Of a stretch of 64,000 nucleotides of DNA, positions 1-64,000 are shown one piece after another. The notes beneath the pieces were generated by a model. That model was not told the DNA's origin, ran no database searches, and saw only the letters and a list, made by a program, of their open reading frames with translations. Each line of letters begins with the position of its first letter. The stretch's first letter is position 1. This DNA comes from a virus, in IMG/VR virus record IMGVR_UViG_3300046171_000202, positions 1 through 64,000 of that record. The stretch is one strand, 5' to 3'. Both the position numbers and the translations under genes were made by a program.

Positions 1-13
1 GCTCACACTCTTT

Positions 14-265
14 CTACTTCTGTTTGAAATTTATTAGTAGAAATGATTCATCTGATAGTGGACAGTTTAAGTGTTGAAACTCTATTCCATATGTTATTAA
101 GTATTTAGCGAGTTTGAATATATCATGTATGTATGAGTAGCAGACTAGGTAATCTTCTGGATTTTCCAGTTGTAGATGTTCGACGTATTCTTCGTTGTCG
201 ATGAGTAGATCGATCTCTTCAGATAGAGTTTGTAAGTTTCGAAAGTGTTTGTGTTTTAATATCAT
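14..265 (-). CDS. Hypothetical acidic small protein
   Basis: Intact 83-residue frame beginning MILKHKHF, rich in Glu, Asp and Leu, with no signal peptide, membrane segment or motif I recognise. It lies in the leftward small-gene group, and a copy of the repeated bipartite promoter (274-305) ends 8 bases before its ATG, which supports real expression. Function unknown. Confidence 0.6.
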   Translation of the reverse strand: MILKHKHFRNLQTLSEEIDLLIDNEEYVEHLQLENPEDYLVCYSYIHDIFKLAKYLITYGIEFQHLNCPLSDESFLLINFKQK

Positions 266-273
266 ATGTTAGT

Positions 274-305
274 ATTATCTTTATTAGTTCGTATTTACTT
301 TGTAA
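274..305 (-). promoter_or_regulatory. Leftward class I promoter, copy 1
   Basis: On the minus strand: TTACAAAGTAAATACGA, 9 bases, then GATAAT, ending 8 bases before the start codon at 265. It matches nine other copies in upstream element, spacing and hexamer. Confidence 0.7.
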
Positions 306-307
306 GT

Positions 308-439
308 TTATTTATCTTCGTTTCTTCTATCAACTCCACGAGAGTAGATAACTTCTGTACCATCTGCGTATCGATATAGTCTGTCGATTGTTTCTGTGCT
401 GTCATTCCAGCGTAGTATTGTTTCAAATTCTTTATTCAT
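308..439 (-). CDS. Small protein, paralogue of the gene at 63858-63992
   Basis: A 43-residue protein beginning MNKEFETILRWND and containing RLYRYADGTEVIYSRGVD. A 44-residue protein at the far right of the window has the same layout (MKKEFITILRFN, RLYKYKDGTEKYFSRGVD), with substitutions typical of a constrained protein family. The class I promoter at 472-503 lies 32 bases upstream. Function unknown; the conserved [RK]Y.DGTE...SRGVD segment is the feature to search with. Confidence 0.7.
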   Translation of the reverse strand: MNKEFETILRWNDSTETIDRLYRYADGTEVIYSRGVDRRNEDK

Positions 440-471
440 ATTGTGTATTAGTTAAGTTGTTATTCATATAT

Positions 472-503
472 ATTATCTATATCGTCTCGTATTAAGTATG
501 TAA
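472..503 (-). promoter_or_regulatory. Leftward class I promoter, copy 2
   Basis: Minus strand: TTACATACTTAATACGA, 9 bases, GATAAT. It drives the 43-residue gene starting at 439, with a 32-base leader, the longest of the ten copies. Confidence 0.65.
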
Positions 504-731
504 GTGCTATACATAGAATGTCTGTAGTAATATGTGAAATAGTCTATAGAAATATAGGATGAGGTAAGATAAGATCGTAGGTAATCGCCCAGGAAAACGC
601 CATAAAATTATCTGGAACGAATATAAATAGGGTGGGGCTGGTAATAAAAAATGGTTTTTACTTTTATAAGTGGGCGGCGAGGTGTATAGTAGTAACACAA
701 AACCCCTATATATCTAACGTGCCAAAAACAG

Positions 732-762
732 TGACATTAGCCTATAAGAGTATATAAGTAAC
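732..762 (+). promoter_or_regulatory. Rightward class II promoter for the chaperonin/late operon
   Basis: The 31-base element begins TGACATTAGCCTATAAG and ends TATAAGTAAC. It is repeated on the opposite strand at 57131-57161 with 26 of 31 bases identical. A TGACA ... TATAAG arrangement with a spacer of about 16 bases resembles a -35/-10 promoter. It sits 52 bases before the first rightward gene, with no other promoter-like element nearby. Confidence 0.6.
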
Positions 763-814
763 AGGCTTTTGTCACCCTTTTTAAATACTCTCACTTACAT
801 GTGATTATTCTAAC

Positions 815-1057
815 ATGGCAATAAAAAGAGCAGGTAACTCACAAGGTCTATCACCAGTTGCGCTACGACGTAAGCGTGCAAGGGATAAGGCAGCGGCAAT
901 GACGCCGAAGAGACGTAAGCGAAAAGCCGAGAACCAACGCTATGGCCAAAGGTCAGATTCCGACATCCACCATGAACCAAACGGAACATTGCGTAGAACC
1001 TCTATAGCCTATAACCGAGCTACTCACACACGGGGAGAAGTTAACAAATCCGCGTAA
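815..1057 (+). CDS. Small basic protein, weakly HNH-like
   Basis: 80 residues, very rich in Arg and Lys (residues 15-45), with a C-terminal segment DIHHEPNGTLRRTSIAYNRATHTRG. The HH, N and N pattern recalls the core of phage HNH endonucleases, but no zinc-binding cysteines and no complete beta-beta-alpha motif are visible, so nuclease activity is only a possibility. First gene after the rightward promoter; a nucleic-acid-binding role is inferred from charge. Confidence 0.65.
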   Translation: MAIKRAGNSQGLSPVALRRKRARDKAAAMTPKRRKRKAENQRYGQRSDSDIHHEPNGTLRRTSIAYNRATHTRGEVNKSA

Positions 1058-1111
1058 CTAGGGTCCGTGGAACCAAATGCACCCTAGACAAACCAACCAA
1101 CCTTATATACA

Positions 1112-1405
1112 ATGACGTATTTTTATTACAGGACCAACAACACGTGGAGTGGTCAACCACAAGTATCAGAAGACACAATTAGCTTCTGGAAACACTTATC
1201 TGACAAAGCAAACTGGAGGATAGTTCAATTACCAAATGGGTACTACCAAACAGAGTACAAACACATCGACAATAGTTGGTGCGACGTAACACGCCGAGAG
1301 ACTATCGAGTCTGCTGAGGCTGCAATTGATGGTAGCATCGAACACTACACTAAGAAGCTAGATTATCTAGAAGGACCCAAAGTAGTTAAAACATTTGATA
1401 AGTAA
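1112..1405 (+). CDS. Hypothetical protein
   Basis: 97 residues, rich in Tyr and Trp (MTYFYYRTNNTWSGQ; later WRIVQLPNGYYQTEYK), ending in a mixed-charge helix. No recognised family. It lies between the basic protein and GroEL in the same rightward operon. Confidence 0.6.
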   Translation: MTYFYYRTNNTWSGQPQVSEDTISFWKHLSDKANWRIVQLPNGYYQTEYKHIDNSWCDVTRRETIESAEAAIDGSIEHYTKKLDYLEGPKVVKTFDK

Positions 1406-1433
1406 ACCAAACAAAACAATTTAATTAAATTTA

Positions 1434-3026
1434 ATGGAATATAATTTACCAAGTCAGATTGTCAAGAATTTAGATTTTGGCACTGACGCAAAAACGAAAG
1501 TTATAAGTGGCGTTGAGAAACTAGCTAAGGCAGTTAAATCAACATTAGGCGCTTCAGGAAAATGTGTCATCTACGAAGATGGCATGGGAAAACCGGTGAT
1601 CACAAAAGATGGTGTAACCGTTGCGGATAGCGTAGTCTTACATGACCCGGTTGAAAACATAGGTGCCACACTTATTAAGGAAGCCTCTAAAAATACAGTG
1701 AAAGAAGCAGGTGACGGTACCACTACGGCTATCGTCCTTGCTGAATCACTTATCAAAGAGGTAAATAAAGAGCAATATAAGGCATGTTCGATACGAGAGA
1801 TTAAAAATGGCATCGATACAGGTCTTGCTCAAGCTACAGCAATATTAGAAAACATGAGTGTTAAGGTTAAAAACTCTACACTAGATCACGTTAGTTCTAT
1901 TAGCTGTAACAATGACAACCAACTTGGCAGCATAATAGCCAAGGCTTATAAAAAAGTTGGCAAAAATGGTGTGGTTTTGATGGAAGAGTCACAAACAGAT
2001 GAAACATACGTTGATGTAGTTGACGGTGTGCAAATAGAATCTGGGCTTACATCACCATACTTTGCTACTAATACAGAGAAAAACAGGTGTGAACTTGAAA
2101 ATCCGGTTATATTGATCGTTTCAAGCAAGATACCTAACCTTAGAAAGATACAAAGTGTACTTGAGTACGTTATAAAGAACAAAAAACCACTACTTTTAGT
2201 AGCTGAAGTTGAGCAACAGGTCAAATCAGCACTTTTAATGAACAAAGTAAAGGGTAATATTAACGTAAATATCATAGATCCTCCAGGTTTTGGCCCAACT
2301 CGCAAAGAAACCATAGATGATCTAGCTATTTTAACAGGTGCAGAGGTTATAAATGAAGAATTAGGTGATGATTTAGACCTAATACAGCCAGATTCGCTTG
2401 GTAAAGCAAAGTTTGTAGTCACAGACAGCAAAAATACTGTTATAACTACGCTACCTATTGACGAAAGCTTAGCTGGTAGAATAAAAGAAGTTAAAGATCA
2501 GATTAAAACTGAGAAAAATAGCTACATAAAGCGCAAACTAGAGCAAAGGTTAGCTATGCTATCAGGATCTGTTGGCGTAATACGCGTAGGAGCAAACTCA
2601 AAAGTTGAGTTGAAAGAGAAAAAAGACAGGGTGGAGGATGCAATATATGCAGTCAAGGCGGCTCTGCAAGAAGGTATAGTACCTGGCGGAGGTGTAGCTC
2701 TGATGGACACGGCTTCTGAGCTTGAAAATATTCATTCAAAGCTAGAAATGAGTGATAACGCAGGTTTAGAGATATTTTGCAACGCAATAAGAGCACCATA
2801 TAAAACTATATTAGATAATGCTGGTATAGCTTACGAAACAAAAGGTGATAAAGGTATTGGTTGTAACGTAATAACTGGTGAAAATGTTAATATGATTGAT
2901 AATGGCATCGTAGATCCTTTATTAGTTACTAAAACAGCGCTTAAAAATGCAGTGAGTGTTGTTTCTACTATAATTTCTGCAGATTGTGTAATATCTAATA
3001 TAAGAATACCAAATGCGAGCAGTTAG
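1434..3026 (+). CDS. groEL: Phage-encoded chaperonin GroEL (Hsp60)
   Basis: 530 residues, nearly the usual 540-550, collinear with bacterial GroEL. Visible are the equatorial ATP-binding signatures: TLGASGK near residue 37, ITKDG with Asp59, GDGTTT at 93-98, the hydrolytic Asp402 in EDAIYAVKAAL, and VPGGG just after. The apical-domain region around 185-375 is present. The C-terminus ends RIPNASS and lacks the Gly-Gly-Met tail of bacterial GroEL. GroES follows 8 bases downstream. GroEL is known in a minority of phages; here it is inferred to fold phage virion or replication proteins. The A/T-rich leader without a Shine-Dalgarno site is typical of this genome. Confidence 0.96.
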   Translation: MEYNLPSQIVKNLDFGTDAKTKVISGVEKLAKAVKSTLGASGKCVIYEDGMGKPVITKDGVTVADSVVLHDPVENIGATLIKEASKNTVKEAGDGTTTAIVLAESLIKEVNKEQYKACSIREIKNGIDTGLAQATAILENMSVKVKNSTLDHVSSISCNNDNQLGSIIAKAYKKVGKNGVVLMEESQTDETYVDVVDGVQIESGLTSPYFATNTEKNRCELENPVILIVSSKIPNLRKIQSVLEYVIKNKKPLLLVAEVEQQVKSALLMNKVKGNINVNIIDPPGFGPTRKETIDDLAILTGAEVINEELGDDLDLIQPDSLGKAKFVVTDSKNTVITTLPIDESLAGRIKEVKDQIKTEKNSYIKRKLEQRLAMLSGSVGVIRVGANSKVELKEKKDRVEDAIYAVKAALQEGIVPGGGVALMDTASELENIHSKLEMSDNAGLEIFCNAIRAPYKTILDNAGIAYETKGDKGIGCNVITGENVNMIDNGIVDPLLVTKTALKNAVSVVSTIISADCVISNIRIPNASS

Positions 3027-3033
3027 TTATTAC

Positions 3034-3270
3034 ATGATAGTTAAAACTATCAAAGAGCAAAAGAAGATAGCTGGGCTAGATATTACAGACAGCATCGATA
3101 GTGAAAATAGGTATTTAAAAGGAGAGATCATTAGCAATGGTGATCTAGTACCTGACACGCTAAGCGAAGGAGATATAGTATATTATGATAGGCACGCTGG
3201 GCACAGTATAACTAAAAACGATACTATATACCAAGTTATTCAGGTCAAAGACGTAGTAATCGTAGAATAA
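3034..3270 (+). CDS. groES: Phage co-chaperonin GroES-like
   Basis: 78 residues from the ATG at 3034; an in-frame upstream ATG at 3013 lies inside groEL and is less likely. The order of elements matches GroES: short first strand MIVKTI, a mobile-loop-like KKIAGLDITD with hydrophobic tripeptide-like LDI, then YLKGEIISNGD, LSEGDIVYYDRHAGHSI (the VGDxV...G.. core), and terminal VIQVKDVVIVE. It is shorter than the usual 95 residues. The tandem arrangement behind groEL mirrors bacterial operons and suggests a complete phage folding machine. Confidence 0.88.
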   Translation: MIVKTIKEQKKIAGLDITDSIDSENRYLKGEIISNGDLVPDTLSEGDIVYYDRHAGHSITKNDTIYQVIQVKDVVIVE

Positions 3271-3710
3271 TGAGGATTACTGCATCTGACCTAAAACAAA
3301 TGCAATTATTTAAGTATTACAGGCTCGTTAGAAAATGGGCCTGTAAAACTTACAATCTAACCGATGCTGAACTAGAGTTGTTAATAGCTTTAGACTGCAT
3401 TGGCAGATTTACTAGACAAGAATTTATTGAAGGGACATATACAATGTCTTGGAACAAACAACGGTGGGATAAGCTTAGGCAAGAAGGGTGGATAGAGACA
3501 TGGAGGCACCGTAACCGCACTACAATCAAATACAGCATTTTTAAGACATCATTTAAATGCCAACAGTTAATAAGCAGAATATATAGAATATTGCTGGCTG
3601 AAGAAGACTTACCTACTTCTGAACGTAGTGTTTTTTTTAAAAACAAATCTTACACAGACAAGGTATTCAACTCAGCCATTGATAGAATGATCAGAGACAA
3701 AACACGATAA
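3270..3710 (+). CDS. Winged-helix (MarR-like) protein
   Basis: 146 residues. The segment LTDAELELLIALDCIGRFTR, then MSWNKQRWDKLRQEGWIETW, followed by the beta-wing-like RHRNRTTIKYSIFKTSFK, reads as a winged helix-turn-helix. The C-terminus is helical and basic. Its ATG overlaps the groES stop by one base (translational coupling). Likely a DNA-binding regulator or architectural protein of the rightward operon; the winged-helix call rests on sequence pattern only. Confidence 0.65.
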   Translation: MRITASDLKQMQLFKYYRLVRKWACKTYNLTDAELELLIALDCIGRFTRQEFIEGTYTMSWNKQRWDKLRQEGWIETWRHRNRTTIKYSIFKTSFKCQQLISRIYRILLAEEDLPTSERSVFFKNKSYTDKVFNSAIDRMIRDKTR

Positions 3711-5281
3711 TGGCAAAACCAATCACAAATAAAGTAAAAAACAGCAAAACACCTGTAATTAGAAAAGATCTAGATGGAGGTGTAATTGCTGAAGCAAACA
3801 ACGATGGATCTATATACGTTGATAAAAGCGTCAAAAAAGGTTCACCTCTTGAAAAAGAAGCTATTGCGCACGAAAAAGTTCATTTAAACCAAATGAATCG
3901 TGGCGATTTAAACTATGACGATAATAACGTTTACTGGAAAGGTAAAGCATACCCTAGATCATCTATGAATGAAGGTGCTAAAAACTTACCTTGGGAAAAG
4001 GAAGCGTATGATAAAACTAAGCATATGAAAAATAAAAAGAAAAGTGCACCGACTAAAATGTCAGATGCTGATTTAGTATTAAACAACGAACAGACTCATA
4101 AAAAGTTTTTTAATACAGGTGAAAGCTTTAGTGAAGGTTACGGCGGTTCAGAAATGAAAAACGCTACTAAGAAAGACGGGATTTCTCCAAGAGAAGAAAG
4201 AGCAAAAGCAAAAATCGATAAGCTTAAAAATGAAATTGACGAAATAAATGTGCTAGACTCTAAAAGCATAGATACTTCAACTGAACCTAACACGCCAACA
4301 CGTATAGAGCCGTTAAAAATGAAAGCAACACCTATAACATTAAAATCTAGAAGAGGGTATAATTCTCCATTAAACTACAATTCTCCACTTAAAGATAACG
4401 GTAAGACAACTAAGTCAGAAAGAAAAGCTGACCCAGAGACTGGCTTAGTTTACGACTACACGTACACTACAACTACCACTAATAAAAATGTAGATAAAGC
4501 TTCAGGTCCTTACGATGTAAGCGCTGTAGGTTATGATGGACCAAAAGACCCTAACATTTACAATGTCCTTGGAAAAGAGATTTCTTCTGGATTTGCTAAA
4601 AGAAAGTATGGTTATGAAGGAGATGATGTGTATGAGTATGAAAAATTAAAACTTAAAGGGAAAGATAAAGGTAAAGGCGGTGGATCAAACGAGTCGTCAT
4701 CAGAGACTTCTAGTGAAACCTCGGAGACTAGAAAGCCAGTTATGGTGACTGACCCTGCTAAACCTGGCAAACTTAATGCAGGTTTCTATACTACTAAAAA
4801 CATAAGACTAGCTGAAAAACACGATAATAAAATAAAGAATGAAAAAATAAGAAAAGCAGGTAGAAAATATGTTAGGAACGCTAAAATGTTTGGCGAGCCT
4901 ATACTTAATGCTAAAGGTCAAGAAGTTAAAGGTAAGGATTTAAGAAAATTAAAAAGAAGAGGTATAAATCCTGAAACAGCTAAGCCCTTTGCTGATCAGC
5001 AAGAAATGCTTGAATATGACAAAAAATTTGATAGAACTAATCAAACCTTAATAAACAAAAGAGGGCCTGGCACTCAAAAAACTACTCGACAAATGACTGC
5101 AGAAGAGCTTCAAGCTAATAAAGATAAAAGAAACTCTAACACACAGGGCCCAGTGAAAAGTGGATATAAATTCTCTTATTTTTCTTCTCCTGATGGCGAG
5201 TACAAAACAATTAATTCACCAAATAAAATGAAAACACCTTTTAAAATGGGTGGTTTTGGTTCTAAAAAATATAATAACTAA
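3710..5281 (+). CDS. Metallopeptidase-like virion-associated protein
   Basis: 523 residues. An HEKVH zinc-peptidase motif (His54, Glu55, His58) is followed by NEGAKNLPWEKEAY, where Glu96 or Glu98 could be the third metal ligand. The rest is low-complexity, Lys/Ser/Thr-rich and probably disordered, with paired NSPLNYNSPLK motifs near residues 223-235. The order peptidase-like domain plus disordered tail fits a virion-associated or maturation protein, but no substrate can be named. Overlaps the previous stop by one base. Confidence 0.65.
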   Translation: MAKPITNKVKNSKTPVIRKDLDGGVIAEANNDGSIYVDKSVKKGSPLEKEAIAHEKVHLNQMNRGDLNYDDNNVYWKGKAYPRSSMNEGAKNLPWEKEAYDKTKHMKNKKKSAPTKMSDADLVLNNEQTHKKFFNTGESFSEGYGGSEMKNATKKDGISPREERAKAKIDKLKNEIDEINVLDSKSIDTSTEPNTPTRIEPLKMKATPITLKSRRGYNSPLNYNSPLKDNGKTTKSERKADPETGLVYDYTYTTTTTNKNVDKASGPYDVSAVGYDGPKDPNIYNVLGKEISSGFAKRKYGYEGDDVYEYEKLKLKGKDKGKGGGSNESSSETSSETSETRKPVMVTDPAKPGKLNAGFYTTKNIRLAEKHDNKIKNEKIRKAGRKYVRNAKMFGEPILNAKGQEVKGKDLRKLKRRGINPETAKPFADQQEMLEYDKKFDRTNQTLINKRGPGTQKTTRQMTAEELQANKDKRNSNTQGPVKSGYKFSYFSSPDGEYKTINSPNKMKTPFKMGGFGSKKYNN

Positions 5282-5284
5282 AAA

Positions 5285-6166
5285 ATGAAAGCAACAAACA
5301 TTTATCAAACGTTAAAAACTAAAGGATATGGTACTGATGGTACTAAACCTCAACTACCAGGCGTAGGATCTCCTTTAAAAAAATCTCCTTACAAATTTAA
5401 CGCAGGCTTAAAGAAAGCTGCAGCTGAAGGTAAGCTAGACAACAACCCTAAGTTCAAAGACGCAGTAGAATCTTCACCGGCCAAGTTAGCTCCAGTTGTA
5501 GCGGCTGTAGGTAAGAAACTATTAGTAGGTGCAGCTAAAAAAATGATAGCTAAGAAAGCAGCTGAGAAATTACAGCAAAAGCAAGGTTCTCCAGCTATGA
5601 TGAAGGATAATCCTAAAAAGAAAAAGGCTATTAAAAGTAAAAAGGTTGGTCCTGAAGGTGTTTCATATGGAAAAGTAACAAAGACGCCTAACTATGATAA
5701 GCCTACGGGAGTGAAAGCTTCTCCAGCTAAAAAATACGCAAGCGATGCTCAAAGAAAAGCTGTGCACGCTAGCAAAGCGGAAAAAGCTTCTCCAGCAAAA
5801 GTAAAAGATGTTCCTAGTAAAGGCAAGAAATACTCAGACAAATATAAAAAAGGAGAAGTAAAACACGAAAGTATAACTTACGATCCAGTTAAGAAGACAA
5901 CTACTAGAATTTTCTCTGACGCTGACGTTAAAAAGTATGGAATTAAAAAGAAAGTAGTTTCTAAAGCTAAGGAAAAAACTCCAGCTAAAAAAGCAAGCTG
6001 TGGTTCTCCAGTTAAAATGGATTTAGGTGTTGCTGGTCCAGGTAATCCTAAAAAAGCTATTAGAAAAGCTAAGAGAAAAGCTACTAAAGGTCATAAGGCA
6101 GGCGTAAGAGCTTCTAATATTTGCAAGAGAAGCACTAGAGGAAAAGGCAGTACCTATAGAAACTAA
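5285..6166 (+). CDS. Lys/Ala/Pro-rich histone-H1-like protein
   Basis: 293 residues, very basic. N-terminal module MKATNIYQTLKTKGYGTDGT is shared with the protein at 45516 (MNIYQKLKESGYNTDGV). SP-K motifs recur (SPLKKSPYKF, SPAKLAP, ASPAKKYAS, ASPAKVKD, GSPVKMD), as in SPKK-type minor-groove DNA-binding tails. The C-terminus is RKAKRKATKGHKAG and then cationic. Probably binds DNA or acts in the virion; function inferred from composition. Confidence 0.6.
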   Translation: MKATNIYQTLKTKGYGTDGTKPQLPGVGSPLKKSPYKFNAGLKKAAAEGKLDNNPKFKDAVESSPAKLAPVVAAVGKKLLVGAAKKMIAKKAAEKLQQKQGSPAMMKDNPKKKKAIKSKKVGPEGVSYGKVTKTPNYDKPTGVKASPAKKYASDAQRKAVHASKAEKASPAKVKDVPSKGKKYSDKYKKGEVKHESITYDPVKKTTTRIFSDADVKKYGIKKKVVSKAKEKTPAKKASCGSPVKMDLGVAGPGNPKKAIRKAKRKATKGHKAGVRASNICKRSTRGKGSTYRN

Positions 6167-6168
6167 CT

Positions 6169-6633
6169 ATGAGTAATAAAAAGAAATTTAAAGACACAAA
6201 GGTCGGTAAGTTTCTATCTCAAAAAGGACCTAGTATAGTAGAAGCAGTGGGCGACGTGCTACCTGATGCTGGTGTACTAGGTTTAGTTAAAAAGCTAATA
6301 GAAAAAGAAGATCCGGTAGTTTTACCACCTCAAGATAAAGAGACTGCGCTAAAGCTACTAGAACAAGATATGGTGGAAATGCAAGAAGTATCTAAGCGTT
6401 GGGTTAGTGATATGCAATCAGATTCGTGGTTGTCTAAGAACACTAGGCCGATGACTTTAATATTCTTAACTATATCTATGATAATATTAATACTTCTAGA
6501 TAGCTTTGAAATAAAATTCTCAGTGGACAAAGGCTGGGTTGATCTTTTAAAGTCTCTTCTTATAACCGTGTATGTTGCTTACTTCGGTTCTAGAGGAGCA
6601 GAAAAATATAAAGCAATAAGTAAGAATGGCTAG
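6169..6633 (+). CDS. Putative 3TM-type holin
   Basis: 154 residues. An amphipathic N-terminal part (VGKFLSQKGPSIVEAVGDVLPDAG) is followed by charged LLEQDMVEMQEVSKRWVSDMQSDSW, then hydrophobic helices MTLIFLTISMIILILLDSF and WVDLLKSLLITVYVAYFGS and a charged end. This layout matches the three-helix holin family found in gene transfer agents and marine phages. It would permeabilise the inner membrane for the amidase at 44688 and/or the transglycosylase at 57766. Confidence 0.7.
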   Translation: MSNKKKFKDTKVGKFLSQKGPSIVEAVGDVLPDAGVLGLVKKLIEKEDPVVLPPQDKETALKLLEQDMVEMQEVSKRWVSDMQSDSWLSKNTRPMTLIFLTISMIILILLDSFEIKFSVDKGWVDLLKSLLITVYVAYFGSRGAEKYKAISKNG

Positions 6634-7333
6634 AATAAATACGTACTCTACAGATACCACTGTACAGAAAGATGATAAATTGCTGGGCTCTAACGCAGGT
6701 GGAGCTACAAGAAACTTTAGTATAGAGGATATAAGTACGTTTCAAGCTAATACAAACGCTACAGGCATAGTAGGTCAAATTCCTTATGTATATCATAACA
6801 ATAGCTTTGGAGGCAACTCTTCTAGGCAATCAGGGTCATTAACTACAAACACGAGTAACGCGTCAACTAGCTTTAGCGCCATAACTACAGTTAAGGTTAG
6901 TAAGTTTCCATATGGTAATACTTCTGAAATAGTTTCAGTAATTGAGAGCTTTTTAGATAAAGGTGTTATAATAGCACGTAATGATAACCCTAACGAGTTT
7001 GGAGTTTATACTTGCACTGCTGTAGCACAAGACTCTTCGGAAACAAACTTTTACGATTTAACGTTAACATATAAAAATGGTAACGGCAACATACAAGCAA
7101 ACGAATTTTATTCAATATTATTATATTCTGGTGCCCAAGACAAAGATCACAGGCACAACCAAACGTCAGCAAGTTCTACTTGGGTTATAAATCATAACTT
7201 AAACAAATACCCAAGTGTCACAGCTTTTGATTCTGCAGGTAGCCAAGCTATTGGCTCTGTAGTGTTTAATAGCAAGAACCAATTGACAATAACTTTTTCC
7301 GCTTCGTTTAGCGGTACCGCATATGTAAACTAA
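6626..7333 (+). CDS. Tail fibre/appendage protein
   Basis: 235 residues, overlapping the holin gene by 8 bases. N-terminus [22 protein letters not shown] is a short attachment-like segment. The C-terminus ([29 protein letters not shown] to the end FSGTAYVN) is a compact beta module of the kind found at the tips of many phage fibres. Probably a minor fibre that assembles with the two following adhesin genes. Confidence 0.65.
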
Positions 7334-7353
7334 AAATAAAAATAAAAAAAATT

Positions 7354-8574
7354 ATGGCATTAGAATATTACGCTAGTATTGATCTCAACAAGAACGAACT
7401 ACAAAACGCAGTAGTGCATCCCTTAGGCTCTGCACCATCTTCACCAGTAGAAGGTCAGATATATTATGACTCTACAGCTGGCGACAAGAAATTATACTTA
7501 TACAATGGCTCAGCATGGGTTGCTATTGGAGAAGCACAAAGCTTTATAGCTGGTGAAGGCATAGACATTGGCACATCTGGCGATGATATTACTATATCAG
7601 GTGAAGACGCTACTACATCAAACAAAGGTATTGCATCATTTGCTACTGCTGATTTTGCTGTAAGCTCAGGAGCTGTAAGCATTAAGACGGGTGGCGTAAG
7701 TAACGATCAACTCGCTGGATCAATTGCCAACGGCAAACTTGCCAACTCCAGTATTACTATTGGTAATAGTACTATAGCTTTGGGCGGTACAGATACTAGT
7801 CTAACCGGTTTAACTGATATAGATTTAACTTCAGGCGATAAAACTATATTTGATGGTGTTGGAGCTAACACATTAACAATGGGTGCTTCTAGTACTAGCA
7901 TAGTAATACCTGGTGATCTTCAAGTTACAGGAACAATAACTACTAATAACGTAGAAACTATATCTACATCTAATGGTATAGTATTTGAAGGATCTGTAGC
8001 TGACGCTAACGAATTAACATTACTAGCTGGATCTTTAACAGGCGATAGAACTGTAACTTTAGCGGACTTAACAGGACACGTAGCTATATTTGCAGCAGTG
8101 CCTACCGCAACGATAACAGCTACTCCAGCTGAATTAAACTTGCTAGATGGTATTACAACATTAAGTGGATCTAACACTGGTGATGAGCCTGACGCTAGCA
8201 CCACTACAAAAGGTATTATAGAAATAGCTACAAGCGCTGAAGTACAAACTGGTACCGATGCAACTAGAGCTGTTACACCTGATACTCTTGCTGCTAAATC
8301 TGTAACTGCGCAAATAGACGTATCCTCAACAAGTTTTATTTCAAATAAATACGCTGAGATAACTCACAACTTAGGTACAGAAGACGTATTAGTTCAGTTA
8401 TTTGACGCAACAACAAAGCAAACAGTTTATGCTGATGTAGCTAGAACAGATAAAGCTGACTCTGCTTCTACTAGCAAAGTAAAAATATCTTTCGGTGTTG
8501 TTCCAAGCAACGATGTCGATGTTATTATTACTTCAGTTAAAGGAGCTTCAGCTGGTACGGTAGCGTACGCATAA
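7354..8574 (+). CDS. Tail fibre protein with collar-like module
   Basis: 406 residues. The N-terminus [20 protein letters not shown] and [26 protein letters not shown] is a recurrent phage-fibre beta module. The middle is a Gly/Thr/Ser-rich repetitive shaft ([33 protein letters not shown]). The C-terminus has a [16 protein letters not shown] beta domain. Immediately precedes the giant adhesin, suggesting one fibre complex. Confidence 0.7.
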
Positions 8575-8590
8575 CAATTAAATACAATTA

Positions 8591-11500
8591 ATGGGAGATA
8601 TTAAATTTTACTCACCGGTAGATTTCGACGATACTTCGTCAGGCGTAACAATAGAAGGTGATCTTACGGCTAATAAAGGCGTTGAGTTTACTGGAGGTTC
8701 TATTGGTCAAGCAAAGACTGTTCTACATACAAACAACGTTCTATATACACGAGGAGGTAGTGGAGGTATGTTCTTGCAGAACGCGGACGGTAGTGATGGT
8801 ATACTTATATCAAACGATCATATCAAAGTTGAGACAGGTGGCTTAGAAAGATTACGCATTAATGGCTCAGGCAATGTCGGTATTGGAACCACTAGTCCTC
8901 AAACAAAACTACATTTAGCAACAACAAGTAGCTCTACGTTAACAATTCAAAATACTACCAACTCAGGCAATGCTACTTTGAATTTTAGAGATGAAGGAGA
9001 TAATGATCAATTTCAAATATATTATGCTCTAGGTGCTAATAGATCGTACAACTTAGTAAACGGTAACGGGTTAACCATATACTCCTCTCAATCATCTTCA
9101 GAAATAGCTAGATTTGGTAACGCTAGTAGCGGGTATACAGATTCTTACTTTACAGGTAACGTCGGTATAGGTACTACTAGTCCTGCGGAGGAGCTAACGG
9201 TTTCAGGTGACTCTAATATTACAGGTAAGCTAGCAGTAGGAGCTTCAGCAGCCCACGGTACGTATCACTTCTATAATCAGCTAACGGCTTATTTTAACGG
9301 AGCTGTTACAATAGACGATACGTTAACCCAAACAGGTGGAGGAAATTCAACATTTTCAGGCAACGTCGGTATAGGGACGACTAGTCCTACACATCTACTT
9401 ACTTTAGAGACCACAAGTTCTCCAGGTTTAAAAATAAAAGACACTACACAGGGAGCTACCTTGCTGGCTTTTAGCCAAGATTCCAATTCACATATAGGTA
9501 CTTACAGTTCACACCCATTGGTTTTGGATACTAATAGTTCAGAAAGAATGCGTATTACTTCTGCAGGTAACGTTGGTATTGGGACAACCGCGCCCACTAG
9601 ATTACTAACCTTAGAAAACGATACGGGCACAGTAACTAATAATTCACAATTAAGAATTAACAATCAAGGAGATGGCGATGCATACATATATTTATACGCT
9701 GGAAGCGATTGGTCATTAGGTGTTGACAATTCAGATGGTGATAAATTCAAAATAGTCTCTTCTAACGATGTAAGTGACGAAGCTGGCGCTCTAGAAATTG
9801 ATAGATCAAATAACGCAACTTTTGCAGGTGATGTAAAAGCAGATACTCATTTTACTTCAAGCGACACAAACGTAACACTTTCAACTAATTCAGACGGTAC
9901 TGTATTTTTAAGACCAAATGGTAAAGGGTCTACAACTGCCCAGAGTACTTTTACAACATCTTTAGCGAGTATTGGTACTAATGCAACTTTTGCAGGCAAC
10001 GTCGGTATTGGATATAATGCTCCTTATGATATATTACATCTTCATAATTCAACTAATTCAGGTACTCCTGATGCACAGATGAATTTTACAACAGGTGTAA
10101 CAGGAGCTGCTGATGGTAATGGTTTTAGAGTTGGTTGGAATGGATCAGTAGCTAATTTATTTTTGTTTGAAAATGCTGATATGCGTTTTGCTACAAACAA
10201 TAACGAAAAAATGCGTATTACTTCTGGAGGCAACGTAGGCATTGGAACTACTAGTCCAAGTGAAAAACTGCACGTAGCAGGAGATGTTAAAATAGAAGGA
10301 GATCTTCACTTAGAAGGAGATTTAGATTTTCGTGTTATAAACTCATCAGGATTTGGACAACCGGAAATACGCTTGCCAAACTTTGTAGATACTTTTTGGA
10401 GAGCAGATAGAAGATTTACATTATCAGTAACAGGAGGACAGTCAGCAGCTGCAGTAGCAAATTTATTTAATGGAAGTTATGGAAACTTAGTTAACTTTGC
10501 CGCAAGCTCCACCCACGTTATAACTATAAATGTAGCAAATCAATCAGGAGTTAGTGCTAACGGATTTACATATCCTCAAGGTTATATATACTTTTCTTTT
10601 TATAGCACTACTAACAATTATGATTCTATAAGCGGTAGAGTAAAAGATAAAGATGGTAACTACCATAACATGTCAGGCTTAACAGACATAATCTCTAATA
10701 ACACTTCTTACAAAGTTATGAGATTGACAGTGCCATCTAATAACTATGCAGTAGAATACGAACTTACGCTTGTAACAAATACAAATAACGTAAGATTAGC
10801 AGCTATAAACTATGTTTCCACGAGACACACTAGTCAAATGGAGCTACCTTACTTGAGCAAAACATTAGACACTAATAGTTTATTTGGCAATGTAGATGTG
10901 TTAACAAATGCTTCAGCTGACCAAAATAGATTAAGTGGTACGGGTAATTCATACTTAGCTGCAAGTACAGGCAACGTCGGTGTTGGTACTACTAGTCCAG
11001 GTGCTAAGCTAGACGTAGTTGCTAGCGATGTAAGTGTAGTTCCTAATGGAAGCAGTTCAGCAGTATTTAGAAGAAATGGTGATAATTATATTTCAATATT
11101 AAGTAGCACATCTGGAGAAGGAGGCGTTTTATTTGGAAATTCATCTGATGCGGTTGATGGTTGGGTAGCATATAAAAATGGCTCAGGCAATCAGTATATG
11201 ACAATAGGAACTGCTGACACAGAAAGAATGCGTATCACCTCAGGTGGTAACGTCGGTATCGGCACTACTAATCCAAGTCAAAAACTCCATATAAACGGTG
11301 GGGCAATGTATATTACGGATGGTACTTATGGAGGTTATATAGGTAAAGGAAGTGATTTAATAACCACTGCTGCAGCAAGCGATCTTGGAGTTAGATCAGA
11401 AGCAAATATGGTATTTTCTACAGGAGGTTACGTTGAAAAAATGCGTATTACCTCTGCTGGTAAAGTCGGGATTGGTACTACTAGTCCTGATACTAAACTT

Positions 11501-14500
11501 CATGTAGAGCAAGGGTTAGCAACTTTAAACACAACTAACTTAGATAATGGAACAGCGGTAGGTTTACATTTAACGTACCCTGACACTTCGTTAACTGGTG
11601 GAGAAGGCATAGCTTTGGCTATGGGTATGAATGGTAGAGGTAGGTCGTACATAGCGAACCTGTCTGCAAGTACAAACAAAGATGCGTCAGATATGCTATT
11701 CTACACAGAGAATGGTAATGTTATAGGTGAACGAATGCGTATTGATAGTTCTGGAAACGTAGGAATTGGTACAGCTAGTCCGGGTCATTTATTAGAAATA
11801 AATGGTACAGGAGATGCATTAAGCGTTGGTAATGATACTAACACTTTAACTTATATGCGTTTTGCTAACGAAAGAACGATGATTGGCTACTCTGGAGCAA
11901 ACGCTGTTGTTCAGGGTGGGTTAACTAAAGGAATTAGGTTCAACGTAAATAATAATACTTTTAACTCTGGTAATGCTATGGCTATTGATACCAGTGGTAA
12001 CGTAGGTATTGGTACTACTAGTCCTGATAACGTATTTCATATAGTAAAAGACCAAGGTGGAGTTGCAAGCGCTTTAAAGTTAGAAAATAAAGCTGGAGCA
12101 AACAATAGTGGATTTGACATTGATTTCCAACTAGCTTCATCTGGCTTGTCGGCTAAAATAGGAGCTATAAGAACAAATAATCCTGGTGCAGGAGATACTG
12201 ATTTGTTTTTCTCTACGTCAACTGATGGTGCTAACCTTGCAGAACGTATGCGTATCACCCACAACGGTAACGTAGGTATAGGAACAACTAGTCCGGGGGC
12301 TAAATTAGAAGTACGAAGTGACGGCTCGGCTGCTGGTGGGGCGGAAATTAGATTACAGCACGCTAATAACAATACCACTGATGTTGTTTCAACATTAAAC
12401 TTTGCAAACAATGCGGGCTCTGTTGCGATGATACAAGGTGGTACAACTGGTGCGAACAATACAGGGTACATTTCTTTCTTTACTGACAATGCAGGTGCAT
12501 CTTCTGAAAAGATGAGAATACTTGGCGGCGGTAACGTTGGTATCGGCACGACTAGCCCTGGAGCTAAACTAGATATTAAAGGGGATGGTGCAGACATATT
12601 TTTGCAATCAAATGACTTTAAAATAGCCCGAATACAGCCAAGAGGTACTGGAGCAAATTTAGATAAAGGATTATTTTCTTTATTTGATGGTTCAACAGAA
12701 GACGTTAGAATTGACACTGAAGGAAGTTCTTGGTTAAACGGCGGCAACGTCGGAATCGGTACAACTAGTCCTAGCCAAAAATTAACCGTAGTTGGTAATA
12801 CCTATATTTCAAGTGGTCTTTTACTTTTGGATAACAATCAAGATATAAGATGGGGTGACGCTGGCGAAAGAATTACAGGGAATAATACTAACGGCTTAGT
12901 ATTTACCACTAATAACCTTGAAACCATGCGTATTAATTCTTCCGGCGACGTAGGAATTGGTACTACTAGTCCTGGGTATAAATTAGAAATTGCTGAAGAC
13001 ACAGATGGTACAGCAGATTTATTAATGTTAAGAAACTCTGATTCTACGTATGCTCAAACTTGGGGATTCCAATCAGATACAAATAAAGATTTAGTAATTA
13101 CAGGTTCAAGTGGTGTTGGCGGATTTAAATTTGTTCCAGGATCAAGAGGTGCAACTTTTGCAGGGGATGTTTATATACCTTCAAAGTTAGAGCATACTGG
13201 AGATAGTGATACTTTTTTGAATTTTTCAGATGATACTATAACACTAAGCGCAGGTGGGTCTTCTACAACTTTTTCAGGTAATGGTAACTCAGCTTTTGCA
13301 GGGGATGTAACTTTAGCAGATAACAAAAAATTAACTTTTGGAGCCGCACCTGACTTTGAGATATATCACAATTCTACAACAAACGTAAACCATATATCTT
13401 CACTACTCAGTAGACAATTGTCTATAAGTTCAGATACAACAATTTTTTCTGGCAACGTCGGTATCGGGACTACTAGTCCTTCAGTTCCTTTAGATATTTT
13501 AGGACAAGATGGAACTACAGATGTAAGTAGTATAACTTATAATAATTTATTTAGATTTAGAGGAACAGATTCTGGTGGATTATTTTTCTTAGGTAAAACT
13601 TCTGACCAAGACCAAGTAATACAAACAACTAATAATGATGCTGATTTAATTTTTGGAACTAGAACTGCTAGTGTTAATTATGATAGATTACATATACAAG
13701 GAAATACAGGTAACGTAGGTATCGGTACTACTAGTCCTGCTGCTAAGTTACACGTAGCTGGTTCTTCAGGTGCAATAGGCGGGACAGGTGTTACTTATTT
13801 AAACAATGCTGATGATGCCTTTTCTTTAGTAATTAATAATGCAGGAACTTCAGCACAAAATGACAGAGGAGTATTTGATGCAAGGGTAGGAGGTAGTTCT
13901 GTATTTAGAATTAACAATTCAAGCAACGTTGGTATAGGTACTACTAGTCCAGTTCAAAAATTACACATTAATAATAGTACCGCTTCTTCAGCATCTTACG
14001 CTAAATTTAGTAATGCTCAAACAGGAACTACAACTGCTGATGGATTTGATGTTGGGGTTAACACAGGCGATGATGCTATAATTTGGCAAAGAGAAAATAG
14101 TAACTTATTATTTGCTACTAGTAATAGTGAAAAAATGCGTATTACAAGTGGTGGCAACGTAGGTATTGGCACTAGTAGTCCTACGTCATACGATGGTGAC
14201 GCTGATGATTTAGTTGTTGCGACTTCTGGTAACACTGGAATTTCGTTACGTTCCTCTACCGTTGGTACAGGTAGTATTTTCTTTGCTGACGGAACAACTG
14301 GAGCAGAACGGTATCAAGGTGTTCTAAAATACAACCATTCCAACAATTCAATGGCATTTAGCACTTCTGCTACAGAAAGAATGCGTATTGATTCTTCTGG
14401 TAATGTTGGTATTTTAACAACCTCAATGTTAAACACTGCCACTAATAGAGGCTCACTTACCATAGGAGGAAGTGCTGCTGGAACAATAAATATTGGCAAT

Positions 14501-15109
14501 GGCAGTATTAATTTTGGCATATACGCTACTACCGCTGAATCAAGTATATACAGCTTAGGAGTTATGAAGTTTAGCGTTGGCTCTGGTCTTCCAGAGAGAA
14601 TGCGCATCACCTCAGCAGGCAACGTCGGAATCGGTACAACTAGTCCTGCTTATAAATTAGATGTTACTGGAAATAGTACTTCTGGAGTTGTTGCTGTAAG
14701 AAATTCAGCCAATGGAAGAGATACATTCCGCTCTGAAAATGCAGCTGGAACAAGAACTTTAAATATAGGAAATGATGGTAGTGGGCACGGCGTTGTATTA
14801 GTTAGAAATTCAAGTGGTACAACTACTAATTATATAGCTGGTAGTGGCAATTCTTATTTTAACGCAGGCAACGTTGGTATCGGGACTACTAGTCCTGGCG
14901 CTAGATTACACGTTAAAGATTCAATTAGAATAGATACAGTATCTGCTCCAAACCAAGCACCACAACCACAGACCCAATCACCAACGCAAGCTATAATTAA
15001 GAACGCAAGTAGTAACCCTTCATATGATTTTTATTTATCAGAACCTGATGAGTGGTTGTTAGTCAACATAAACGGAACGGATTATGTACTACCAGCATAC
15101 GAAGCATGA
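8591..15109 (+). CDS. Giant repeat adhesin / tail fibre (2172 residues)
   Basis: About 22 copies of a [GS]NVGIGTTSPxxKL motif spaced roughly 50-170 residues apart, many preceded by ERMRI[TD]S[SAG]G. Inserts between copies differ, with strands such as FSGNVTFAGD. This motif family is common in Bacteroidetes and marine phage fibres. The C-terminus (PSYDFYLSEPDEWLLVNINGTDYVLPAYEA) shows no recognisable S74 intramolecular chaperone, which often ends such proteins. Likely a trimeric receptor-binding fibre; repeat number could vary by recombination. The frame is uninterrupted over 6.5 kb. Confidence 0.85.
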   Translation: MGDIKFYSPVDFDDTSSGVTIEGDLTANKGVEFTGGSIGQAKTVLHTNNVLYTRGGSGGMFLQNADGSDGILISNDHIKVETGGLERLRINGSGNVGIGTTSPQTKLHLATTSSSTLTIQNTTNSGNATLNFRDEGDNDQFQIYYALGANRSYNLVNGNGLTIYSSQSSSEIARFGNASSGYTDSYFTGNVGIGTTSPAEELTVSGDSNITGKLAVGASAAHGTYHFYNQLTAYFNGAVTIDDTLTQTGGGNSTFSGNVGIGTTSPTHLLTLETTSSPGLKIKDTTQGATLLAFSQDSNSHIGTYSSHPLVLDTNSSERMRITSAGNVGIGTTAPTRLLTLENDTGTVTNNSQLRINNQGDGDAYIYLYAGSDWSLGVDNSDGDKFKIVSSNDVSDEAGALEIDRSNNATFAGDVKADTHFTSSDTNVTLSTNSDGTVFLRPNGKGSTTAQSTFTTSLASIGTNATFAGNVGIGYNAPYDILHLHNSTNSGTPDAQMNFTTGVTGAADGNGFRVGWNGSVANLFLFENADMRFATNNNEKMRITSGGNVGIGTTSPSEKLHVAGDVKIEGDLHLEGDLDFRVINSSGFGQPEIRLPNFVDTFWRADRRFTLSVTGGQSAAAVANLFNGSYGNLVNFAASSTHVITINVANQSGVSANGFTYPQGYIYFSFYSTTNNYDSISGRVKDKDGNYHNMSGLTDIISNNTSYKVMRLTVPSNNYAVEYELTLVTNTNNVRLAAINYVSTRHTSQMELPYLSKTLDTNSLFGNVDVLTNASADQNRLSGTGNSYLAASTGNVGVGTTSPGAKLDVVASDVSVVPNGSSSAVFRRNGDNYISILSSTSGEGGVLFGNSSDAVDGWVAYKNGSGNQYMTIGTADTERMRITSGGNVGIGTTNPSQKLHINGGAMYITDGTYGGYIGKGSDLITTAAASDLGVRSEANMVFSTGGYVEKMRITSAGKVGIGTTSPDTKLHVEQGLATLNTTNLDNGTAVGLHLTYPDTSLTGGEGIALAMGMNGRGRSYIANLSASTNKDASDMLFYTENGNVIGERMRIDSSGNVGIGTASPGHLLEINGTGDALSVGNDTNTLTYMRFANERTMIGYSGANAVVQGGLTKGIRFNVNNNTFNSGNAMAIDTSGNVGIGTTSPDNVFHIVKDQGGVASALKLENKAGANNSGFDIDFQLASSGLSAKIGAIRTNNPGAGDTDLFFSTSTDGANLAERMRITHNGNVGIGTTSPGAKLEVRSDGSAAGGAEIRLQHANNNTTDVVSTLNFANNAGSVAMIQGGTTGANNTGYISFFTDNAGASSEKMRILGGGNVGIGTTSPGAKLDIKGDGADIFLQSNDFKIARIQPRGTGANLDKGLFSLFDGSTEDVRIDTEGSSWLNGGNVGIGTTSPSQKLTVVGNTYISSGLLLLDNNQDIRWGDAGERITGNNTNGLVFTTNNLETMRINSSGDVGIGTTSPGYKLEIAEDTDGTADLLMLRNSDSTYAQTWGFQSDTNKDLVITGSSGVGGFKFVPGSRGATFAGDVYIPSKLEHTGDSDTFLNFSDDTITLSAGGSSTTFSGNGNSAFAGDVTLADNKKLTFGAAPDFEIYHNSTTNVNHISSLLSRQLSISSDTTIFSGNVGIGTTSPSVPLDILGQDGTTDVSSITYNNLFRFRGTDSGGLFFLGKTSDQDQVIQTTNNDADLIFGTRTASVNYDRLHIQGNTGNVGIGTTSPAAKLHVAGSSGAIGGTGVTYLNNADDAFSLVINNAGTSAQNDRGVFDARVGGSSVFRINNSSNVGIGTTSPVQKLHINNSTASSASYAKFSNAQTGTTTADGFDVGVNTGDDAIIWQRENSNLLFATSNSEKMRITSGGNVGIGTSSPTSYDGDADDLVVATSGNTGISLRSSTVGTGSIFFADGTTGAERYQGVLKYNHSNNSMAFSTSATERMRIDSSGNVGILTTSMLNTATNRGSLTIGGSAAGTINIGNGSINFGIYATTAESSIYSLGVMKFSVGSGLPERMRITSAGNVGIGTTSPAYKLDVTGNSTSGVVAVRNSANGRDTFRSENAAGTRTLNIGNDGSGHGVVLVRNSSGTTTNYIAGSGNSYFNAGNVGIGTTSPGARLHVKDSIRIDTVSAPNQAPQPQTQSPTQAIIKNASSNPSYDFYLSEPDEWLLVNINGTDYVLPAYEA
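8873..14897 (+). repeat. Dispersed coding repeat GNVGIGTTSP
   Basis: Nucleotide-level near-repeats of GGTAACGTCGGTATTGGTAC followed by TACTAGTCCT recur about 22 times. First at about 8873 and last near 14871-14897. Synonymous changes are few, and the ACTACTAGTCC core is almost invariant, so copies remain similar at DNA level. Copies that diverge at protein level include GNVGIGYNAP, GKVGIGTTSP and GNVGILTTSM. These are coding repeats, not CRISPR. Confidence 0.85.
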
Positions 15110-15228
15110 TAAAATTAACACCTGAATTAAGAAAAAAAATAGAAGATCAAGGTAAAAAACTAATACCTATAACTTTAAAACAACTTAGCAAAGCTAAAAA
15201 ATTAACAAATAAAAACAAAAAAAAATGA
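15106..15228 (+). CDS. Lys-rich 40-residue protein
   Basis: Starts ATGATAAAATTAACA, overlapping the adhesin stop by 4 bases (ATGA), and its own stop overlaps the next ATG the same way. Product MIKLTPELRKKIEDQ... ends in KNKKK. Coupling on both sides supports translation; function unknown, possibly a fibre-assembly accessory. Confidence 0.55.
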   Translation: MIKLTPELRKKIEDQGKKLIPITLKQLSKAKKLTNKNKKK

Positions 15229-15545
15229 TTAATTACAATTGGAACTGTAAAACAGTAGACGTAAAACCTACAGAAGGAGATTTAAGCAACGTAGTGTACA
15301 ATGTACATTGGATAGTTGAGGCTTCAAAAGGTGACATTAGCACAACATCTATAGGCACTAAGCAGATAGAGATAGATGAAGATGTAGACTTTGTAGACTT
15401 TGATGATTTAACAAATGCAACAGTAGTTGGATGGGTTAAAGCAGCTATGGGTGAAGATGAAGTAGATGCTATAGAAGCTGGTTTAGCTGCAGCTATTGCA
15501 GAAAAAGAAAACCCTACATCTGTAACTATGACCATAGAAGACTAA
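15225..15545 (+). CDS. Hypothetical acidic protein
   Basis: 106 residues. N-terminus MINYNWNCKTVDVKPTEGDLSNVVYNVHWI, then an acidic middle (EIDEDVDFVDFDDLTNATVVGWVKAAMG) and Ala/Glu-rich C-terminus. The NVVY.VHW layout recurs in small proteins beside phage fibres, but I cannot name a family with confidence. Confidence 0.65.
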   Translation: MINYNWNCKTVDVKPTEGDLSNVVYNVHWIVEASKGDISTTSIGTKQIEIDEDVDFVDFDDLTNATVVGWVKAAMGEDEVDAIEAGLAAAIAEKENPTSVTMTIED

Positions 15546-15605
15546 TATTAGTAAAAAACGTGAAAATAGCGTAATAATATAGGAGTAAACAAATTAAATT
15601 TTATT

Positions 15606-15854
15606 ATGGACTTAAAAATTAAAGACGAACAATTAACAAAGCTACAGGCTTTAGTAAATCAGATCAGCCAAACACAAATGGAGCTTGGCCAAGTTGAATC
15701 TAGAAAATTTGACTTAATAGCAGCTATCCCTGCTTTTAGAAAAGAATTAGAAGTTTTTCAAAAAGAGCTTGAAGAAGAGTACGGCAAAGTTACTATTAAT
15801 GTACAAGACGGAACAATCAAGCAAGAGGAAGATGGAGCTAATAAGGAAGATTAG
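15606..15854 (+). CDS. Short coiled-coil protein
   Basis: 82 residues, mostly one predicted coiled coil (LTKLQALVNQISQTQMELGQ ... FRKELEVFQKELEEEYG). No catalytic motif. Preceded by a 60-base gap containing AT-rich sequence with GGAG near 15581. Role unknown. Confidence 0.65.
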   Translation: MDLKIKDEQLTKLQALVNQISQTQMELGQVESRKFDLIAAIPAFRKELEVFQKELEEEYGKVTINVQDGTIKQEEDGANKED

Positions 15855-16050
15855 TATAGGTAAAGATTATAAGAACGAAGCAATGCATTACTCCGTAGGC
15901 CAAGAGGTTTACGGAGGACATGTAATAGATTCGATACTTGAAGAAGATGAAAAGTATAGGATTTACATTACTAAAAATAATGAGGTTTTGCCATGGAAAG
16001 ACTTTAACAAGAACATGGCTATTGCAGTTGAATATAATTTAGAATATTAA
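15832..16050 (+). CDS. Hypothetical protein
   Basis: 72 residues from the ATG at 15832 (MELIRKISIGKDYKNEA). An earlier in-frame ATG at 15769 lies deep in the preceding gene. Contains GQEVYGGHVIDSIL and WKDFNKNMAIAVEYNLEY, a small beta-rich fold. Ends one base into the GroES-like gene start. Confidence 0.6.
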   Translation: MELIRKISIGKDYKNEAMHYSVGQEVYGGHVIDSILEEDEKYRIYITKNNEVLPWKDFNKNMAIAVEYNLEY

Positions 16051-16646
16051 TGCACGGTTGGGATAGTTTTATAGTGTCACCTATTAGATCAAGATATGAC
16101 AACACTAAGAAAGTTGGCGATGTAGATCTTATATTAAACACTGAGATATTTACTCATAAGAACGTAAGCAATAACGCTATAGTTGTTGGTTTGCCAAAGA
16201 ATAAAAAAACTGATATACAAGTTGGTGATGAGGTTATCATACACCATAATGTATTTAGAAGATGGCATGACGTCAGGGGCAAAGAACAGAACAGTAGAAG
16301 TTTTTTTACTGAAGACAAGTACTTTGTTAGCGACGATCAGTTATACATATATAAACACAACGAAGAATGGAAATCACTAGATGACTATTGCTTTGTAAAA
16401 CCTATAGCTAACGATGATATGTTTTCTTTAGAAAAAGAAAAACCATTAGTTGGTATAGTTAAATACTCTAATGATATTTTAGAAAGCGTAGGTATAAAAG
16501 TAGGAGATAAGGTAGGGTTTATACCTAATAGTGAGTTTGAGTTTATTATAGATGGCGAGCGTGTTTATAGAGTAAGAACAAAAGTAATTACAATTAAATA
16601 TGAACACGAAGGAGAAGAAAGAGAGTATAATCCAAGCTGGGTATAA
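16050..16646 (+). CDS. GroES-fold protein with two GroES-like repeats
   Basis: 198 residues. Two GroES-like barrels are visible. Repeat 1: NNAIVVGLPKNKKTDIQVGDEVIIHHNVFRRW, then SDDQLYIYK. Repeat 2: LVGIVKYSNDILESVGIKVGDKVGFIP, then VYRVRTKVITIKYE. This double GroES arrangement directly upstream of terminase occurs in phages resembling this one. It may be a co-chaperonin analogous to T4 gp31 for capsid folding, perhaps partnering with the phage or host GroEL, or may use the fold for another purpose. Confidence 0.7.
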   Translation: MHGWDSFIVSPIRSRYDNTKKVGDVDLILNTEIFTHKNVSNNAIVVGLPKNKKTDIQVGDEVIIHHNVFRRWHDVRGKEQNSRSFFTEDKYFVSDDQLYIYKHNEEWKSLDDYCFVKPIANDDMFSLEKEKPLVGIVKYSNDILESVGIKVGDKVGFIPNSEFEFIIDGERVYRVRTKVITIKYEHEGEEREYNPSWV

Positions 16647-16875
16647 AGCAGTCGAAGAGCTAATTAAAGTAGCGCAAGAAAAAATCATTACAAATACCGA
16701 AGATGATGTTTCTGCCGATAGACTTAAAAACGCTGCTGCTACAAAAAAACTAGCTATATTCGACGCCTTTGAAATATTAAATCGTATTGAAAACGAAAAA
16801 GCTGTTTTAGAAAACAAACCTGTAGAAGATAAATCTGTCGCGTTTAGCGGCTTTGCTGAAAGGAGGAGTAAGTAA
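16600..16875 (+). CDS. Small helical protein, candidate small terminase
   Basis: 91 residues, helical (KESIIQAGYKAVEELIKVAQEKIITN ... DRLKNAAATKKLAIFDAFEILNRIENEK). Sits immediately before TerL and overlaps it by one base (TAATG), the usual position of TerS. No helix-turn-helix is certain, so the terminase role is positional inference. Confidence 0.6.
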   Translation: MNTKEKKESIIQAGYKAVEELIKVAQEKIITNTEDDVSADRLKNAAATKKLAIFDAFEILNRIENEKAVLENKPVEDKSVAFSGFAERRSK

Positions 16876-19079
16876 TGTATCAGCAGAGTTTATATAAAAT
16901 AGTTGACGATCACGTACCTATTAATTCAATAAAAAGATTAAATAAAGCTAAACGTTGGGAATACGGCTACAATAAAGAACACGATATTGTTGTAATAAGT
17001 AAGACTGGTAAGATAGGTGAAATATACGAAATACAAAACCTAAAAATAGCTTTACCACCAATAAATAACGCTCATAAGTTTAAAAGTGATAAATGGGAGG
17101 TGACTCCTTATCCTAAGGAACTCAATAGAGTGAAAACTATATTTGACTGGAAAGAACTACCAAACGAATTTAAAAACGAATATATAGATTACATTGAAAG
17201 CGAATTTAAGAAAAGAGAAGAGGGTTTTTGGTTTTACAACAATGGTAAGCCTACTTATATTACTGGTACTCACTATATGTACCTTCAATGGTCAAAGATT
17301 GATGTCGGTAACCCAGACTTTAGGGAAGCCAACAGATTATTCTATATATTTTGGGAGGCATGCAAAGCAGACAAAAGGTCTTATGGAATGTGCTATCTTA
17401 AAAATCGTCGATCAGGATTCTCATTTATGGCTTCAGGAGAAACTGTTAATCAGGCAACTATTAGTTCAGATGCACGATTCGGAATTTTGTCCAAATCTGG
17501 GCCAGACGCCAAGAAGATGTTCACAGATAAAGTTGTACCAATATCAGTCAATTATCCATTCTTTTTTAAACCAATACAAGACGGAATGGACAGACCAAAG
17601 ACCGAGCTCGCATACAGAGTCCCCGCTTCTAAACTTACAAGACGGAACATTACTAGCACCGACAAACCTGAGGAACTCGATGGATTGGATACAACCATAG
17701 ATTGGAAGAATACTGGTGATAACAGTTATGATGGTGAAAAATTAAGATTGTTAGTGCACGATGAAAGTGGCAAATGGGATAAACCAAATAACATACTTAA
17801 TAACTGGCGAGTTACAAAAACTTGTCTTAGATTAGGTAGTAGAGTTATTGGTAAATGCATGATGGGATCTACTAGTAACGCGCTAGACAAAGGTGGTAAC
17901 GAATTTAAAAAACTTTATTATGATTCAGATGTTACAAAACGAAACAGAAATGGACAGACAAATTCGGGCCTCTATTCTTTGTTCATACCTATGGAATGGA
18001 ACTACGAGGGATTCATTGATTCTTATGGACTACCTGTGTTCGAAACACCTGAACAAGAGGTTGTTGACCCACAAGGAGATTTAATAGACGTAGGCGTACT
18101 TAGCCATTGGCAAAATGAAGCAGAAGGCTTAAAGTCTGATCAAGATGCTTTAAACGAGTTTTATAGACAGTTTCCTAGAACTGAAGAACACGCCTTTAGA
18201 GATGAAACTAAAAATAGTATATTTAATTTAACTAAAATATACGAGCAGATAGATTACAACGAAGAAACTGTTGATCTTAATGTCGGTAACTTTCAATGGT
18301 TAAATGGAGTTAAAGATACTAAGGTAATGTTTTTACCAAATCAAAAAGGTAGATTCAAAGTGAACTGGGTACCACCGATACATATTCAAAACAAGATGGT
18401 GTTGAAGAACGGTGTAAAACATCCTGGCAACGAGCATATGGGCGCTTTTGGTTGTGACTCTTACGATATATCAGGTACAGTAGATGGCAGAGGATCTAAA
18501 GGATCTTTACATGGACTTACAAAGTTTAGTATGGAAGATGCGCCAGCAAATGAGTTCTTTTTAGAATACATAGCAAGGCCTCAGACAGCTGAAATGTTCT
18601 TTGAAGACGTTTTAATGGCGTTAGTTTTTTATGGAATGCCACTACTCGCAGAGAATAACAAGCCAAGATTACTTTATTATTTAAAAAGAAGAGGCTACAG
18701 AGGATTTTCAATGAATAGACCTGATAAAGTATGGAACAAACTATCTGTTGCTGAAAGAGAAGTTGGTGGAATGCCAAACTCAAGTGAAGACATAAAGCAA
18801 GCTCATGCAGCTGCAATAGAAATGTATATCAACGATCACGTTGGCGAAACAAGCCAAGGATTTGGTTCTATGCCTTTTAATGAAACGTTAAATGATTGGG
18901 CTAAGTTTGATATAACAAGAAGAACCAAGTTTGATGCTACAATAAGCTCTGGTCTAGCTATAATGGCTTGCAACAGGCATTTGTATTCACCAAGACAAAA
19001 TATAGAGAAACAAAAAATTAACTTAACTATAGCCAGGTATAAAAATAAAGGCTACAATTCAAAACTAATAGAAAGATAA
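16875..19079 (+). CDS. terL: Terminase large subunit
   Basis: 734 residues. ATPase: a deviant Walker A-like loop in MCYLKNRRSGFSFMASGE (from residue 172), and Walker B LLVHDESGKWD (Asp296, Glu297), followed by a coupling-motif-like GSTSN. Nuclease domain: the GAFGCDSYDI strand (Asp528) begins the RNase-H-like metal site. Packages DNA into the prohead through the portal. An AGGAGG lies just upstream but is part of the preceding coding sequence. Confidence 0.9.
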   Translation: MYQQSLYKIVDDHVPINSIKRLNKAKRWEYGYNKEHDIVVISKTGKIGEIYEIQNLKIALPPINNAHKFKSDKWEVTPYPKELNRVKTIFDWKELPNEFKNEYIDYIESEFKKREEGFWFYNNGKPTYITGTHYMYLQWSKIDVGNPDFREANRLFYIFWEACKADKRSYGMCYLKNRRSGFSFMASGETVNQATISSDARFGILSKSGPDAKKMFTDKVVPISVNYPFFFKPIQDGMDRPKTELAYRVPASKLTRRNITSTDKPEELDGLDTTIDWKNTGDNSYDGEKLRLLVHDESGKWDKPNNILNNWRVTKTCLRLGSRVIGKCMMGSTSNALDKGGNEFKKLYYDSDVTKRNRNGQTNSGLYSLFIPMEWNYEGFIDSYGLPVFETPEQEVVDPQGDLIDVGVLSHWQNEAEGLKSDQDALNEFYRQFPRTEEHAFRDETKNSIFNLTKIYEQIDYNEETVDLNVGNFQWLNGVKDTKVMFLPNQKGRFKVNWVPPIHIQNKMVLKNGVKHPGNEHMGAFGCDSYDISGTVDGRGSKGSLHGLTKFSMEDAPANEFFLEYIARPQTAEMFFEDVLMALVFYGMPLLAENNKPRLLYYLKRRGYRGFSMNRPDKVWNKLSVAEREVGGMPNSSEDIKQAHAAAIEMYINDHVGETSQGFGSMPFNETLNDWAKFDITRRTKFDATISSGLAIMACNRHLYSPRQNIEKQKINLTIARYKNKGYNSKLIER

Positions 19080-19080
19080 T

Positions 19081-21507
19081 ATGGCTGAGTCAGTTACATC
19101 ACATTATTTTCCTAGTCAAGTTGTTAGTGATATAGAGAAAAGCTCGAAAGAGTATGGACTTAAAATAGGTAAAGCTATTGAGTACGAGTGGTTCAAAAGA
19201 GACACTGGTACAAATAGGTTTGCAAGTAATCAAAACAACTTTCATAAGCTACGCTTATACGCTAGAGGAGAACAAGCAATACAAAAGTACAAAGATGAGT
19301 TGTCAATAAATGGCGACTTAAGCTATTTAAACTTAGACTGGAAGCCAGTACCTATTATACCTAAATTCGTTGATATAGTTGTTAACGGAATATCAGAAAG
19401 AACTTTCGATATAAAAGCATATTCGCAAGATCCATATGGAGTTTCTAAAAGAACTAAATATATGGAAAATATACTTGCTGATATGAAAACTAGAGATTTA
19501 AATAATTTCGTTCAAGAAGAGTTCGGCATGTCTATATCATCTACACCGCCAGATCAACTTCCTGACACGGAAGAAGAGCTTCAGCTACATATGCAGCTAA
19601 ACTACAAACAAGCTGTAGAAATAGCGGAGGAACAAGCTATTAACACTATACTAGAAGGCAATAGGTACGAGCTAATAAAGAAAAGAGTTAACTACGATTT
19701 AACAGTGTTAGGCATCGGTGCCGTCAAAAATACTTTTACAAAATCCGAAGGAGTTAAAGTAGAGTATGTAGATCCAGCAAATATAGTTTATTCATACACT
19801 GAGTCACCATACTTTGACGACATATATTACATAGGTGAAATAAAAACAGTACCTATCAATGAGCTTAAAAAAGAGTTTCCTGATCTTACTAACGAAGATC
19901 TAGAAAAGATGAGCAAACAAGGTTATCAGTCTACTGGTTTTTATAATAGAAGTTTAGCTGAGTCTACTAACTTAGATAGAAACCAAGTTCAAGTCTTGTA
20001 TTTCAACTTTAAGACTTTTGCTAACGAGGTATACAAAGTAAAAGAAACTTCTACAGGAGCTAGTAAAGTAATAATTAAAGACGATCAGTTTAATCCACCT
20101 AACGAATTATTAGAAGAAAGATTTGGCAAAATGGCTAGACAAATTGAAGTGCTTTACGAAGGAGCTTTAGTTTTAGGTACTAGTCAATTATTAAAGTGGG
20201 AGTTAGCTAAAAACATGATGAGACCTAAAAGTGATTACACTAAGGTCAAAATGAATTACTCAGTAGTTGCTCCTAGGATGTATAAAGGTAAGATTGAGTC
20301 GTTGGTCAGTAGAATAACTACTTTTGCTGACATGATACAAATAACTCACCTCAAGCTTCAGCAGGTTATGTCTAGGATGGTGCCGGATGGTATCTACGTA
20401 GATGCTGACGGCTTGGCTGAAATAGATTTAGGTAACGGAACAAATTATAATCCGCAAGAAGCTTTAAACATGTTCTTCCAGACAGGTAGTATAATTGGTA
20501 GATCTATGACTGCTGATGGAGATATGAATCCAGGTAAAGTGCCTATTCAAGAGATACAGAGCGGCTCAGGAGGAGCTAAATTAACTTCACTGATACAAAC
20601 ATATAACTACTACCTACAAATGATCAGAGATGTCACCGGATTGAACGAGGCGCGTGATGGTAGTACCCCAGATAAAAATGCCTTAGTAGGTATACAAAAA
20701 ATGGCAGCAGCAAATTCAAACACTGCTACTAGGCATATACTACAAAGCGGCTTATTCTTAACAGCTGAGCTTGCAGAGTGTATATCTCTAAGAATATCTG
20801 ATATTATAGAGTACTCTCCAACAAGAGATGCTTTCATACAAAAGATAGGTGGTCACAATGTAGCCACACTAAAAGAGATGGGTGATTTACATTTGTATGA
20901 TTTTGGTATATTTATAGAACTAGCGCCCGATGAAGAGCAAAAACAAATGCTTGAAAACAATATTCAAGTAGCATTATCTAGAAATGGCATAGAGCTAGAA
21001 GATGCCATTGATGTTAGAGAAATTAAAAATGTAAAGCTCGCGAATCAAGTATTAAAAATACGAAGAAAAAAGAAAGCAGAACAAGATCAACTTATACAGC
21101 AACAAAACATACAAGCTCAAGCGCAAGCAAATGCACAAGCCCAACAGGTAGCTGCTCAAGCTGAAATGCAAAAAAATCAAGCAATGGCTCAGACTACAAT
21201 TCAAGTAGATCAAAGCAAGATGCAGATGGAAATGCAGAAAATGCAGCAAGAAGCTATGCTTAAGAAAGAGCTCATGAATCACGAGTTTCAGTTAAACATG
21301 CAAATTAAGCAAATGGAGACTGAAATACTAAAAGAGCGTGAAAAGCAAAAAGAAGATCGTAAAGATGAAAGAACTAAAATTCAAGCTACACAACAGTCTG
21401 AATTAATAGATCAAAGAAAAAAAGAAAGTCCACCTAAAAACTTCGAGTCATCGGGTAATGATATAATGGGTGGCGGTTTTGGATTAAATGCTTTTGATCC
21501 AAGATAA
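19081..21507 (+). CDS. Portal protein
   Basis: 808 residues, positioned between TerL and capsid. N-terminus and middle contain portal-type features (VPIIPKFVDIVVNGISERTFDI, EYVDPANIVY, KIESLVSRITTFADMIQITHLKLQQV, then IQSGSGGAKLTSLIQTYNYYLQMIRDVTGLNEARDGS). The last 170 residues are a long Gln/Lys/Glu-rich coiled coil. Forms the dodecameric vertex for DNA entry. Confidence 0.88.
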   Translation: MAESVTSHYFPSQVVSDIEKSSKEYGLKIGKAIEYEWFKRDTGTNRFASNQNNFHKLRLYARGEQAIQKYKDELSINGDLSYLNLDWKPVPIIPKFVDIVVNGISERTFDIKAYSQDPYGVSKRTKYMENILADMKTRDLNNFVQEEFGMSISSTPPDQLPDTEEELQLHMQLNYKQAVEIAEEQAINTILEGNRYELIKKRVNYDLTVLGIGAVKNTFTKSEGVKVEYVDPANIVYSYTESPYFDDIYYIGEIKTVPINELKKEFPDLTNEDLEKMSKQGYQSTGFYNRSLAESTNLDRNQVQVLYFNFKTFANEVYKVKETSTGASKVIIKDDQFNPPNELLEERFGKMARQIEVLYEGALVLGTSQLLKWELAKNMMRPKSDYTKVKMNYSVVAPRMYKGKIESLVSRITTFADMIQITHLKLQQVMSRMVPDGIYVDADGLAEIDLGNGTNYNPQEALNMFFQTGSIIGRSMTADGDMNPGKVPIQEIQSGSGGAKLTSLIQTYNYYLQMIRDVTGLNEARDGSTPDKNALVGIQKMAAANSNTATRHILQSGLFLTAELAECISLRISDIIEYSPTRDAFIQKIGGHNVATLKEMGDLHLYDFGIFIELAPDEEQKQMLENNIQVALSRNGIELEDAIDVREIKNVKLANQVLKIRRKKKAEQDQLIQQQNIQAQAQANAQAQQVAAQAEMQKNQAMAQTTIQVDQSKMQMEMQKMQQEAMLKKELMNHEFQLNMQIKQMETEILKEREKQKEDRKDERTKIQATQQSELIDQRKKESPPKNFESSGNDIMGGGFGLNAFDPR

Positions 21508-21538
21508 CTACAATTGTACAATTTTATAATATTTTATT

Positions 21539-22747
21539 ATGGCTAAAAAAAAGAAAGTCGAAGCGGTCGAAGAGATCGTTGACGTAAAACAAGAAGAGGT
21601 TGTTGAAGAAACGCCTCAAGCAGAGGAACCTAAAGTAAAGAACGAAGTTCTTGAAGACGGTACAGTTAAAGTAGACTTAAGACAAAGCAACGAAGTTGAA
21701 TCGAACGAAGATGCTGATGTTACCAAAGTTGAAATACCAGCGCCTGAAATAGAGGAACCTGTAGAAGAGATAGCAGAGCAAACTACGGAAGAACCTGTAG
21801 AAGATGCTGTTGAAGAAATTGCTTTAGAAGAAGTTACAGAGATAGCTGACAAGCTAGAAGAAAACATCGAAGAAGCTATTGAAAAAGCAGAAGAGCAAGG
21901 AACTCAACTTCCAGAAAAAATTCAAAAAGTCATTGACTTTATGGACGAGACTGGAGGAACTTTAGAAGATTATGTTGAATTAAATAAAGATTACTCAAAA
22001 ATGAGTGATAATGATTTACTAAAGGAGTACTTCAAACAAACTAAACCTCATTTAACTGACGAAGAAAGATCTTTTGTAATGGAAGATTTGTATTCATACG
22101 ACGAGGAACTCGACGAAGAGCGAGATATAAAAAGAAAGAAACTAGCATTAAAAGAGCAAGTTGCAAATGCTAAAAACCACCTAGACGGGTTAAAGTCTAA
22201 ATACTACGATGAAATCAAAGCAGGTTCTAGATTAAACCCTGAACAACAGAAAGCTATAGATTTCTTCAATCGATACAACAAAAATCAGACAGTAACTGAA
22301 GAGAACGCCAAGTTCTTTAAGAAAAAGACTAATGAAGTTTTTTCTAATGAATTCAAAGGTTTTGAATACAAAGTAGGAGATAAAAGATTTAGACTTAATG
22401 TTAAAGATACAGATAGCGTTAAGAGCAGCCAAATGGACATTGGAAATTTTGTAAATAAGTTTCTCAACAAAGAGACAAACAAGATGGAAGATGCTAAAGG
22501 TTATCACAAGTCTTTGTTTACTGCAATGAATCCGGATGTAGTAGCTAATCATTTCTACCAACAAGGTAAAGCTGATGCGCTAAAAGAAAGTATGTCAAAG
22601 GCAAAGAATGTCGACATGTCACCAAGAGGTACTTTATCTAGCGAAAGCTCTCCTAACAGCATGAAAGTTCGAGCTATTACTGGTGAGTCATCTTCTGATT
22701 TTAAAATTAAAATTGGTCAAAACAGACCAGCAAACAGAATTACTTAA
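21539..22747 (+). CDS. Scaffold / capsid assembly protein
   Basis: 402 residues between portal and capsid. Highly acidic N-terminal 130 residues (VEEIVDVKQEEVVEE...), a helical middle (KRKKLALKEQVANAKNHLDGLKSKYYDEI), and a basic C-terminus (MKVRAITGESSSDFKIKIGQ). This matches phage scaffolds. No protease triad seen. Confidence 0.72.
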   Translation: MAKKKKVEAVEEIVDVKQEEVVEETPQAEEPKVKNEVLEDGTVKVDLRQSNEVESNEDADVTKVEIPAPEIEEPVEEIAEQTTEEPVEDAVEEIALEEVTEIADKLEENIEEAIEKAEEQGTQLPEKIQKVIDFMDETGGTLEDYVELNKDYSKMSDNDLLKEYFKQTKPHLTDEERSFVMEDLYSYDEELDEERDIKRKKLALKEQVANAKNHLDGLKSKYYDEIKAGSRLNPEQQKAIDFFNRYNKNQTVTEENAKFFKKKTNEVFSNEFKGFEYKVGDKRFRLNVKDTDSVKSSQMDIGNFVNKFLNKETNKMEDAKGYHKSLFTAMNPDVVANHFYQQGKADALKESMSKAKNVDMSPRGTLSSESSPNSMKVRAITGESSSDFKIKIGQNRPANRIT

Positions 22748-22774
22748 ACTTTTAAAATTTAAAAAAACAAAATT

Positions 22775-24244
22775 ATGGCTTTAGCAGGAACTGGTGCTGA
22801 GTTAAATCACATAACTCCGCGCCCAACAAAATCCCTATGGGGAGACAATTACCTTTCTTTTGACTCAGCGTCAGGAGGAGGAACATTTGCAGCTCAATTC
22901 TTACCAGAAATCTACGAGAAAGAAGTTGAAAGATACGGAAAGCGTACAATCAACGGATTCTTGAGAATGGTTGGAGCTGAGATGCCTTTAGCTTCAGATC
23001 AAGTTATTTGGTCAGAGCAAGGAAGATTACACGTTGCATATGACGACGCTCTTTCAGGAGAAGCAGTAAACGTATTAGACGCAAGCGCTAACACTGTTAC
23101 TGTTCCAAGTGGACACTTAATTAAAAACCACGACACTATTATCATTGCTCACGAAAGCAACACTGATAAAGTGTTAAAATGTATCGTTGTTGATAATGCT
23201 ACAGCGGCTACAACTATCACTGTTGCACCTTATACTCAAGCTGCATTAGATACTGGTAGTGTGTTCGCTGACGGAGACAACGTTAAGTTATTCGTATACG
23301 GTACTGAGTACAAAAAAGGATCTTCTGGAATCACAGGTTCTATCGATGCTTCTTTCACTCAGTTCTCAAATCGACCAGTTATCATGCGTGACAGATACCA
23401 AGTTAATGGTTCTGATACTGCTCAAATCGGTTGGGTTGAAGTAACTACTGAGAATGGTGCTTCTGGATACTTATGGTACATGAAGTCTGAGCACGAAGCT
23501 CGTCTACGTTTTGAAGACCAAATCGAAATGATGATGGTTGAAGGTGAAAAAGCTGCTGCTACTTTCGCTGGAACTGGAAACTTCGCTATCCAAGGTACTG
23601 AAGGTTTATTTGCTGCTGTAACTTCAAGAGGTATCGTTTACAACGACACTGATTTTGATACAGTTAACACATCTGGTACAACTAACCAAGTAGCTGCAGG
23701 AGCACACACTGGTCTTGATACTTTTGATACTATATTACAAGAGCTTGACAAGCAAGGTGCTATCGAGGAAAACATGATGTTCTTAAATAGAGCTACAACT
23801 CTAGAGATCGACAAAATGTTAGCTGCTCAAAACAACTACGGTGTTGGTGGTACTTCTTACGGGGTGTTTAACAACTCTGAAGACATGGCTCTTAACTTAG
23901 GTTTCTCTGGTTTCAGACGAGGTTCTTACGACTTCTACAAGTCTGACTGGAAATACTTAAACGATGCTACTACTCGAGGATTAATCGGAGACATCGAAGG
24001 TATTATGGTACCAGCTGGTACTTCTACCGTTTACGATCAGTCTTTAGGTAAGAACATCTCTAGACCTTTCTTGCACGTTCGTTACCGAGCTTCTGAAGCT
24101 GATGACCGAAGAATGAAATCTTGGATCACTGGATCTGTAGGTGGAAACTTCACATCTGACGCTGATGAGATGGTAGTAAACTTCTTGTCAGAAAGATGTC
24201 TATGTGTACAAGCTGCGAACAACTTCGTATTGTTCAAATCATAA
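22775..24244 (+). CDS. Major capsid protein
   Basis: 489 residues. The segments FLPEIYEKEVERYGKRTINGFLRMVGAEMPLASDQVIWSEQ and RFEDQIEMMMVEGEKAAATFAGTGNFAIQGTEGLFAAV, with gene order portal-scaffold-capsid, indicate an HK97-fold capsid protein of the Bacteroidetes-podovirus type. Codon choice differs sharply from neighbours: many C-ending codons (TTC, AAC, ATC, GAC) and CGT/CGA arginines where the rest use AGA, as expected for the most highly expressed protein. Followed by a strong hairpin. Confidence 0.9.
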   Translation: MALAGTGAELNHITPRPTKSLWGDNYLSFDSASGGGTFAAQFLPEIYEKEVERYGKRTINGFLRMVGAEMPLASDQVIWSEQGRLHVAYDDALSGEAVNVLDASANTVTVPSGHLIKNHDTIIIAHESNTDKVLKCIVVDNATAATTITVAPYTQAALDTGSVFADGDNVKLFVYGTEYKKGSSGITGSIDASFTQFSNRPVIMRDRYQVNGSDTAQIGWVEVTTENGASGYLWYMKSEHEARLRFEDQIEMMMVEGEKAAATFAGTGNFAIQGTEGLFAAVTSRGIVYNDTDFDTVNTSGTTNQVAAGAHTGLDTFDTILQELDKQGAIEENMMFLNRATTLEIDKMLAAQNNYGVGGTSYGVFNNSEDMALNLGFSGFRRGSYDFYKSDWKYLNDATTRGLIGDIEGIMVPAGTSTVYDQSLGKNISRPFLHVRYRASEADDRRMKSWITGSVGGNFTSDADEMVVNFLSERCLCVQAANNFVLFKS

Positions 24245-24262
24245 CAACAATTAATGTAAATA

Positions 24263-24291
24263 ATTACCCTCGTTTTAATAACGGGGGTAAT
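24263..24291 (+). terminator. Hairpin after the capsid gene (attenuator/terminator)
   Basis: ATTACCCTCGTT, loop TTAAT, AACGGGGGTAAT: a 12-bp stem with one G-U pair, 18 bases after the capsid stop. The downstream T-run is weak (TATTTACTCTTT), so it may reduce read-through or stabilise the capsid mRNA 3' end instead of fully terminating. Confidence 0.7.
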
Positions 24292-24326
24292 ATTTACTCT
24301 TTAAAACTTTTAAATTATATTATATC

Positions 24327-25082
24327 ATGGAATTTACAAAACCCAAAGATTGGGAAATCAAAGATAGAGTTTATATACTCAAAGAAGGAATGTCACCAGT
24401 AGCTGCAACTATAGCTTCTAGACATTCAAGAAGAAAACCATTAATGTGGTTTGATGAAAAAAAAGGTTATCAAAGAGAGCTTAGGTACGCCACTAATCAT
24501 CCATCTCCATTTGTAGATGAACAAAAAGGCACAGCTACATTGGGTCATATTGTTTTTAGAAATGGACAGCTGACTGTATCTAAAGAAAATCAAGCGTTGC
24601 AATTGCTACTTTCAGTTTATCACCCAAGACTAAACTCACTTTACAAAGAGTTTGCTCCTGAAAAGATAGCTGATAATCAAGTTGATTGGATAGAGCTAGA
24701 AATAGCGGCACTAAACTTAGCGCAAAGCTTAGATGTTGATGCAGCAGAAGCTATACTAAGAGTAGAGCAAGGCTCTAAAGTGTCTAAGATGAGTTCTAAG
24801 GAAATAAAAAGAGATTTACTAGTATATGCTAGAAATAATCCTCAAGCTTTCATAGAATTAGCCGAAGACGATAATGTTCAACTAAGAAACATTGGAGTTA
24901 AAGCTGTTGAGGCAAACATTATAAAACTAGCTGACAACAACAGGGTGTTTAAGTGGGCTAGTAACGGTAGAAAATTATTCACCGTACCATTTGAAGAACA
25001 ACCCTACTCTGCATTAGCCGCGTGGTTTAAAACAGACGAAGGTGTTGAAGTATTCAATGCTATTGAAAAGAAACTAAATTAA
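24327..25082 (+). CDS. Conserved head-region protein, unknown function
   Basis: 251 residues. N-terminus MEFTKPKDWEIKDRVYILKEG, ending AALAAWFKTDEGVEVFNAIEKKLN. Central HPSPFVDEQKGTATLGHIVFRNGQLTV reads as a small beta domain followed by helices. Its place straight after the capsid suggests a head or connector component; no family recognised. An upstream in-frame reading at 24196 lies in the capsid gene and is not used. Confidence 0.65.
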   Translation: MEFTKPKDWEIKDRVYILKEGMSPVAATIASRHSRRKPLMWFDEKKGYQRELRYATNHPSPFVDEQKGTATLGHIVFRNGQLTVSKENQALQLLLSVYHPRLNSLYKEFAPEKIADNQVDWIELEIAALNLAQSLDVDAAEAILRVEQGSKVSKMSSKEIKRDLLVYARNNPQAFIELAEDDNVQLRNIGVKAVEANIIKLADNNRVFKWASNGRKLFTVPFEEQPYSALAAWFKTDEGVEVFNAIEKKLN

Positions 25083-25095
25083 TAGTCACTTATAG

Positions 25096-25128
25096 GATGT
25101 GGTCATCTGTATAGGTGGCCACAAACTA
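25096..25128 (+). other. Weak intergenic stem-loop
   Basis: TGTGGTCA, about 10-base loop, TGGCCACA in the 60-base gap before the next gene. An 8-bp stem with one G-U pair, without a T-run. Could be an RNA processing or stability element. Confidence 0.35.
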
Positions 25129-25142
25129 TATAAAAAGAAATT

Positions 25143-25841
25143 ATGGCAGTAAATATAAATACAGTTTATCTAAGAGTTTTAGCTATAGCCAATAAAGAGC
25201 AAAGAGGCTATATAACTCCGCAAGAGTTTAACACGCTCGCAAATCAAGCTCAATTAGATATATTCGAGCAGTATTTTTATGATCTTAATCAGTTTTTAAG
25301 ATTACCAGGTAATGATACTATTCATTCTGATGCTGTCGATATGCTCGAAGAAAAGATAGGCATATTCGAAGTGTACAACTCACCTATAGGCACAGGTACA
25401 CTTTCAGAACTTAATGTACATAAGCTTGGCGCTGTGTATCATCAAGAAACTATAAATGGTGTTCAAACCAAAGTAGAGGCTGAAAAGCTAAATCCTAATG
25501 AATTAAGGTATTATATAAATTCACCACTAACTGCTCCAACAGTTAAAAGACCTATATTCATAGTTCAACAAGATCAAATCACCGTTCTTCCGGCAGATGC
25601 AGATAATTTAAGCATGAATTATATTAAAAAACCAGCAGACGTTTACTGGGGTTATACTATAATTAATGATGAAGCTTTATACAATCCATCTACATCTATT
25701 AATTTCCAACTGCACGCTTCTGAAGAAACTGAGTTGGTTTTAAAAATATTATCTTTAGCTGGAGTAGTTATAAGAGATCCACAGCTGTATCAAATAGCAG
25801 CTACAGAAGACGCTAAAAATATTCAACAAGAAAAACAATAA
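25143..25841 (+). CDS. Ring/connector protein (head-tail)
   Basis: 232 residues. Begins NINTVYLRVLAIANKEQRGYITPQEFNTLANQAQLDIFEQYFYDLNQF, a helical segment characteristic of portal-adjacent ring proteins in Bacteroidetes podoviruses, then a beta-rich part (RPIFIVQQDQITVLP). C-terminal helix includes SEETELVLKILSLAG. Probably stacks under the portal. Confidence 0.65.
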   Translation: MAVNINTVYLRVLAIANKEQRGYITPQEFNTLANQAQLDIFEQYFYDLNQFLRLPGNDTIHSDAVDMLEEKIGIFEVYNSPIGTGTLSELNVHKLGAVYHQETINGVQTKVEAEKLNPNELRYYINSPLTAPTVKRPIFIVQQDQITVLPADADNLSMNYIKKPADVYWGYTIINDEALYNPSTSINFQLHASEETELVLKILSLAGVVIRDPQLYQIAATEDAKNIQQEKQ

Positions 25842-25844
25842 AAA

Positions 25845-26927
25845 ATGGCATTATTTAAGGGAACACAGCAACAATACTACGATAATAGTAAGACGTTTAC
25901 AGGTAATGGATCTACTACTGCTTATGTATTAGGCTTTAGCCCTGCGCCAACTTTAGAATCAGACATCGAAGTATTTGTTGATGGTACAGAGCAAAATAGC
26001 AACACATATGTTTATTCGTCAGGAACACTTACTTTTGACACTGCGCCAGCTAATGGTGCTTTAATACTAGTAAGACAATTAAACAACGAAAATCAGCTAG
26101 GTAATTATCAATACATAAGCATAGATGATTTAGCAAACAACTTTAGAGTCGCTTACGTAGGCGAAGGCAAAATAATATCTAAGGTAAAAATACCAGACAT
26201 AAACTTCCATATACAAAGAGCAATACAAGAGTTTAGCTACGATACATTAAAGTCTGAAAAGTCTCAAGAATTAGAACTACCACCATCTTTAAAAATAAAG
26301 CTACCGCATGACTATGTTAACTACGTACAATTTTCTTGGAAAGATGCAGCTGGTATAGAAAGAATAATATATCCAGCTAGAAAAACTAGCAATCCAACTG
26401 CAATACTTCAAGACGCAGATTATAAGTACATTTTTGACAACGATAACACTTTGTTAAAGTCTTTCGAGTCTGAAACATGGAAAGATTTTAAAGCCAACTC
26501 TGATAACGATAACACAGTAGAAAATGTTAGTGGTCCAGATGTTGATGCTACGCTTGCAGAAGGTAGAAGATATGGCTTGATGCCTGAGCATGCTCAATTT
26601 AATGGCTTATTTTTTATAGACAATAACAGAGGTTATGTGTTCTTTAGCTCTGATTTAAGCGGCAAGATCATAACTATAAAATACATAAGTGATAACTTGG
26701 GTACAGAAGATGAGATGAAAGTGCACAAGTTTGCAGAAGAAGCTATTTACAAATATGTTGCACATGCTATATTAGCCGCTAGAGTAAACACTCCAGAATA
26801 TGTAGTAGCTAGATTTAAGAAAGAAAGAAGAGCTGCTATAAGACAGGCTAAATTAAGATTATCTAATCTGAAAATAGAAGAGATAAATCTTATAATGAAA
26901 AATAAATCTAAAATAATTAAACATTAA
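25845..26927 (+). CDS. Ring/tail adaptor protein with N-terminal fibre-like beta domain
   Basis: 360 residues. Residues 10-80 (SKTFTGNGSTTAYVLGFSP ... FVDGTEQNSNTY ... LTFDTAPANGALILVRQ) match the beta domain at the N-terminus of T7-type tail fibres. The rest (INFHIQRAIQEFSYDTL ... KLPHDYVNYVQFSW) resembles tubular/adaptor proteins. The fusion suggests this ring also offers a docking platform for fibres. Confidence 0.68.
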   Translation: MALFKGTQQQYYDNSKTFTGNGSTTAYVLGFSPAPTLESDIEVFVDGTEQNSNTYVYSSGTLTFDTAPANGALILVRQLNNENQLGNYQYISIDDLANNFRVAYVGEGKIISKVKIPDINFHIQRAIQEFSYDTLKSEKSQELELPPSLKIKLPHDYVNYVQFSWKDAAGIERIIYPARKTSNPTAILQDADYKYIFDNDNTLLKSFESETWKDFKANSDNDNTVENVSGPDVDATLAEGRRYGLMPEHAQFNGLFFIDNNRGYVFFSSDLSGKIITIKYISDNLGTEDEMKVHKFAEEAIYKYVAHAILAARVNTPEYVVARFKKERRAAIRQAKLRLSNLKIEEINLIMKNKSKIIKH

Positions 26928-26930
26928 TAC

Positions 26931-29900
26931 ATGCCAGAGTTAAAAAGAACATTCAGTGGAGGTAAAATGAATAAAGACCTCGACGAAAGATTAGTTCCTA
27001 ATGGTCAATATAGAGACGCACTAAACGTTCAAGTTTCAACTTCAGAAGGGTCTGATGTTGGATCGTTGCAAAATATACTAGGTAATAAATTACCTTACGG
27101 CAATAGTATTGCATCTAATTTAGGTAGCAACGCTTTTTGTGTTGGCGCTATAAGAAGGGACGAAACTGAATGTATATACTGGTTCGTTGAAAGTCAAACT
27201 AAAAGTTTAATTGTAGAGTATAATCAAGAGACTAATAGTGTAGAGCCAGTACTTGTAGATACTAATAGAATACTTAATTTTAGTAGAAATAATTTAATAA
27301 CTGGAATAGAGATATTAGATGATTTTTTAATATGGACAGATAATAATACAGAGCCTAAGAGAATAAAAATTACTGATTGGAAAACATATACTAACAATAC
27401 CTGGACTCACACGCAAGTAGATGGAGCTGATTTTAAAGAAGAACATTGTACTGTTATAAAAAAGGGTCCATTAAGCGCACCTAGATTAAAAATGGCTAAC
27501 ACAACTAGGGATGGCGCAATATCTGGTACTCTTTATAATAAATCTTTTACATATCTAGACACTGACACGGACAGCTGGGAGCCACTGCCTACAGGAGAAT
27601 ATACAGATCAAAATGGTGATGGAACTGCTGACTCTGCTCTAAATCGTCCGCTACCTAATCCAGTCGATAGTGAAATAATAATATCTGGAACTACACCTGA
27701 TTTTAGAGAAGGCGATAAAGTAAAGATAACACTTTTGACAGCTGATGAAAACGAAGCAGACGAAGACTCTGCGATAATAGCTTCTATAGTAGAAACTTAT
27801 GAAGCTTATCCAAAAATATTCAAAATAAATATAGACTCTATAAGTGAAAACATAGAAGAAAATGTACAAAACTGGAAAGTAGAGTTGATACAAAAACCAG
27901 CTTTGTTTGAAACTAAATTTGTTAGATTTGCTTATAGATATAAATATAAAGATGGCGAATACTCTACTATATCTCCGTTTAGTGAAGTAGCTTTCATAGG
28001 CGACGATTTTGATTACGATCCTAAAAAAGGATATAATTTAGGTATGGTTAATCAGCTTAGAAAGCTAGAAATAGTTAACTGGGCTTATGAAGTTCCTTTT
28101 GGTGTTACTGAAGTTGATATACTTTACAAAGATTCTGTCAGTAATAATATATATGTAGTAAAAAGTGTTAAAGCTACTGATCCCGAGTATTCTGAGTCAT
28201 CAGCATATCCAGATTTTTACGAAGGAAGACTTGAAATAGATTCAGAGCTAATATACAAAGTAATACCTTCTAATCAAATACTTAGACCTTTCGATAATGT
28301 ACCTAAAAAAGCTAAAGCTTTAGCAGTTTCAGGTAACAGATTATTATTCGGTAACTACATAGAAAACTACAATATAAAGGAGAATATCAATGATGTAAAT
28401 GATATCTCTATTAAATTCGCTTTAGACGCTAGAAGCAACTCATCTACAGTTGGACAGCCTAGAAAATCTTTAAAATCTCAAAGAACATACCAAATAGGAG
28501 TTGTGTATAGAGACAAGTACGGAAGAGAAACGCCTGTATTGACAGATACTAGTGGATCAATAAAGCTAAATAAAGGTTTTGCACCTAATAGAAACTTTCT
28601 AACAGCTAGAATAAAAAGCCCTATACCTCACTGGGCAGAAACGTATAAGTATTATATAAAAGAAACTTCACAACCTTATTATAATCTAGCTATGGATAGG
28701 CATTATCCTGCTGAAGATGGTAACGTGTGGTTGTCATTCCCATCGTCTGAAAGAAATAAGGTACAAGAAGATACATTTATTATCCTAAAAAAGAAACACG
28801 ACAAAGATGACTTTGTTGAAGAAGAAGCTAAATATAAAATACTAGCAATAGAAAACGAAGCACCTGACTTTATAAAAGAAGAAAATGTGTCTAAAGGCAA
28901 GCTTAATAGACAAAACGCTAGCGGCAGCGGTAATGGATCTATATTTGCTAGTAGTGGCGGTTGGCCAGCTGAAGATGGTGGATACATAGATATAAAAGCT
29001 GCAGACTGGCAAACTATATATGGAGGTTCAGGAGATGAAAGAGCTACAGCTGTACCAGTGCATCAGCTAAATGATTTAACTTTAGTGCTGTCCGATGGCA
29101 GAAACGAAACTAAACATTACGAAATAGCTAACATACAGTATAAGCCTGAGTTACAGCCTGCGGCTTACAGAGTAAATTTTGAAAAGAAACTAGAGTCGCA
29201 AGACGTTGCTTTTATAGGTTTGTTTGATGCGAATGCTACTGATCTATCTATACAGATTTTTCAAAAAACAATAAAAAGAAAACCAGAGTTTCAAGGAAGA
29301 TTTTTTGTTAAAATACAAAGAGATTCTACTCTAGAAAACGCTATACTTATAAAGCAAAACGACGAAGAATACAAAGTTGTAAATTCTCAGCCTATATATG
29401 GTATGCCTAGAAAAAACAACGATGGAAATTTTTGGGCAAAAACAGATAAAGGTAATTACCCTGGAATAAATCCTCCTGATAAAAATAAAGCAGTATTAAG
29501 CGCAGGTTGGTTTTTCTGTTACAACTTGTACCACGACGCTCAATGGGGAGGTGGACCTATGAAAGAAAATGGAAAAATATGGAGAGGTGGTAGAGCGGAC
29601 AGACCATCTGACATGTGGAAAGCGCCTGGATTTGGTGTTAATACTGGGTGGGATGTGATAGAAATAGCATTTCATTATTTTGGTGGTTTCGATAAGGGTG
29701 CAAGATGGGGAGTATGGAATCAATTTGGAACAGAAGAAACTAGAGCTCAAGCGTCTATGAAAAACGTGCTAGAGACTATAGGCATGAAATTTAGATTTAC
29801 AGATGATCCTAAAAAAGACGAAAATATATACACTATAACTAATTGGAGTAGGACAAACATATTAGCTTATGACGACGCAAAGCTTAAAAAAAATAGAGGC

Positions 29901-31334
29901 AAAACCGCTACCGGCAGAATAGTTAAATGGACGCTGAAACTAGACAAGCCTATAGCGTGGTCACCTGCTGAAAACGGCCATACCTCTAAAGGAAGCTCTA
30001 CAAACATGGAGTTTTTAAAAGATTTCTATTCAGAAGATACTTTTACGTCTAGTAATCCAGCTATATGGGAGACAGAGCCAAAGGAAGTTGCAGAACTAGA
30101 CATATATTACGAAGCAGGTAGTGCTAGAGGTAAAACTGGACATGGCGTGCTAAATACGTTGTCGTATTCAAATTGTTTTACTTTTGGCAACGGTGTTGAA
30201 TCAGATAGAATTAGAGATGATTTTAATGCACCTATTATAGGTAAAGGTGTTAGAGCGTCTACGGTTTTAGAAGATCAATATAAAGAAGTAAATAAAAAAT
30301 CAGATATTATATATTCTGGTATTTATAACTCAACATCTGGCGTAAATAATCTAAACCAATTCATACAAGCGGAGCAAATAACAAAAGCTATAAACCCTTC
30401 ATACGGAGCAATACAGCTAATGGAGTTTAGGTTAGGTGATCTAGATGTTTACTTAGAAGACAATGTAGTCAAGGTGCTAGCAGATAGAGACGCTTTGTTT
30501 AATGCAGATGGTAGTAAAAATGTAGTATCAAGCACAAATGTTCTTGGTTCAATACAACCTTACGCGGGTGATTATGGTATAAGTAAAAATCCAGAGTCAT
30601 ATGCTAGATACGGAAACAGAGCTTATTTCTCAGATAAAAATAGAGGTGTAATACTTAGGTTGTCAGGTAATGGTTTAACACCAATATCTAACTATGGTAT
30701 GGATGACTACTTTAGAGATAAGCTAGCTACTGCTCAAAGAGTAATTGGTAGTTATGATGAAAACAAAGACGAGTACAACTTAACTATAACTAAACAAACA
30801 GATTCTAGTGATTACAACGAAACTATTTCGTTTAAAGAAGATGTTAATGGTTGGAATACAAGAAAAAGCTTTATAAAAGAAAACGGCTTATCATTAAACA
30901 ACATATACTACACGTTTAAAAATGGTGAAATATGGTCACATAATAATGAGACTAGAAATAACTTTTATGGCGTTCAATACAACTCATCTGTTAAATTTAT
31001 ATTTAACGATGCACCTGGATCTGTAAAATCTTTTAAAACTTTAAACTACGAAGGTACTCAAGCTAGAGTTTTTGTTGATAATCCAGACTCAGATAATAAG
31101 TTTTACAATAGACTAGCTAAAAACGGTTGGTGGGTTAGCTCTATAGAGTCTGACTTACAAAGCGGTCAAGTTAAAACGTTTAAAAACAAAGAAGGCAAGT
31201 GGTTTTATAATATACTAGGAACTGAAACTACTGACTTAAATCTAGATACGAAAGAGTATTCAGTACAAGGTTTAGGGTATATAAGCGCAATAACAGGATC
31301 TGCTGGTAACCAAATAGAAATAATAGTACAATAA
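26931..31334 (+). CDS. Tail stabilisation-like protein (1467 residues)
   Basis: The N-terminus LKRTFSGGKMNKDLDERLVPNGQYRDALNVQVSTSEGSDVG is the hallmark of the stabilisation proteins of crAss-like and marine podoviruses. The family is distantly related in role to P22 gp10. Early repeats (FCVGAIRRDETECIYWFVES, ITGIEILDDFLIWTDNNTEPKRI) look like propeller blades. Probably closes the portal-ring stack and links to the tail hub. Confidence 0.75.
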   Translation: MPELKRTFSGGKMNKDLDERLVPNGQYRDALNVQVSTSEGSDVGSLQNILGNKLPYGNSIASNLGSNAFCVGAIRRDETECIYWFVESQTKSLIVEYNQETNSVEPVLVDTNRILNFSRNNLITGIEILDDFLIWTDNNTEPKRIKITDWKTYTNNTWTHTQVDGADFKEEHCTVIKKGPLSAPRLKMANTTRDGAISGTLYNKSFTYLDTDTDSWEPLPTGEYTDQNGDGTADSALNRPLPNPVDSEIIISGTTPDFREGDKVKITLLTADENEADEDSAIIASIVETYEAYPKIFKINIDSISENIEENVQNWKVELIQKPALFETKFVRFAYRYKYKDGEYSTISPFSEVAFIGDDFDYDPKKGYNLGMVNQLRKLEIVNWAYEVPFGVTEVDILYKDSVSNNIYVVKSVKATDPEYSESSAYPDFYEGRLEIDSELIYKVIPSNQILRPFDNVPKKAKALAVSGNRLLFGNYIENYNIKENINDVNDISIKFALDARSNSSTVGQPRKSLKSQRTYQIGVVYRDKYGRETPVLTDTSGSIKLNKGFAPNRNFLTARIKSPIPHWAETYKYYIKETSQPYYNLAMDRHYPAEDGNVWLSFPSSERNKVQEDTFIILKKKHDKDDFVEEEAKYKILAIENEAPDFIKEENVSKGKLNRQNASGSGNGSIFASSGGWPAEDGGYIDIKAADWQTIYGGSGDERATAVPVHQLNDLTLVLSDGRNETKHYEIANIQYKPELQPAAYRVNFEKKLESQDVAFIGLFDANATDLSIQIFQKTIKRKPEFQGRFFVKIQRDSTLENAILIKQNDEEYKVVNSQPIYGMPRKNNDGNFWAKTDKGNYPGINPPDKNKAVLSAGWFFCYNLYHDAQWGGGPMKENGKIWRGGRADRPSDMWKAPGFGVNTGWDVIEIAFHYFGGFDKGARWGVWNQFGTEETRAQASMKNVLETIGMKFRFTDDPKKDENIYTITNWSRTNILAYDDAKLKKNRGKTATGRIVKWTLKLDKPIAWSPAENGHTSKGSSTNMEFLKDFYSEDTFTSSNPAIWETEPKEVAELDIYYEAGSARGKTGHGVLNTLSYSNCFTFGNGVESDRIRDDFNAPIIGKGVRASTVLEDQYKEVNKKSDIIYSGIYNSTSGVNNLNQFIQAEQITKAINPSYGAIQLMEFRLGDLDVYLEDNVVKVLADRDALFNADGSKNVVSSTNVLGSIQPYAGDYGISKNPESYARYGNRAYFSDKNRGVILRLSGNGLTPISNYGMDDYFRDKLATAQRVIGSYDENKDEYNLTITKQTDSSDYNETISFKEDVNGWNTRKSFIKENGLSLNNIYYTFKNGEIWSHNNETRNNFYGVQYNSSVKFIFNDAPGSVKSFKTLNYEGTQARVFVDNPDSDNKFYNRLAKNGWWVSSIESDLQSGQVKTFKNKEGKWFYNILGTETTDLNLDTKEYSVQGLGYISAITGSAGNQIEIIVQ

Positions 31335-31337
31335 AAT

Positions 31338-33815
31338 ATGGCATTAATAAATTGCAGCATGGAAAAGCGGACGGTTATAGTGACCTCCGGACAGAACAAT
31401 GTAACTAGTGTTACATTAGAAATAATACCTGACTCAGGTTATGTTGTGGCAGCTAGAGACTTTGTTGCTGGTGCTAACCCTAATACAGACGCAATAAACA
31501 GTATAACTTTATCAAATAGTGCTAGCTCAGGTGGTCCACAAAATGATGGATCTTACACTACTGGTAATAAAGTAATAGTTACAGTAGACTTTAAAAACGA
31601 CTATGCTCCTACGGCGGACGTAGTGCTAGATATTGATCCTGCTGGAGAAGCAACTGCAGCACACTTAGTGCCAGTAAAACTTCAAGGTACATTTGCAATA
31701 CCAGCCTCGCCGAGTAAAGTTACTTTTGCAGCATCTAATATATTAGATTTTGCATCGTCTGGTTCTACTACAGATTTTTACGCATATGACAACCCCGGTG
31801 ATTTAGTTACTATAATGGTCATGACTATAGCCGCAACAACTAATGATTTTATAGATGAAGACGCTACTATAGTTATAACTAACTCATCTGACTCTACCGC
31901 AGATCAAGACTACCAGATAGACAGAGTAAGCACTTTCGATAGCTCTAATAGGTTAACACAAGTAGTTTATACTGTAAAAGCTGTTTTACCAAAAGTTAGT
32001 AGAAGCAATGATTTAATAACTTTTACAGGAGCTGGTGCGGATATTCCAGGTCTAGATAAAAAGATATATGGATACAGAATGAATACTGGAAATGCTGGCT
32101 TAGAAGGCATAAACAGGCGTTTAGAAATTTTTGGCGATATTGGTGCTCAATTTAGAATAAAAATGCAGAGAGGAACTTTGTCTGGTAATACTTATACTAC
32201 TGATACTAACAATGGTGTATATGTATTTGACAACTCTAAAACAACCATAGCTGATATTTTTCTACCTAGCACTTCTACCGTAACTTATCCATCCGAAATA
32301 AACTCTAGCGGAAACTACATAGCTTCAACAAATCCTTACACTTTAGATGCTACAGGTTTATTTTTTAAAAATATACTAATACCTGTTGATGCAGAAGACA
32401 AAGTGTATAGATTCACTATAACGCCAGAGACGGGCACTACTGTAGATGCTTCTGCTCCTGATATAAATACTATACCTGATCCAGACGTAATAACTTTTGA
32501 TATTACTAGAAATGGTGATGCATTTTTTTCAGCAACAAAAAACACTGCTAGAACTACAACTAATACTATAGAATACTTTGACCATTTAGATATTTCTAAA
32601 GGTAGCACAGAGCCAAGAGGTAAAAAGAATTCATCGCCAACGCCCCCGTCTGATGAGTACGGATATGACATAGTAGTAACAGATACTGGCAGTCAAAACT
32701 TCCATTTGCCTAACCAAGCTAATAGCTTTGTTTTAAGCGATTTAAATTATACTAAAACTTTAAATTCAGGTAGAATAATAGACCCTAAAATTACTGCCGA
32801 GCTTAGAGCTACTGCAGACGGATTTAATGCTGGCTCTATAAGAGCTAATGGTGAAAACAGTCATGCGCATGCGGAGTCTCACGAAACAGATACAGCAATA
32901 GTTTTAACTTTTGATCAAAGAGAAGCATTAACAAATAAAACTAGTTTTAACGCCTCTAGCTTTAGAAGTTCGTTTACCGTCAGCGGAACGTCTGAATTTT
33001 TTAAAATAAAGTTTTTTACAACAGATGCAACACCTGTATATAAAAGTCAAACTATAGAAATATCATCTACATTTTATGTTTCTGGTGATGTTGATAACGA
33101 TGGCACTGTAAATCAACAAAATACTACAACGTTGACTGCGCCTGCCGTAGATAGAACAAAGCTATATTTAGCAGCTAGGGATTTAACTATACAAGATTTT
33201 GGTGCTGGTAATATAACTTTTAGGCATGATTTAGACACTTTTGCGTTTACATCCGCTCAAACCTCTGTTACAACTCTAGATATATCTTTTAACATAGCTG
33301 AGCTTGTAAGAAAATTTGTAAACTCTATATCTAGAGGAGTTGGTTATACTTCTGATATAGGATATTCAATATCTAGAGAAGTGCTTAACTTTTCAGGCGG
33401 TGGATACAGCAAGCAGAATATAACTACTGACACTTCCCATGTTAAGTACACTATAACTGGAGCTTTTTTAAACGCGCAAGATGGCTTGCCTTTAAATTAT
33501 AATACTAGCAACTACCAACTACTTGTTCTTCCTAGATCAAACGACTCTATATTTGACAATGTACAACTAAGCGTATCTGCGGCACCTTCATTGACACTAG
33601 ATCAAGGGTCTACCGTAAATAGATCTTTAGGTTTGTCTACGTTTTCTATATTAATAGAATTCGACCAAGGCGACATTAGTAGCATGAGCGCTTCTCAGTC
33701 TTATGTTTTTAATGCTGACATAATACATAGGTTTAGTAACACCTATCAAAGTATAGGTGACGTAGAAGACTCACTAGGAAATTTAGCAGGATCACCAGGA
33801 CTACAAACTTATTAA
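31338..33815 (+). CDS. Large beta-rich structural protein
   Basis: 825 residues, Thr/Ser/Asp-rich with many short strands. No cysteine-rich or catalytic motif. Contains a dockerin-like DVDNDGTVNQ (a D-x-D-x-D calcium-type loop) near residue 590 but only once, so it is probably incidental. Position after the stabilisation protein suggests a tail-hub or spike component. Confidence 0.6.
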   Translation: MALINCSMEKRTVIVTSGQNNVTSVTLEIIPDSGYVVAARDFVAGANPNTDAINSITLSNSASSGGPQNDGSYTTGNKVIVTVDFKNDYAPTADVVLDIDPAGEATAAHLVPVKLQGTFAIPASPSKVTFAASNILDFASSGSTTDFYAYDNPGDLVTIMVMTIAATTNDFIDEDATIVITNSSDSTADQDYQIDRVSTFDSSNRLTQVVYTVKAVLPKVSRSNDLITFTGAGADIPGLDKKIYGYRMNTGNAGLEGINRRLEIFGDIGAQFRIKMQRGTLSGNTYTTDTNNGVYVFDNSKTTIADIFLPSTSTVTYPSEINSSGNYIASTNPYTLDATGLFFKNILIPVDAEDKVYRFTITPETGTTVDASAPDINTIPDPDVITFDITRNGDAFFSATKNTARTTTNTIEYFDHLDISKGSTEPRGKKNSSPTPPSDEYGYDIVVTDTGSQNFHLPNQANSFVLSDLNYTKTLNSGRIIDPKITAELRATADGFNAGSIRANGENSHAHAESHETDTAIVLTFDQREALTNKTSFNASSFRSSFTVSGTSEFFKIKFFTTDATPVYKSQTIEISSTFYVSGDVDNDGTVNQQNTTTLTAPAVDRTKLYLAARDLTIQDFGAGNITFRHDLDTFAFTSAQTSVTTLDISFNIAELVRKFVNSISRGVGYTSDIGYSISREVLNFSGGGYSKQNITTDTSHVKYTITGAFLNAQDGLPLNYNTSNYQLLVLPRSNDSIFDNVQLSVSAAPSLTLDQGSTVNRSLGLSTFSILIEFDQGDISSMSASQSYVFNADIIHRFSNTYQSIGDVEDSLGNLAGSPGLQTY

Positions 33816-33819
33816 TAAT

Positions 33820-34191
33820 ATGCCAAGTATAACATTTACATTAACTCATCCATTAAATCAAGCGATACAGCAAGGAACTACTGATGTAGCTTACTATGCT
33901 GATACCAGCACTTACACCTTTTCTGACTCTAGCACTGTGGACTATGCTGATACTTTTGTCAGATTAGGTGTTATAACAGCTGTAAACTACGCAGCAAAAC
34001 AAATAACTTGTGATGTGGCTAGTAATACCGTACTGCCCGCATCTAATGATTTCTTGTTTTTTAGTAAAGACAATAGAGCTAATATGACTAGTTTGCTAGG
34101 GTATTATGCAGAAGTAGAAGTGCAGAATAATTCTACGGATAAAGCAGAAATATTTGCTATGGGATCTGAGATATTTGAAAGTAGTAAATAA
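33820..34191 (+). CDS. Small structural protein
   Basis: 123 residues. PSITFTLTHPLNQAIQQGTTDVAYYA, then TVLPASNDFLFFSKDNRANMTSLLGYYAEVEVQNNSTDKAEIF. The FFSKDN.AN.S.L.GYYAEV.. segment is a recurring small virion protein in related phages as I recall. Role unknown. Confidence 0.6.
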   Translation: MPSITFTLTHPLNQAIQQGTTDVAYYADTSTYTFSDSSTVDYADTFVRLGVITAVNYAAKQITCDVASNTVLPASNDFLFFSKDNRANMTSLLGYYAEVEVQNNSTDKAEIFAMGSEIFESSK

Positions 34192-34210
34192 TGTGTAACT
34201 ATAAGATAAT
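34186..34210 (+). promoter_or_regulatory. Possible internal promoter (variant)
   Basis: AATGTGTAACTATAAGATAAT immediately before the internal-virion-protein gene. Its ACTATAAGATAATAA end matches class I copies 9 and 10, but the upstream TTTACAAA...ATACGA element is missing. A similar string lies on the minus strand at 55720-55743. Confidence 0.35.
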
Positions 34211-34218
34211 AAACTAAA

Positions 34219-34908
34219 ATGAAGAAAAATTCACCATTAAAAGCAATATCACCTACTTTAGATCCATCTTTAGTAGGATCACAAGCGGGCAACATCGTTG
34301 GAGGTACGATGAGTATAATAAGTGGTATACACGGAAGTAAAGCAAGAAAAGCAGAAGAGAGAGCTGCTCAGCAAGAGTTTAATCAATACAAAGCTCGGCT
34401 AGAGTCTCGCGACACTTCAAATCCTTACGCCAATATGGAAAATGTGTATGAAGATCTAACTGTTAACACACAAGCAGCGGACTTTGCAGCTCAACAGCAA
34501 GCCCAAGGACAAGCTAACATAATGGATCAAATGAGTGGAGCAGCTGGCGGTAGCGGTATAGCTGCGTTAGCTCAAGCTATGGCGGGTCAACAATCAATAA
34601 ATGCGCAAAGAGCTTCTGCAGACATAGGACAGCAAGAAAGACAAAATCTTATGGCAGAAAGATCTGCAGCCGGCCAATTGCAGCAAATAGAAAGAAAAGG
34701 AGAAATGATGTCTAGAGAAATGGAAAATCAAAAAGTAAATACATTACTAGGCATGTCGCAGGGTAGGCTTGGAGCAGCAAAGCTAGCTAGAGAACAAGCA
34801 AAACAAGCTATAATGAGTGGTGTAGGTCAATTAGCAGGAGGCGTTCAAAATGTAGCTATGCAAGACATGGGCTTTACTTCTGGAACGGAAGGATTAGTTA
34901 ATCAATAA
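34219..34908 (+). CDS. Internal virion protein, coiled-coil (T7 gp14-like role)
   Basis: 229 residues. Begins MKKNSPLKAISPTLDPS (SPLK motif), then a Gly/Ile hydrophobic stretch (VGSQAGNIVGGTMSIISGI). A long Ala/Gln coiled coil contains NPYANMENVYEDLTVNTQAADFAAQQQAQ and GGSGIAALAQAMAGQQ. This composition and its place ahead of two large internal proteins match podovirus ejection proteins that form a channel during infection. Confidence 0.7.
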   Translation: MKKNSPLKAISPTLDPSLVGSQAGNIVGGTMSIISGIHGSKARKAEERAAQQEFNQYKARLESRDTSNPYANMENVYEDLTVNTQAADFAAQQQAQGQANIMDQMSGAAGGSGIAALAQAMAGQQSINAQRASADIGQQERQNLMAERSAAGQLQQIERKGEMMSREMENQKVNTLLGMSQGRLGAAKLAREQAKQAIMSGVGQLAGGVQNVAMQDMGFTSGTEGLVNQ

Positions 34909-34919
34909 ATTAAATAAAG

Positions 34920-36065
34920 ATGAGCACAGATAGACAGTTAATACAAAATGCACAGGAAAACATACTTTATGGTAGGTTTTTAGATATTGGTGCGGCTTTT
35001 AATAAAGGTCTTTTAATGGCTACTAGAGGAGGCACTACGCCAACAACAAATCCTGTAGGTGCTGTTAAGAACAATTACGAAAACCAACTTGAAACATACT
35101 TAAACGCGCTTCCAGCTGGGGTTGATTTGGCATCTATACCAGATACTTACAAAAATAATATACAAAACTTTTTATTCAATAAAAAACAAGAGTATGTAAA
35201 CTTAGCTAACCAAATAAACGAATACGAGGTTGGTAGCGAAACTTACTTGCGAATGAAAGACGATATGAATAACATAAGATCTTCTTTTGTTAATCTGTCT
35301 AACCAAATGAAAAGCTACGGTGAGCAAAAAAAGCTTCTAATAGAAGATATACAGAAGCAAGTTCCTTCTTTATACGCGGATAATCAGGCTAACGTAAACT
35401 TACTTAGAGGCGTTTTTAACGAAGAATATGCTATGGTTATAGACGATTTTGGAAACGTGGGCTTTGAAGGAGATGACATAACTACCATGTTGAATGATTT
35501 ACCTCAATATACTAATAAAGACTACACCATAGCGGGAGCCATGTTAAAGCAAGCGGAGGCTGTTTATAAAAATGGTACTGTTTTAAAAAAGGGTGGATTT
35601 ATGTATAATAAGTTTAAAAACGATTTAGTATTAGGCATAGATCAAGGTGGAGTAAATAGACTCATGTCTATAATACATGATGGCTTAATAGGTGATGTTA
35701 AAATGATAGACGACCCTTATATAGAACAGCAAGTTGATCTATATAAAAATGGCCAATTAAGCTTTCAAGGACTTAGAGACTTAGTTGTAGATAATTATAT
35801 GAATGTTTTAGTAGAAACATCAAGAACTGGATATAGAGTTAAGAAAGGACCTGGTGCATCTGGTAGAAGTAGAAATGTTAATAAAGGAGACTTACAACTT
35901 ACAGATAGACAAAAAACTATAATAGCTGAAATGAAAGCTGATGGTGTTAGCGATGATGATTTGATAGCTTGGCTAAAAAGTGACCAAGAAGGGAAAGTTC
36001 GTTTTTTAAGTTCAGATCCAATACCAGGCGTTAGAGATCCGTACGCAAAATATAAACAAAAATAG
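34920..36065 (+). CDS. Internal virion protein (ejection)
   Basis: 381 residues, helical: YENQLETYLNALPAGVDLASIPDTYKNNIQNFLFNKKQEYVNLAN. The C-terminus (SRTGYRVKKGPGASGRSRNVNKGD) is basic. Sits between the coiled-coil protein and the 2802-residue protein, consistent with an ejected core complex. Confidence 0.65.
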   Translation: MSTDRQLIQNAQENILYGRFLDIGAAFNKGLLMATRGGTTPTTNPVGAVKNNYENQLETYLNALPAGVDLASIPDTYKNNIQNFLFNKKQEYVNLANQINEYEVGSETYLRMKDDMNNIRSSFVNLSNQMKSYGEQKKLLIEDIQKQVPSLYADNQANVNLLRGVFNEEYAMVIDDFGNVGFEGDDITTMLNDLPQYTNKDYTIAGAMLKQAEAVYKNGTVLKKGGFMYNKFKNDLVLGIDQGGVNRLMSIIHDGLIGDVKMIDDPYIEQQVDLYKNGQLSFQGLRDLVVDNYMNVLVETSRTGYRVKKGPGASGRSRNVNKGDLQLTDRQKTIIAEMKADGVSDDDLIAWLKSDQEGKVRFLSSDPIPGVRDPYAKYKQK

Positions 36066-36082
36066 AAAATAATTTAATAAAT

Positions 36083-39000
36083 ATGTTTGAAACAGAAGAC
36101 GGTGTAATTGATTTTAACAGTCTTAGCGAAATGGAGCAACTTGCTTTTAAAGCAAAGTATCCTAATGCTAAAGAAATAAGCGCTGCCCCTACAGGTGAAG
36201 ACGAAACTACGAGCTACGATCAATCTCTTCTAAACGCAATAAGATCCGTAGGTTCAAGCGAAGGAAAGTATGACAAATATAGAGAAAAAGGAATTGTTAG
36301 AAAACCAGAAGATGTAGAGTTGACGAAATATGTAGGGCATGTTTCTTTAATGGATGCAGGGTCTACTAGACCTAGGCAGATAATTAAAAAAGAAGTATTA
36401 AGTAAAGAATATACAGCAGATATAGAAGTAGAGCTTGAAGATGGATCTAAGATATATTTAACGCCTAATGAAGTTAATGATCCCGATATAAATCCAACTT
36501 TAAATAGTAAAGAATCTGAAATTAAAAACAAATACTATTTAGAAGACGGAACGACAAATAGAGATATATTTAACAAAAAAACGCAAACAAAAGTCATATC
36601 TAGACCTAACTTCGAAGGTAGCACTAGGATTGAATCAACAATAAAAGAAGAGGAAGTAACACCTTACGAGGAAGAAATTAAAGATACATATAATTTACTA
36701 AAAGAACTAGGTAAAGGTAGCGATAAAATTCCAGAGAAATACAGAGATTGGGAAGGTGAAAATCCGCCTATAGAGTTGGTTCAAGACTATGTTGCAGACT
36801 TAAAATACAGGCAAGAAATAGCAAAAGCTAGAAAAGAAGAATATGACAAAGCTGTTTCAACTTTCACTAAAGACGAGCAAGAAGCTACTAGAATACAAGT
36901 AGAGAAAAGAAAAGAGAGAGCTGAATCATTTTTAGATAAACCTGAAATAAAAGATCTTAACATTAGATTAGAGTCATACCAAAATGACCCTAGATATATT
37001 CAAAATTTAAAAATAGCAAAAAAATTTGAAAACGGTGAAACTTTAACTCAAGGTGAAATCAAACAATACCAAAACAACGCTGTAGAATTAAACGAGATAG
37101 ATAGCAAAATACACGAAGACTATGAAAAATATAGTCTAGCTATAGAAGAAGTTTCTGATTCAGCTGAAGAGTTAGACCTTCTGAAAAGAGATTATAGTTT
37201 GCTAAATAAATTTGGTTTTAATGCAGCCTCTACATTGAGTGGTCTTAGTTTTGGTTTATTAGAATATTTAGCTCCACTAAGTGGCATGCCAGGGTCTAAC
37301 GAGATAATGGAGCAAATGTCTATAAAAAGAAGAAAAGAGTTAGAAGAGGCAAGAGAAAAATATAGACCTGATGTTGCCTTTGAAGATGCCTTTAGTAGCT
37401 TAGACAACTTTGGTAGATTTATAACAGAAGAAACAGGAAGACAGTTACCTATATTCGCATTGATAGCAGCTTCCGGTGGAGCAGCTACCGCCCTTGGCGC
37501 AACATCTTTAGGTGCTGGCGCTGTTTCAGGTATAACTCTAGGCACTATGAGTGCTGGCCAGCAAATAGGTGACATGACATATGAAGAATTTTTAAGTAAG
37601 TACAACGATATAAAGGCTTATGGTAGAAATTTAGAATATAATGATAAAGAGTATAGCGACTTAAATAAGTTTTTAGTAGGAACAGGGTTTGGTGCAGCAG
37701 AAGGTTTACTTGGTGCAGCGCCTACATTTATTCTAGGTAGTAGATTTTTCAATAACGCTACTAAGTCTTTTATAAAAGCAGGTGAAAAAGGATTGTTGGC
37801 TAAAATACCTACCACTACTTTTCAAAAAGCTTTAAACTTTGGTAAGCCGTTCGCTAAAGAATTTGTCATAGGATCAGCTGAAGAGGCTATAACTGAGGGT
37901 TTAACTACTTTAACGCAAAACATAATAACTAGAAACTCTAATATATTTGAAGGAGTAGGTCACGCAGCTTTCTCAGGTGGTTTTTTCGGAGGTGCATTAG
38001 GAGGCGGAAGTGTAGCTATGGGGTCAGCTTTAAGCATGTCTATGAATACTGCTGAAAGAGCTCAAATACAAGATCTTTTAAATCAAAAGCAAGACATACT
38101 AAAACAATTATCATCTTTAGATGGTAGAACAAAAGGTGCTTTAGCTTTAAAAAACAGGGCCGAAAGTATAGAAAAAGAAATATCAGACAAAATGTTGACA
38201 GCTGAAAAAGCTTGGTTGTCTAAAATGAGTAAACCAAACTTTGAAGCTTATACTAAAACCCTAGACGCACAAGCTAGACTAAGACAACAAGCGTTTGATA
38301 TAAAGAACGACGAAACACTTAGTAAGGCAGAAAAGAAAAAAGAAATTGATTTGCTTGCAATAGATTACCAAGTATTACAAGGACAAATAGAAGCATTTAG
38401 AAACCCATTAGATTATGCTAACAAGTATCATCTTTTAAAGACAACTGACGAAGCTAGATATAACGAAATAAACAAAGAAGCATCAGATAAACTAAGCTCT
38501 GAAGGCGTAGATCTAACTAAAGAAAAAATAGATAAAGAAGCTTACGAAATATATCTAAACCAAGAATTAGAATCGTCTAAGAAATCAGCTAATAAAGCTT
38601 TGAAAAACTTAAAATTAAAGCACAATAAATTTAATTTTAAAACAGAAAAAGATGCGATAGCTGAAGCTAATAAAATATTAAAACAAGAAAATCTAGACGA
38701 CTTAACTAAGTCTTTTTGGAAAGATGTTATAAATAACCCAGGAAGAATAAATGGTCAAGCAGCTAATATAAACGGAACGTACACATATATAACTATAGAT
38801 GAAACTGCTTTAAAAAATGAAAGATCAGGCACTGCAACGCATGAAGTTGGTCACATAGTTTTTTGGGATTTATTAAGAAGGGCAAGGGAAGAAGGTGGAA
38901 AGTCTGACATTGCGTTAGATTTTGATTCTATGGCTAAAGATATTGAAAAATATTTAAAAGCTACACACCCTGAAATACACGCTGAAATGTTTGGCAAGCG

Positions 39001-42000
39001 AGATATAACTCAAAGAGTTGAAGAAGCTGACGGAGTTTTAGATTCTGAAGAAATAGTTATGGGCTTTGTTGAGCGTATAGGTAGAATAGATAAAAATAAA
39101 AAAGTAACGCAAACATTTTTATATAGACTTGGTCAAATATTTAACACAAAAGGCAATATTCCTACAGATCTATCTACGCAGCCAGCTATAGTAAGCTTTA
39201 TATCTAGCTTGGCAGAAAAAATAAAAGATGGTACCTTAAGCAAAGAGCAATTAGATGTAGCAGCTAAAAGTGATATATTCAAAAGTTTAGTTGTTAAAGA
39301 AAAAGCTAAAGGTACTGAAGATATAAAAGCAAAGCCAGAAACTAAAAAATCTTTAAGTATACTAAATACTATAAATAACTTAGTACCTAAAGACGTAAAA
39401 ACAAAAGCAGAGTTTCAAGGAGCTAAAGTATTTAACCCAATATACGAAGCAACACAACCTGGAGGCGCCATATATAACTACGTTAACTCTAGGGCTTTAT
39501 CTAGAGAAGAAGCAGAGCTAATGCTTGAAGGAATAGTTGATAGATTGATAAACTACGACCCAGCAGCTGTTAGAAAAACTAAAAGCGGTGAACCAATCAC
39601 CTTTGGCGAGTTTATATTTGCTAATACTAGATTTAGTAAGCTAGATGCTAAAAAACAATTAGCCATAGAATCTGAAAGACGAGCTGAAAGCTTAGACACA
39701 GAAGAAGCTAGACAAGTTGCAGAGCCAGTAGCTGAAACTACAACAACTGAAGCTCCAAGAGTTGAATACCAAAATTTAGTAGAAGCTAGCGTGTTGCCAG
39801 CTGATATGGTAGCAAAAGTAAAAGACAAAATACTGCTTATAACTAAAACGCTTAAATCTCGCATCGATGCAGCAGTATCTATAAATAAGACTGTAACACC
39901 TTTAATGTCTGAGATTAAGAAAGAGATAGGTAAGCAAGCTGATATTGAGTTTAAGAAAATGCTAGGTGCTAAACGCGGTGGAGAACTTAGAAACAACTTC
40001 TTAAAACTTAAAAAGCCTATACTTGAAAACATGACCACAACTTGGCTTATGCAAGGTATGCCTTTTGCTATTCAAAAGTCTGTTGATGGTAAGTTTACTT
40101 CTGACTGGGAGGGTAAAAAAATAGATCGTGAAAGCGTTGGTACTGATAAGGCAGGTAGAACTTCAGGCGCTCAGCTGGTTAGAAGACTACCTAATGCTGC
40201 TAATAAAATTACTGACGAGCAGTTTTTAACTTACATGTTTAAAGGCGATGAAGTTATTAGGGGCAGAAAAGAAGCATTGGCTAAAGCGTTGGCCGAAGAA
40301 TATGCTTTTGATACATATGGTCAAGAACTTTTAAATCCTAGTAGCGAAATAAGAAAAGCTTTTGAAGAAAACCAAGAAAGATTGGGCACTGTTTTAGCGG
40401 ACAATTTTGTTCAAGAGTTCAACAAGCAGTCAGAGAGAGGTAATATAAAGAGATCTGTGTCAAGACTGTATGATGCCGCTAAGAATGATGCTACTATAAT
40501 AGACAATTTTATTGAAGGAATAAACACAGAAACATTTATAAATAGATTAGTAGCTGAAGATGGTGATTTGTTTAGAGCTATAGTGGGCCATTTTGAAGAA
40601 AACGAAATAGCCAATTTAGATGGAACTAAATTAAAACGCATAGCTGATCAAATAAGTAGTAATGCTTTATTTAATAACTATCAATTCCAAATAAAAAGTA
40701 GAGATAAAAAAAATGTAGCTATAGACTTATCTTTAGACATTACTAGAGAAATAATTTCTCCTATAGAATATAAAGATATTTTTGCTCAAGCAGGTATTGA
40801 AAGAAAGTTTGATCTTAAAAATCTAGATCTTATTAATGAAGCTAGGTTAGCTTCTAAAAAGCTTTTTGATTTTTTAGGAGAAGATGACTTTATAAGAGGT
40901 TGGTATGATGGTCTTCAAAAACCAGGAGGCTTAGCCGGATTCGTGCCTAAAAAACAGCCTAAAGGCTTAATATTGACACTAGATGAAGTAGAGTTAAGAC
41001 CAAAAGGAAAATCAAGCAGAAACGGTAAGTATGCTAACACCGCTGATATAGATAACGCTTTAGGTATACTGACTACTAAAGGTAAGAAAAGACCAGTAGA
41101 CCAATCCAGAAAAAATTGGTTTCCAGGAGACGCTTTTAACAGGCTTGACAACGAAGGTAAGATAAACTTTGTAAAAGATCTATATAAAGAAGGCGCAAAA
41201 GATAAAGAAATATATTTAAAATCGTTAGATTTTTTGGCTAATTCAGTGAAAGACGGTAGTATATCGCTAGCCGCTGCAGAGGCTTTGATAATAGGTCAGT
41301 TTGCTGACATGAACGGAGTAGGCAAAGCAATGGCTTCGCCTAGATTCGTGCCAGTTAAAAACGATGGAACAATAGCCACTATTGAAGAGCTTGCTGAAAT
41401 GGGGTTGGCTTTTGACAAAGATAAATTAGTACTCGAACATGTCATTACAGCTAAGACGATGGCAACTAATAGTGTAAAGTATATTATTAATAAAGACGCT
41501 AATGTTTTGAAAGATATAAAAACACTTTTAAAAGATTATGATACAGCTATTTTGCCCGATAAACTAGATAAGATATTAAGAGAAAGAGGTACTCAAGAAA
41601 AAATGGGTATAGGTTATAGACCTGGAGATCCAATATTTGATGTTAGATATAAAGATTTAGGCATCATGTTTCTTGATGTTAAGACTGGAAATTTTGTAGG
41701 TTCTTTGTTTTCTAAAACTAATCCAGAAAATGCTAATAAAAATAGTAACTTAGACAAAGCTTTTAAAAACGCAGCCAAAAGATCTTACTCTAAAAATCCA
41801 AAAGGTATAAGTGTTTATGACTTTGATGATACATTAGCGTTTAGTAAAAGTCAGATCATAGTTAAAAAGGATGGTAAAACATTTAAAATAAACGCAGCAC
41901 AGTTTGCTAAGCAAGGCGAAACATTATTAGCCGAAGGAGCTGAATTTGATTTCAGTGAATTTAACAAGGTGGTTAAAGGTCAGCCCGGACCACTAATTCC

Positions 42001-44491
42001 AAGAATACAAAAAGCAATAGATAAATTTGGTAACAAAAATATATTTATTCTAACTGCTAGACCAGTCGCTTCGGAAAGTGCTATACACGCGTTTATGAAA
42101 GGCTTAGGTATAGATATTCCACGCGCTAACATAACAGGACTTGCTAACAGTACAGCTCAAGCAAAGGCTGATTGGATGGTTGGCAAAGTTGCTGAAGGTT
42201 TTAACGACTTCTATTTCGTTGATGACGCTATTAAAAATGTTCAAGCAGTTAAAGATGTTCTAGAGACTTTCGATGTTAAAAGCAAAGTTCAACAAGCTAT
42301 AGCTCAAAGAAAGCGTAGTATGTCTTCTGATTTAAACGAAATGGTTGAGCGTAACAAAGGTGTTAGGGCTGAAACTACTTACTCCAAGGTATTAGCTAGA
42401 AAGAAAGGTGCTAAGAAAGGTAAGTTTAAGTTCTTTGTTCCTTATTCAGCTGAAGACTTTAAGGGTCTAACGTCATACACTCTAGCAGGTAAAGGTAAAC
42501 AAGGAGAAGCTGATCAAAGATTTTTTGACCAAAACTTAATACTACCTTATACTAAAGGTATTGCGGCTATGGAAGGTGCTACTCAAGCGTTGAAAAATGA
42601 TTATAAAAACTTACTTAATATGTTTGGTCTTAAAAAACAATTGCCTAGAAAAATAGGTGATACAGACTTTACTACAGACCAAGCCGTAAGAGTTTATTTG
42701 TGGGATAAACAAGGTTTTGAAATACCTAATATATCTCAGCGTGACCAAAACAAGCTAAGTAGTCTTGTATCTAAAGACCCTGACTTAGTTGGCTTTGCAG
42801 AAGGTTTAATGGCTGTATCTAAAAAAGATCAGTGGGTTAATCCAAAAGATCATTGGGATGTTGGTAGTATACTAAAAGATCTTAATGATATAACTGACAA
42901 CGTTAACAGAAAAGAGTATCTAGCCGAGTTTATCGAGAACGTTGATGAAATGTTCGATAAAACAACTTTAAATAAGTTAGAGGCTATTTATGGCACTAAC
43001 TATGTAGATGCTTTACAAGACTCAATACGTAGAATGAAGTCTGGTAGCAACACACCAAGGTCAGCTGGTAAGATAGAAAGAAAATGGTTGAACTGGGTAA
43101 ATAACTCTGTAGGTACAATAATGTTCTTTAACAGAAGATCAGCGTTGCTTCAAATGTTATCATTCACTAACTTTATAAACTGGAGTGATAATAATCCTGC
43201 TAAGGCAGCTTTAGCTTTTAGTAATCAGCCTTTATATTGGAAAAAGTGGGTTGAAATATTTAACTCTGATAAATTAAAAGAAAGACGTGGTGGTTTAAAA
43301 TCAGATATACAAGAATCTGAAATAGCTAACCAAGCTAAGAACTCTAAAGATAAAGCTGCTGCAGTAGTTTCATATTTACTTAAGATAGGTTTTACACCAA
43401 CGCAAGTAGCGGATAGTTTTGCTATTGCAACTGGTGGTGCTACATTCTTAATAAATAGAACTAAGAAATACGAAAAGCAAGGGCTTTCAAAGAAAGAAGC
43501 TGAAGCAAAAGCATTTGAGGACTTCGGTAGAATATCAGATGAGACACAACAGTCTGGTGACCCAATGCTTATATCGCAGCAACAGTCTAGTCACTTAGGT
43601 CGTTTAATATTGGCTTTCCAAAATACACCTATGCAATACACTAGGTTAATGAAAAAAGCTGGTAAAGACATAATAAATAGAAGAGGTAGCGACGTAGAGA
43701 ACTTAAGTAAAATAGCTTACTATGGCTTTGTACAAAACTTAATATTCTCTTCTTTGCAGTCTGCTTTATTTGCATTAATACCTGGTTTTGATGATGAAGA
43801 AGAAGACGATGCCAAACTTGAAGATAAAGCTATAAGAACTGCAAACAGCATGGTTGACACTATATTAAGAGGCAGTGGGCTAGCTGGTGCAGTAGTATCT
43901 ACACTTAAAAACGCTATAATGCGTTATAAGAAGGAAGATAAAAAAGCACAAGAAAGATATGGAGGAGGTGATCAAACCTATACTATGTTGGAACTTGCAA
44001 ACATATCTCCACCAATAGGATCTAAGCTTAGAAAAATATATTCTGCAATACAAACTAAAAAGTTTAATCAAGCGGTTATAGATGAAATGGGTTACGATTT
44101 AACAGTTTTTGGTAGGTTTAATCCTTCACCTAACTACGAAATAATAGCAAATATAACTTCTGCTGTAGGAAACCTACCGTTAGATAGATTACTATCAGAG
44201 ATTAAATCTATTAATGAAGCTTTTGATAGCAGAAATACGTCATACCAAAGGTTAGCTTTAGCTTTAGGTTGGAGAACTTGGGATGTTAATGTTAAAAACG
44301 AAGAGCAAGATTTAATTAAATCTGTAGCTAAAGCAAGAAAAAAAGAAGCTTCTAAACAAAAAGCTAAAGACAAAAGAAAAGCAAAAAGTTTAGATAAAAA
44401 AATAAAAAAAGAAGAAGAAAAAAAGAAAGCGATAAAAGATAAAAAAAACCCTGATTACGAGTTGCTAAAAATAATTAGATCAATAAATTAG
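36083..44491 (+). CDS. Giant multidomain internal virion protein (2802 residues)
   Basis: Domains in order: charged N-terminus; glycine-rich hydrophobic segments near residues 384, 456, 531 and 630 (for example AASGGAATALGATSLGAG), plausible membrane-channel helices; a zinc peptidase motif HEVGH (His920, Glu921, His924); a long helical middle. Then a full HAD-type phosphatase: YDFDDTLAF (Asp1913, Asp1915), ILTARP (Thr1991) and FVDDAIKN (Asp2047, Asp2048). Near 2554 is a hydrophobic helix (LIFSSLQSALFALIPGF), and the end is a Lys-rich tail. This architecture matches large polyvalent proteins injected with phage DNA. No RNA polymerase DxDxD motif was seen. Both enzyme activities are inferred from motifs. 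Confidence 0.8.
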   Translation: MFETEDGVIDFNSLSEMEQLAFKAKYPNAKEISAAPTGEDETTSYDQSLLNAIRSVGSSEGKYDKYREKGIVRKPEDVELTKYVGHVSLMDAGSTRPRQIIKKEVLSKEYTADIEVELEDGSKIYLTPNEVNDPDINPTLNSKESEIKNKYYLEDGTTNRDIFNKKTQTKVISRPNFEGSTRIESTIKEEEVTPYEEEIKDTYNLLKELGKGSDKIPEKYRDWEGENPPIELVQDYVADLKYRQEIAKARKEEYDKAVSTFTKDEQEATRIQVEKRKERAESFLDKPEIKDLNIRLESYQNDPRYIQNLKIAKKFENGETLTQGEIKQYQNNAVELNEIDSKIHEDYEKYSLAIEEVSDSAEELDLLKRDYSLLNKFGFNAASTLSGLSFGLLEYLAPLSGMPGSNEIMEQMSIKRRKELEEAREKYRPDVAFEDAFSSLDNFGRFITEETGRQLPIFALIAASGGAATALGATSLGAGAVSGITLGTMSAGQQIGDMTYEEFLSKYNDIKAYGRNLEYNDKEYSDLNKFLVGTGFGAAEGLLGAAPTFILGSRFFNNATKSFIKAGEKGLLAKIPTTTFQKALNFGKPFAKEFVIGSAEEAITEGLTTLTQNIITRNSNIFEGVGHAAFSGGFFGGALGGGSVAMGSALSMSMNTAERAQIQDLLNQKQDILKQLSSLDGRTKGALALKNRAESIEKEISDKMLTAEKAWLSKMSKPNFEAYTKTLDAQARLRQQAFDIKNDETLSKAEKKKEIDLLAIDYQVLQGQIEAFRNPLDYANKYHLLKTTDEARYNEINKEASDKLSSEGVDLTKEKIDKEAYEIYLNQELESSKKSANKALKNLKLKHNKFNFKTEKDAIAEANKILKQENLDDLTKSFWKDVINNPGRINGQAANINGTYTYITIDETALKNERSGTATHEVGHIVFWDLLRRAREEGGKSDIALDFDSMAKDIEKYLKATHPEIHAEMFGKRDITQRVEEADGVLDSEEIVMGFVERIGRIDKNKKVTQTFLYRLGQIFNTKGNIPTDLSTQPAIVSFISSLAEKIKDGTLSKEQLDVAAKSDIFKSLVVKEKAKGTEDIKAKPETKKSLSILNTINNLVPKDVKTKAEFQGAKVFNPIYEATQPGGAIYNYVNSRALSREEAELMLEGIVDRLINYDPAAVRKTKSGEPITFGEFIFANTRFSKLDAKKQLAIESERRAESLDTEEARQVAEPVAETTTTEAPRVEYQNLVEASVLPADMVAKVKDKILLITKTLKSRIDAAVSINKTVTPLMSEIKKEIGKQADIEFKKMLGAKRGGELRNNFLKLKKPILENMTTTWLMQGMPFAIQKSVDGKFTSDWEGKKIDRESVGTDKAGRTSGAQLVRRLPNAANKITDEQFLTYMFKGDEVIRGRKEALAKALAEEYAFDTYGQELLNPSSEIRKAFEENQERLGTVLADNFVQEFNKQSERGNIKRSVSRLYDAAKNDATIIDNFIEGINTETFINRLVAEDGDLFRAIVGHFEENEIANLDGTKLKRIADQISSNALFNNYQFQIKSRDKKNVAIDLSLDITREIISPIEYKDIFAQAGIERKFDLKNLDLINEARLASKKLFDFLGEDDFIRGWYDGLQKPGGLAGFVPKKQPKGLILTLDEVELRPKGKSSRNGKYANTADIDNALGILTTKGKKRPVDQSRKNWFPGDAFNRLDNEGKINFVKDLYKEGAKDKEIYLKSLDFLANSVKDGSISLAAAEALIIGQFADMNGVGKAMASPRFVPVKNDGTIATIEELAEMGLAFDKDKLVLEHVITAKTMATNSVKYIINKDANVLKDIKTLLKDYDTAILPDKLDKILRERGTQEKMGIGYRPGDPIFDVRYKDLGIMFLDVKTGNFVGSLFSKTNPENANKNSNLDKAFKNAAKRSYSKNPKGISVYDFDDTLAFSKSQIIVKKDGKTFKINAAQFAKQGETLLAEGAEFDFSEFNKVVKGQPGPLIPRIQKAIDKFGNKNIFILTARPVASESAIHAFMKGLGIDIPRANITGLANSTAQAKADWMVGKVAEGFNDFYFVDDAIKNVQAVKDVLETFDVKSKVQQAIAQRKRSMSSDLNEMVERNKGVRAETTYSKVLARKKGAKKGKFKFFVPYSAEDFKGLTSYTLAGKGKQGEADQRFFDQNLILPYTKGIAAMEGATQALKNDYKNLLNMFGLKKQLPRKIGDTDFTTDQAVRVYLWDKQGFEIPNISQRDQNKLSSLVSKDPDLVGFAEGLMAVSKKDQWVNPKDHWDVGSILKDLNDITDNVNRKEYLAEFIENVDEMFDKTTLNKLEAIYGTNYVDALQDSIRRMKSGSNTPRSAGKIERKWLNWVNNSVGTIMFFNRRSALLQMLSFTNFINWSDNNPAKAALAFSNQPLYWKKWVEIFNSDKLKERRGGLKSDIQESEIANQAKNSKDKAAAVVSYLLKIGFTPTQVADSFAIATGGATFLINRTKKYEKQGLSKKEAEAKAFEDFGRISDETQQSGDPMLISQQQSSHLGRLILAFQNTPMQYTRLMKKAGKDIINRRGSDVENLSKIAYYGFVQNLIFSSLQSALFALIPGFDDEEEDDAKLEDKAIRTANSMVDTILRGSGLAGAVVSTLKNAIMRYKKEDKKAQERYGGGDQTYTMLELANISPPIGSKLRKIYSAIQTKKFNQAVIDEMGYDLTVFGRFNPSPNYEIIANITSAVGNLPLDRLLSEIKSINEAFDSRNTSYQRLALALGWRTWDVNVKNEEQDLIKSVAKARKKEASKQKAKDKRKAKSLDKKIKKEEEKKKAIKDKKNPDYELLKIIRSIN

Positions 44492-44541
44492 ATTTTAAAT
44501 CAAACAAGTGATCTTACTAAGTATATACCTTATTTAAAAAA

Positions 44542-44691
44542 ATGACAAAAATTATCGCCATCCTTTTATTATTATTCTCTATGATACTTCTAGCTTCTTG
44601 CAAAAGAAAACCTTATGACTTAAAACCTTATAGCATAAGTAGGAATATAGATTCAGCGTACTTAGATACGCTTTATAACGATACATTATGA
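44542..44691 (+). CDS. Small lipoprotein, candidate outer spanin
   Basis: 49 residues: signal peptide MTKIIAILLLLFSMIL with lipobox LLASC (Cys20), then a short soluble tail KRKPYDLKPYSISRNIDSAY. Its stop overlaps the amidase start (ATGA). A tiny lipoprotein translationally coupled to an amidase is the classic setting of an o-spanin; the i-spanin could be 45721 or 46330. Confidence 0.7.
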   Translation: MTKIIAILLLLFSMILLASCKRKPYDLKPYSISRNIDSAYLDTLYNDTL

Positions 44692-45098
44692 GAGATATAA
44701 ATAAAATAATAATACATTGCTCTGCAACTAGAGAAGGCCAAGCGTTTAGTGTTGACACCATAAAACAATGGCATTTAAATAGAGGGTGGTCGGATGTAGG
44801 CTATCATTATGTTGTTCACTTAGATGGTAGTATATCTTACGGCAGAGACATAAACAAACGAGGCGCTCATACTAAAGGGCACAATACAGGTTCAATAGGT
44901 ATATGCTATATCGGAGGCGTTGAGGATGATGGCAAAACACCTAAAGATACTAGAACACCTGAGCAAAAAGAAAGTTTATTAGAATTAATTAAAGTATTAA
45001 AAAAGTTAAACTCTAGCGCTGTAGTTCATGGCCATAGGGACTTTGCTGCAAAAGCATGCCCTAGCTTCGATGCTACAACTGAATATAAAGACATATGA
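44688..45098 (+). CDS. N-acetylmuramoyl-L-alanine amidase (T7-lysozyme-like endolysin)
   Basis: 136 residues. Zinc ligands and catalytic residues in T7-lysozyme spacing: IIIHCSAT (His10), VGYHYVV (Tyr41), HGHRDFAAKACPSF (His116, Lys122, Cys124). The family cleaves the amide between muramic acid and L-alanine. The T7 enzyme also inhibits T7 RNA polymerase, but no such polymerase is seen here. No signal peptide, so it needs the holin. Confidence 0.9.
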   Translation: MRDINKIIIHCSATREGQAFSVDTIKQWHLNRGWSDVGYHYVVHLDGSISYGRDINKRGAHTKGHNTGSIGICYIGGVEDDGKTPKDTRTPEQKESLLELIKVLKKLNSSAVVHGHRDFAAKACPSFDATTEYKDI

Positions 45099-45505
45099 GA
45101 TTTCAAGGATCAACTGGATATAAGCAATCAAATAACCCATTTACAAGCTCTTGCGGATGTATAGGCAAATGTAATTGTGGAGACAACTGTAGTTGTGGTA
45201 TGTGCACTAAGTGTTCGCCATTAAAAAAAGCTGATCCGCGAAGAACTATAGGTAGAGGTAAAAACTTTAACAAAGCTAATCCTACTGGAACAGGTGCTGC
45301 TGCAGGTGGTGGCATGACTCAGAAAGGAGTAGATGAATATAAAAGAAATAATCCTGGTAGTAAGCTGAAAACAGCTGTAACTACTAAGCCAAGTAAATTA
45401 AAAAAGGGTAGCAAGGCTGCCAAAAGAAGAAAATCATTCTGTGCAAGATCAAAAGGCTGGACTGGAGAAAGAGGTCGAGCAGCTAGACGCAGATGGAACT
45501 GTTAA
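45095..45505 (+). CDS. Cys-rich N-terminus plus basic C-terminus protein
   Basis: 136 residues. N-terminal SSCGCIGKCNCGDNCSCGMCTKC has nine cysteines in 23 residues (CxC, CxxxCxC patterns), metallothionein-like metal binding potential. Then SPLKKADPRRT, a Gly/Ala linker, and a cationic end RKSFCARSKGWTGERGRAARRRWNC, which is a recurring cap in small phage structural proteins. Overlaps the amidase stop by 4 bases. Function unknown. Confidence 0.65.
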   Translation: MRFQGSTGYKQSNNPFTSSCGCIGKCNCGDNCSCGMCTKCSPLKKADPRRTIGRGKNFNKANPTGTGAAAGGGMTQKGVDEYKRNNPGSKLKTAVTTKPSKLKKGSKAAKRRKSFCARSKGWTGERGRAARRRWNC

Positions 45506-45515
45506 TAATAAAACT

Positions 45516-45716
45516 ATGAATATTTATCAGAAATTAAAAGAAAGTGGTTATAATACTGATGGAGTATCTTCGCCATTAAAAGCAGCTATAAGTCCAGCTT
45601 GTAAAACTGCGGCTAAAAAGAAATTTGACGTATGGCCAAGCGCTTACGCTTCCGGATGGGGTGTGAGATGTACAAAAGCTGGCGGACCTGGTAAAATGGG
45701 TAAAAAGAAGAGTTAA
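45516..45716 (+). CDS. Small basic protein, paralogue module of 5285 gene
   Basis: 66 residues from ATG 45516; the in-frame ATG at 45441 is inside the preceding gene. MNIYQKLKESGYNTDGVSSPLK repeats the N-terminal module of the 293-residue basic protein. The C-terminus KKKFDVWPSAYASGWGVRCTKAGGPG has a conserved WPSAYASG signature I have seen in small marine-phage proteins. Likely virion-associated. Confidence 0.65.
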   Translation: MNIYQKLKESGYNTDGVSSPLKAAISPACKTAAKKKFDVWPSAYASGWGVRCTKAGGPGKMGKKKS

Positions 45717-45720
45717 TGCC

Positions 45721-46035
45721 ATGAATGAAATTACACAAATAATAATTACTGTAATAACAGTGTTGGGATCAGCATCGATATGGAAGTTTCTAGAAGCTAG
45801 ATTAAAGGCTAAATACGAAACAAAGAAGATAAGACTACAAAATAACGACGGAGTGCAATATAGAGACGATTTGAAGAATAGAGTTAGAAACCTAGAGTCA
45901 CTACTTGCGTCAAGCGCAAATGAGAAAGAGGAGTTAAGAGAGACCGTGCTCGAGCTAACCGAAGAAGTGTCTGCGCTACGTATCAAGGTTGAGTTCCTTG
46001 AAAAAGAAAACAAAAGACTTAAAGCTAAGGTATGA
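45721..46035 (+). CDS. Membrane-anchored coiled coil, candidate inner spanin
   Basis: 104 residues: N-terminal membrane helix EITQIIITVITVLGSASIWKFL, then a coiled coil (RVRNLESLLASSANEKEELRETVLELTEEVSALRIKVEFLEKENKRLK). This is the expected topology of an i-spanin that would bridge to an o-spanin such as the lipoprotein at 44542. Confidence 0.65.
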   Translation: MNEITQIIITVITVLGSASIWKFLEARLKAKYETKKIRLQNNDGVQYRDDLKNRVRNLESLLASSANEKEELRETVLELTEEVSALRIKVEFLEKENKRLKAKV

Positions 46036-46328
46036 ACAAAAAAGTAAACTGGTTTATAGATATGAAACATAACTCACCTTTAAAAAAACAAAAAGGTGGA
46101 GGAACTACCAAGACTTGTTTACCAGCTTCTAAAATAAAAAGCATGAGCTCGGCAGAGAGACAAAAGCTAGTTAACGCTAAAAAATCTGCAGGATCAAAAG
46201 GAAAATATAGAAGATCATCTAAGACTAACGTTAAAGGAGCTCGTAAGAAAGGAGCTACACTTAGGGATTGGTTTGAAAAGGAAGATTGGAGAAGAGTAGA
46301 TGATCCAAGTAAGAAATGCGGAGAGTAA
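46032..46328 (+). CDS. Small basic protein with SPLK motif
   Basis: 98 residues; start at 46032 (ATGA overlap with the previous stop) or the internal ATG at 46062, MKHNSPLKKQKGGG. The C-terminus ARKKGATLRDWFEKEDWRRVDDPSKKCGE, with Trp-Phe...Trp and terminal Cys-Gly, resembles a small phage family with a [LI]..WF..[DE]W...KKCG ending. Function unknown. Confidence 0.6.
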   Translation: MNKKVNWFIDMKHNSPLKKQKGGGTTKTCLPASKIKSMSSAERQKLVNAKKSAGSKGKYRRSSKTNVKGARKKGATLRDWFEKEDWRRVDDPSKKCGE

Positions 46329-46329
46329 T

Positions 46330-46575
46330 ATGTCAGAAATGAATAACTTTTTACAAAAAAATTGGTCAATAGTGGTTTGGCTAGTCGCTGCTGTGTTTGC
46401 AGCAGGTAGTATATATGCAGAGTTTACTACTATAAAATCTGATCTAATATCTGTCAGAGGTAGATTAGATAAAAAAATAACCGTGATAGACGGTTTAGAA
46501 AAAAGAATAATCAACTTAGAAAAAGAAGTTGAATATGAAAAAGGATATTTACAAGGAAAAAAAGAGGGTAACTAA
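46330..46575 (+). CDS. Single-pass membrane protein with coiled coil
   Basis: 81 residues from ATG 46330 (the ATG at 46300 is inside the previous gene). Membrane helix WSIVVWLVAAVFAAGSIYAEF followed by ITVIDGLEKRIINLEKEVEYEKGY. Last gene of the rightward operon; could be an i-spanin or pinholin-like accessory. Its stop lies in the terminator stem-loop. Confidence 0.6.
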   Translation: MSEMNNFLQKNWSIVVWLVAAVFAAGSIYAEFTTIKSDLISVRGRLDKKITVIDGLEKRIINLEKEVEYEKGYLQGKKEGN

Positions 46576-46598
46576 AAGCTACCCTCTTTTCTTTTTTA
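46561..46598. terminator. Bidirectional rho-independent terminator
   Basis: AAAGAGGGTA, loop ACTAAAAGC, TACCCTCTTT, then TCTTTTTT on the plus strand; on the minus strand the same stem is followed by a run of T residues. It lies exactly between convergent operons, overlapping the last codons of 46330-46575 and ending at the nrdA stop. Confidence 0.88.
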
Positions 46599-48293
46599 GC
46601 CATCACAAGCCATACAGTCTTCACTTAGTGCTTTCTGAGCTATGTCACCACGCAGCACAGATTCAGTGCGCATGTAGTATAATGTTTTAATTCCACGTTT
46701 CCAAGCTTCCATATGGACTTTATTTATCCATTTTGGTGTAGCTTCTTTTGGAAAAGCTAAATTCAAACTAACACCTTGATCTATAAACTGCTGTCTTATT
46801 CCAGCTTGCTTTACTAGTTCTAGTTGGTTTATCTCTTTAAATGTTTTATAAACATCTTTTTCTTCATCTGTTAAGAAATCTAAGTCTTGTACAGAACCTC
46901 CATCTTCTAGTATTTTATTCCAAACATCTTTATTATTCTTACCTTTTTTACGTAACAACTTTTCTAATGTTGGATTCTTTCTAATGAAAGTACCTTTGGC
47001 AGACTGCTCTGTAAATACATTAGCAGCCCAAGGTTCAATACCAGGTGATACATTACCTGATAGCTTAGAGTTACTGACTGTTGGTGCTACAGCACGTAAG
47101 TGCGTATTGCGCAAACCAGTGCCGGCACACCAAAGTGGTTCACCATAAAGCTCAGCTAAATCCATACTAGCTCTTGTAGATTCAACCATCATAGTTGAGA
47201 ATATTCTACGAGTTTCAAACTGTGCAGGCAGGCTTTCAAACGGTATATTATTTTCTTGTAAATAAGTATGCCAACCTAAAACGCCTAATCCTAATGCTCT
47301 ACCTTTCTCAGCAGATCTAACTGCATTTTCAAAACCGATCTTACCTTTTGCTTTCTGTATAAACTCTTCAAGTACTCCGTCTAAAAACCATATAGCATCG
47401 TATACTATATTGGTATCTTTCCATTCGTTATACTTAGCTAAGTTTAAAGAAGACAAGCAGCACACAAAGCTATGTGACTCATCTGTATGTAACGTAATCT
47501 CGCTACATATATTAGTCATATGAACTTTTAATCCGTTTTCTTTATATGCTTCTGGATTTGCTTTGTTTGTATTTCCTTTAAAGAGGATATACGGCTCGCC
47601 AGTTGCTTTTCGTTTTCTAATAAGTTTACTCCACTTAGTTCTAGCTTCTGGATCTCCGAGTTCAAGCTTTCGCATAAACTTGTCACCAACAACTGCGCAT
47701 TGATGTAAGTTAAGGCTTTGTCTGTTAACATCCCCTTTAGGTTCTCGTATCTCAAGCCACTCTTCAAAATCTGCGTGGTCAATGTTAATGTTGACTGAAG
47801 CAGCTCCTCTTCGAACTGCTCCTTGGTTTGTAGCAAGGATTGTAGAATCATAGATCTTGCAGAAAGGGACAACTCCGTCTGATGTTCCATTTTGTTTTAT
47901 TTTACTTCCGGCAGGTCTAATCATATTAACTCCGATACCAACTCCGCCGCCGTGTTTCGCGAGTAGCATCATCTCTAAATTTTTATTTCCTATATCATAT
48001 ATACTATCACCAACATCAATACCAAAACAACTGATCGGTAGACCACGTTCTGTGCCCGTGTTAGACAGCACTGGAGACGCTAGACAAAGCCAACCCTTCC
48101 ATATATACTCATAAAATGTTTCGGTGAGTTCTGGACGTCCTAAACGCATTCCAACAGTCTTACAAACTCTCATGTAAGCATCAGCTGGGCTTTCACCAGG
48201 TAGCAAGTACTGGCCACCTATAGTTTTCTTATATACTTCGTTGTCACCCCAGTCAGGGTAATCAACGCCTTTTTTCCATTCTTTATTCCACAT
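46596..48293 (-). CDS. nrdA: Ribonucleotide reductase class I alpha subunit
   Basis: 565 residues versus about 760 for E. coli NrdA: the N-terminal ATP-cone is absent, so dATP feedback through that site is not expected. Catalytic set present: Cys89 in SNTGTERGLPISCFG, NICSE (Asn261, Cys263, Glu265), the second redox Cys in FVCCLSSLNL, radical-path LYYMRT (Tyr539, Tyr540), and a C-terminal thioredoxin-reducible CMAC pair (Cys560, Cys563). Converts NDPs to dNDPs with NrdB, encoded immediately upstream. Confidence 0.95.
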   Translation of the reverse strand: MWNKEWKKGVDYPDWGDNEVYKKTIGGQYLLPGESPADAYMRVCKTVGMRLGRPELTETFYEYIWKGWLCLASPVLSNTGTERGLPISCFGIDVGDSIYDIGNKNLEMMLLAKHGGGVGIGVNMIRPAGSKIKQNGTSDGVVPFCKIYDSTILATNQGAVRRGAASVNINIDHADFEEWLEIREPKGDVNRQSLNLHQCAVVGDKFMRKLELGDPEARTKWSKLIRKRKATGEPYILFKGNTNKANPEAYKENGLKVHMTNICSEITLHTDESHSFVCCLSSLNLAKYNEWKDTNIVYDAIWFLDGVLEEFIQKAKGKIGFENAVRSAEKGRALGLGVLGWHTYLQENNIPFESLPAQFETRRIFSTMMVESTRASMDLAELYGEPLWCAGTGLRNTHLRAVAPTVSNSKLSGNVSPGIEPWAANVFTEQSAKGTFIRKNPTLEKLLRKKGKNNKDVWNKILEDGGSVQDLDFLTDEEKDVYKTFKEINQLELVKQAGIRQQFIDQGVSLNLAFPKEATPKWINKVHMEAWKRGIKTLYYMRTESVLRGDIAQKALSEDCMACDG

Positions 48294-48299
48294 AATTAA

Positions 48300-49260
48300 T
48301 TACCATATATCTTCAAAATCTTCACCTTCATTAGCTTTAGAATAATCTGTAGGTCTCATAGCAAAAAAGTCTGTATGAGTGACACCACCTGTTAAGTGGT
48401 AGAACCAATCAAGGTTGTCTGCAGCTTCTTGCGAATAAGTAAATGTTGGATCGTAACCTAGTTCTTGTAGTTTTTCGTTAGCTCTTTTTCTAACAAACTG
48501 CTTTAAGTCTTCAGACTTTAGGTTTTCTATATCACCCATCTCAAACATTTTATCTATATATTTCTCTTCAAGCTCAACCATTGTTTCCGCTGCCTTATGT
48601 ATATCATCTTGGCACTCATCTCTAAGAGTAGGTATTTCATCGCACATGTGATTAAATAACTTACAACCCATACGTGAATGTAAGCTTTCGTCTCTTACAG
48701 ACCATTTCATTTGCTGGCCAATACCTTTTAGTAGGTTGCGAAGTTGAAAGCTGTATAGCACTGCAAAAGCAGAGTACAACGAAACGCCTTCTGCAAACGC
48801 ACTGAATATAGCTAGCGACTTACCAATACCTACAGGATCATTACCATCGTATGCTACTAAGTTTTCAAATCGTTCAGCTGTTGCTGGCTCGTGTAAAAAT
48901 GCTTCAAAGTCTTCAAGCCCTAGAGTTTCGATTAAGGTAACTATAAGCTACAGCGTGTATTGTTTCTTGCGATCCAAACATCATAGCCATTTGCTGTATT
49001 TCGTGCTTAGGAAACCAACCAACAACTTTTTGCGTCCAATAGTCAGACACAGCACATTCAGTCTGAGCAAAACCCAGCAGGATATTTCCCACTAGGTTTT
49101 TCTCTTTATCAGTTAGTTTTTCGTTCCAGTCTTTTACATCACCCGACATAGGTATTTCTGTATGTAACCAAAACGCTTGAGCTTGTTTCAACCAACCCTC
49201 AGTATAATACTCAGGGTACTCAAATGGTTTGTATGCAATTCTTTCTTTAAATAAACTCAT
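48300..49260 (-). CDS. nrdB: Ribonucleotide reductase class I beta subunit, frame-disrupted
   Basis: Begins MSLFKERIAYKPFEYPEYY. Metal ligands Glu68, Glu99 and His102 (ETIH), and radical Tyr106, are in the first frame. The second frame carries LEDFEAFLHE, FAEGVSLYSAFAVL, DESLHSRMG (Glu, His) and ends EGEDFEDIW. The frames meet at about 48930, where AATCGAAACT reads in frame only if the C is skipped (giving YLNETLGLEDF). No other damage is visible, so sequencing error, a very recent mutation or programmed +1 shifting are all possible. Confidence 0.85.
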
Positions 49261-49391
49261 CTACCTTGTCCTCTGTATTTTTTTATATAATGTTTACTGT
49301 TTTTACTTCTTGATGTTTTAGTTTTTGCGTGAACACCAGGTCTTTTTGTTTTTGTTTTCTTTAAATAAGAAGATACTACTAATCTAGCCAT
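49257..49391 (-). CDS. Conserved small basic protein
   Basis: 44 residues: MARLVVSSYLKKTKTKRPGVHAKTKTSR and ending SKHYIKKYRGQGR. The KRPGVHAKTKTS...YKK.YRGQG signature recurs in small phage proteins beside RNR genes as I recall. Stop overlaps the nrdB start (ATGA). Confidence 0.7.
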   Translation of the reverse strand: MARLVVSSYLKKTKTKRPGVHAKTKTSRSKNSKHYIKKYRGQGR

Positions 49392-49545
49392 TTTCTTCGT
49401 CTTCTTCTATATTGTGATATACTTCTAAAGCTAGATCGATAAAAGGTACGTAAGCTACGTGCGTTGTTTTATCTTCTGATTCGTAAGATCTAAATCCTAC
49501 TAATATTCCAGGGTATAACCCTATACTTAAACTCCAATTTTTCAT
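49384..49545 (-). CDS. Conserved small protein near nrdB
   Basis: 53 residues: MKNWSLSIGLYPGILVGFRSYE ... THVAYVPFIDLALEVYH, acidic end. The SIG[LF]YPGI..GFR.YE and YLPF[IV]D signature is typical of a small phage family of unknown function. Overlaps the next gene start by 8 bases. Confidence 0.7.
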   Translation of the reverse strand: MKNWSLSIGLYPGILVGFRSYESEDKTTHVAYVPFIDLALEVYHNIEEDEENG

Positions 49546-49703
49546 ATGTTATATTTTTTACATTGTTCTATTAATTCATTCCATTTTATATAGCCGTGCG
49601 TATCCCATTTCCATTTTATCCATCGATCAAGTTGACGCTCGGCATATTTCTCTCTAGCTAGCTGTTTTTGCTGCTCAGTATTAAGTTTATTGTTTCGTCG
49701 CAT
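49542..49703 (-). CDS. Hypothetical basic Trp-rich protein
   Basis: 53 residues: MRRNNKLNTEQQKQLAREKYAERQLDRWIKWKWDTHGYIKWNELIEQCKKYNI. Three Trp in a basic patch. Overlaps the nuclease gene by 46 bases and the following gene by 4 bases. Confidence 0.5.
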   Translation of the reverse strand: MRRNNKLNTEQQKQLAREKYAERQLDRWIKWKWDTHGYIKWNELIEQCKKYNI

Positions 49704-50113
49704 TCTTTTTGATTCTGAGGTTTATACAAAGTACAAGGTCCTATCTTGCTGCTTGCTATTAAACTCTTAAACATTTTCCATCTAAGTGGAAAAGATTCAT
49801 TTGCTCTACCTTTGCATTCTATTATAAAGCCTTTACCTATAAAATCTGGAGTATACTTAATATTTAAAACCTTTTTATTACCTCTGTTTTTATATTCTCC
49901 TTTTCCATTGCCACATCTTTCGTAGCACTCAAAAGGAAAATTAAAAGCTTCAACAAGTTCAAATGTTTCTCCTTCATATAAGGCATGTATGTTAGCTTCT
50001 TTTAAAGCTTTGTACATATACTTTTCTAAACCAGATGCAAAGGTTATCCCGTCATAACTAGTCTTTTTAGCTCTGACAGGACCTTTACTTTTTCTTTTAT
50101 AAGACTTCTTCAT
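49658..50113 (-). CDS. PD-(D/E)xK endonuclease (DUF1064-like)
   Basis: 151 residues. TFASGLEKYMYKAL (Glu30), IKYTPDFIG (Asp90), IIECKGR (Glu99, Lys101) form the nuclease core; layout matches phage DUF1064-type endonucleases with possible Holliday-junction or DNA-debranching role. N-terminus is basic. Together with the RecE-like nuclease, Erf and ligase it could resolve replication intermediates. Confidence 0.75.
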   Translation of the reverse strand: MKKSYKRKSKGPVRAKKTSYDGITFASGLEKYMYKALKEANIHALYEGETFELVEAFNFPFECYERCGNGKGEYKNRGNKKVLNIKYTPDFIGKGFIIECKGRANESFPLRWKMFKSLIASSKIGPCTLYKPQNQKECDETINLILSSKNS

Positions 50114-50375
50114 TTTTATCTTCAGTAAGTCTTGCTAGCATTGCATCTTCGATCTCGTCTCGTAAACAATGCCTTGCTGACTCTAAGTACAATATTGCAT
50201 CCATTAATTCTTCCTGTACATCAACAATAAATGCACCAAGATCTTTTTCTCTGTTTACAACTTCTTGCATCATAGACTGACCATATTTTTTCATACCAAA
50301 CTCGCTACGTTCGTCGATCTTTTTAATTATTTTCTGTACAATAGGGTCTTCAGTTTTTATTCTATAATCTTTCAT
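50097..50375 (-). CDS. MazG-like pyrophosphohydrolase domain protein
   Basis: 92 residues. MKDYRIKTEDPIVQKIIKKIDERSEFGMKKYGQSMM and LGAFIVDVQEELMDAILYLESA. The EE..DA..YL helix matches the small all-alpha NTP-pyrophosphohydrolase fold. It may hydrolyse non-canonical or excess dNTPs. Overlaps the nuclease by 17 bases. Confidence 0.65.
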   Translation of the reverse strand: MKDYRIKTEDPIVQKIIKKIDERSEFGMKKYGQSMMQEVVNREKDLGAFIVDVQEELMDAILYLESARHCLRDEIEDAMLARLTEDKNEEVL

Positions 50376-50376
50376 A

Positions 50377-51180
50377 TTAGTTGTCTTTTACAAATGTTCC
50401 GTTAATCATTTTACCTGTTCGTTTACTTATCACGTTGTATGCTGACTTAATGCATGACTCGATAGTAACTCCTCTTTGATGTGCTAGGTTAGTTAACACA
50501 ACTACCATATCGCCAATAGCATCTACAACTTCTGGTTGATCATTGTTTAGCAATGCTTTACCAAGCTCACCAAACTCCTCAGCAAGTTTTATATACTGCG
50601 TTTTTGTATCGCCTTTATCGTATATACCTTTATCTTGAGCCCATTGTCTTATTAGACCAAAGTAGTATTTGTCTTTATCGGGCTCTTGTACTACGTAAGT
50701 ACCATTGCTTGAACTGGGAATCCATCCTGACTTAGGATCTTTATTTTGAAACATATTCCAATATGCTTTGTTATATATGTAACATCTCTCGGTATTGAAC
50801 ATGGATGTTTTTGCATTATCTACTATCCATGGTATTGTTTGTTCGTTTATTTTAAACTGGCCAAACTCCGTCTGCCATTTCTTACCTATGTTGTCCATGA
50901 GCCTGCCTTTTAGTTTATTAACAGGACATGGGAATGTCGAGGTTTGTTCTGTTGCGTTTATTTTCATTTTATTAAATAAGTTTTTATAAGGTTGCAAGTC
51001 TTTACGATAGCCATAAGACTGTTGAAGTTCTAACTCCAAGTCTGATATATAATCTATATCTTCTGACTGGTCTAGAACTTCGTACTCTCCCTCCTTGTAG
51101 CCTTGCACAAGGGTAACTCTGGTATCAAGATCACGTGTTACACCGATCTTTTTACCAGGAATGTGATATAAATAGTACAT
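50377..51180 (-). CDS. GIY-YIG-like / MazG-like fusion protein
   Basis: 267 residues. The N-terminus YYLYHIPGKKIGVTRDLDTRVT matches a GIY-YIG nuclease core (Y-L-Y ... IGVT...R21), though the catalytic glutamate cannot be assigned with certainty. The C-terminus from about residue 178 (LIRQWAQDKGIYDKGDTKTQYIKLAEEFGELGKALL ... VDAIGDMVVVLTNLAHQRGV) is a MazG-type NTP-PPase with EExxE and xDxxGD. Fusing DNA cleavage to nucleotide cleansing is unusual. Confidence 0.75.
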   Translation of the reverse strand: MYYLYHIPGKKIGVTRDLDTRVTLVQGYKEGEYEVLDQSEDIDYISDLELELQQSYGYRKDLQPYKNLFNKMKINATEQTSTFPCPVNKLKGRLMDNIGKKWQTEFGQFKINEQTIPWIVDNAKTSMFNTERCYIYNKAYWNMFQNKDPKSGWIPSSSNGTYVVQEPDKDKYYFGLIRQWAQDKGIYDKGDTKTQYIKLAEEFGELGKALLNNDQPEVVDAIGDMVVVLTNLAHQRGVTIESCIKSAYNVISKRTGKMINGTFVKDN

Positions 51181-51821
51181 TAAATTTTATCGTTATATAA
51201 ATGTAGGTTATGTGCATGATGATAATACCAACCTACTGGTATGTTTAATTTTTCTGCAATCATTTTTTGTAACATGCTAAATTGGTATTGGTCATTGCAG
51301 AAACCATACCATAAGTCGTTAGATCGCATATATACAGACATATTGAGCTTGTCATCTATAATCGTAAACTGAACTGCATAAGTACACGGTGTATCGTGCT
51401 TATATGTGTCGTGTTCTTTAGCGTCGTATATAGATATAGCTGCTTGTCTAGTATTCTTGTTAGATTTTAATAAACCTATAACGTGATCTATTTGATTATT
51501 TCGCTGCCATTGGTAACCGTAATTACTATTTACATTACCTTCAGCGTTTGCCATACGTTTCCATATAGCTGGTACTTTGCCATATATATCACCTAGCTTT
51601 TTAATACTAGGATCACCAGACAAATACCATTGCCATTCAGCGTCAGCATATTCTTTGTTCCATTTTCTGAAACCTGATTTTATTTTATTGTTAACAGGGT
51701 TAGCTATATGAAAACCTACATTAAATAAAGCTTTAGTGCCGTCAAAATCAGCGCCAGTGTCTTTTATCTTAATGTAAAAGTAATCAAAAGCTTCGCTTGC
51801 ATTTTTAAACTTTGTTCGCAT
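51180..51821 (-). CDS. Thymidylate-synthase-family enzyme
   Basis: 213 residues from ATG 51821; the longer frame to 51902 runs into the upstream gene. Active-site Cys in DTPCTYAVQF; phosphate-site RSNDLWYGF; C-terminus HHAHNLHLYNDKI. Shorter than ThyA (about 264). The substrate-selecting position after the Gly reads GFCNDQY; by simple alignment an Asp sits where ThyA has Asn177 (as in dCMP hydroxymethylases). So the product could be dTMP or 5-hydroxymethyl pyrimidine nucleotide; the alignment here is uncertain. Confidence 0.8.
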   Translation of the reverse strand: MRTKFKNASEAFDYFYIKIKDTGADFDGTKALFNVGFHIANPVNNKIKSGFRKWNKEYADAEWQWYLSGDPSIKKLGDIYGKVPAIWKRMANAEGNVNSNYGYQWQRNNQIDHVIGLLKSNKNTRQAAISIYDAKEHDTYKHDTPCTYAVQFTIIDDKLNMSVYMRSNDLWYGFCNDQYQFSMLQKMIAEKLNIPVGWYYHHAHNLHLYNDKI

Positions 51822-52071
51822 ATTTATTATAATAGTATTTTGTATATTCTGCTGCTTTCTGTTTTGCATCGTAGTAGTTGTAGGCTTCGTCTGTTTGACC
51901 AACTAGCTTTCTGCTAGGATATCTTCCAGTCTCTACAAGTACTCTATATAATCTAGATCGCCAAGCTATTTCTCTGGTTGTTATACATATATTATTTCTA
52001 ACACACCACATCCAAGCTTGCATCTCTTCTTCGTTCATCGCATAATGCTTTTGTTGCTTTTTTACTCCCAT
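51805..52071 (-). CDS. Hypothetical protein
   Basis: 88 residues: MGVKKQQKHYAMNEEEMQAWMWCVRNNICIT, then REIAWRSRLYRVLVETGRYPSRKLV, ending in Tyr/Lys-rich DAKQKAAEYTKYYYNKY. Overlaps the primase-helicase end by 10 bases and the TS-like start by 17. No recognised family. Confidence 0.55.
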   Translation of the reverse strand: MGVKKQQKHYAMNEEEMQAWMWCVRNNICITTREIAWRSRLYRVLVETGRYPSRKLVGQTDEAYNYYDAKQKAAEYTKYYYNKYANKV

Positions 52072-53767
52072 GGAAGATCATCTTGCTTTATAGATGTTTC
52101 AGGTACAAATCTACCTGATGCCCTATCCCAAGTAAAATGAGCTTCAGCTCCGTTCTCACCAAGGTTTTGAAACTTAACCTTAAGTACTTTAACTTTAGTA
52201 GTACCTGCATCGTAATCTCTATGAACTAATAAGCCGTGATAACTAGCATCGTACCATTCGCCACCACCTTTAATATTATACATTGTTGGCTCTTGTATCT
52301 TGCCGTCTTGGCCTTTCATCATTTTAGTTGGATGAGCTACTATGAAAACTAAACAGTCATACTTTTTAGCAAATGTTTCGATCTTCATTAAGTAATCCAT
52401 AGTATAACGATTAACATCATCTGTCTTAGCGTTTATATCTCTTACCTTATTATAAGGATCGATCACTAAGCATTTAATACCTTTACGTTTTACTAATTCA
52501 GCACCTTTGCGTAATACTGAGTCTAAATCGTATTTATCCATGTCTATAAAATAGAAATGATCGTTAACGTGCTCAGCAACTTCGTTCCATTTAGGCTCCG
52601 CCAATATCTCCGACGTTTGGCATATCACCCCATACTTTACGCATAAGCTTATGAGCATGTAAATATGTAGGTTGATTTTCAGGACTTGCAAAAGCTGTTT
52701 TCCATCCGTATTGTTGGTTATAGCCGACTACCATTTGGTCTACAAAGTCTGACTTACCTGAACTAGGTATACCTGTTACAGTTATAAACTGCTTAGTATA
52801 CGTAGAAAATATTTCGTCAAAATTAGGTAGACCAACTTGGAAACCGGGTTTAAAACCATTTTTAACAAAGTCAGTTATCTCGCCTTCTATATCTTTAAAC
52901 GTAGTTACGTTTTCCAAAGGATAAGGTCTAGCTTTAGCTATTGACTCAGCCAACTTATCTTTACCGTGTTTAAGTAAGTATTCGTTAGCATCTTTACAGT
53001 CGTCGAAGTCCTACTATAAAGCAGGTTTCAGCTCCTAGCCTACGTACAAGTTCGGCTTGAAGCATTTGACCTGGTTCGTCTTTATCTATAGCTAGAAGTA
53101 TTCTTTCTTTATCTTCGAAATAATCAATACAATTATCTAAGTAATCTAGATTATTATTAGTTAGCGTTGCACCGTTAGGTACCGAGACTACATTTTTAAT
53201 ACCAGCTTCGTGAAAAGCTAGCACGTCCATCTCGCCTTCAGTTACAACGCAACTGTCATACCCTATTATACTGTTGATATTGTAGAATACTTTTTCAGCT
53301 CCTTTGTATAGTTTAAAGTTTTTGCGACCATCTCTGTATTTAACATTGATTAGCTGATCGCCCATCATATAGTTGAACTGTATTGTGTTTTCTGTTTTAC
53401 CTGTTTGCGGCATATACTCAGGACCTTGACCAACGTGCAGTTGATCTAATGTTTCTTGAGATATACCTCTTGTTTCAAACCATTGTGTTACTTTGTCTTT
53501 AACTGGTAAATACTTAGTAACTTCAGGTCTAACATAAACACGCTCGCTAGCTCCTTTCCTTTGATACGTATGTAGCTGGAAAGAAGTGCTACAGTTATGG
53601 CAAGTACCGAGACCACGTTCCCAATCATATGAAGCACATTTTGCTTTTTTATTTGCGGGCTTTCTAGTGTGCGAGCAAAGAGGGCATACACCCTGACTTT
53701 TCCCAGATTCTAGACCGTATTGATTGAACTGGTCAATCGTAAACCCATTGATCTCTGTTATTTGCAT
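52062..53767 (-). CDS. DNA primase-helicase (T7 gp4/Twinkle-like), two frame disruptions
   Basis: The pieces (257 + 120 + about 175 residues) form one protein. N-terminal zinc-ribbon cysteines CPLC (28, 31), Cys44 and CHNC (56, 59). TOPRIM EGEMD near residue 172 and AIDKDEPG. RecA-type helicase with Walker A GIPSSGKS and Walker B CLVIDPYN, ending DLPWE. Frame changes: about 53003-53011 (read-through gives VDFDDCKDANEYL) and 52599-52612 (gives NVGDIAEPKWNEV), each needing one base skipped. Domain order matches replicative gp4. It lies leftward of an SSB-like gene. Confidence 0.85.
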
Positions 53768-53784
53768 TTAATTTAATTGAATTG

Positions 53785-53877
53785 TTAATACTCTAGTTCT
53801 CTACAGTCTGGACATATACTGCAAGAATCAAACTCTTCCTGCAGCATATCTTGTCCACACATTTCGCATAGCGGCAT
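53785..53877 (-). CDS. Zinc-ribbon microprotein
   Basis: 30 residues: MPLCEMCGQDMLQEEFDSCSICPDCRELEY, a CxxC...CxxC zinc knuckle. Start overlaps the stop of the SSB-like gene by one base (TAATG). Too short for automated calling but well placed between SSB and primase. Confidence 0.55.
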   Translation of the reverse strand: MPLCEMCGQDMLQEEFDSCSICPDCRELEY

Positions 53878-54188
53878 TAGAACGGTAGGTCATCTTCGAC
53901 CTTCTGAGTTACGACATTGCCTTGCGCTGCCATACCATCTTTAGGTGCAGGATTAACATTATCTCCGTTCGACCATACAACTTTAACATTGCCTAAATAA
54001 ACCTTTTCAGTCTTTGCCTCTCGTTCCTCTTTAGTCTGTTGTACAGATACAGGACCTTGATTACCAAACTGATCTAGCTCATCATTTAACGTTATAGTTA
54101 TAGGTAGGTATTTACCTTTTTTACCGTTTATGATCTTATCTTTTGGTATTTTAGTAAGATCAATGCTTGTTGCTATTATACTTGCCAT
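53877..54188 (-). CDS. ssb: Single-stranded DNA-binding protein (SSB-like)
   Basis: 103 residues, beta-rich body (KYLPITITLNDELDQFGNQGPVSVQQTKEERE ... YLGNVKVVW) and an acidic tail ending EDDLPF, the SSB C-terminal partner-binding tip. Located between the 64-residue gene and the primase-helicase. Confidence 0.7.
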   Translation of the reverse strand: MASIIATSIDLTKIPKDKIINGKKGKYLPITITLNDELDQFGNQGPVSVQQTKEEREAKTEKVYLGNVKVVWSNGDNVNPAPKDGMAAQGNVVTQKVEDDLPF

Positions 54189-54189
54189 A

Positions 54190-54384
54190 TTAGTAAGCTT
54201 TTAATTGATTAAACATTCTTGTTAACTGGTCTTTAGTAGCGCCAGTATTTCTTCTTAAATTATCTACAGCTTTGACGTGCGTCTGATTTGTGTAGAAGTT
54301 GTCTTCGCTAGTTAGCATTCCTGTAACTGAGCACACCCTGGTTGGTGTCTTTCTGGTTCTGGTTTTTCTGGTTGTTTTTCTCAT
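54190..54384 (-). CDS. Small basic DNA-binding-like protein
   Basis: 64 residues: MRKTTRKTRTRKTPTRVCSVTGM (Arg/Thr-rich tail), then a helical LRRNTGATKDQLTRMFNQL. First gene after promoter copy 3; heads the SSB/primase transcription unit. Function unknown. Confidence 0.6.
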   Translation of the reverse strand: MRKTTRKTRTRKTPTRVCSVTGMLTSEDNFYTNQTHVKAVDNLRRNTGATKDQLTRMFNQLKAY

Positions 54385-54402
54385 AAATTATTAATTTAAA
54401 TT

Positions 54403-54434
54403 ATTATCTTAAGGTTATCGTATTTGTTTTGTAA
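54403..54434 (-). promoter_or_regulatory. Leftward class I promoter, copy 3
   Basis: Minus strand TTTACAAAACAAATACGA, 9 bases, GATAAT, 18 bases before ATG 54384. Overlaps only the short gap after the exonuclease gene. Would drive SSB and primase. Confidence 0.75.
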
Positions 54435-54435
54435 A

Positions 54436-55167
54436 TCAAAGAGTTTTGTTTATAAAGTACTGCGTGCTATCAAAGTTGTCAGTATTATAAAATAACTCAT
54501 ATGCTTCAGTGGCTTTTCTAACCTTTTCAATGCCACGTTCTATAAACTCCGGAGAGCAATCAAACAAACCTATTTGATGAGTATTTTTATCTATTGCAAT
54601 AAATATAAGCTCATAACCAAATAGCTTGCTGTAAATGTATGCTTGGCTATCGTAGTTGTATTTCCAAGCTGATCTTTTAAACGAATCTATATCGTTGGTA
54701 GTTTTTAGATCAATAATCAGTTTTTCACTGTGGTTTATTATATCTGCCTTACCTTTCCATTTGTATCCGTCTAATTCTGTAATGCCAGGTTCTTCATATA
54801 TTACGTCTCCTTTTCGTATGAGATCTCTACATATATCATTTGACATTATCTTGTCTGATAGTAGTTCTATATTGTCGACCTCTTGTTGTAGAAGACATAG
54901 TTCACCTCCTGACATCTCTTTATAAGCCTTTGTATTTCTAGATGAAGATTGTATCACTTTGTATTTCTTAAGCTTATGCGGCTCGAGTATTGCAGTGTGA
55001 AAATAACCTCCAACTAGAAACGCTGGTGAAGGCTTACTAGGTTGCCCTAGTGCTAAAGGATTTTTAAGTAACGTTCCAATATCGCTATTACTTAAGTATT
55101 GTTTACCAAACTTTCCGTAATAATGTTCATCTTCACGTAGTTTTTCTATTGCTTGTTTTTTATCCAT
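54436..55167 (-). CDS. RecE/YqaJ-type exonuclease (PD-(D/E)xK)
   Basis: 243 residues. Asp142 in WKGKADIIN, Asp153 and Lys155 in LIIDLKTT, YDSQAYIYSK with the Gln of motif III: the RecB/RecE-like exonuclease signature. It pairs with Erf in the adjoining gene as a two-component recombination system. Substrate would be dsDNA ends. Confidence 0.8.
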   Translation of the reverse strand: MDKKQAIEKLREDEHYYGKFGKQYLSNSDIGTLLKNPLALGQPSKPSPAFLVGGYFHTAILEPHKLKKYKVIQSSSRNTKAYKEMSGGELCLLQQEVDNIELLSDKIMSNDICRDLIRKGDVIYEEPGITELDGYKWKGKADIINHSEKLIIDLKTTNDIDSFKRSAWKYNYDSQAYIYSKLFGYELIFIAIDKNTHQIGLFDCSPEFIERGIEKVRKATEAYELFYNTDNFDSTQYFINKTL

Positions 55168-55704
55168 TTATAATGTTGTTAGTGCTTTCTCAACCTCAGC
55201 ACTTAATTTGTATTTCGCCTTGATAGCGTCAAGCTTGCCACCGCTTTTAACATAAGCTTTAGCTTTTGCAAACGCAGGATCTTTTACAGATGTTAGCGTA
55301 CTTGCAGCGCCTTTACCGTGCGTGTTAGCAGCGTCACTGTCTTGAGTGTCATCAATTAAAAATAAGTTACCTAACGCATATTTTTTAGCATAACTCGAGG
55401 CTGATCCAAACTGTTGAGGAGTTTGCATACCTTTCTGATTAAGATCAACACCTACAATGGCGGTTGCGTGTATAGCACTTTTGCCGTCATTTACTGATGC
55501 TGTAGTCTTTAATACAGGCATAGGACTATCAGCTATTAATTCTTCATTAATTGTAACTGTTACGCCTAGCTCCTTTAAAAAGGGTTTTGTTGCTTCGAGA
55601 ATGTCTTCGGCACTGCGAAAGTGGTATTTGCCGAATGAGTTGAACCTAGATTTTTTAGATTTAAATCTGGTTTGGATTTCTGTTAATTTGTCGTTTAACG
55701 TCAT
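55168..55704 (-). CDS. erf: Erf-family single-strand annealing protein
   Basis: 178 residues. FNSFGKYHFRSAEDILEATKPFLKELG and the family core GSASSYAKKYALGNLFLIDDTQDSD are typical of Erf recombinases. Anneals ssDNA made by the partner exonuclease (gene ends join with no gap: 55167/55168). C-terminal Ala/Lys-rich helices. Confidence 0.85.
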   Translation of the reverse strand: MTLNDKLTEIQTRFKSKKSRFNSFGKYHFRSAEDILEATKPFLKELGVTVTINEELIADSPMPVLKTTASVNDGKSAIHATAIVGVDLNQKGMQTPQQFGSASSYAKKYALGNLFLIDDTQDSDAANTHGKGAASTLTSVKDPAFAKAKAYVKSGGKLDAIKAKYKLSAEVEKALTTL

Positions 55705-55719
55705 AGGTATGTTGGTTTG

Positions 55720-55743
55720 ATATTATTATAATTACACATTTAT
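55720..55743 (-). promoter_or_regulatory. Possible variant promoter before erf
   Basis: Minus strand AAATGTGTAATTATAATAAT, resembling the rightward string at 34186-34210 in its AATGTGTAAYTATAA part. It is 15 bases before ATG 55704. Weak. Confidence 0.3.
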
Positions 55744-55763
55744 TTTATTATTTAACATTTAAC

Positions 55764-56520
55764 TCAAAGATAATCAAGCACTTGCGAGTGATCTACGTTC
55801 TCTATTAATCGTTCAACAGCTTGCTTTTTTAACTGTGAAACCCTAACATATGCGCTAGTACCTTTTATCTGTAGTTTTTCAGCTATTTGCTTAGCACTGT
55901 GCTTATCACAGTCTAAACCGTAGCTTAATCTTAGTACTTCATATTCTTTGTGGTTTAAATGCTTTTTAAGTAAACCGATCAAATAAACATTAAGTAATTC
56001 TTTATTATACGGCTCTGACTGATCTGCAATTTGGTATGCCATATTCTCATCGTTATTAGGCTTTGCATCTATACTTAAGAATATACTATTAAAAAACATC
56101 TCAACCATTTGCCTGTTCTTTGCCGAAGTCTTTTCGTATTTCATTAAGCTTGTGTTCTGGTATACGTATATTACCTCTGTTTATATCTACAGCTCTTCGT
56201 ATTGCACCTTTAATTCGTTTGCTTAAAAAAGACTTATAGTTTTTTCTATGTCATCTGATTCACATAGCTTTTCCCAGTCGATCCTGTCAACAGCTGCTAC
56301 TAAACCTACTGATCCTTCTTGTATTAGATCAGTTAATGCTTAATACGCCAGATGCTTGCTGAGATGTAGAAAACTTACGTGCTAGATTTTCTACCAAAGG
56401 TAAGAACTTTACTATAAGTTCATCTCTAGTTAGCATCGCGTAATCTATTTCATCGTCAGGCATAGATCTATTAAGATCTTGTTTGTACTTTATATAGTTA
56501 CTTACGTTATAGCTCTTCAT
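55764..56520 (-). CDS. RNA polymerase sigma factor, three frame disruptions
   Basis: Region 2-like: YVMLTRDELIVKFLPLVENLARKF then, in the next frame, TDLIQEGSVGLVAAVDRIDWEKL. A third portion gives LSKRIKGAIRRAVDINRGNIRIPEH (region 2.4/3), and the last frame holds region 4: EYEVLRLSYGLDCDKHSAKQIAEKLQIKGTSAYVRVSQLK. Frame changes: about 56336-56345 (one base to skip), the A6 run at 56225-56230 (one base missing), and 56120-56145 (one base to skip). Start ATG 56520 overlaps the HTH gene end. It is the obvious candidate to direct phage promoters. Confidence 0.8.
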
Positions 56521-57124
56521 TTAATATTTGTTTTTCTTTTTTTAGTGTTTCGCACATATGGCGATATATAGTTCTCTGTGTTACGTTTAACGCTTTGGCT
56601 AGTTTATTTGTTGTAATCTTCTGACCTTCATCGTTTATATCTAACATGCATTGGTATAATATAGTTTTATCTAATTTATTTCTACCAATTAATTTACCTA
56701 CGATACTAAGCTTATCACTTAAACTAAGTCCCCAAGCGGCAGGTTTAAATATTACTTTCCTTAATTTGTTTACTGGTGGATCGATACCCTGATCAAATAC
56801 ATCTTGTATCATTTTATCTAATACTTTACTTTTAATAAAAAAGGTTACAAAACCGTTTTCTTTATTAGCAATAAATTTATATATAGATCTTAAAAAATCT
56901 TCGTTCTCTCCCTCATTTAAGAATTGTAACACTAAAAAATGCCACTTAAGTGACCTGTATGTAGTAATTTTAGCTTTACTAGCAAATAAAGTATAACACT
57001 GATGAGTACCATTGTTATAGTACATGTATAGATCGGTCTCTTGGCTGGGTTGATCCGACCAAGGATTACATCTAGTAATCACACGTCTATCGTGCAGCCA
57101 TTTTATTTTTCTATCATGTGACAT
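56507..57124 (-). CDS. Transcriptional regulator with C-terminal HTH
   Basis: 205 residues. N-terminal and central part (LMYYNNGTHQCYTLFAS-type) is unassigned; C-terminal TTNKLAKALNVTQRTIYRHMCETLKKEK is a clear helix-turn-helix. Overlaps the sigma gene by 14 bases, and lies directly after the class II promoter, so the pair are probably coexpressed early regulators. Confidence 0.75.
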   Translation of the reverse strand: MSHDRKIKWLHDRRVITRCNPWSDQPSQETDLYMYYNNGTHQCYTLFASKAKITTYRSLKWHFLVLQFLNEGENEDFLRSIYKFIANKENGFVTFFIKSKVLDKMIQDVFDQGIDPPVNKLRKVIFKPAAWGLSLSDKLSIVGKLIGRNKLDKTILYQCMLDINDEGQKITTNKLAKALNVTQRTIYRHMCETLKKEKQILNEEL

Positions 57125-57130
57125 TAGCTA

Positions 57131-57161
57131 GTTACTTATTAATCCTTATAGGCTATTGTCA
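57131..57161 (-). promoter_or_regulatory. Leftward class II promoter
   Basis: Minus strand begins TGACAATAGCCTATAAG and ends AATAAGTAAC; 26 of 31 bases equal to 732-762. It ends 6 bases before ATG 57124 of the HTH-sigma pair, again giving a leaderless or near-leaderless transcript. Confidence 0.6.
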
Positions 57162-57180
57162 TAGCCGTGTTATATTTACT

Positions 57181-57318
57181 TTATTTTTTTGTTTTATTTT
57201 TCTTTGTTTTAGTTACTTTTTTAACTTCGTTTACATATGCAGCATCTTCTAATGCGGCAACTAATCCATTAAAAAAATTACTTATTCCTTTAAATAATTT
57301 TATTATAATCTCCTTCAT
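57181..57318 (-). CDS. Small amphipathic/basic protein
   Basis: 45 residues: MKEIIIKLFKGISNFFNGLVAALEDAAYVNEVKKVTKTKKNKTKK. An amphipathic N-terminal helix and Lys tail, reminiscent of small membrane-acting or capsid-binding peptides. ATGAAGGAGA overlaps the preceding gene by 29 bases. Confidence 0.45.
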   Translation of the reverse strand: MKEIIIKLFKGISNFFNGLVAALEDAAYVNEVKKVTKTKKNKTKK

Positions 57319-57769
57319 AAATTTTCTCATTTTTGTTTGCTACTGTGTGTTTCTCAGCAATATAGTATCTCCAGTAGGCCTTTATACTACACGCGCTTTT
57401 GTATTCATCTGGCATTGCTTGAGGAGGCTGCTTAAAGTCTGACGTAGTCATGCCCATAGGAGGCCATTTAAGAGCATCTCTGCATTTAGTTATTGTTAAA
57501 TGTGTTTTGCCATATCTGAACGTATATTCATCTCCTAAAGCCATCATATGTTGGTATAACCAATTGTAATGCTTAGTATTAGAACGAGTCCAGATGGTGC
57601 TTGGATGGTTAATGTGGCTTACTTTGTATGGAACGTTGTCACCATTGCCATGAAAATGATGCGCCGAGCATAGCATTTGAGCTGACTCAAGAACCATTTT
57701 AACAACGTGTTTGTTGTACTGTAACCTAGCAGCCGTATCTGGATCTGCGTCTAAATAAAATATGTTCAT
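57290..57769 (-). CDS. Conserved phage protein, unknown function
   Basis: 159 residues. MNIFYLDADPDTAARLQYNKHVVKMVLESAQMLCSAHHFHG and later WLYQHMMALGDEYTFRYGKTHLT, RDALKWPP. The KH.VKM..ESAQ.LC signature is widespread in phages of many hosts; no activity has been established that I can name. Class I promoter copy 4 ends 6 bases before its ATG. Confidence 0.75.
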   Translation of the reverse strand: MNIFYLDADPDTAARLQYNKHVVKMVLESAQMLCSAHHFHGNGDNVPYKVSHINHPSTIWTRSNTKHYNWLYQHMMALGDEYTFRYGKTHLTITKCRDALKWPPMGMTTSDFKQPPQAMPDEYKSACSIKAYWRYYIAEKHTVANKNEKIYEGDYNKII

Positions 57770-58278
57770 GTATTTGTTATCTTTTGTTCTTCGTATTTGT
57801 TTTGTAAATGTGGTTTAACTTTGTGCCAATATTTTAATGTAGCTTTCTTTTTGTCTCCTCGAGGACCGCCATTCCATCTTCTTGATACGATCTCTGCGTA
57901 CTCCATAAATGTAACATACTCGCAGCATATATATTGCTCTGCTATAATGTTAAACATCTGTATAGATTTTGCTCTGCTGTAACGATCTTGTAATGAGTAT
58001 CTTACGTTTGACTTATGCTTGCGTAATATTCTATTAACTTCTCTTACGCATATAGGTTGTATCTGTAAACAGCCTACGGCTTTACCTCGATCACCGATCG
58101 CAGAGTCATTACCTCTACTTTCTACAAAAATTATTGCATCGATTAAATCTTCCCATGATGGCTCGATCGTTACTTTTACTTGCTCTGTGGTCGGAGCAGA
58201 TCTGTGTATAGCATTACTCGTGTTGCTCTTCGGCATCACTAAGCTTACTGCTATAGTTGCTATTAATAATTTGTTCAT
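57766..58278 (-). CDS. Lytic transglycosylase-like protein with signal peptide
   Basis: 170 residues. MNKLLIATIAVSLVM is a signal peptide; catalytic Glu53 in IIFVESRGND, then GDRGKAVGCLQIQPICVREVNRIL (SLT-fold) and EIVSRRWNGGP. Cleaves muramyl-GlcNAc bonds. Its place in the leftward half, away from the amidase, suggests a role in DNA entry or superinfection control rather than only lysis. ATGA overlap with the preceding gene stop. Confidence 0.78.
   Translation of the reverse strand: MNKLLIATIAVSLVMPKSNTSNAIHRSAPTTEQVKVTIEPSWEDLIDAIIFVESRGNDSAIGDRGKAVGCLQIQPICVREVNRILRKHKSNVRYSLQDRYSRAKSIQMFNIIAEQYICCEYVTFMEYAEIVSRRWNGGPRGDKKKATLKYWHKVKPHLQNKYEEQKITNT
57776..57808 (-). promoter_or_regulatory. 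Leftward class I promoter, copy 4
   Basis: Minus strand TTTACAAAACAAATACGA, 9 bases, GATAAC, exactly 6 bases before ATG 57769. It lies inside the end of the transglycosylase gene. Confidence 0.7.
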
Positions 58279-58496
58279 AAGTTTGCTTCTTTAACGAAGT
58301 AGTTGAATACTTCTGGTATATGTTTCTTGTAATACGGCTGTGTATCCATACACCAGTCCATTAGTTTTTCTCTACTTGTAAATTTTTCGTTTAGTGTTGG
58401 TATGTTAGGATTTTGTATCATTCTAAACATAGGGTTTAGCTCATCAATAAAATTTCCAACTGTCCAGCCTTCGTATATGTGTTTATCTCTATTCAT
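58275..58496 (-). CDS. Conserved small protein after DNA ligase
   Basis: 73 residues from ATG 58496 (MNRDKHIYEGWTVGNFIDEL). Contains LMDWCMDTQPYYKKHIPEVFNYF. The HIYEGWTVGDFI.EL...WC..NQPYYKK signature recurs in related phages as I recall. Overlaps the ligase end by 8 bases and the transglycosylase start by 4. Function unknown. Confidence 0.68.
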   Translation of the reverse strand: MNRDKHIYEGWTVGNFIDELNPMFRMIQNPNIPTLNEKFTSREKLMDWCMDTQPYYKKHIPEVFNYFVKEANL

Positions 58497-59326
58497 AATT
58501 TCTAATACATTTAAATAGTGGGTGTCTGTAGCTATTAGCTTTAGTTCTTTGAAAATAAGTAAAGGTAGCACGCTTGCCAATAAAAGAATCTACATTCTTG
58601 AGCATTGTTTTAAGATCCTTGTACGAGTAGCCCTTGCCCGGAGGACAGCCGAACACTATCCCGTCGTCATCTTGCATAATGAACTTGCCAAGCGTGCCAG
58701 TCCGTTTACCTTTACCAGTAACATAATCGATGATAGTAGCTTCGGTGTCGCTGAAGTCTTTGAACTTCATTAGATCGTAAGATCTACCGTGCTTGTATAT
58801 ACCATCGCCATTTCTTATAATTGAGCCTTCGTAGCCGAGTGATAGAAACTCTTCATGCTGAACTCTAGCGTAATTGTAGCTATCAACTAGTAATGCAGGA
58901 ACGTGCTTGATTTGTGCATCGTAGAAACCTGCGTTTACAAGTAACTGCATACGTGCTTGATAGTTGTCATACATAACACCATCGAAAGTAATCATATACG
59001 TGAAACTGTACTAGATGCTGAGCATCTAGCCTGTCTTCATCTGTAGGCTTTTGCTTGCGTACTAGTGATATGATCTTTTCGAAGTCGTGCTTTAGCTTGT
59101 GATTGTAAAGCTCGCCATCGAGTACTATATCTGGTTGTTCAGCAAAGAAAGGCTTGAGTGCCATTTCAATGTGACGCACGTTCATGAACTGCTTGCCGTT
59201 GCGTGAGAATGCACCGTCTTTCGTGAATAAGCAGCGAACGCCGTCGAGCTTTGCTTGAATGTAAACTGGTCTTGTAAAGTCGATACGTGAGTTATCGAAC
59301 TTGTGTGCTAACATGGCTTTTTTCAT
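58489..59326 (-). CDS. ATP-dependent DNA ligase, one frame disruption
   Basis: Motif I YIQAKLDGVRC (adenylated Lys26), LDGELYNH, then in the second frame LGYEGSIIRNG (motif IV), LMKFKDF (motif V) and a C-terminal OB fold ending RHPLFKCIRNYE. Junction at 58984: TTACTTTCGATGG reads HVYDYFDGVMYDNY only if the C is skipped, i.e. one extra base before GAT. About 279 residues. Motifs on both sides are intact. Confidence 0.85.
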
Positions 59327-59339
59327 TTTGTTTTATATT

Positions 59340-59371
59340 ATTATCCTTCTTGTGTCGTATTTGTTTTGTAA
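59340..59371 (-). promoter_or_regulatory. Leftward class I promoter, copy 5
   Basis: Minus strand TTACAAAACAAATACGA, 9 bases, GATAAT, 13 bases before the ligase ATG. It overlaps the final codons of the upstream gene. Confidence 0.7.
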
Positions 59372-59805
59372 TTTTTATCGTACTGTTGTAGAGCTTTTTC
59401 TGGTTTGCCTACAAATATAACAGTTCTAGTTGAAACTTTATATATAGACATATAAGTGTCATGACCTTCTTTAGGGTATAAAGTATATATGTACTCAGCC
59501 CAACCGATCTCGTTATCTATTGGGTGCAGATACATTTGACCTGCTCGATCTTTAAATTTAGCTATGAACTGAGCTGCAAAGCAACCTGCTCCATTAGCTA
59601 TCTCATTAAGATTTTTGTTATTACCTAAGCCATTAATGATCTTTATATCTTTTAACCACTCTGCGTACTCAACAGCCATATACTCTGGATAACCATCGTA
59701 CTGTTGGTATATGTTAACTAACGCTAACTCAGCTCTAGTATGACCTTCACTGTAAGACAAACCTTCTTGTCTTGGTATTATTCTTGTTAAACTTCTTGTA
59801 CCCAT
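59341..59805 (-). CDS. Conserved hypothetical protein
   Basis: 154 residues. MGTRSLTRIIPRQEG, YQQYDGYPEYMAVEYAEWLKDI, GCFAAQFIAKFKDRAGQMYLHP, YIYTLYPKEGHDTYMSIYKV. The GTRSLT.....YQQ.DGYP..MG signature is widespread in phage and bacterial genomes and of unknown function. Overlaps the deaminase stop by one base. Confidence 0.75.
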   Translation of the reverse strand: MGTRSLTRIIPRQEGLSYSEGHTRAELALVNIYQQYDGYPEYMAVEYAEWLKDIKIINGLGNNKNLNEIANGAGCFAAQFIAKFKDRAGQMYLHPIDNEIGWAEYIYTLYPKEGHDTYMSIYKVSTRTVIFVGKPEKALQQYDKNYKTNTTQEG

Positions 59806-60215
59806 TATATTTTAATTATTTTTATTCCTGATTCTTTCATAAGATCAAGCCCTTCGGTTGATCCTTCATAAACTTCTTTGTATACTACCTTAACTATGCC
59901 TGCTTGTATTATTAGCTTGCTGCAATCTTTACAAGGAGACAACGTGCAGTACAATGTAGATCCGCTTGAGCTGTTAGTAGATTTAGCTACTTTGACTATA
60001 GCGTTAGACTCTGCGTGCAGTACAGACCATTTTGTCTTGTTACCTTCTTCGCAAGTATTACAGAAGCCAGAAGGTGTACCGTTATAACCAAAGGATAATA
60101 TATTATTATCTTTAACTATAATGGCACCAACCTTCTTTCTACTGCATTTACTTAGCTGGCTAACTTCACCAGCTATGTTCATATACACTATGTCAAGTTC
60201 TTTAATATTAGGCAT
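59805..60215 (-). CDS. Deoxycytidylate deaminase (dCMP deaminase)
   Basis: 136 residues. Zinc site LHAESNA (His67, Glu69) and TLSPCKDC (Cys95, Cys98); substrate loop GYNGTPSGF. Converts dCMP to dUMP, feeding the TS-family enzyme at 51180 and the RNR pathway. Overlaps the next gene by 8 bases. Confidence 0.9.
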   Translation of the reverse strand: MPNIKELDIVYMNIAGEVSQLSKCSRKKVGAIIVKDNNILSFGYNGTPSGFCNTCEEGNKTKWSVLHAESNAIVKVAKSTNSSSGSTLYCTLSPCKDCSKLIIQAGIVKVVYKEVYEGSTEGLDLMKESGIKIIKI

Positions 60216-60672
60216 TGATCACTACGTCGTTTTGAAGTACCCAACCTTCAGCAAGTAATTCATCTTGCATTTCTTCTACTTTTTCATCAAAGTAATCTTC
60301 ATATACTTCTGATATTACATCTTGAAAAGTATAGTTTTCATCTTCTAGCTCTGAGAAATATATCTTAGCACCATCTTTGATCGCGTGAGGCATTTCATCT
60401 AGCCAACCATTTTCGTAGTAGTATACATCTTCGGCAATATTAATTTGATTACCATCGCCATATGCGCATACGTGCACGTCATAGCCATCAGCTGTTGATT
60501 CTATATAGAACCATCTAGTACAACTATTATCCCACATAGATACTATTTCAGCATCCCAGTGGTTTAGTACTACTTTAAGCTTGTCTTCGTGATCTGTATC
60601 ATGCGGTTGAGTGATACCTTTTTCTTCTAGTTTTTCCCATAGAACTTCTTCTATTATAATTTTATTTGACAT
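60208..60672 (-). CDS. Acidic hypothetical protein
   Basis: 154 residues, strongly acidic (WDNSCTRWFYIESTADGYDVHVCAYGDGNQINIAEDVYYYE ... SEVYEDYFDEKVEEMQDELL). Could mimic DNA or bind a host protein; that is inference from charge only. Promoter copy 6 ends 6 bases before its ATG. Confidence 0.6.
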   Translation of the reverse strand: MSNKIIIEEVLWEKLEEKGITQPHDTDHEDKLKVVLNHWDAEIVSMWDNSCTRWFYIESTADGYDVHVCAYGDGNQINIAEDVYYYENGWLDEMPHAIKDGAKIYFSELEDENYTFQDVISEVYEDYFDEKVEEMQDELLAEGWVLQNDVVINA

Positions 60673-60678
60673 ATTGTT

Positions 60679-60711
60679 ATTATCTTACTTGTTTCGTATT
60701 GTGTTTGTAAA
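60679..60711 (-). promoter_or_regulatory. Leftward class I promoter, copy 6
   Basis: Minus strand TTTACAAACACAATACGA, 9 bases, GATAAT, 6 bases before ATG 60672. Confidence 0.72.
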
Positions 60712-60951
60712 TTAATCTAGTAGTACCATATATGCTTCAGGGTTAGCTTTTCTAAACCAGTCGCAACCTTTTTGTACTATTGTCCAGTTTTGAGTCATGT
60801 TTGCACCCATAATTAGGTCATACATAGCTGCTTCATCTGCGCTACAGTCATAACTATCGCCTGAAAACGGGTTAGTGATCGTTTCGCCTTCAGAGTATTT
60901 GATACCATCAAACCACTCCGGTAATTCTACTTTTTCTTTTGTTTTACTCAT
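60712..60951 (-). CDS. Hypothetical protein
   Basis: 79 residues: VELPEWFDGIKYSEGETITNPFSGDSYDCSADEAAMYDLIMGANMTQNWTIVQKGCDWFRKANPEAY. The GE.V.NPFSG...... DAVEAMYD.IMG segment is common in T4-like and marine phage small proteins as I recall. Function unknown. Confidence 0.65.
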   Translation of the reverse strand: MSKTKEKVELPEWFDGIKYSEGETITNPFSGDSYDCSADEAAMYDLIMGANMTQNWTIVQKGCDWFRKANPEAYMVLLD

Positions 60952-61211
60952 AATGTATCTATTTTTAAATCGTTATCTTCTAAGAATAAATTACCACCCC
61001 ACCTAATATCATACACATCAGTTTCATACATATCTATACTACTGAATAAGTATATAGAATAAATGGTAGACATTTTAAGATCTTGATACAACATAGCTTC
61101 ATCTAGTTCTTTGTAGATAAGGTTAATACAGAAATCATACTCTGGTTTTTCTTTTTCTAATGCTGCTTTAACTTCTGGTCGAAGTCTTTGTAATAAGGTA
61201 ATTCTTTTCAT
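60948..61211 (-). CDS. Hypothetical protein
   Basis: 87 residues: RITLLQRLRPEVKAALEKEKPEYDFCINLIYKELDEAMLYQDLKM, then WGGNLFLEDNDLKID. Driven by class I copy 7 with a 24-base leader. No recognised family. Confidence 0.55.
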   Translation of the reverse strand: MKRITLLQRLRPEVKAALEKEKPEYDFCINLIYKELDEAMLYQDLKMSTIYSIYLFSSIDMYETDVYDIRWGGNLFLEDNDLKIDTL

Positions 61212-61235
61212 ATATTTTTATTTAATTTTATACTT

Positions 61236-61268
61236 AATATCCTACTGTCATCGTATTTGTTTTGTAAA
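61236..61268 (-). promoter_or_regulatory. Leftward class I promoter, copy 7
   Basis: Minus strand TTTACAAAACAAATACGA, 9 bases, GATATT, 24 bases before ATG 61211. It begins immediately after the 3' end of the tRNA-like RNA. Confidence 0.7.
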
Positions 61269-61271
61269 TTG

Positions 61272-61446
61272 TAGGCGCGGCAGGAATCGAACCTGCCTAC
61301 CATAGCTTTATTACTTACCTACATAGCTTCATTGCCTGCTGGTCGGGTGTCATCACTATGACAGATAAGTAAACCTTCATCGAGCCGTTTATTGCACCTC
61401 GTCAGGATCACGCCTTTAATCGCTATTTAAAATCCACTTGCGCCTA
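61272..61446 (-). ncRNA. tRNA/tmRNA-like structured RNA
   Basis: The minus strand 3' end has a perfect T-arm, GCAGG-TTCGATT-CCTGC (61280-61296), followed by acceptor CGCGCCT (61273-61279). Two partners are possible: AGGCGTG at 61415 (143-base RNA, one G-U pair) or TAGGCGC at 61440-61446, which pairs perfectly with GCGCCTA (175-base RNA). Internal hairpin TGTCAT-AGTG-ATGACA (61349-61364). GAGGTGCA and AAGC.ATGTAG recall conserved tmRNA segments, but no tag ending in Ala-Ala and no 3' CCA (ACAA) are seen. A reduced tmRNA, a tRNA-like decoy or a remnant are all possible. Confidence 0.45.
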
Positions 61447-61511
61447 TATACCCAGTCATTTGCCACCTTTGCTCGTCGCCGCGGTTTGTTATTTATTCGC
61501 TGGGTGTGTCT

Positions 61512-61670
61512 TTAGCTTATTAAGCTTTGTAGTTTTTCTACAGATAACTTGATCAGCTCTTGTCTTTTTTCGTGTGGTAGATCGTCCATCTGCCAATCCA
61601 CCGTGTCTAGTAGCAGCTCTTGCATGTGTATAGCAACGCCGCTAGCAATATCTTCAATTTTCTTCTGCAT
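61512..61670 (-). CDS. Small helical protein
   Basis: 52 residues: MQKKIEDIASGVAIHMQELLLDTVDWQMDDLPHEKRQELIKLSVEKLQSLIS. Helical, acidic middle. Overlaps the preceding gene by 17 bases. Function unknown. Confidence 0.55.
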   Translation of the reverse strand: MQKKIEDIASGVAIHMQELLLDTVDWQMDDLPHEKRQELIKLSVEKLQSLIS

Positions 61671-61794
61671 CTCTTTCTTCTCTGATTAATAGTTCTTCAA
61701 TTTCACACCATAGCATATCATATATTTGATCTTTGCTATAGTGTTCTTTTAATTTTGTGTAGGCTAATTCCCACGGTGACATAATTCTACTCAT
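61654..61794 (-). CDS. Small acidic protein
   Basis: 46 residues: MSRIMSPWELAYTKLKEHYSKDQIYDMLWCEIEELLIREERDAEEN. Overlaps genes on both sides. Function unknown. Confidence 0.55.
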   Translation of the reverse strand: MSRIMSPWELAYTKLKEHYSKDQIYDMLWCEIEELLIREERDAEEN

Positions 61795-61978
61795 AATTTC
61801 CATACATTACTATTGGTTTTTCTGTTAACATATACTCTACGTACATTATTTTATGACCTGCTTGCTCTATAAAGTCTTCTATCTTGCCCATCGATGTGTT
61901 ATAGTTGTACCTATAGCACTTACCGTCGTCGAAGTCGAGTATGAAGAGGTATGTTTTTTTATTAAATATATTTTCCAT
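61787..61978 (-). CDS. Small hypothetical protein
   Basis: 63 residues: MENIFNKKTYLFILDFDDGKCYRYNY ... IEDFIEQAGHKIMYVEYMLTEKPI. LFILDFDDGK is a beta strand with acidic end, but no HAD motif is complete. Promoter copy 8 ends 6 bases before its ATG. Confidence 0.55.
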   Translation of the reverse strand: MENIFNKKTYLFILDFDDGKCYRYNYNTSMGKIEDFIEQAGHKIMYVEYMLTEKPIVMYGNYE

Positions 61979-61984
61979 GTTATT

Positions 61985-62016
61985 ATTATCGATTGCTATT
62001 CGTATTATTTTTGTAA
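61985..62016 (-). promoter_or_regulatory. Leftward class I promoter, copy 8
   Basis: Minus strand TTACAAAAATAATACGA, 9 bases, GATAAT, 6 bases before ATG 61978. It overlaps the end of the upstream gene. Confidence 0.68.
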
Positions 62017-62381
62017 TTTCTCAAGTAGAAGTCTAACATATACTTCATACGTGCAAGTGGACTTAGTATTAACTCACGCTCCCAACACATAGATCTTCTA
62101 GTTGATAAACTACCGTCATTACTCATTACAGTCCACCTAGTTTCTTTCAAGTACTTCTTGTTTAGTTGATACCATCTACTTGTTGGAGATACTTTTCTTA
62201 CATAACCTGACTTAAAGCAAGCGATGCGCTGGCCTGTTGGCATAAGAAATGATCTTGTACCATTATTACGCTGGCGAGTTGTAGTTACTTCTTGTATACC
62301 ATATACTATTTCCATTGACTTTGCGAAAGCATCTTCCACCTTGTGGCGATCTTCGAATTTTATGTTATTATAATTATACAT
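61986..62381 (-). CDS. Hypothetical basic protein
   Basis: 131 residues, Arg/Ser-rich (TTTRQRNNGTRSFLMPTGQRIACFKSGYVRKVSPTSRWYQLNKKYLKETRWTVMSNDGSLSTRRSMCWERE). Recurrent short basic strands suggest nucleic-acid or ribosome binding, but no motif is certain. Overlaps the preceding gene by 8 bases. Confidence 0.55.
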   Translation of the reverse strand: MYNYNNIKFEDRHKVEDAFAKSMEIVYGIQEVTTTRQRNNGTRSFLMPTGQRIACFKSGYVRKVSPTSRWYQLNKKYLKETRWTVMSNDGSLSTRRSMCWERELILSPLARMKYMLDFYLRNYKNNTNSNR

Positions 62382-62550
62382 AAGTGTTACCGTTTATTGT
62401 GTACCATTGAGAGTACGAGTTATACTTCTTGTCTGCATAGTAGTAAGTTGTGTCTACTTTGTTTACAATTTTGTTCTCACCTTCGGTATCTATAGCTATC
62501 TTTGTAGCTACGCCGAAGTCATTTACTTCTAGTGTTTTAATTTTTTTCAT
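62374..62550 (-). CDS. Small hypothetical protein
   Basis: 58 residues: MKKIKTLEVNDFGVATKIAIDTEGENKIVNKVDTTYYYADKKYNSYSQWYTINGNTYV. Beta-rich and Tyr-rich. Unknown function. Confidence 0.5.
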   Translation of the reverse strand: MKKIKTLEVNDFGVATKIAIDTEGENKIVNKVDTTYYYADKKYNSYSQWYTINGNTYV

Positions 62551-62567
62551 ATAGTGTATTTATTTAA

Positions 62568-62786
62568 TTATCTTAAGCATGTTCCATAACCTTTGCGCCT
62601 TGCAGCTTTATTAATACTATCTGCTTGTGACTTTGGCATAAACTGAAAGTTATTACCTGTTTTGTGGTTAGTGATCGGCACTGCGCCATAAGGTTCAGTT
62701 GTACTACACTTGACACAAGTTTTGTACGATAGTTTTATTCTGACTGGGTGGATTGGACCACCACATTTGCAAAGTTGTATATTCAT
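62568..62786 (-). CDS. Zinc-ribbon protein
   Basis: 72 residues: LCKCGGPIHPVRIKLSYKTCVKCSTTEPYGAVPIT, i.e. CxCGG ... CxxCS, a zinc knuckle resembling the DksA/TraR ribbon found in many phages; then a basic helix. May bind RNA polymerase or nucleic acid. Promoter copy 9 ends 6 bases before its ATG. Confidence 0.68.
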   Translation of the reverse strand: MNIQLCKCGGPIHPVRIKLSYKTCVKCSTTEPYGAVPITNHKTGNNFQFMPKSQADSINKAARRKGYGTCLR

Positions 62787-62792
62787 GTTATT

Positions 62793-62825
62793 ATTATCTT
62801 ATAGTGTTCGTATTTGTATTGTAAA
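62793..62825 (-). promoter_or_regulatory. Leftward class I promoter, copy 9
   Basis: Minus strand TTTACAATACAAATACGA, ACACTATAA, GATAAT, 6 bases before ATG 62786. The 9-base spacer is identical to copy 10. Confidence 0.75.
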
Positions 62826-62827
62826 TT

Positions 62828-63013
62828 CTAATACATTTCTCTTATCCACGATGGTATTTCGCTTGATGATGCGATCTCTACACGATCATCATAGAAGTTT
62901 AAGAAGGCTTCTTCATTTACTACGATCGATTGACCTGTTTCTTTGACATGTACTACATCAAATATTGACGCGTGGAAAAATTCTGGTGTTGCTTTTTTAA
63001 TGTTCTTCTGCAT
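62828..63013 (-). CDS. Hypothetical protein
   Basis: 61 residues: MQKNIKKATPEFFHASIFDVVHVKETGQSIVVNEEAFLNFYDDRVEIAS, ending SEIPSWIREMY. A small beta-rich domain. Unknown function. Confidence 0.5.
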   Translation of the reverse strand: MQKNIKKATPEFFHASIFDVVHVKETGQSIVVNEEAFLNFYDDRVEIASSSEIPSWIREMY

Positions 63014-63131
63014 AATTTACTTTTACTTTATTAATTTCTTTTGTTATTCTTGCTACGAGTTGTATTTCTTCTGCGTCGAGTGCTTGCTCTCTTAGCGTTT
63101 CAAGCGCCCATATTATTAGTGTTTTATCCAT
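62997..63131 (-). CDS. Small helical protein
   Basis: 44 residues: MDKTLIIWALETLREQALDAEEIQLVARITKEINKVKVNYAEEH. Overlaps its neighbours by 17 and 8 bases. Unknown function. Confidence 0.5.
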   Translation of the reverse strand: MDKTLIIWALETLREQALDAEEIQLVARITKEINKVKVNYAEEH

Positions 63132-63387
63132 ATATTCTACCTTCTTGTGCTATTGAAAACTTAATTGAGTCGCCTGATACTGATCGAGCGCCAGCATACA
63201 CAGTTTTTTCTGTCAACCTTTCTACTTCAGTTATGAAGTCATATTGAGTGTAGCCAGCACCTTCGGGTACAGCTATGTTAAAACTTGTTATACCTCTCTT
63301 AGCGCAGTCTTTTGCTACATTTATAGCTGCATTTACTTTTGTTAGCATTGCTTTTTCTATTGATTGTTTACTTACTATTATCTTCAT
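63124..63387 (-). CDS. Hypothetical protein
   Basis: 87 residues: MKIIVSKQSIEKAMLTKVNAAINVAKDCAKRGITSFNIAVPEGAGYTQYDFITEVERLTEKTVYAGARSVSGDSI. An alpha/beta protein without recognised motif. Overlaps the next gene by 20 bases. Confidence 0.55.
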   Translation of the reverse strand: MKIIVSKQSIEKAMLTKVNAAINVAKDCAKRGITSFNIAVPEGAGYTQYDFITEVERLTEKTVYAGARSVSGDSIKFSIAQEGRIYG

Positions 63388-63547
63388 TTTGTTCTTGTTC
63401 TTTAATATACATGTTAGTTAATTCTAGTATTGCAAAGATCGCTATCACTGCAAATATATAACCTATTCCTTTGTAGCCTAGCGTGAAGAAACCTACAGAT
63501 TCTACGCTACCTAATATTGCTAATACTTTTAATATTGTTTTCTTCAT
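63368..63547 (-). CDS. Small membrane protein
   Basis: 59 residues with two hydrophobic segments (ILKVLAILGSVESVGFFTLG, GIGYIFAVIAIFAILEL) and an acidic tail EQEQNEDNSK. Phage-encoded membrane modulator, function unknown. Confidence 0.55.
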   Translation of the reverse strand: MKKTILKVLAILGSVESVGFFTLGYKGIGYIFAVIAIFAILELTNMYIKEQEQNEDNSK

Positions 63548-63549
63548 AA

Positions 63550-63666
63550 TTATCTTACTATTATTGTATACATGGCGAATACGAGCGCTGTTATTATTGA
63601 TAGTGTTACTACTCGCTGCGTGTATAGCATTACTTTACTTAATTTTGTGTGTGAATGTTTCTGCAT
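63550..63666 (-). CDS. Single-pass membrane microprotein
   Basis: 38 residues: MQKHSHTKLSKVMLYTQRVVTLSIITALVFAMYTIIVR, one membrane helix near the C-terminus. Next to another membrane microprotein. Weak evidence. Confidence 0.4.
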   Translation of the reverse strand: MQKHSHTKLSKVMLYTQRVVTLSIITALVFAMYTIIVR

Positions 63667-63668
63667 AA

Positions 63669-63824
63669 TTACTTTCTTCCTTTACCTACTATTTTATAAT
63701 TAGTGTACTTGTCTTCCATATTTTTGTATACTTTGACTATATCGAGTATACCTTCTTCGTTCTTTCGATACATTAGAGTGTATGGGTGGTTAGTTTTGTT
63801 CCAGTGTGGTATTCTTCTGTTCAT
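63669..63824 (-). CDS. Hypothetical basic protein
   Basis: 51 residues: MNRRIPHWNKTNHPYTLMYRKNEEGILDIVKVYKNMEDKYTNYKIVGKGRK. Driven by promoter copy 10. Unknown function. Confidence 0.5.
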   Translation of the reverse strand: MNRRIPHWNKTNHPYTLMYRKNEEGILDIVKVYKNMEDKYTNYKIVGKGRK

Positions 63825-63836
63825 ATTTGTATTATT

Positions 63837-63868
63837 ATTATCTTATAGTGTTCGTATTTATTTTGTAT
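63837..63868 (-). promoter_or_regulatory. Leftward class I promoter, copy 10
   Basis: Minus strand ATACAAAATAAATACGA, ACACTATAA, GATAAT, 12 bases before ATG 63824. It overlaps the end of the upstream paralogue gene. Confidence 0.7.
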
Positions 63869-63992
63869 TTTCTTTAGATAGATCTACTCCACGAGAGAAG
63901 TATTTTTCAGTTCCATCTTTGTACTTGTATAAGCGATCAAAGTTTTGTGTTGCTTCATTGAAGCGTAGTATAGTTATAAATTCTTTTTTCAT
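63858..63992 (-). CDS. Small protein, paralogue of the gene at 308-439
   Basis: 44 residues: MKKEFITILRFNEATQNFDRLYKYKDGTEKYFSRGVDLSKENTK. Same length and motif order as the 43-residue protein at the left end (RLY.Y.DGTE...SRGVD). Its promoter, if any, lies beyond the window. Confidence 0.65.
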   Translation of the reverse strand: MKKEFITILRFNEATQNFDRLYKYKDGTEKYFSRGVDLSKENTK

Positions 63993-64000
63993 ATTATTTA

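What the first reader, a model, noticed from the sequence alone, without database searches (positions are those of the whole stretch)
61272..61446. Structured RNA with a perfect tRNA-type T-arm and acceptor, possibly a reduced tmRNA
A non-coding 300-base gap on the leftward side contains GCAGG-TTCGATT-CCTGC (61280-61296) preceding acceptor CGCGCCT, with a 7-bp acceptor partner at 61440-61446 and a second at 61415, so the molecule would be 143-175 bases, not a normal tRNA. An internal perfect hairpin (61349-61364) and GAGGTGCA and AAGC.ATGTAG-like strings evoke tmRNA. A phage tmRNA or tRNA-like RNA could rescue stalled ribosomes on leaderless or broken mRNAs, or be a decoy.
Basis: partly seen in the sequence, partly recalled or inferred. 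Interest (0 to 1): 0.75.

Follow-up and report, generated by a model that had tools for sequence, protein, structure and literature searches.

The report
Phage tag-less mini-tmRNA with swappable insert
This virus of marine flavobacteria carries a divergent member of a previously unrecorded, widespread family of small RNAs that copy the tRNA-like end of the bacterial ribosome-rescue RNA (tmRNA) but replace its protein-tag message with interchangeable hairpin modules, so it may interfere with, or take over part of, the host's ribosome-rescue system.

Summary
On the minus strand, 61445-61272 (174 nt) folds as acceptor, tmRNA-like D-loop, insert and T-arm. A close relative (L008) keeps the acceptor through three compensatory changes and has the alanine determinant G3.U70 and an encoded CCA.

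At the orthologous position, upstream of the same small gene, related phages carry a clear RNA family: GGGCGUG / AAAUGGUUAG / P2 helix / variable insert / AAC / T-arm / CACGUCC-A, 68-185 nt. One pattern found 89 stretches in IMG/VR; the same pattern with C70 instead of U70 found none. P2 covaries at every pair. Rfam tmRNA places them as both model ends joined without the middle (mostly 32-45 bits; cut-off 47; tRNAs <=27). There is no tag frame, and no SmpB gene in the phages.

The inserts are modular: the same 23-69 nt modules lie inside the tRNA-like domain in some phages and free in flanking gaps in others. The window's insert includes one.

The window copy has lost G3.U70. Best mechanism: a tag-less tmRNA mimic that engages host SmpB and displaces host tmRNA, as reported for a DS6A-like RNA. 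That function is inferred, not shown.

The parts
61272..61445 (-). tag-less tmRNA-like RNA (tRNA-like domain with insert), 174 nt including discriminator A
61439..61445 (-). acceptor 5' strand AGGCGCA
   Evidence: 6 bp with 61273-61278 plus A.C at position 7; compensatory changes in L008
61427..61438 (-). D-loop region AGTGGATTTTAA with the conserved TGG, no D-stem
   Evidence: TGGATTTTAA invariant in four relatives; TGG in nearly all family members
61422..61426 (-). proposed P2 helix 5' strand ATAGC
   Evidence: pairs with 61302-61306 by position analogy to family P2; not testable by covariation in this clade
61302..61306 (-). proposed P2 helix 3' strand GCTAT
   Evidence: as above
61377..61421 (-). 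insert module M1 (GATTAAAGGCG...CGGCTCGATGA)
   Evidence: same module inside the tRNA-like domain of L008 and L216 and outside it in 5 other loci; absent from L001/L003
61312..61370 (-). second insert arm ACTTATC...GGTAAGTA with inner hairpin
   Evidence: kept in all four close relatives with a U-A/U.G exchange
61280..61296 (-). T-arm GCAGG-TTCGATT-CCTGC
61273..61279 (-). acceptor 3' strand CGCGCCT; discriminator A at 61272
61232..61271 (-). intergenic repeat TTTACAAAACAAATACGA..., likely promoter of the downstream operon
   Evidence: 9 copies of the 18-bp motif in the window against 0.22 expected
60948..61211 (-). small gene (87 aa) that marks the conserved position of the RNA
   Evidence: homologue within 1.5 kb downstream of 55 of 79 family members
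61512..61670 (-). upstream small gene (52 aa); a similar ORF lies upstream in L097

Best explanation
The element is a phage-encoded, tag-less relative of tmRNA reduced to its tRNA-like domain (acceptor stem, D-loop without D-stem, P2 helix, T-arm), with the mRNA and pseudoknot part replaced by small interchangeable hairpin modules. Most likely host RNase P, 3' trimming and CCA addition make it into a stable small RNA. Most members would be alanylated by host AlaRS through G3.U70. It then binds host SmpB and EF-Tu through the elbow and competes with host tmRNA, damping or short-circuiting trans-translation during infection. The window copy has lost the alanine determinant and would act, if at all, as an uncharged competitor. 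Shown here: homology, fold, conserved G3.U70 and A73 in relatives, absence of a tag, module exchange, lack of a phage SmpB. Inferred: processing, charging, SmpB binding and the inhibitory effect. My estimate is about 0.85 for the identity as a tRNA-like-domain-only tmRNA relative and about 0.45 for the SmpB/tmRNA interference mechanism.
For: Acceptor compensation in L008. Syntenic homologues (55 of 79 beside the same gene). RF00023 hits mostly of 32-45 bits across both model ends with the middle missing, against at most 27 bits for tRNA-type hits in control records. The same 3' pattern gives 89 hits with U70 and 0 with C70. Opposite U70, position 3 is G in 70 of 71. P2 covariation at 5 of 5 pairs, score 0.318 against 0.074 shuffled, 0 of 500. 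No tag ending beyond chance (1 observed, 0.4 expected). No SmpB in 50 records or in the own genome. Published precedent: the DS6A phage RNA is little more than the tmRNA tRNA-like domain, and a similar molecule inhibits tmRNA whether or not chargeable, perhaps by titrating SmpB (PMC4131195, PMC11915505).
Against: No Rfam hit reaches the tmRNA gathering score. The window copy lacks G3.U70 and has an A.C mismatch at pair 7; R2 gives it only 28 bits, near the tRNA noise (up to 25), starting at 61328, so with a different 5' partner. The swapped inserts suggest that the payload, not only the tRNA-like domain, matters. No expression or binding data exist. The pattern that collected the family fixed U70 and A73, so the case for U70 rests on the C70 control scan and on the independently found L008, L097, L098 and L123.
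Confidence: 0.5

Rival explanations
1. Scaffold for RNA payloads: the tRNA-like domain only provides processing, end protection and stability (as engineered tRNA scaffolds do), and the exchanged insert modules carry the function, for example by binding host or phage proteins or RNAs.
For: 17 modules catalogued; 13 occur both inside the domain and free in gaps of other phages; total length varies 68-185 nt while the frame is nearly invariant.
Against: Strict G3.U70 would not be needed for mere stability; some members carry very short inserts (68-70 nt total).
Confidence: 0.25
2. Active tag-less rescue: alanylated RNA with host SmpB enters stalled ribosomes and takes the peptide, as suggested for tag-less mitochondrial tmRNA, perhaps helping phage translation.
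For: Alanine identity conserved in the family; mitochondrial tmRNA lacks a tag yet is retained together with SmpB (PMC11915505).
Against: The window, L001 and L003 lost G3.U70; without a tag frame the ribosome cannot be released at a tag stop codon.
Confidence: 0.12
3. RNase P/RNase Z punctuation: a tRNA-like cutting site that separates two mRNAs of the leftward operon.
For: It lies between genes on the transcribed strand; 42-48 nt minihelices (acceptor, short linker, T-arm) sit just upstream of start codons in the same phages.
Against: Does not explain the conserved alanine determinant, P2 or the inserts.
Confidence: 0.08
4. The window copy is a decaying pseudogene of the family and has no function in this phage.
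For: Lost G3.U70, CAA instead of CCA, position 7 mismatch, weak R2 score; L001/L003 lack about 55 nt including the proposed P2 5' strand.
Against: Two-sided acceptor changes and an invariant T-arm across the clade; identity to L008 is in the range of the neighbouring genes.
Confidence: 0.15
5. attP copy of a host tRNA 3' end (integration site).
For: The 25-nt 3' end also occurs in an unrelated viral contig as a tRNA-like 3' end (L002).
Against: No tyrosine integrase match in the genome; conserved as a complete acceptor-paired RNA at an orthologous place.
Confidence: 0.02

Closest known systems
Mycobacteriophage DS6A tmRNA (tRNA-like domain only; Mao et al. 2009, cited in PMC4131195 and PMC11915505)
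   Same: phage-borne, little more than the tmRNA tRNA-like domain, no tag
   Different: a single actinobacterial phage case; here a family of about 90 stretches in one flavobacterial phage lineage, with exchangeable insert modules.
Mitochondrial tmRNA without tag (jakobids, oomycetes; RF02544) and ~65-bp plastid forms
   Same: tmRNA relative without a tag frame
   Different: organellar; the mitochondrial form co-occurs with a nuclear SmpB; no modular inserts mentioned in the passages read
Bacterial tmRNA (RF00023)
   Same: acceptor with G3.U70 and A73, D-loop without stem, P2, AC before the T-arm, UCCAC 3' end
   Different: no mRNA-like part, pseudoknots or tag; below the gathering score
Full-length tmRNA of Cellulophaga phage phi38:1 (found here); the related phage Calle is reported to have one tmRNA (PMC8776804)
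   Same: phage of Flavobacteriia, terminase 37% identical to the window's, tmRNA 3' end ACTA like the mini forms
   Different: about 360 nt, 87.6 bits, with a predicted coding part

Membership tests
tmRNA | acceptor stem with G3.U70 and discriminator A73 | tested here: met
   Family: G3 opposite U70 in 70 of 71; U70 pattern 89 hits, C70 pattern 0. Window copy itself: A73 yes, G3.U70 not met (G3-C70).
tmRNA | D-loop with GG and no D-stem, P2 helix, T-arm | tested here: met
   family P2 covariation; in the window P2 is only proposed
tmRNA | tag reading frame (mRNA-like domain) | tested here: not met
   xAA-stop endings at chance level; inserts of different members are largely unrelated
tmRNA | pseudoknots | tested here: not met
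   most members are too short (68-110 nt) and the Rfam alignment skips the middle; pseudoknots of another kind within long inserts were not searched for
tmRNA | Rfam RF00023 at gathering score | tested here: not met
   24-45 bits against 47; window no hit
tmRNA | binds SmpB, charged with alanine | not testable with these tools
   no phage SmpB; host protein would be used
TLD-only phage tmRNA (DS6A type) | phage-borne tRNA-like domain without tag | tested here: met
   no direct comparison with the DS6A sequence was possible
tRNA | anticodon arm and D-arm, RF00005 at gathering score | tested here: not met
   ARAGORN none, RF00005 16.3 bits against 29
attP in a tRNA gene | integrase in the same genome | tested here: not met
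   PF00589 no match in the own record; other recombinase families were not searched

The most novel reading that the evidence does not exclude
A modular phage RNA platform: a tmRNA-derived, alanine-accepting tRNA-like frame that displays interchangeable structured RNA cassettes, which also live as free-standing elements in the same genomes, so that each phage loads the host's translation or ribosome-rescue factors with a different RNA payload.
Probability: 0.3. Interest if true: 0.9.

Novelty: new variant of a known kind. Interest (0 to 1): 0.74.

Why it matters
In the literature found here, a phage tmRNA reduced to the tRNA-like domain was known from one mycobacteriophage. Here about 90 viral stretches of one aquatic lineage carry such RNAs, with an invariant alanine determinant and no tag. 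That makes it testable whether phages routinely target trans-translation with an RNA mimic. The exchange of structured modules in and out of the frame was not described in any paper found, and points to a cassette-like RNA biology in phages that routine annotation (ARAGORN, Rfam at its cut-offs) misses entirely.

Tried and rejected
ARAGORN and Rfam on the window alone gave nothing. DNA similarity to known phages and plasmids found no homologue, only tRNA-type 3' ends. The 61415 acceptor alternative was rejected by relatives. L002 proved to be an unrelated tRNA-like 3' end. attP was rejected (no integrase match). The tag search was negative. Rfam at gathering score on 20 further loci, to identify the modules, gave only ordinary tRNAs. 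The DS6A record is not in the phage collection. The tmRNA E-values alone are misleading, because control archaea also ring; I therefore compared bit scores with control records. R2 on the isolates elemo, phi13:2, phi38:1 and Gundel gave nothing above tRNA noise.

Full report
Observation. The minus strand of the gap between the genes at 61512-61670 and 60948-61211 holds AGGCGCA (61445-61439), TGGATTTTAA, a long insert, then the T-arm GCAGG-TTCGATT-CCTGC (61296-61280), CGCGCCT (61279-61273) and A (61272). ARAGORN and Rfam at gathering score find nothing in the window; at a relaxed threshold RF00005 gives 16.3 bits. A single fold is only modestly better than shuffles (z -2.3). So the element had to be judged by relatives.

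Close relatives. One pattern scan and one protein scan gave two strain variants in one IMG/VR contig (L001, L003) and a second contig (L008). In L008 the acceptor is GGGCAUA with AUGUCC-ACCA: pairs 1, 5 and 6 change on both sides and pair 3 becomes G.U. This supports the 61445 partner and argues against the 61415 one, which does not follow. L001 and L003 lack about 55 nt of the insert.

Distant relatives and the family. A covariance model of these four (R1), run over records with related terminases, found 104-nt homologues in two more phages, G009 and G003, in front of the same small genes; a scan anchored on a neighbouring protein gave L123. All have a 7-bp acceptor with G3.U70, discriminator A, a D-loop with UGG and a T-arm. 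Rfam's tmRNA model is the best clan match for them: 35.9-38.4 bits, aligned from position 1 to 374 with the middle missing. A 28-base pattern of their 3' end then hit 89 stretches of IMG/VR, of which 80 loci were kept and read. After removing a real tRNA and one mis-anchored case, 71 distinct sequences share the plan GGGCGUG-AAAUGGUUAG-P2-insert-P2'-AAC-GCAGG-UUCGANU-CCUGC-CACGUCC-A, 68-185 nt long.

Controls. The pattern fixed U70, so I repeated it with C70: 0 hits. Opposite U70, position 3 could be A or G; it is G in 70 of 71. P2 was not part of the pattern, and frames were chosen by length, not by pairing: in 37 aligned frames all five pairs have two-sided changes, 96.7% of cells pair (shuffled 83.5), and the covariation score is 0.318 against 0.074, 0 of 500 shuffles. 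With model R2 (built without the window clade) full members in the searched loci score 57-77 bits, tRNAs and tRNA-like genes up to 25, a divergent tandem copy 42, minihelices 17-33, the window 28, L001/L003 29, L008 35. The window's membership therefore rests mainly on synteny, the identical T-arm, the D-loop and L008, not on the R2 score. With RF00023, family members score mostly 32-45 bits, two long-insert members 24-26, none above the cut-off of 47; tRNA-type hits in control records reach 27. Its E-values should not be taken at face value, because archaeal controls also ring.

Context. 49 of 50 carrier contigs encode a terminase related to the window's, 71-85% identical; annotated relatives with known hosts all infect Flavobacteriia. 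55 of 79 elements have the homologue of the window gene 60948-61211 within 1.5 kb downstream. None of 50 records, nor the own genome, encodes SmpB. The own genome has no tyrosine integrase match. Carriage is patchy: several large relatives have none.

No tag. Tag-like endings (xAA-stop) occur in 1 of 71 inserts against 0.4 in shuffles, inserts of different members are largely unrelated, and most are too short for tmRNA pseudoknots.

Modular inserts. Comparing inserts with 1.5-kb flanks of other elements gave 164 matches at E below 1e-3. Of 17 modules catalogued, 13 occur both inside the tRNA-like domain of some phages and outside it in others, for example M2 4 inside and 8 outside, M5 3 and 8, M4 5 and 5. 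The window's insert begins with module M1, which is inside in window, L008 and L216 and outside in five loci; it is the part missing in L001/L003. Rfam did not identify any module in the loci scanned.

Interpretation. tmRNA forms without a tag exist in mitochondria and some plastids, and in mycobacteriophage DS6A; a similar molecule inhibits tmRNA whether or not it can be charged, perhaps by titrating SmpB (PMC4131195, PMC11915505). The simplest mechanism here is the same: a mimic that loads host SmpB and EF-Tu. The conserved alanine determinant suggests that charging matters in most members; the window clade, where three of four sequences lack it, would be an uncharged competitor or a copy in decay. 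The module exchange is not explained by this and supports a scaffold role; the two are compatible. All functional steps are inference.

Membership. It resembles, and I judge it homologous to, the tRNA-like domain of tmRNA, but I do not file it as a tmRNA: the tag and pseudoknots were tested and not met, and Rfam's threshold is not reached. It fits the informal 'TLD-only phage tmRNA' kind, as a new, large and modular variant.

Noticed in passing
L101 1148-1194 and ~2229-2272; L123 436-480 and 3106-3152; L001/L003/L008 (AGTTATG...CATAACT); L134 6678-6721: 42-48 nt minihelix genes in the same phages: 7-bp acceptor (6 bp plus a mismatch in some), 9-15 nt linker with GG, T-arm, no D-stem or anticodon arm; the GAGCATG/GAACATG pair shows a compensatory change. 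Reversed-sequence control gave 4 hits.
   Followed up: partly
L248 1503-1862 (Cellulophaga phage phi38:1, KC821614 26803-27164): Full-length tmRNA, 87.6 bits, not among the annotated features of that record stretch.
   Followed up: partly
L094 523-697 (MW202828.1): A tRNA-like gene with an oversized anticodon region and, next to it, a ~61-nt tRNA-like gene with D-arm and T-arm but no anticodon arm.
   Followed up: no
window 289, 54418, 57791, 59355, 60694, 61251, 62000, 62808, 63852 (minus strand): 18-bp motif TTTACAAAACAAATACGA found 9 times (up to 3 mismatches) on the minus strand among leftward genes, 0.22 expected; the phage also encodes a protein with a sigma-70 region 4 match at 55764-56144, a possible partner.
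   Followed up: partly
window 1434-3026 and 3013-3270: Phage groEL (PHROG 5725) with an overlapping 85-aa ORF where MW202828 has an annotated 10-kDa chaperonin next to groEL.
   Followed up: no
window ~61462-61488 minus strand: AACCGCGGCGACGAGCAAAGGTG just upstream of the RNA resembles module M3 (CAACCGCGGCGAAAGCAAAGGTG), which lies inside the tRNA-like domain in six other loci.
   Followed up: partly
L231 5388-5478 and 5545-5650: Two mini-tmRNAs in tandem on a contig binned with a Bacteroidetes MAG; the first has an encoded CCA.
   Followed up: no
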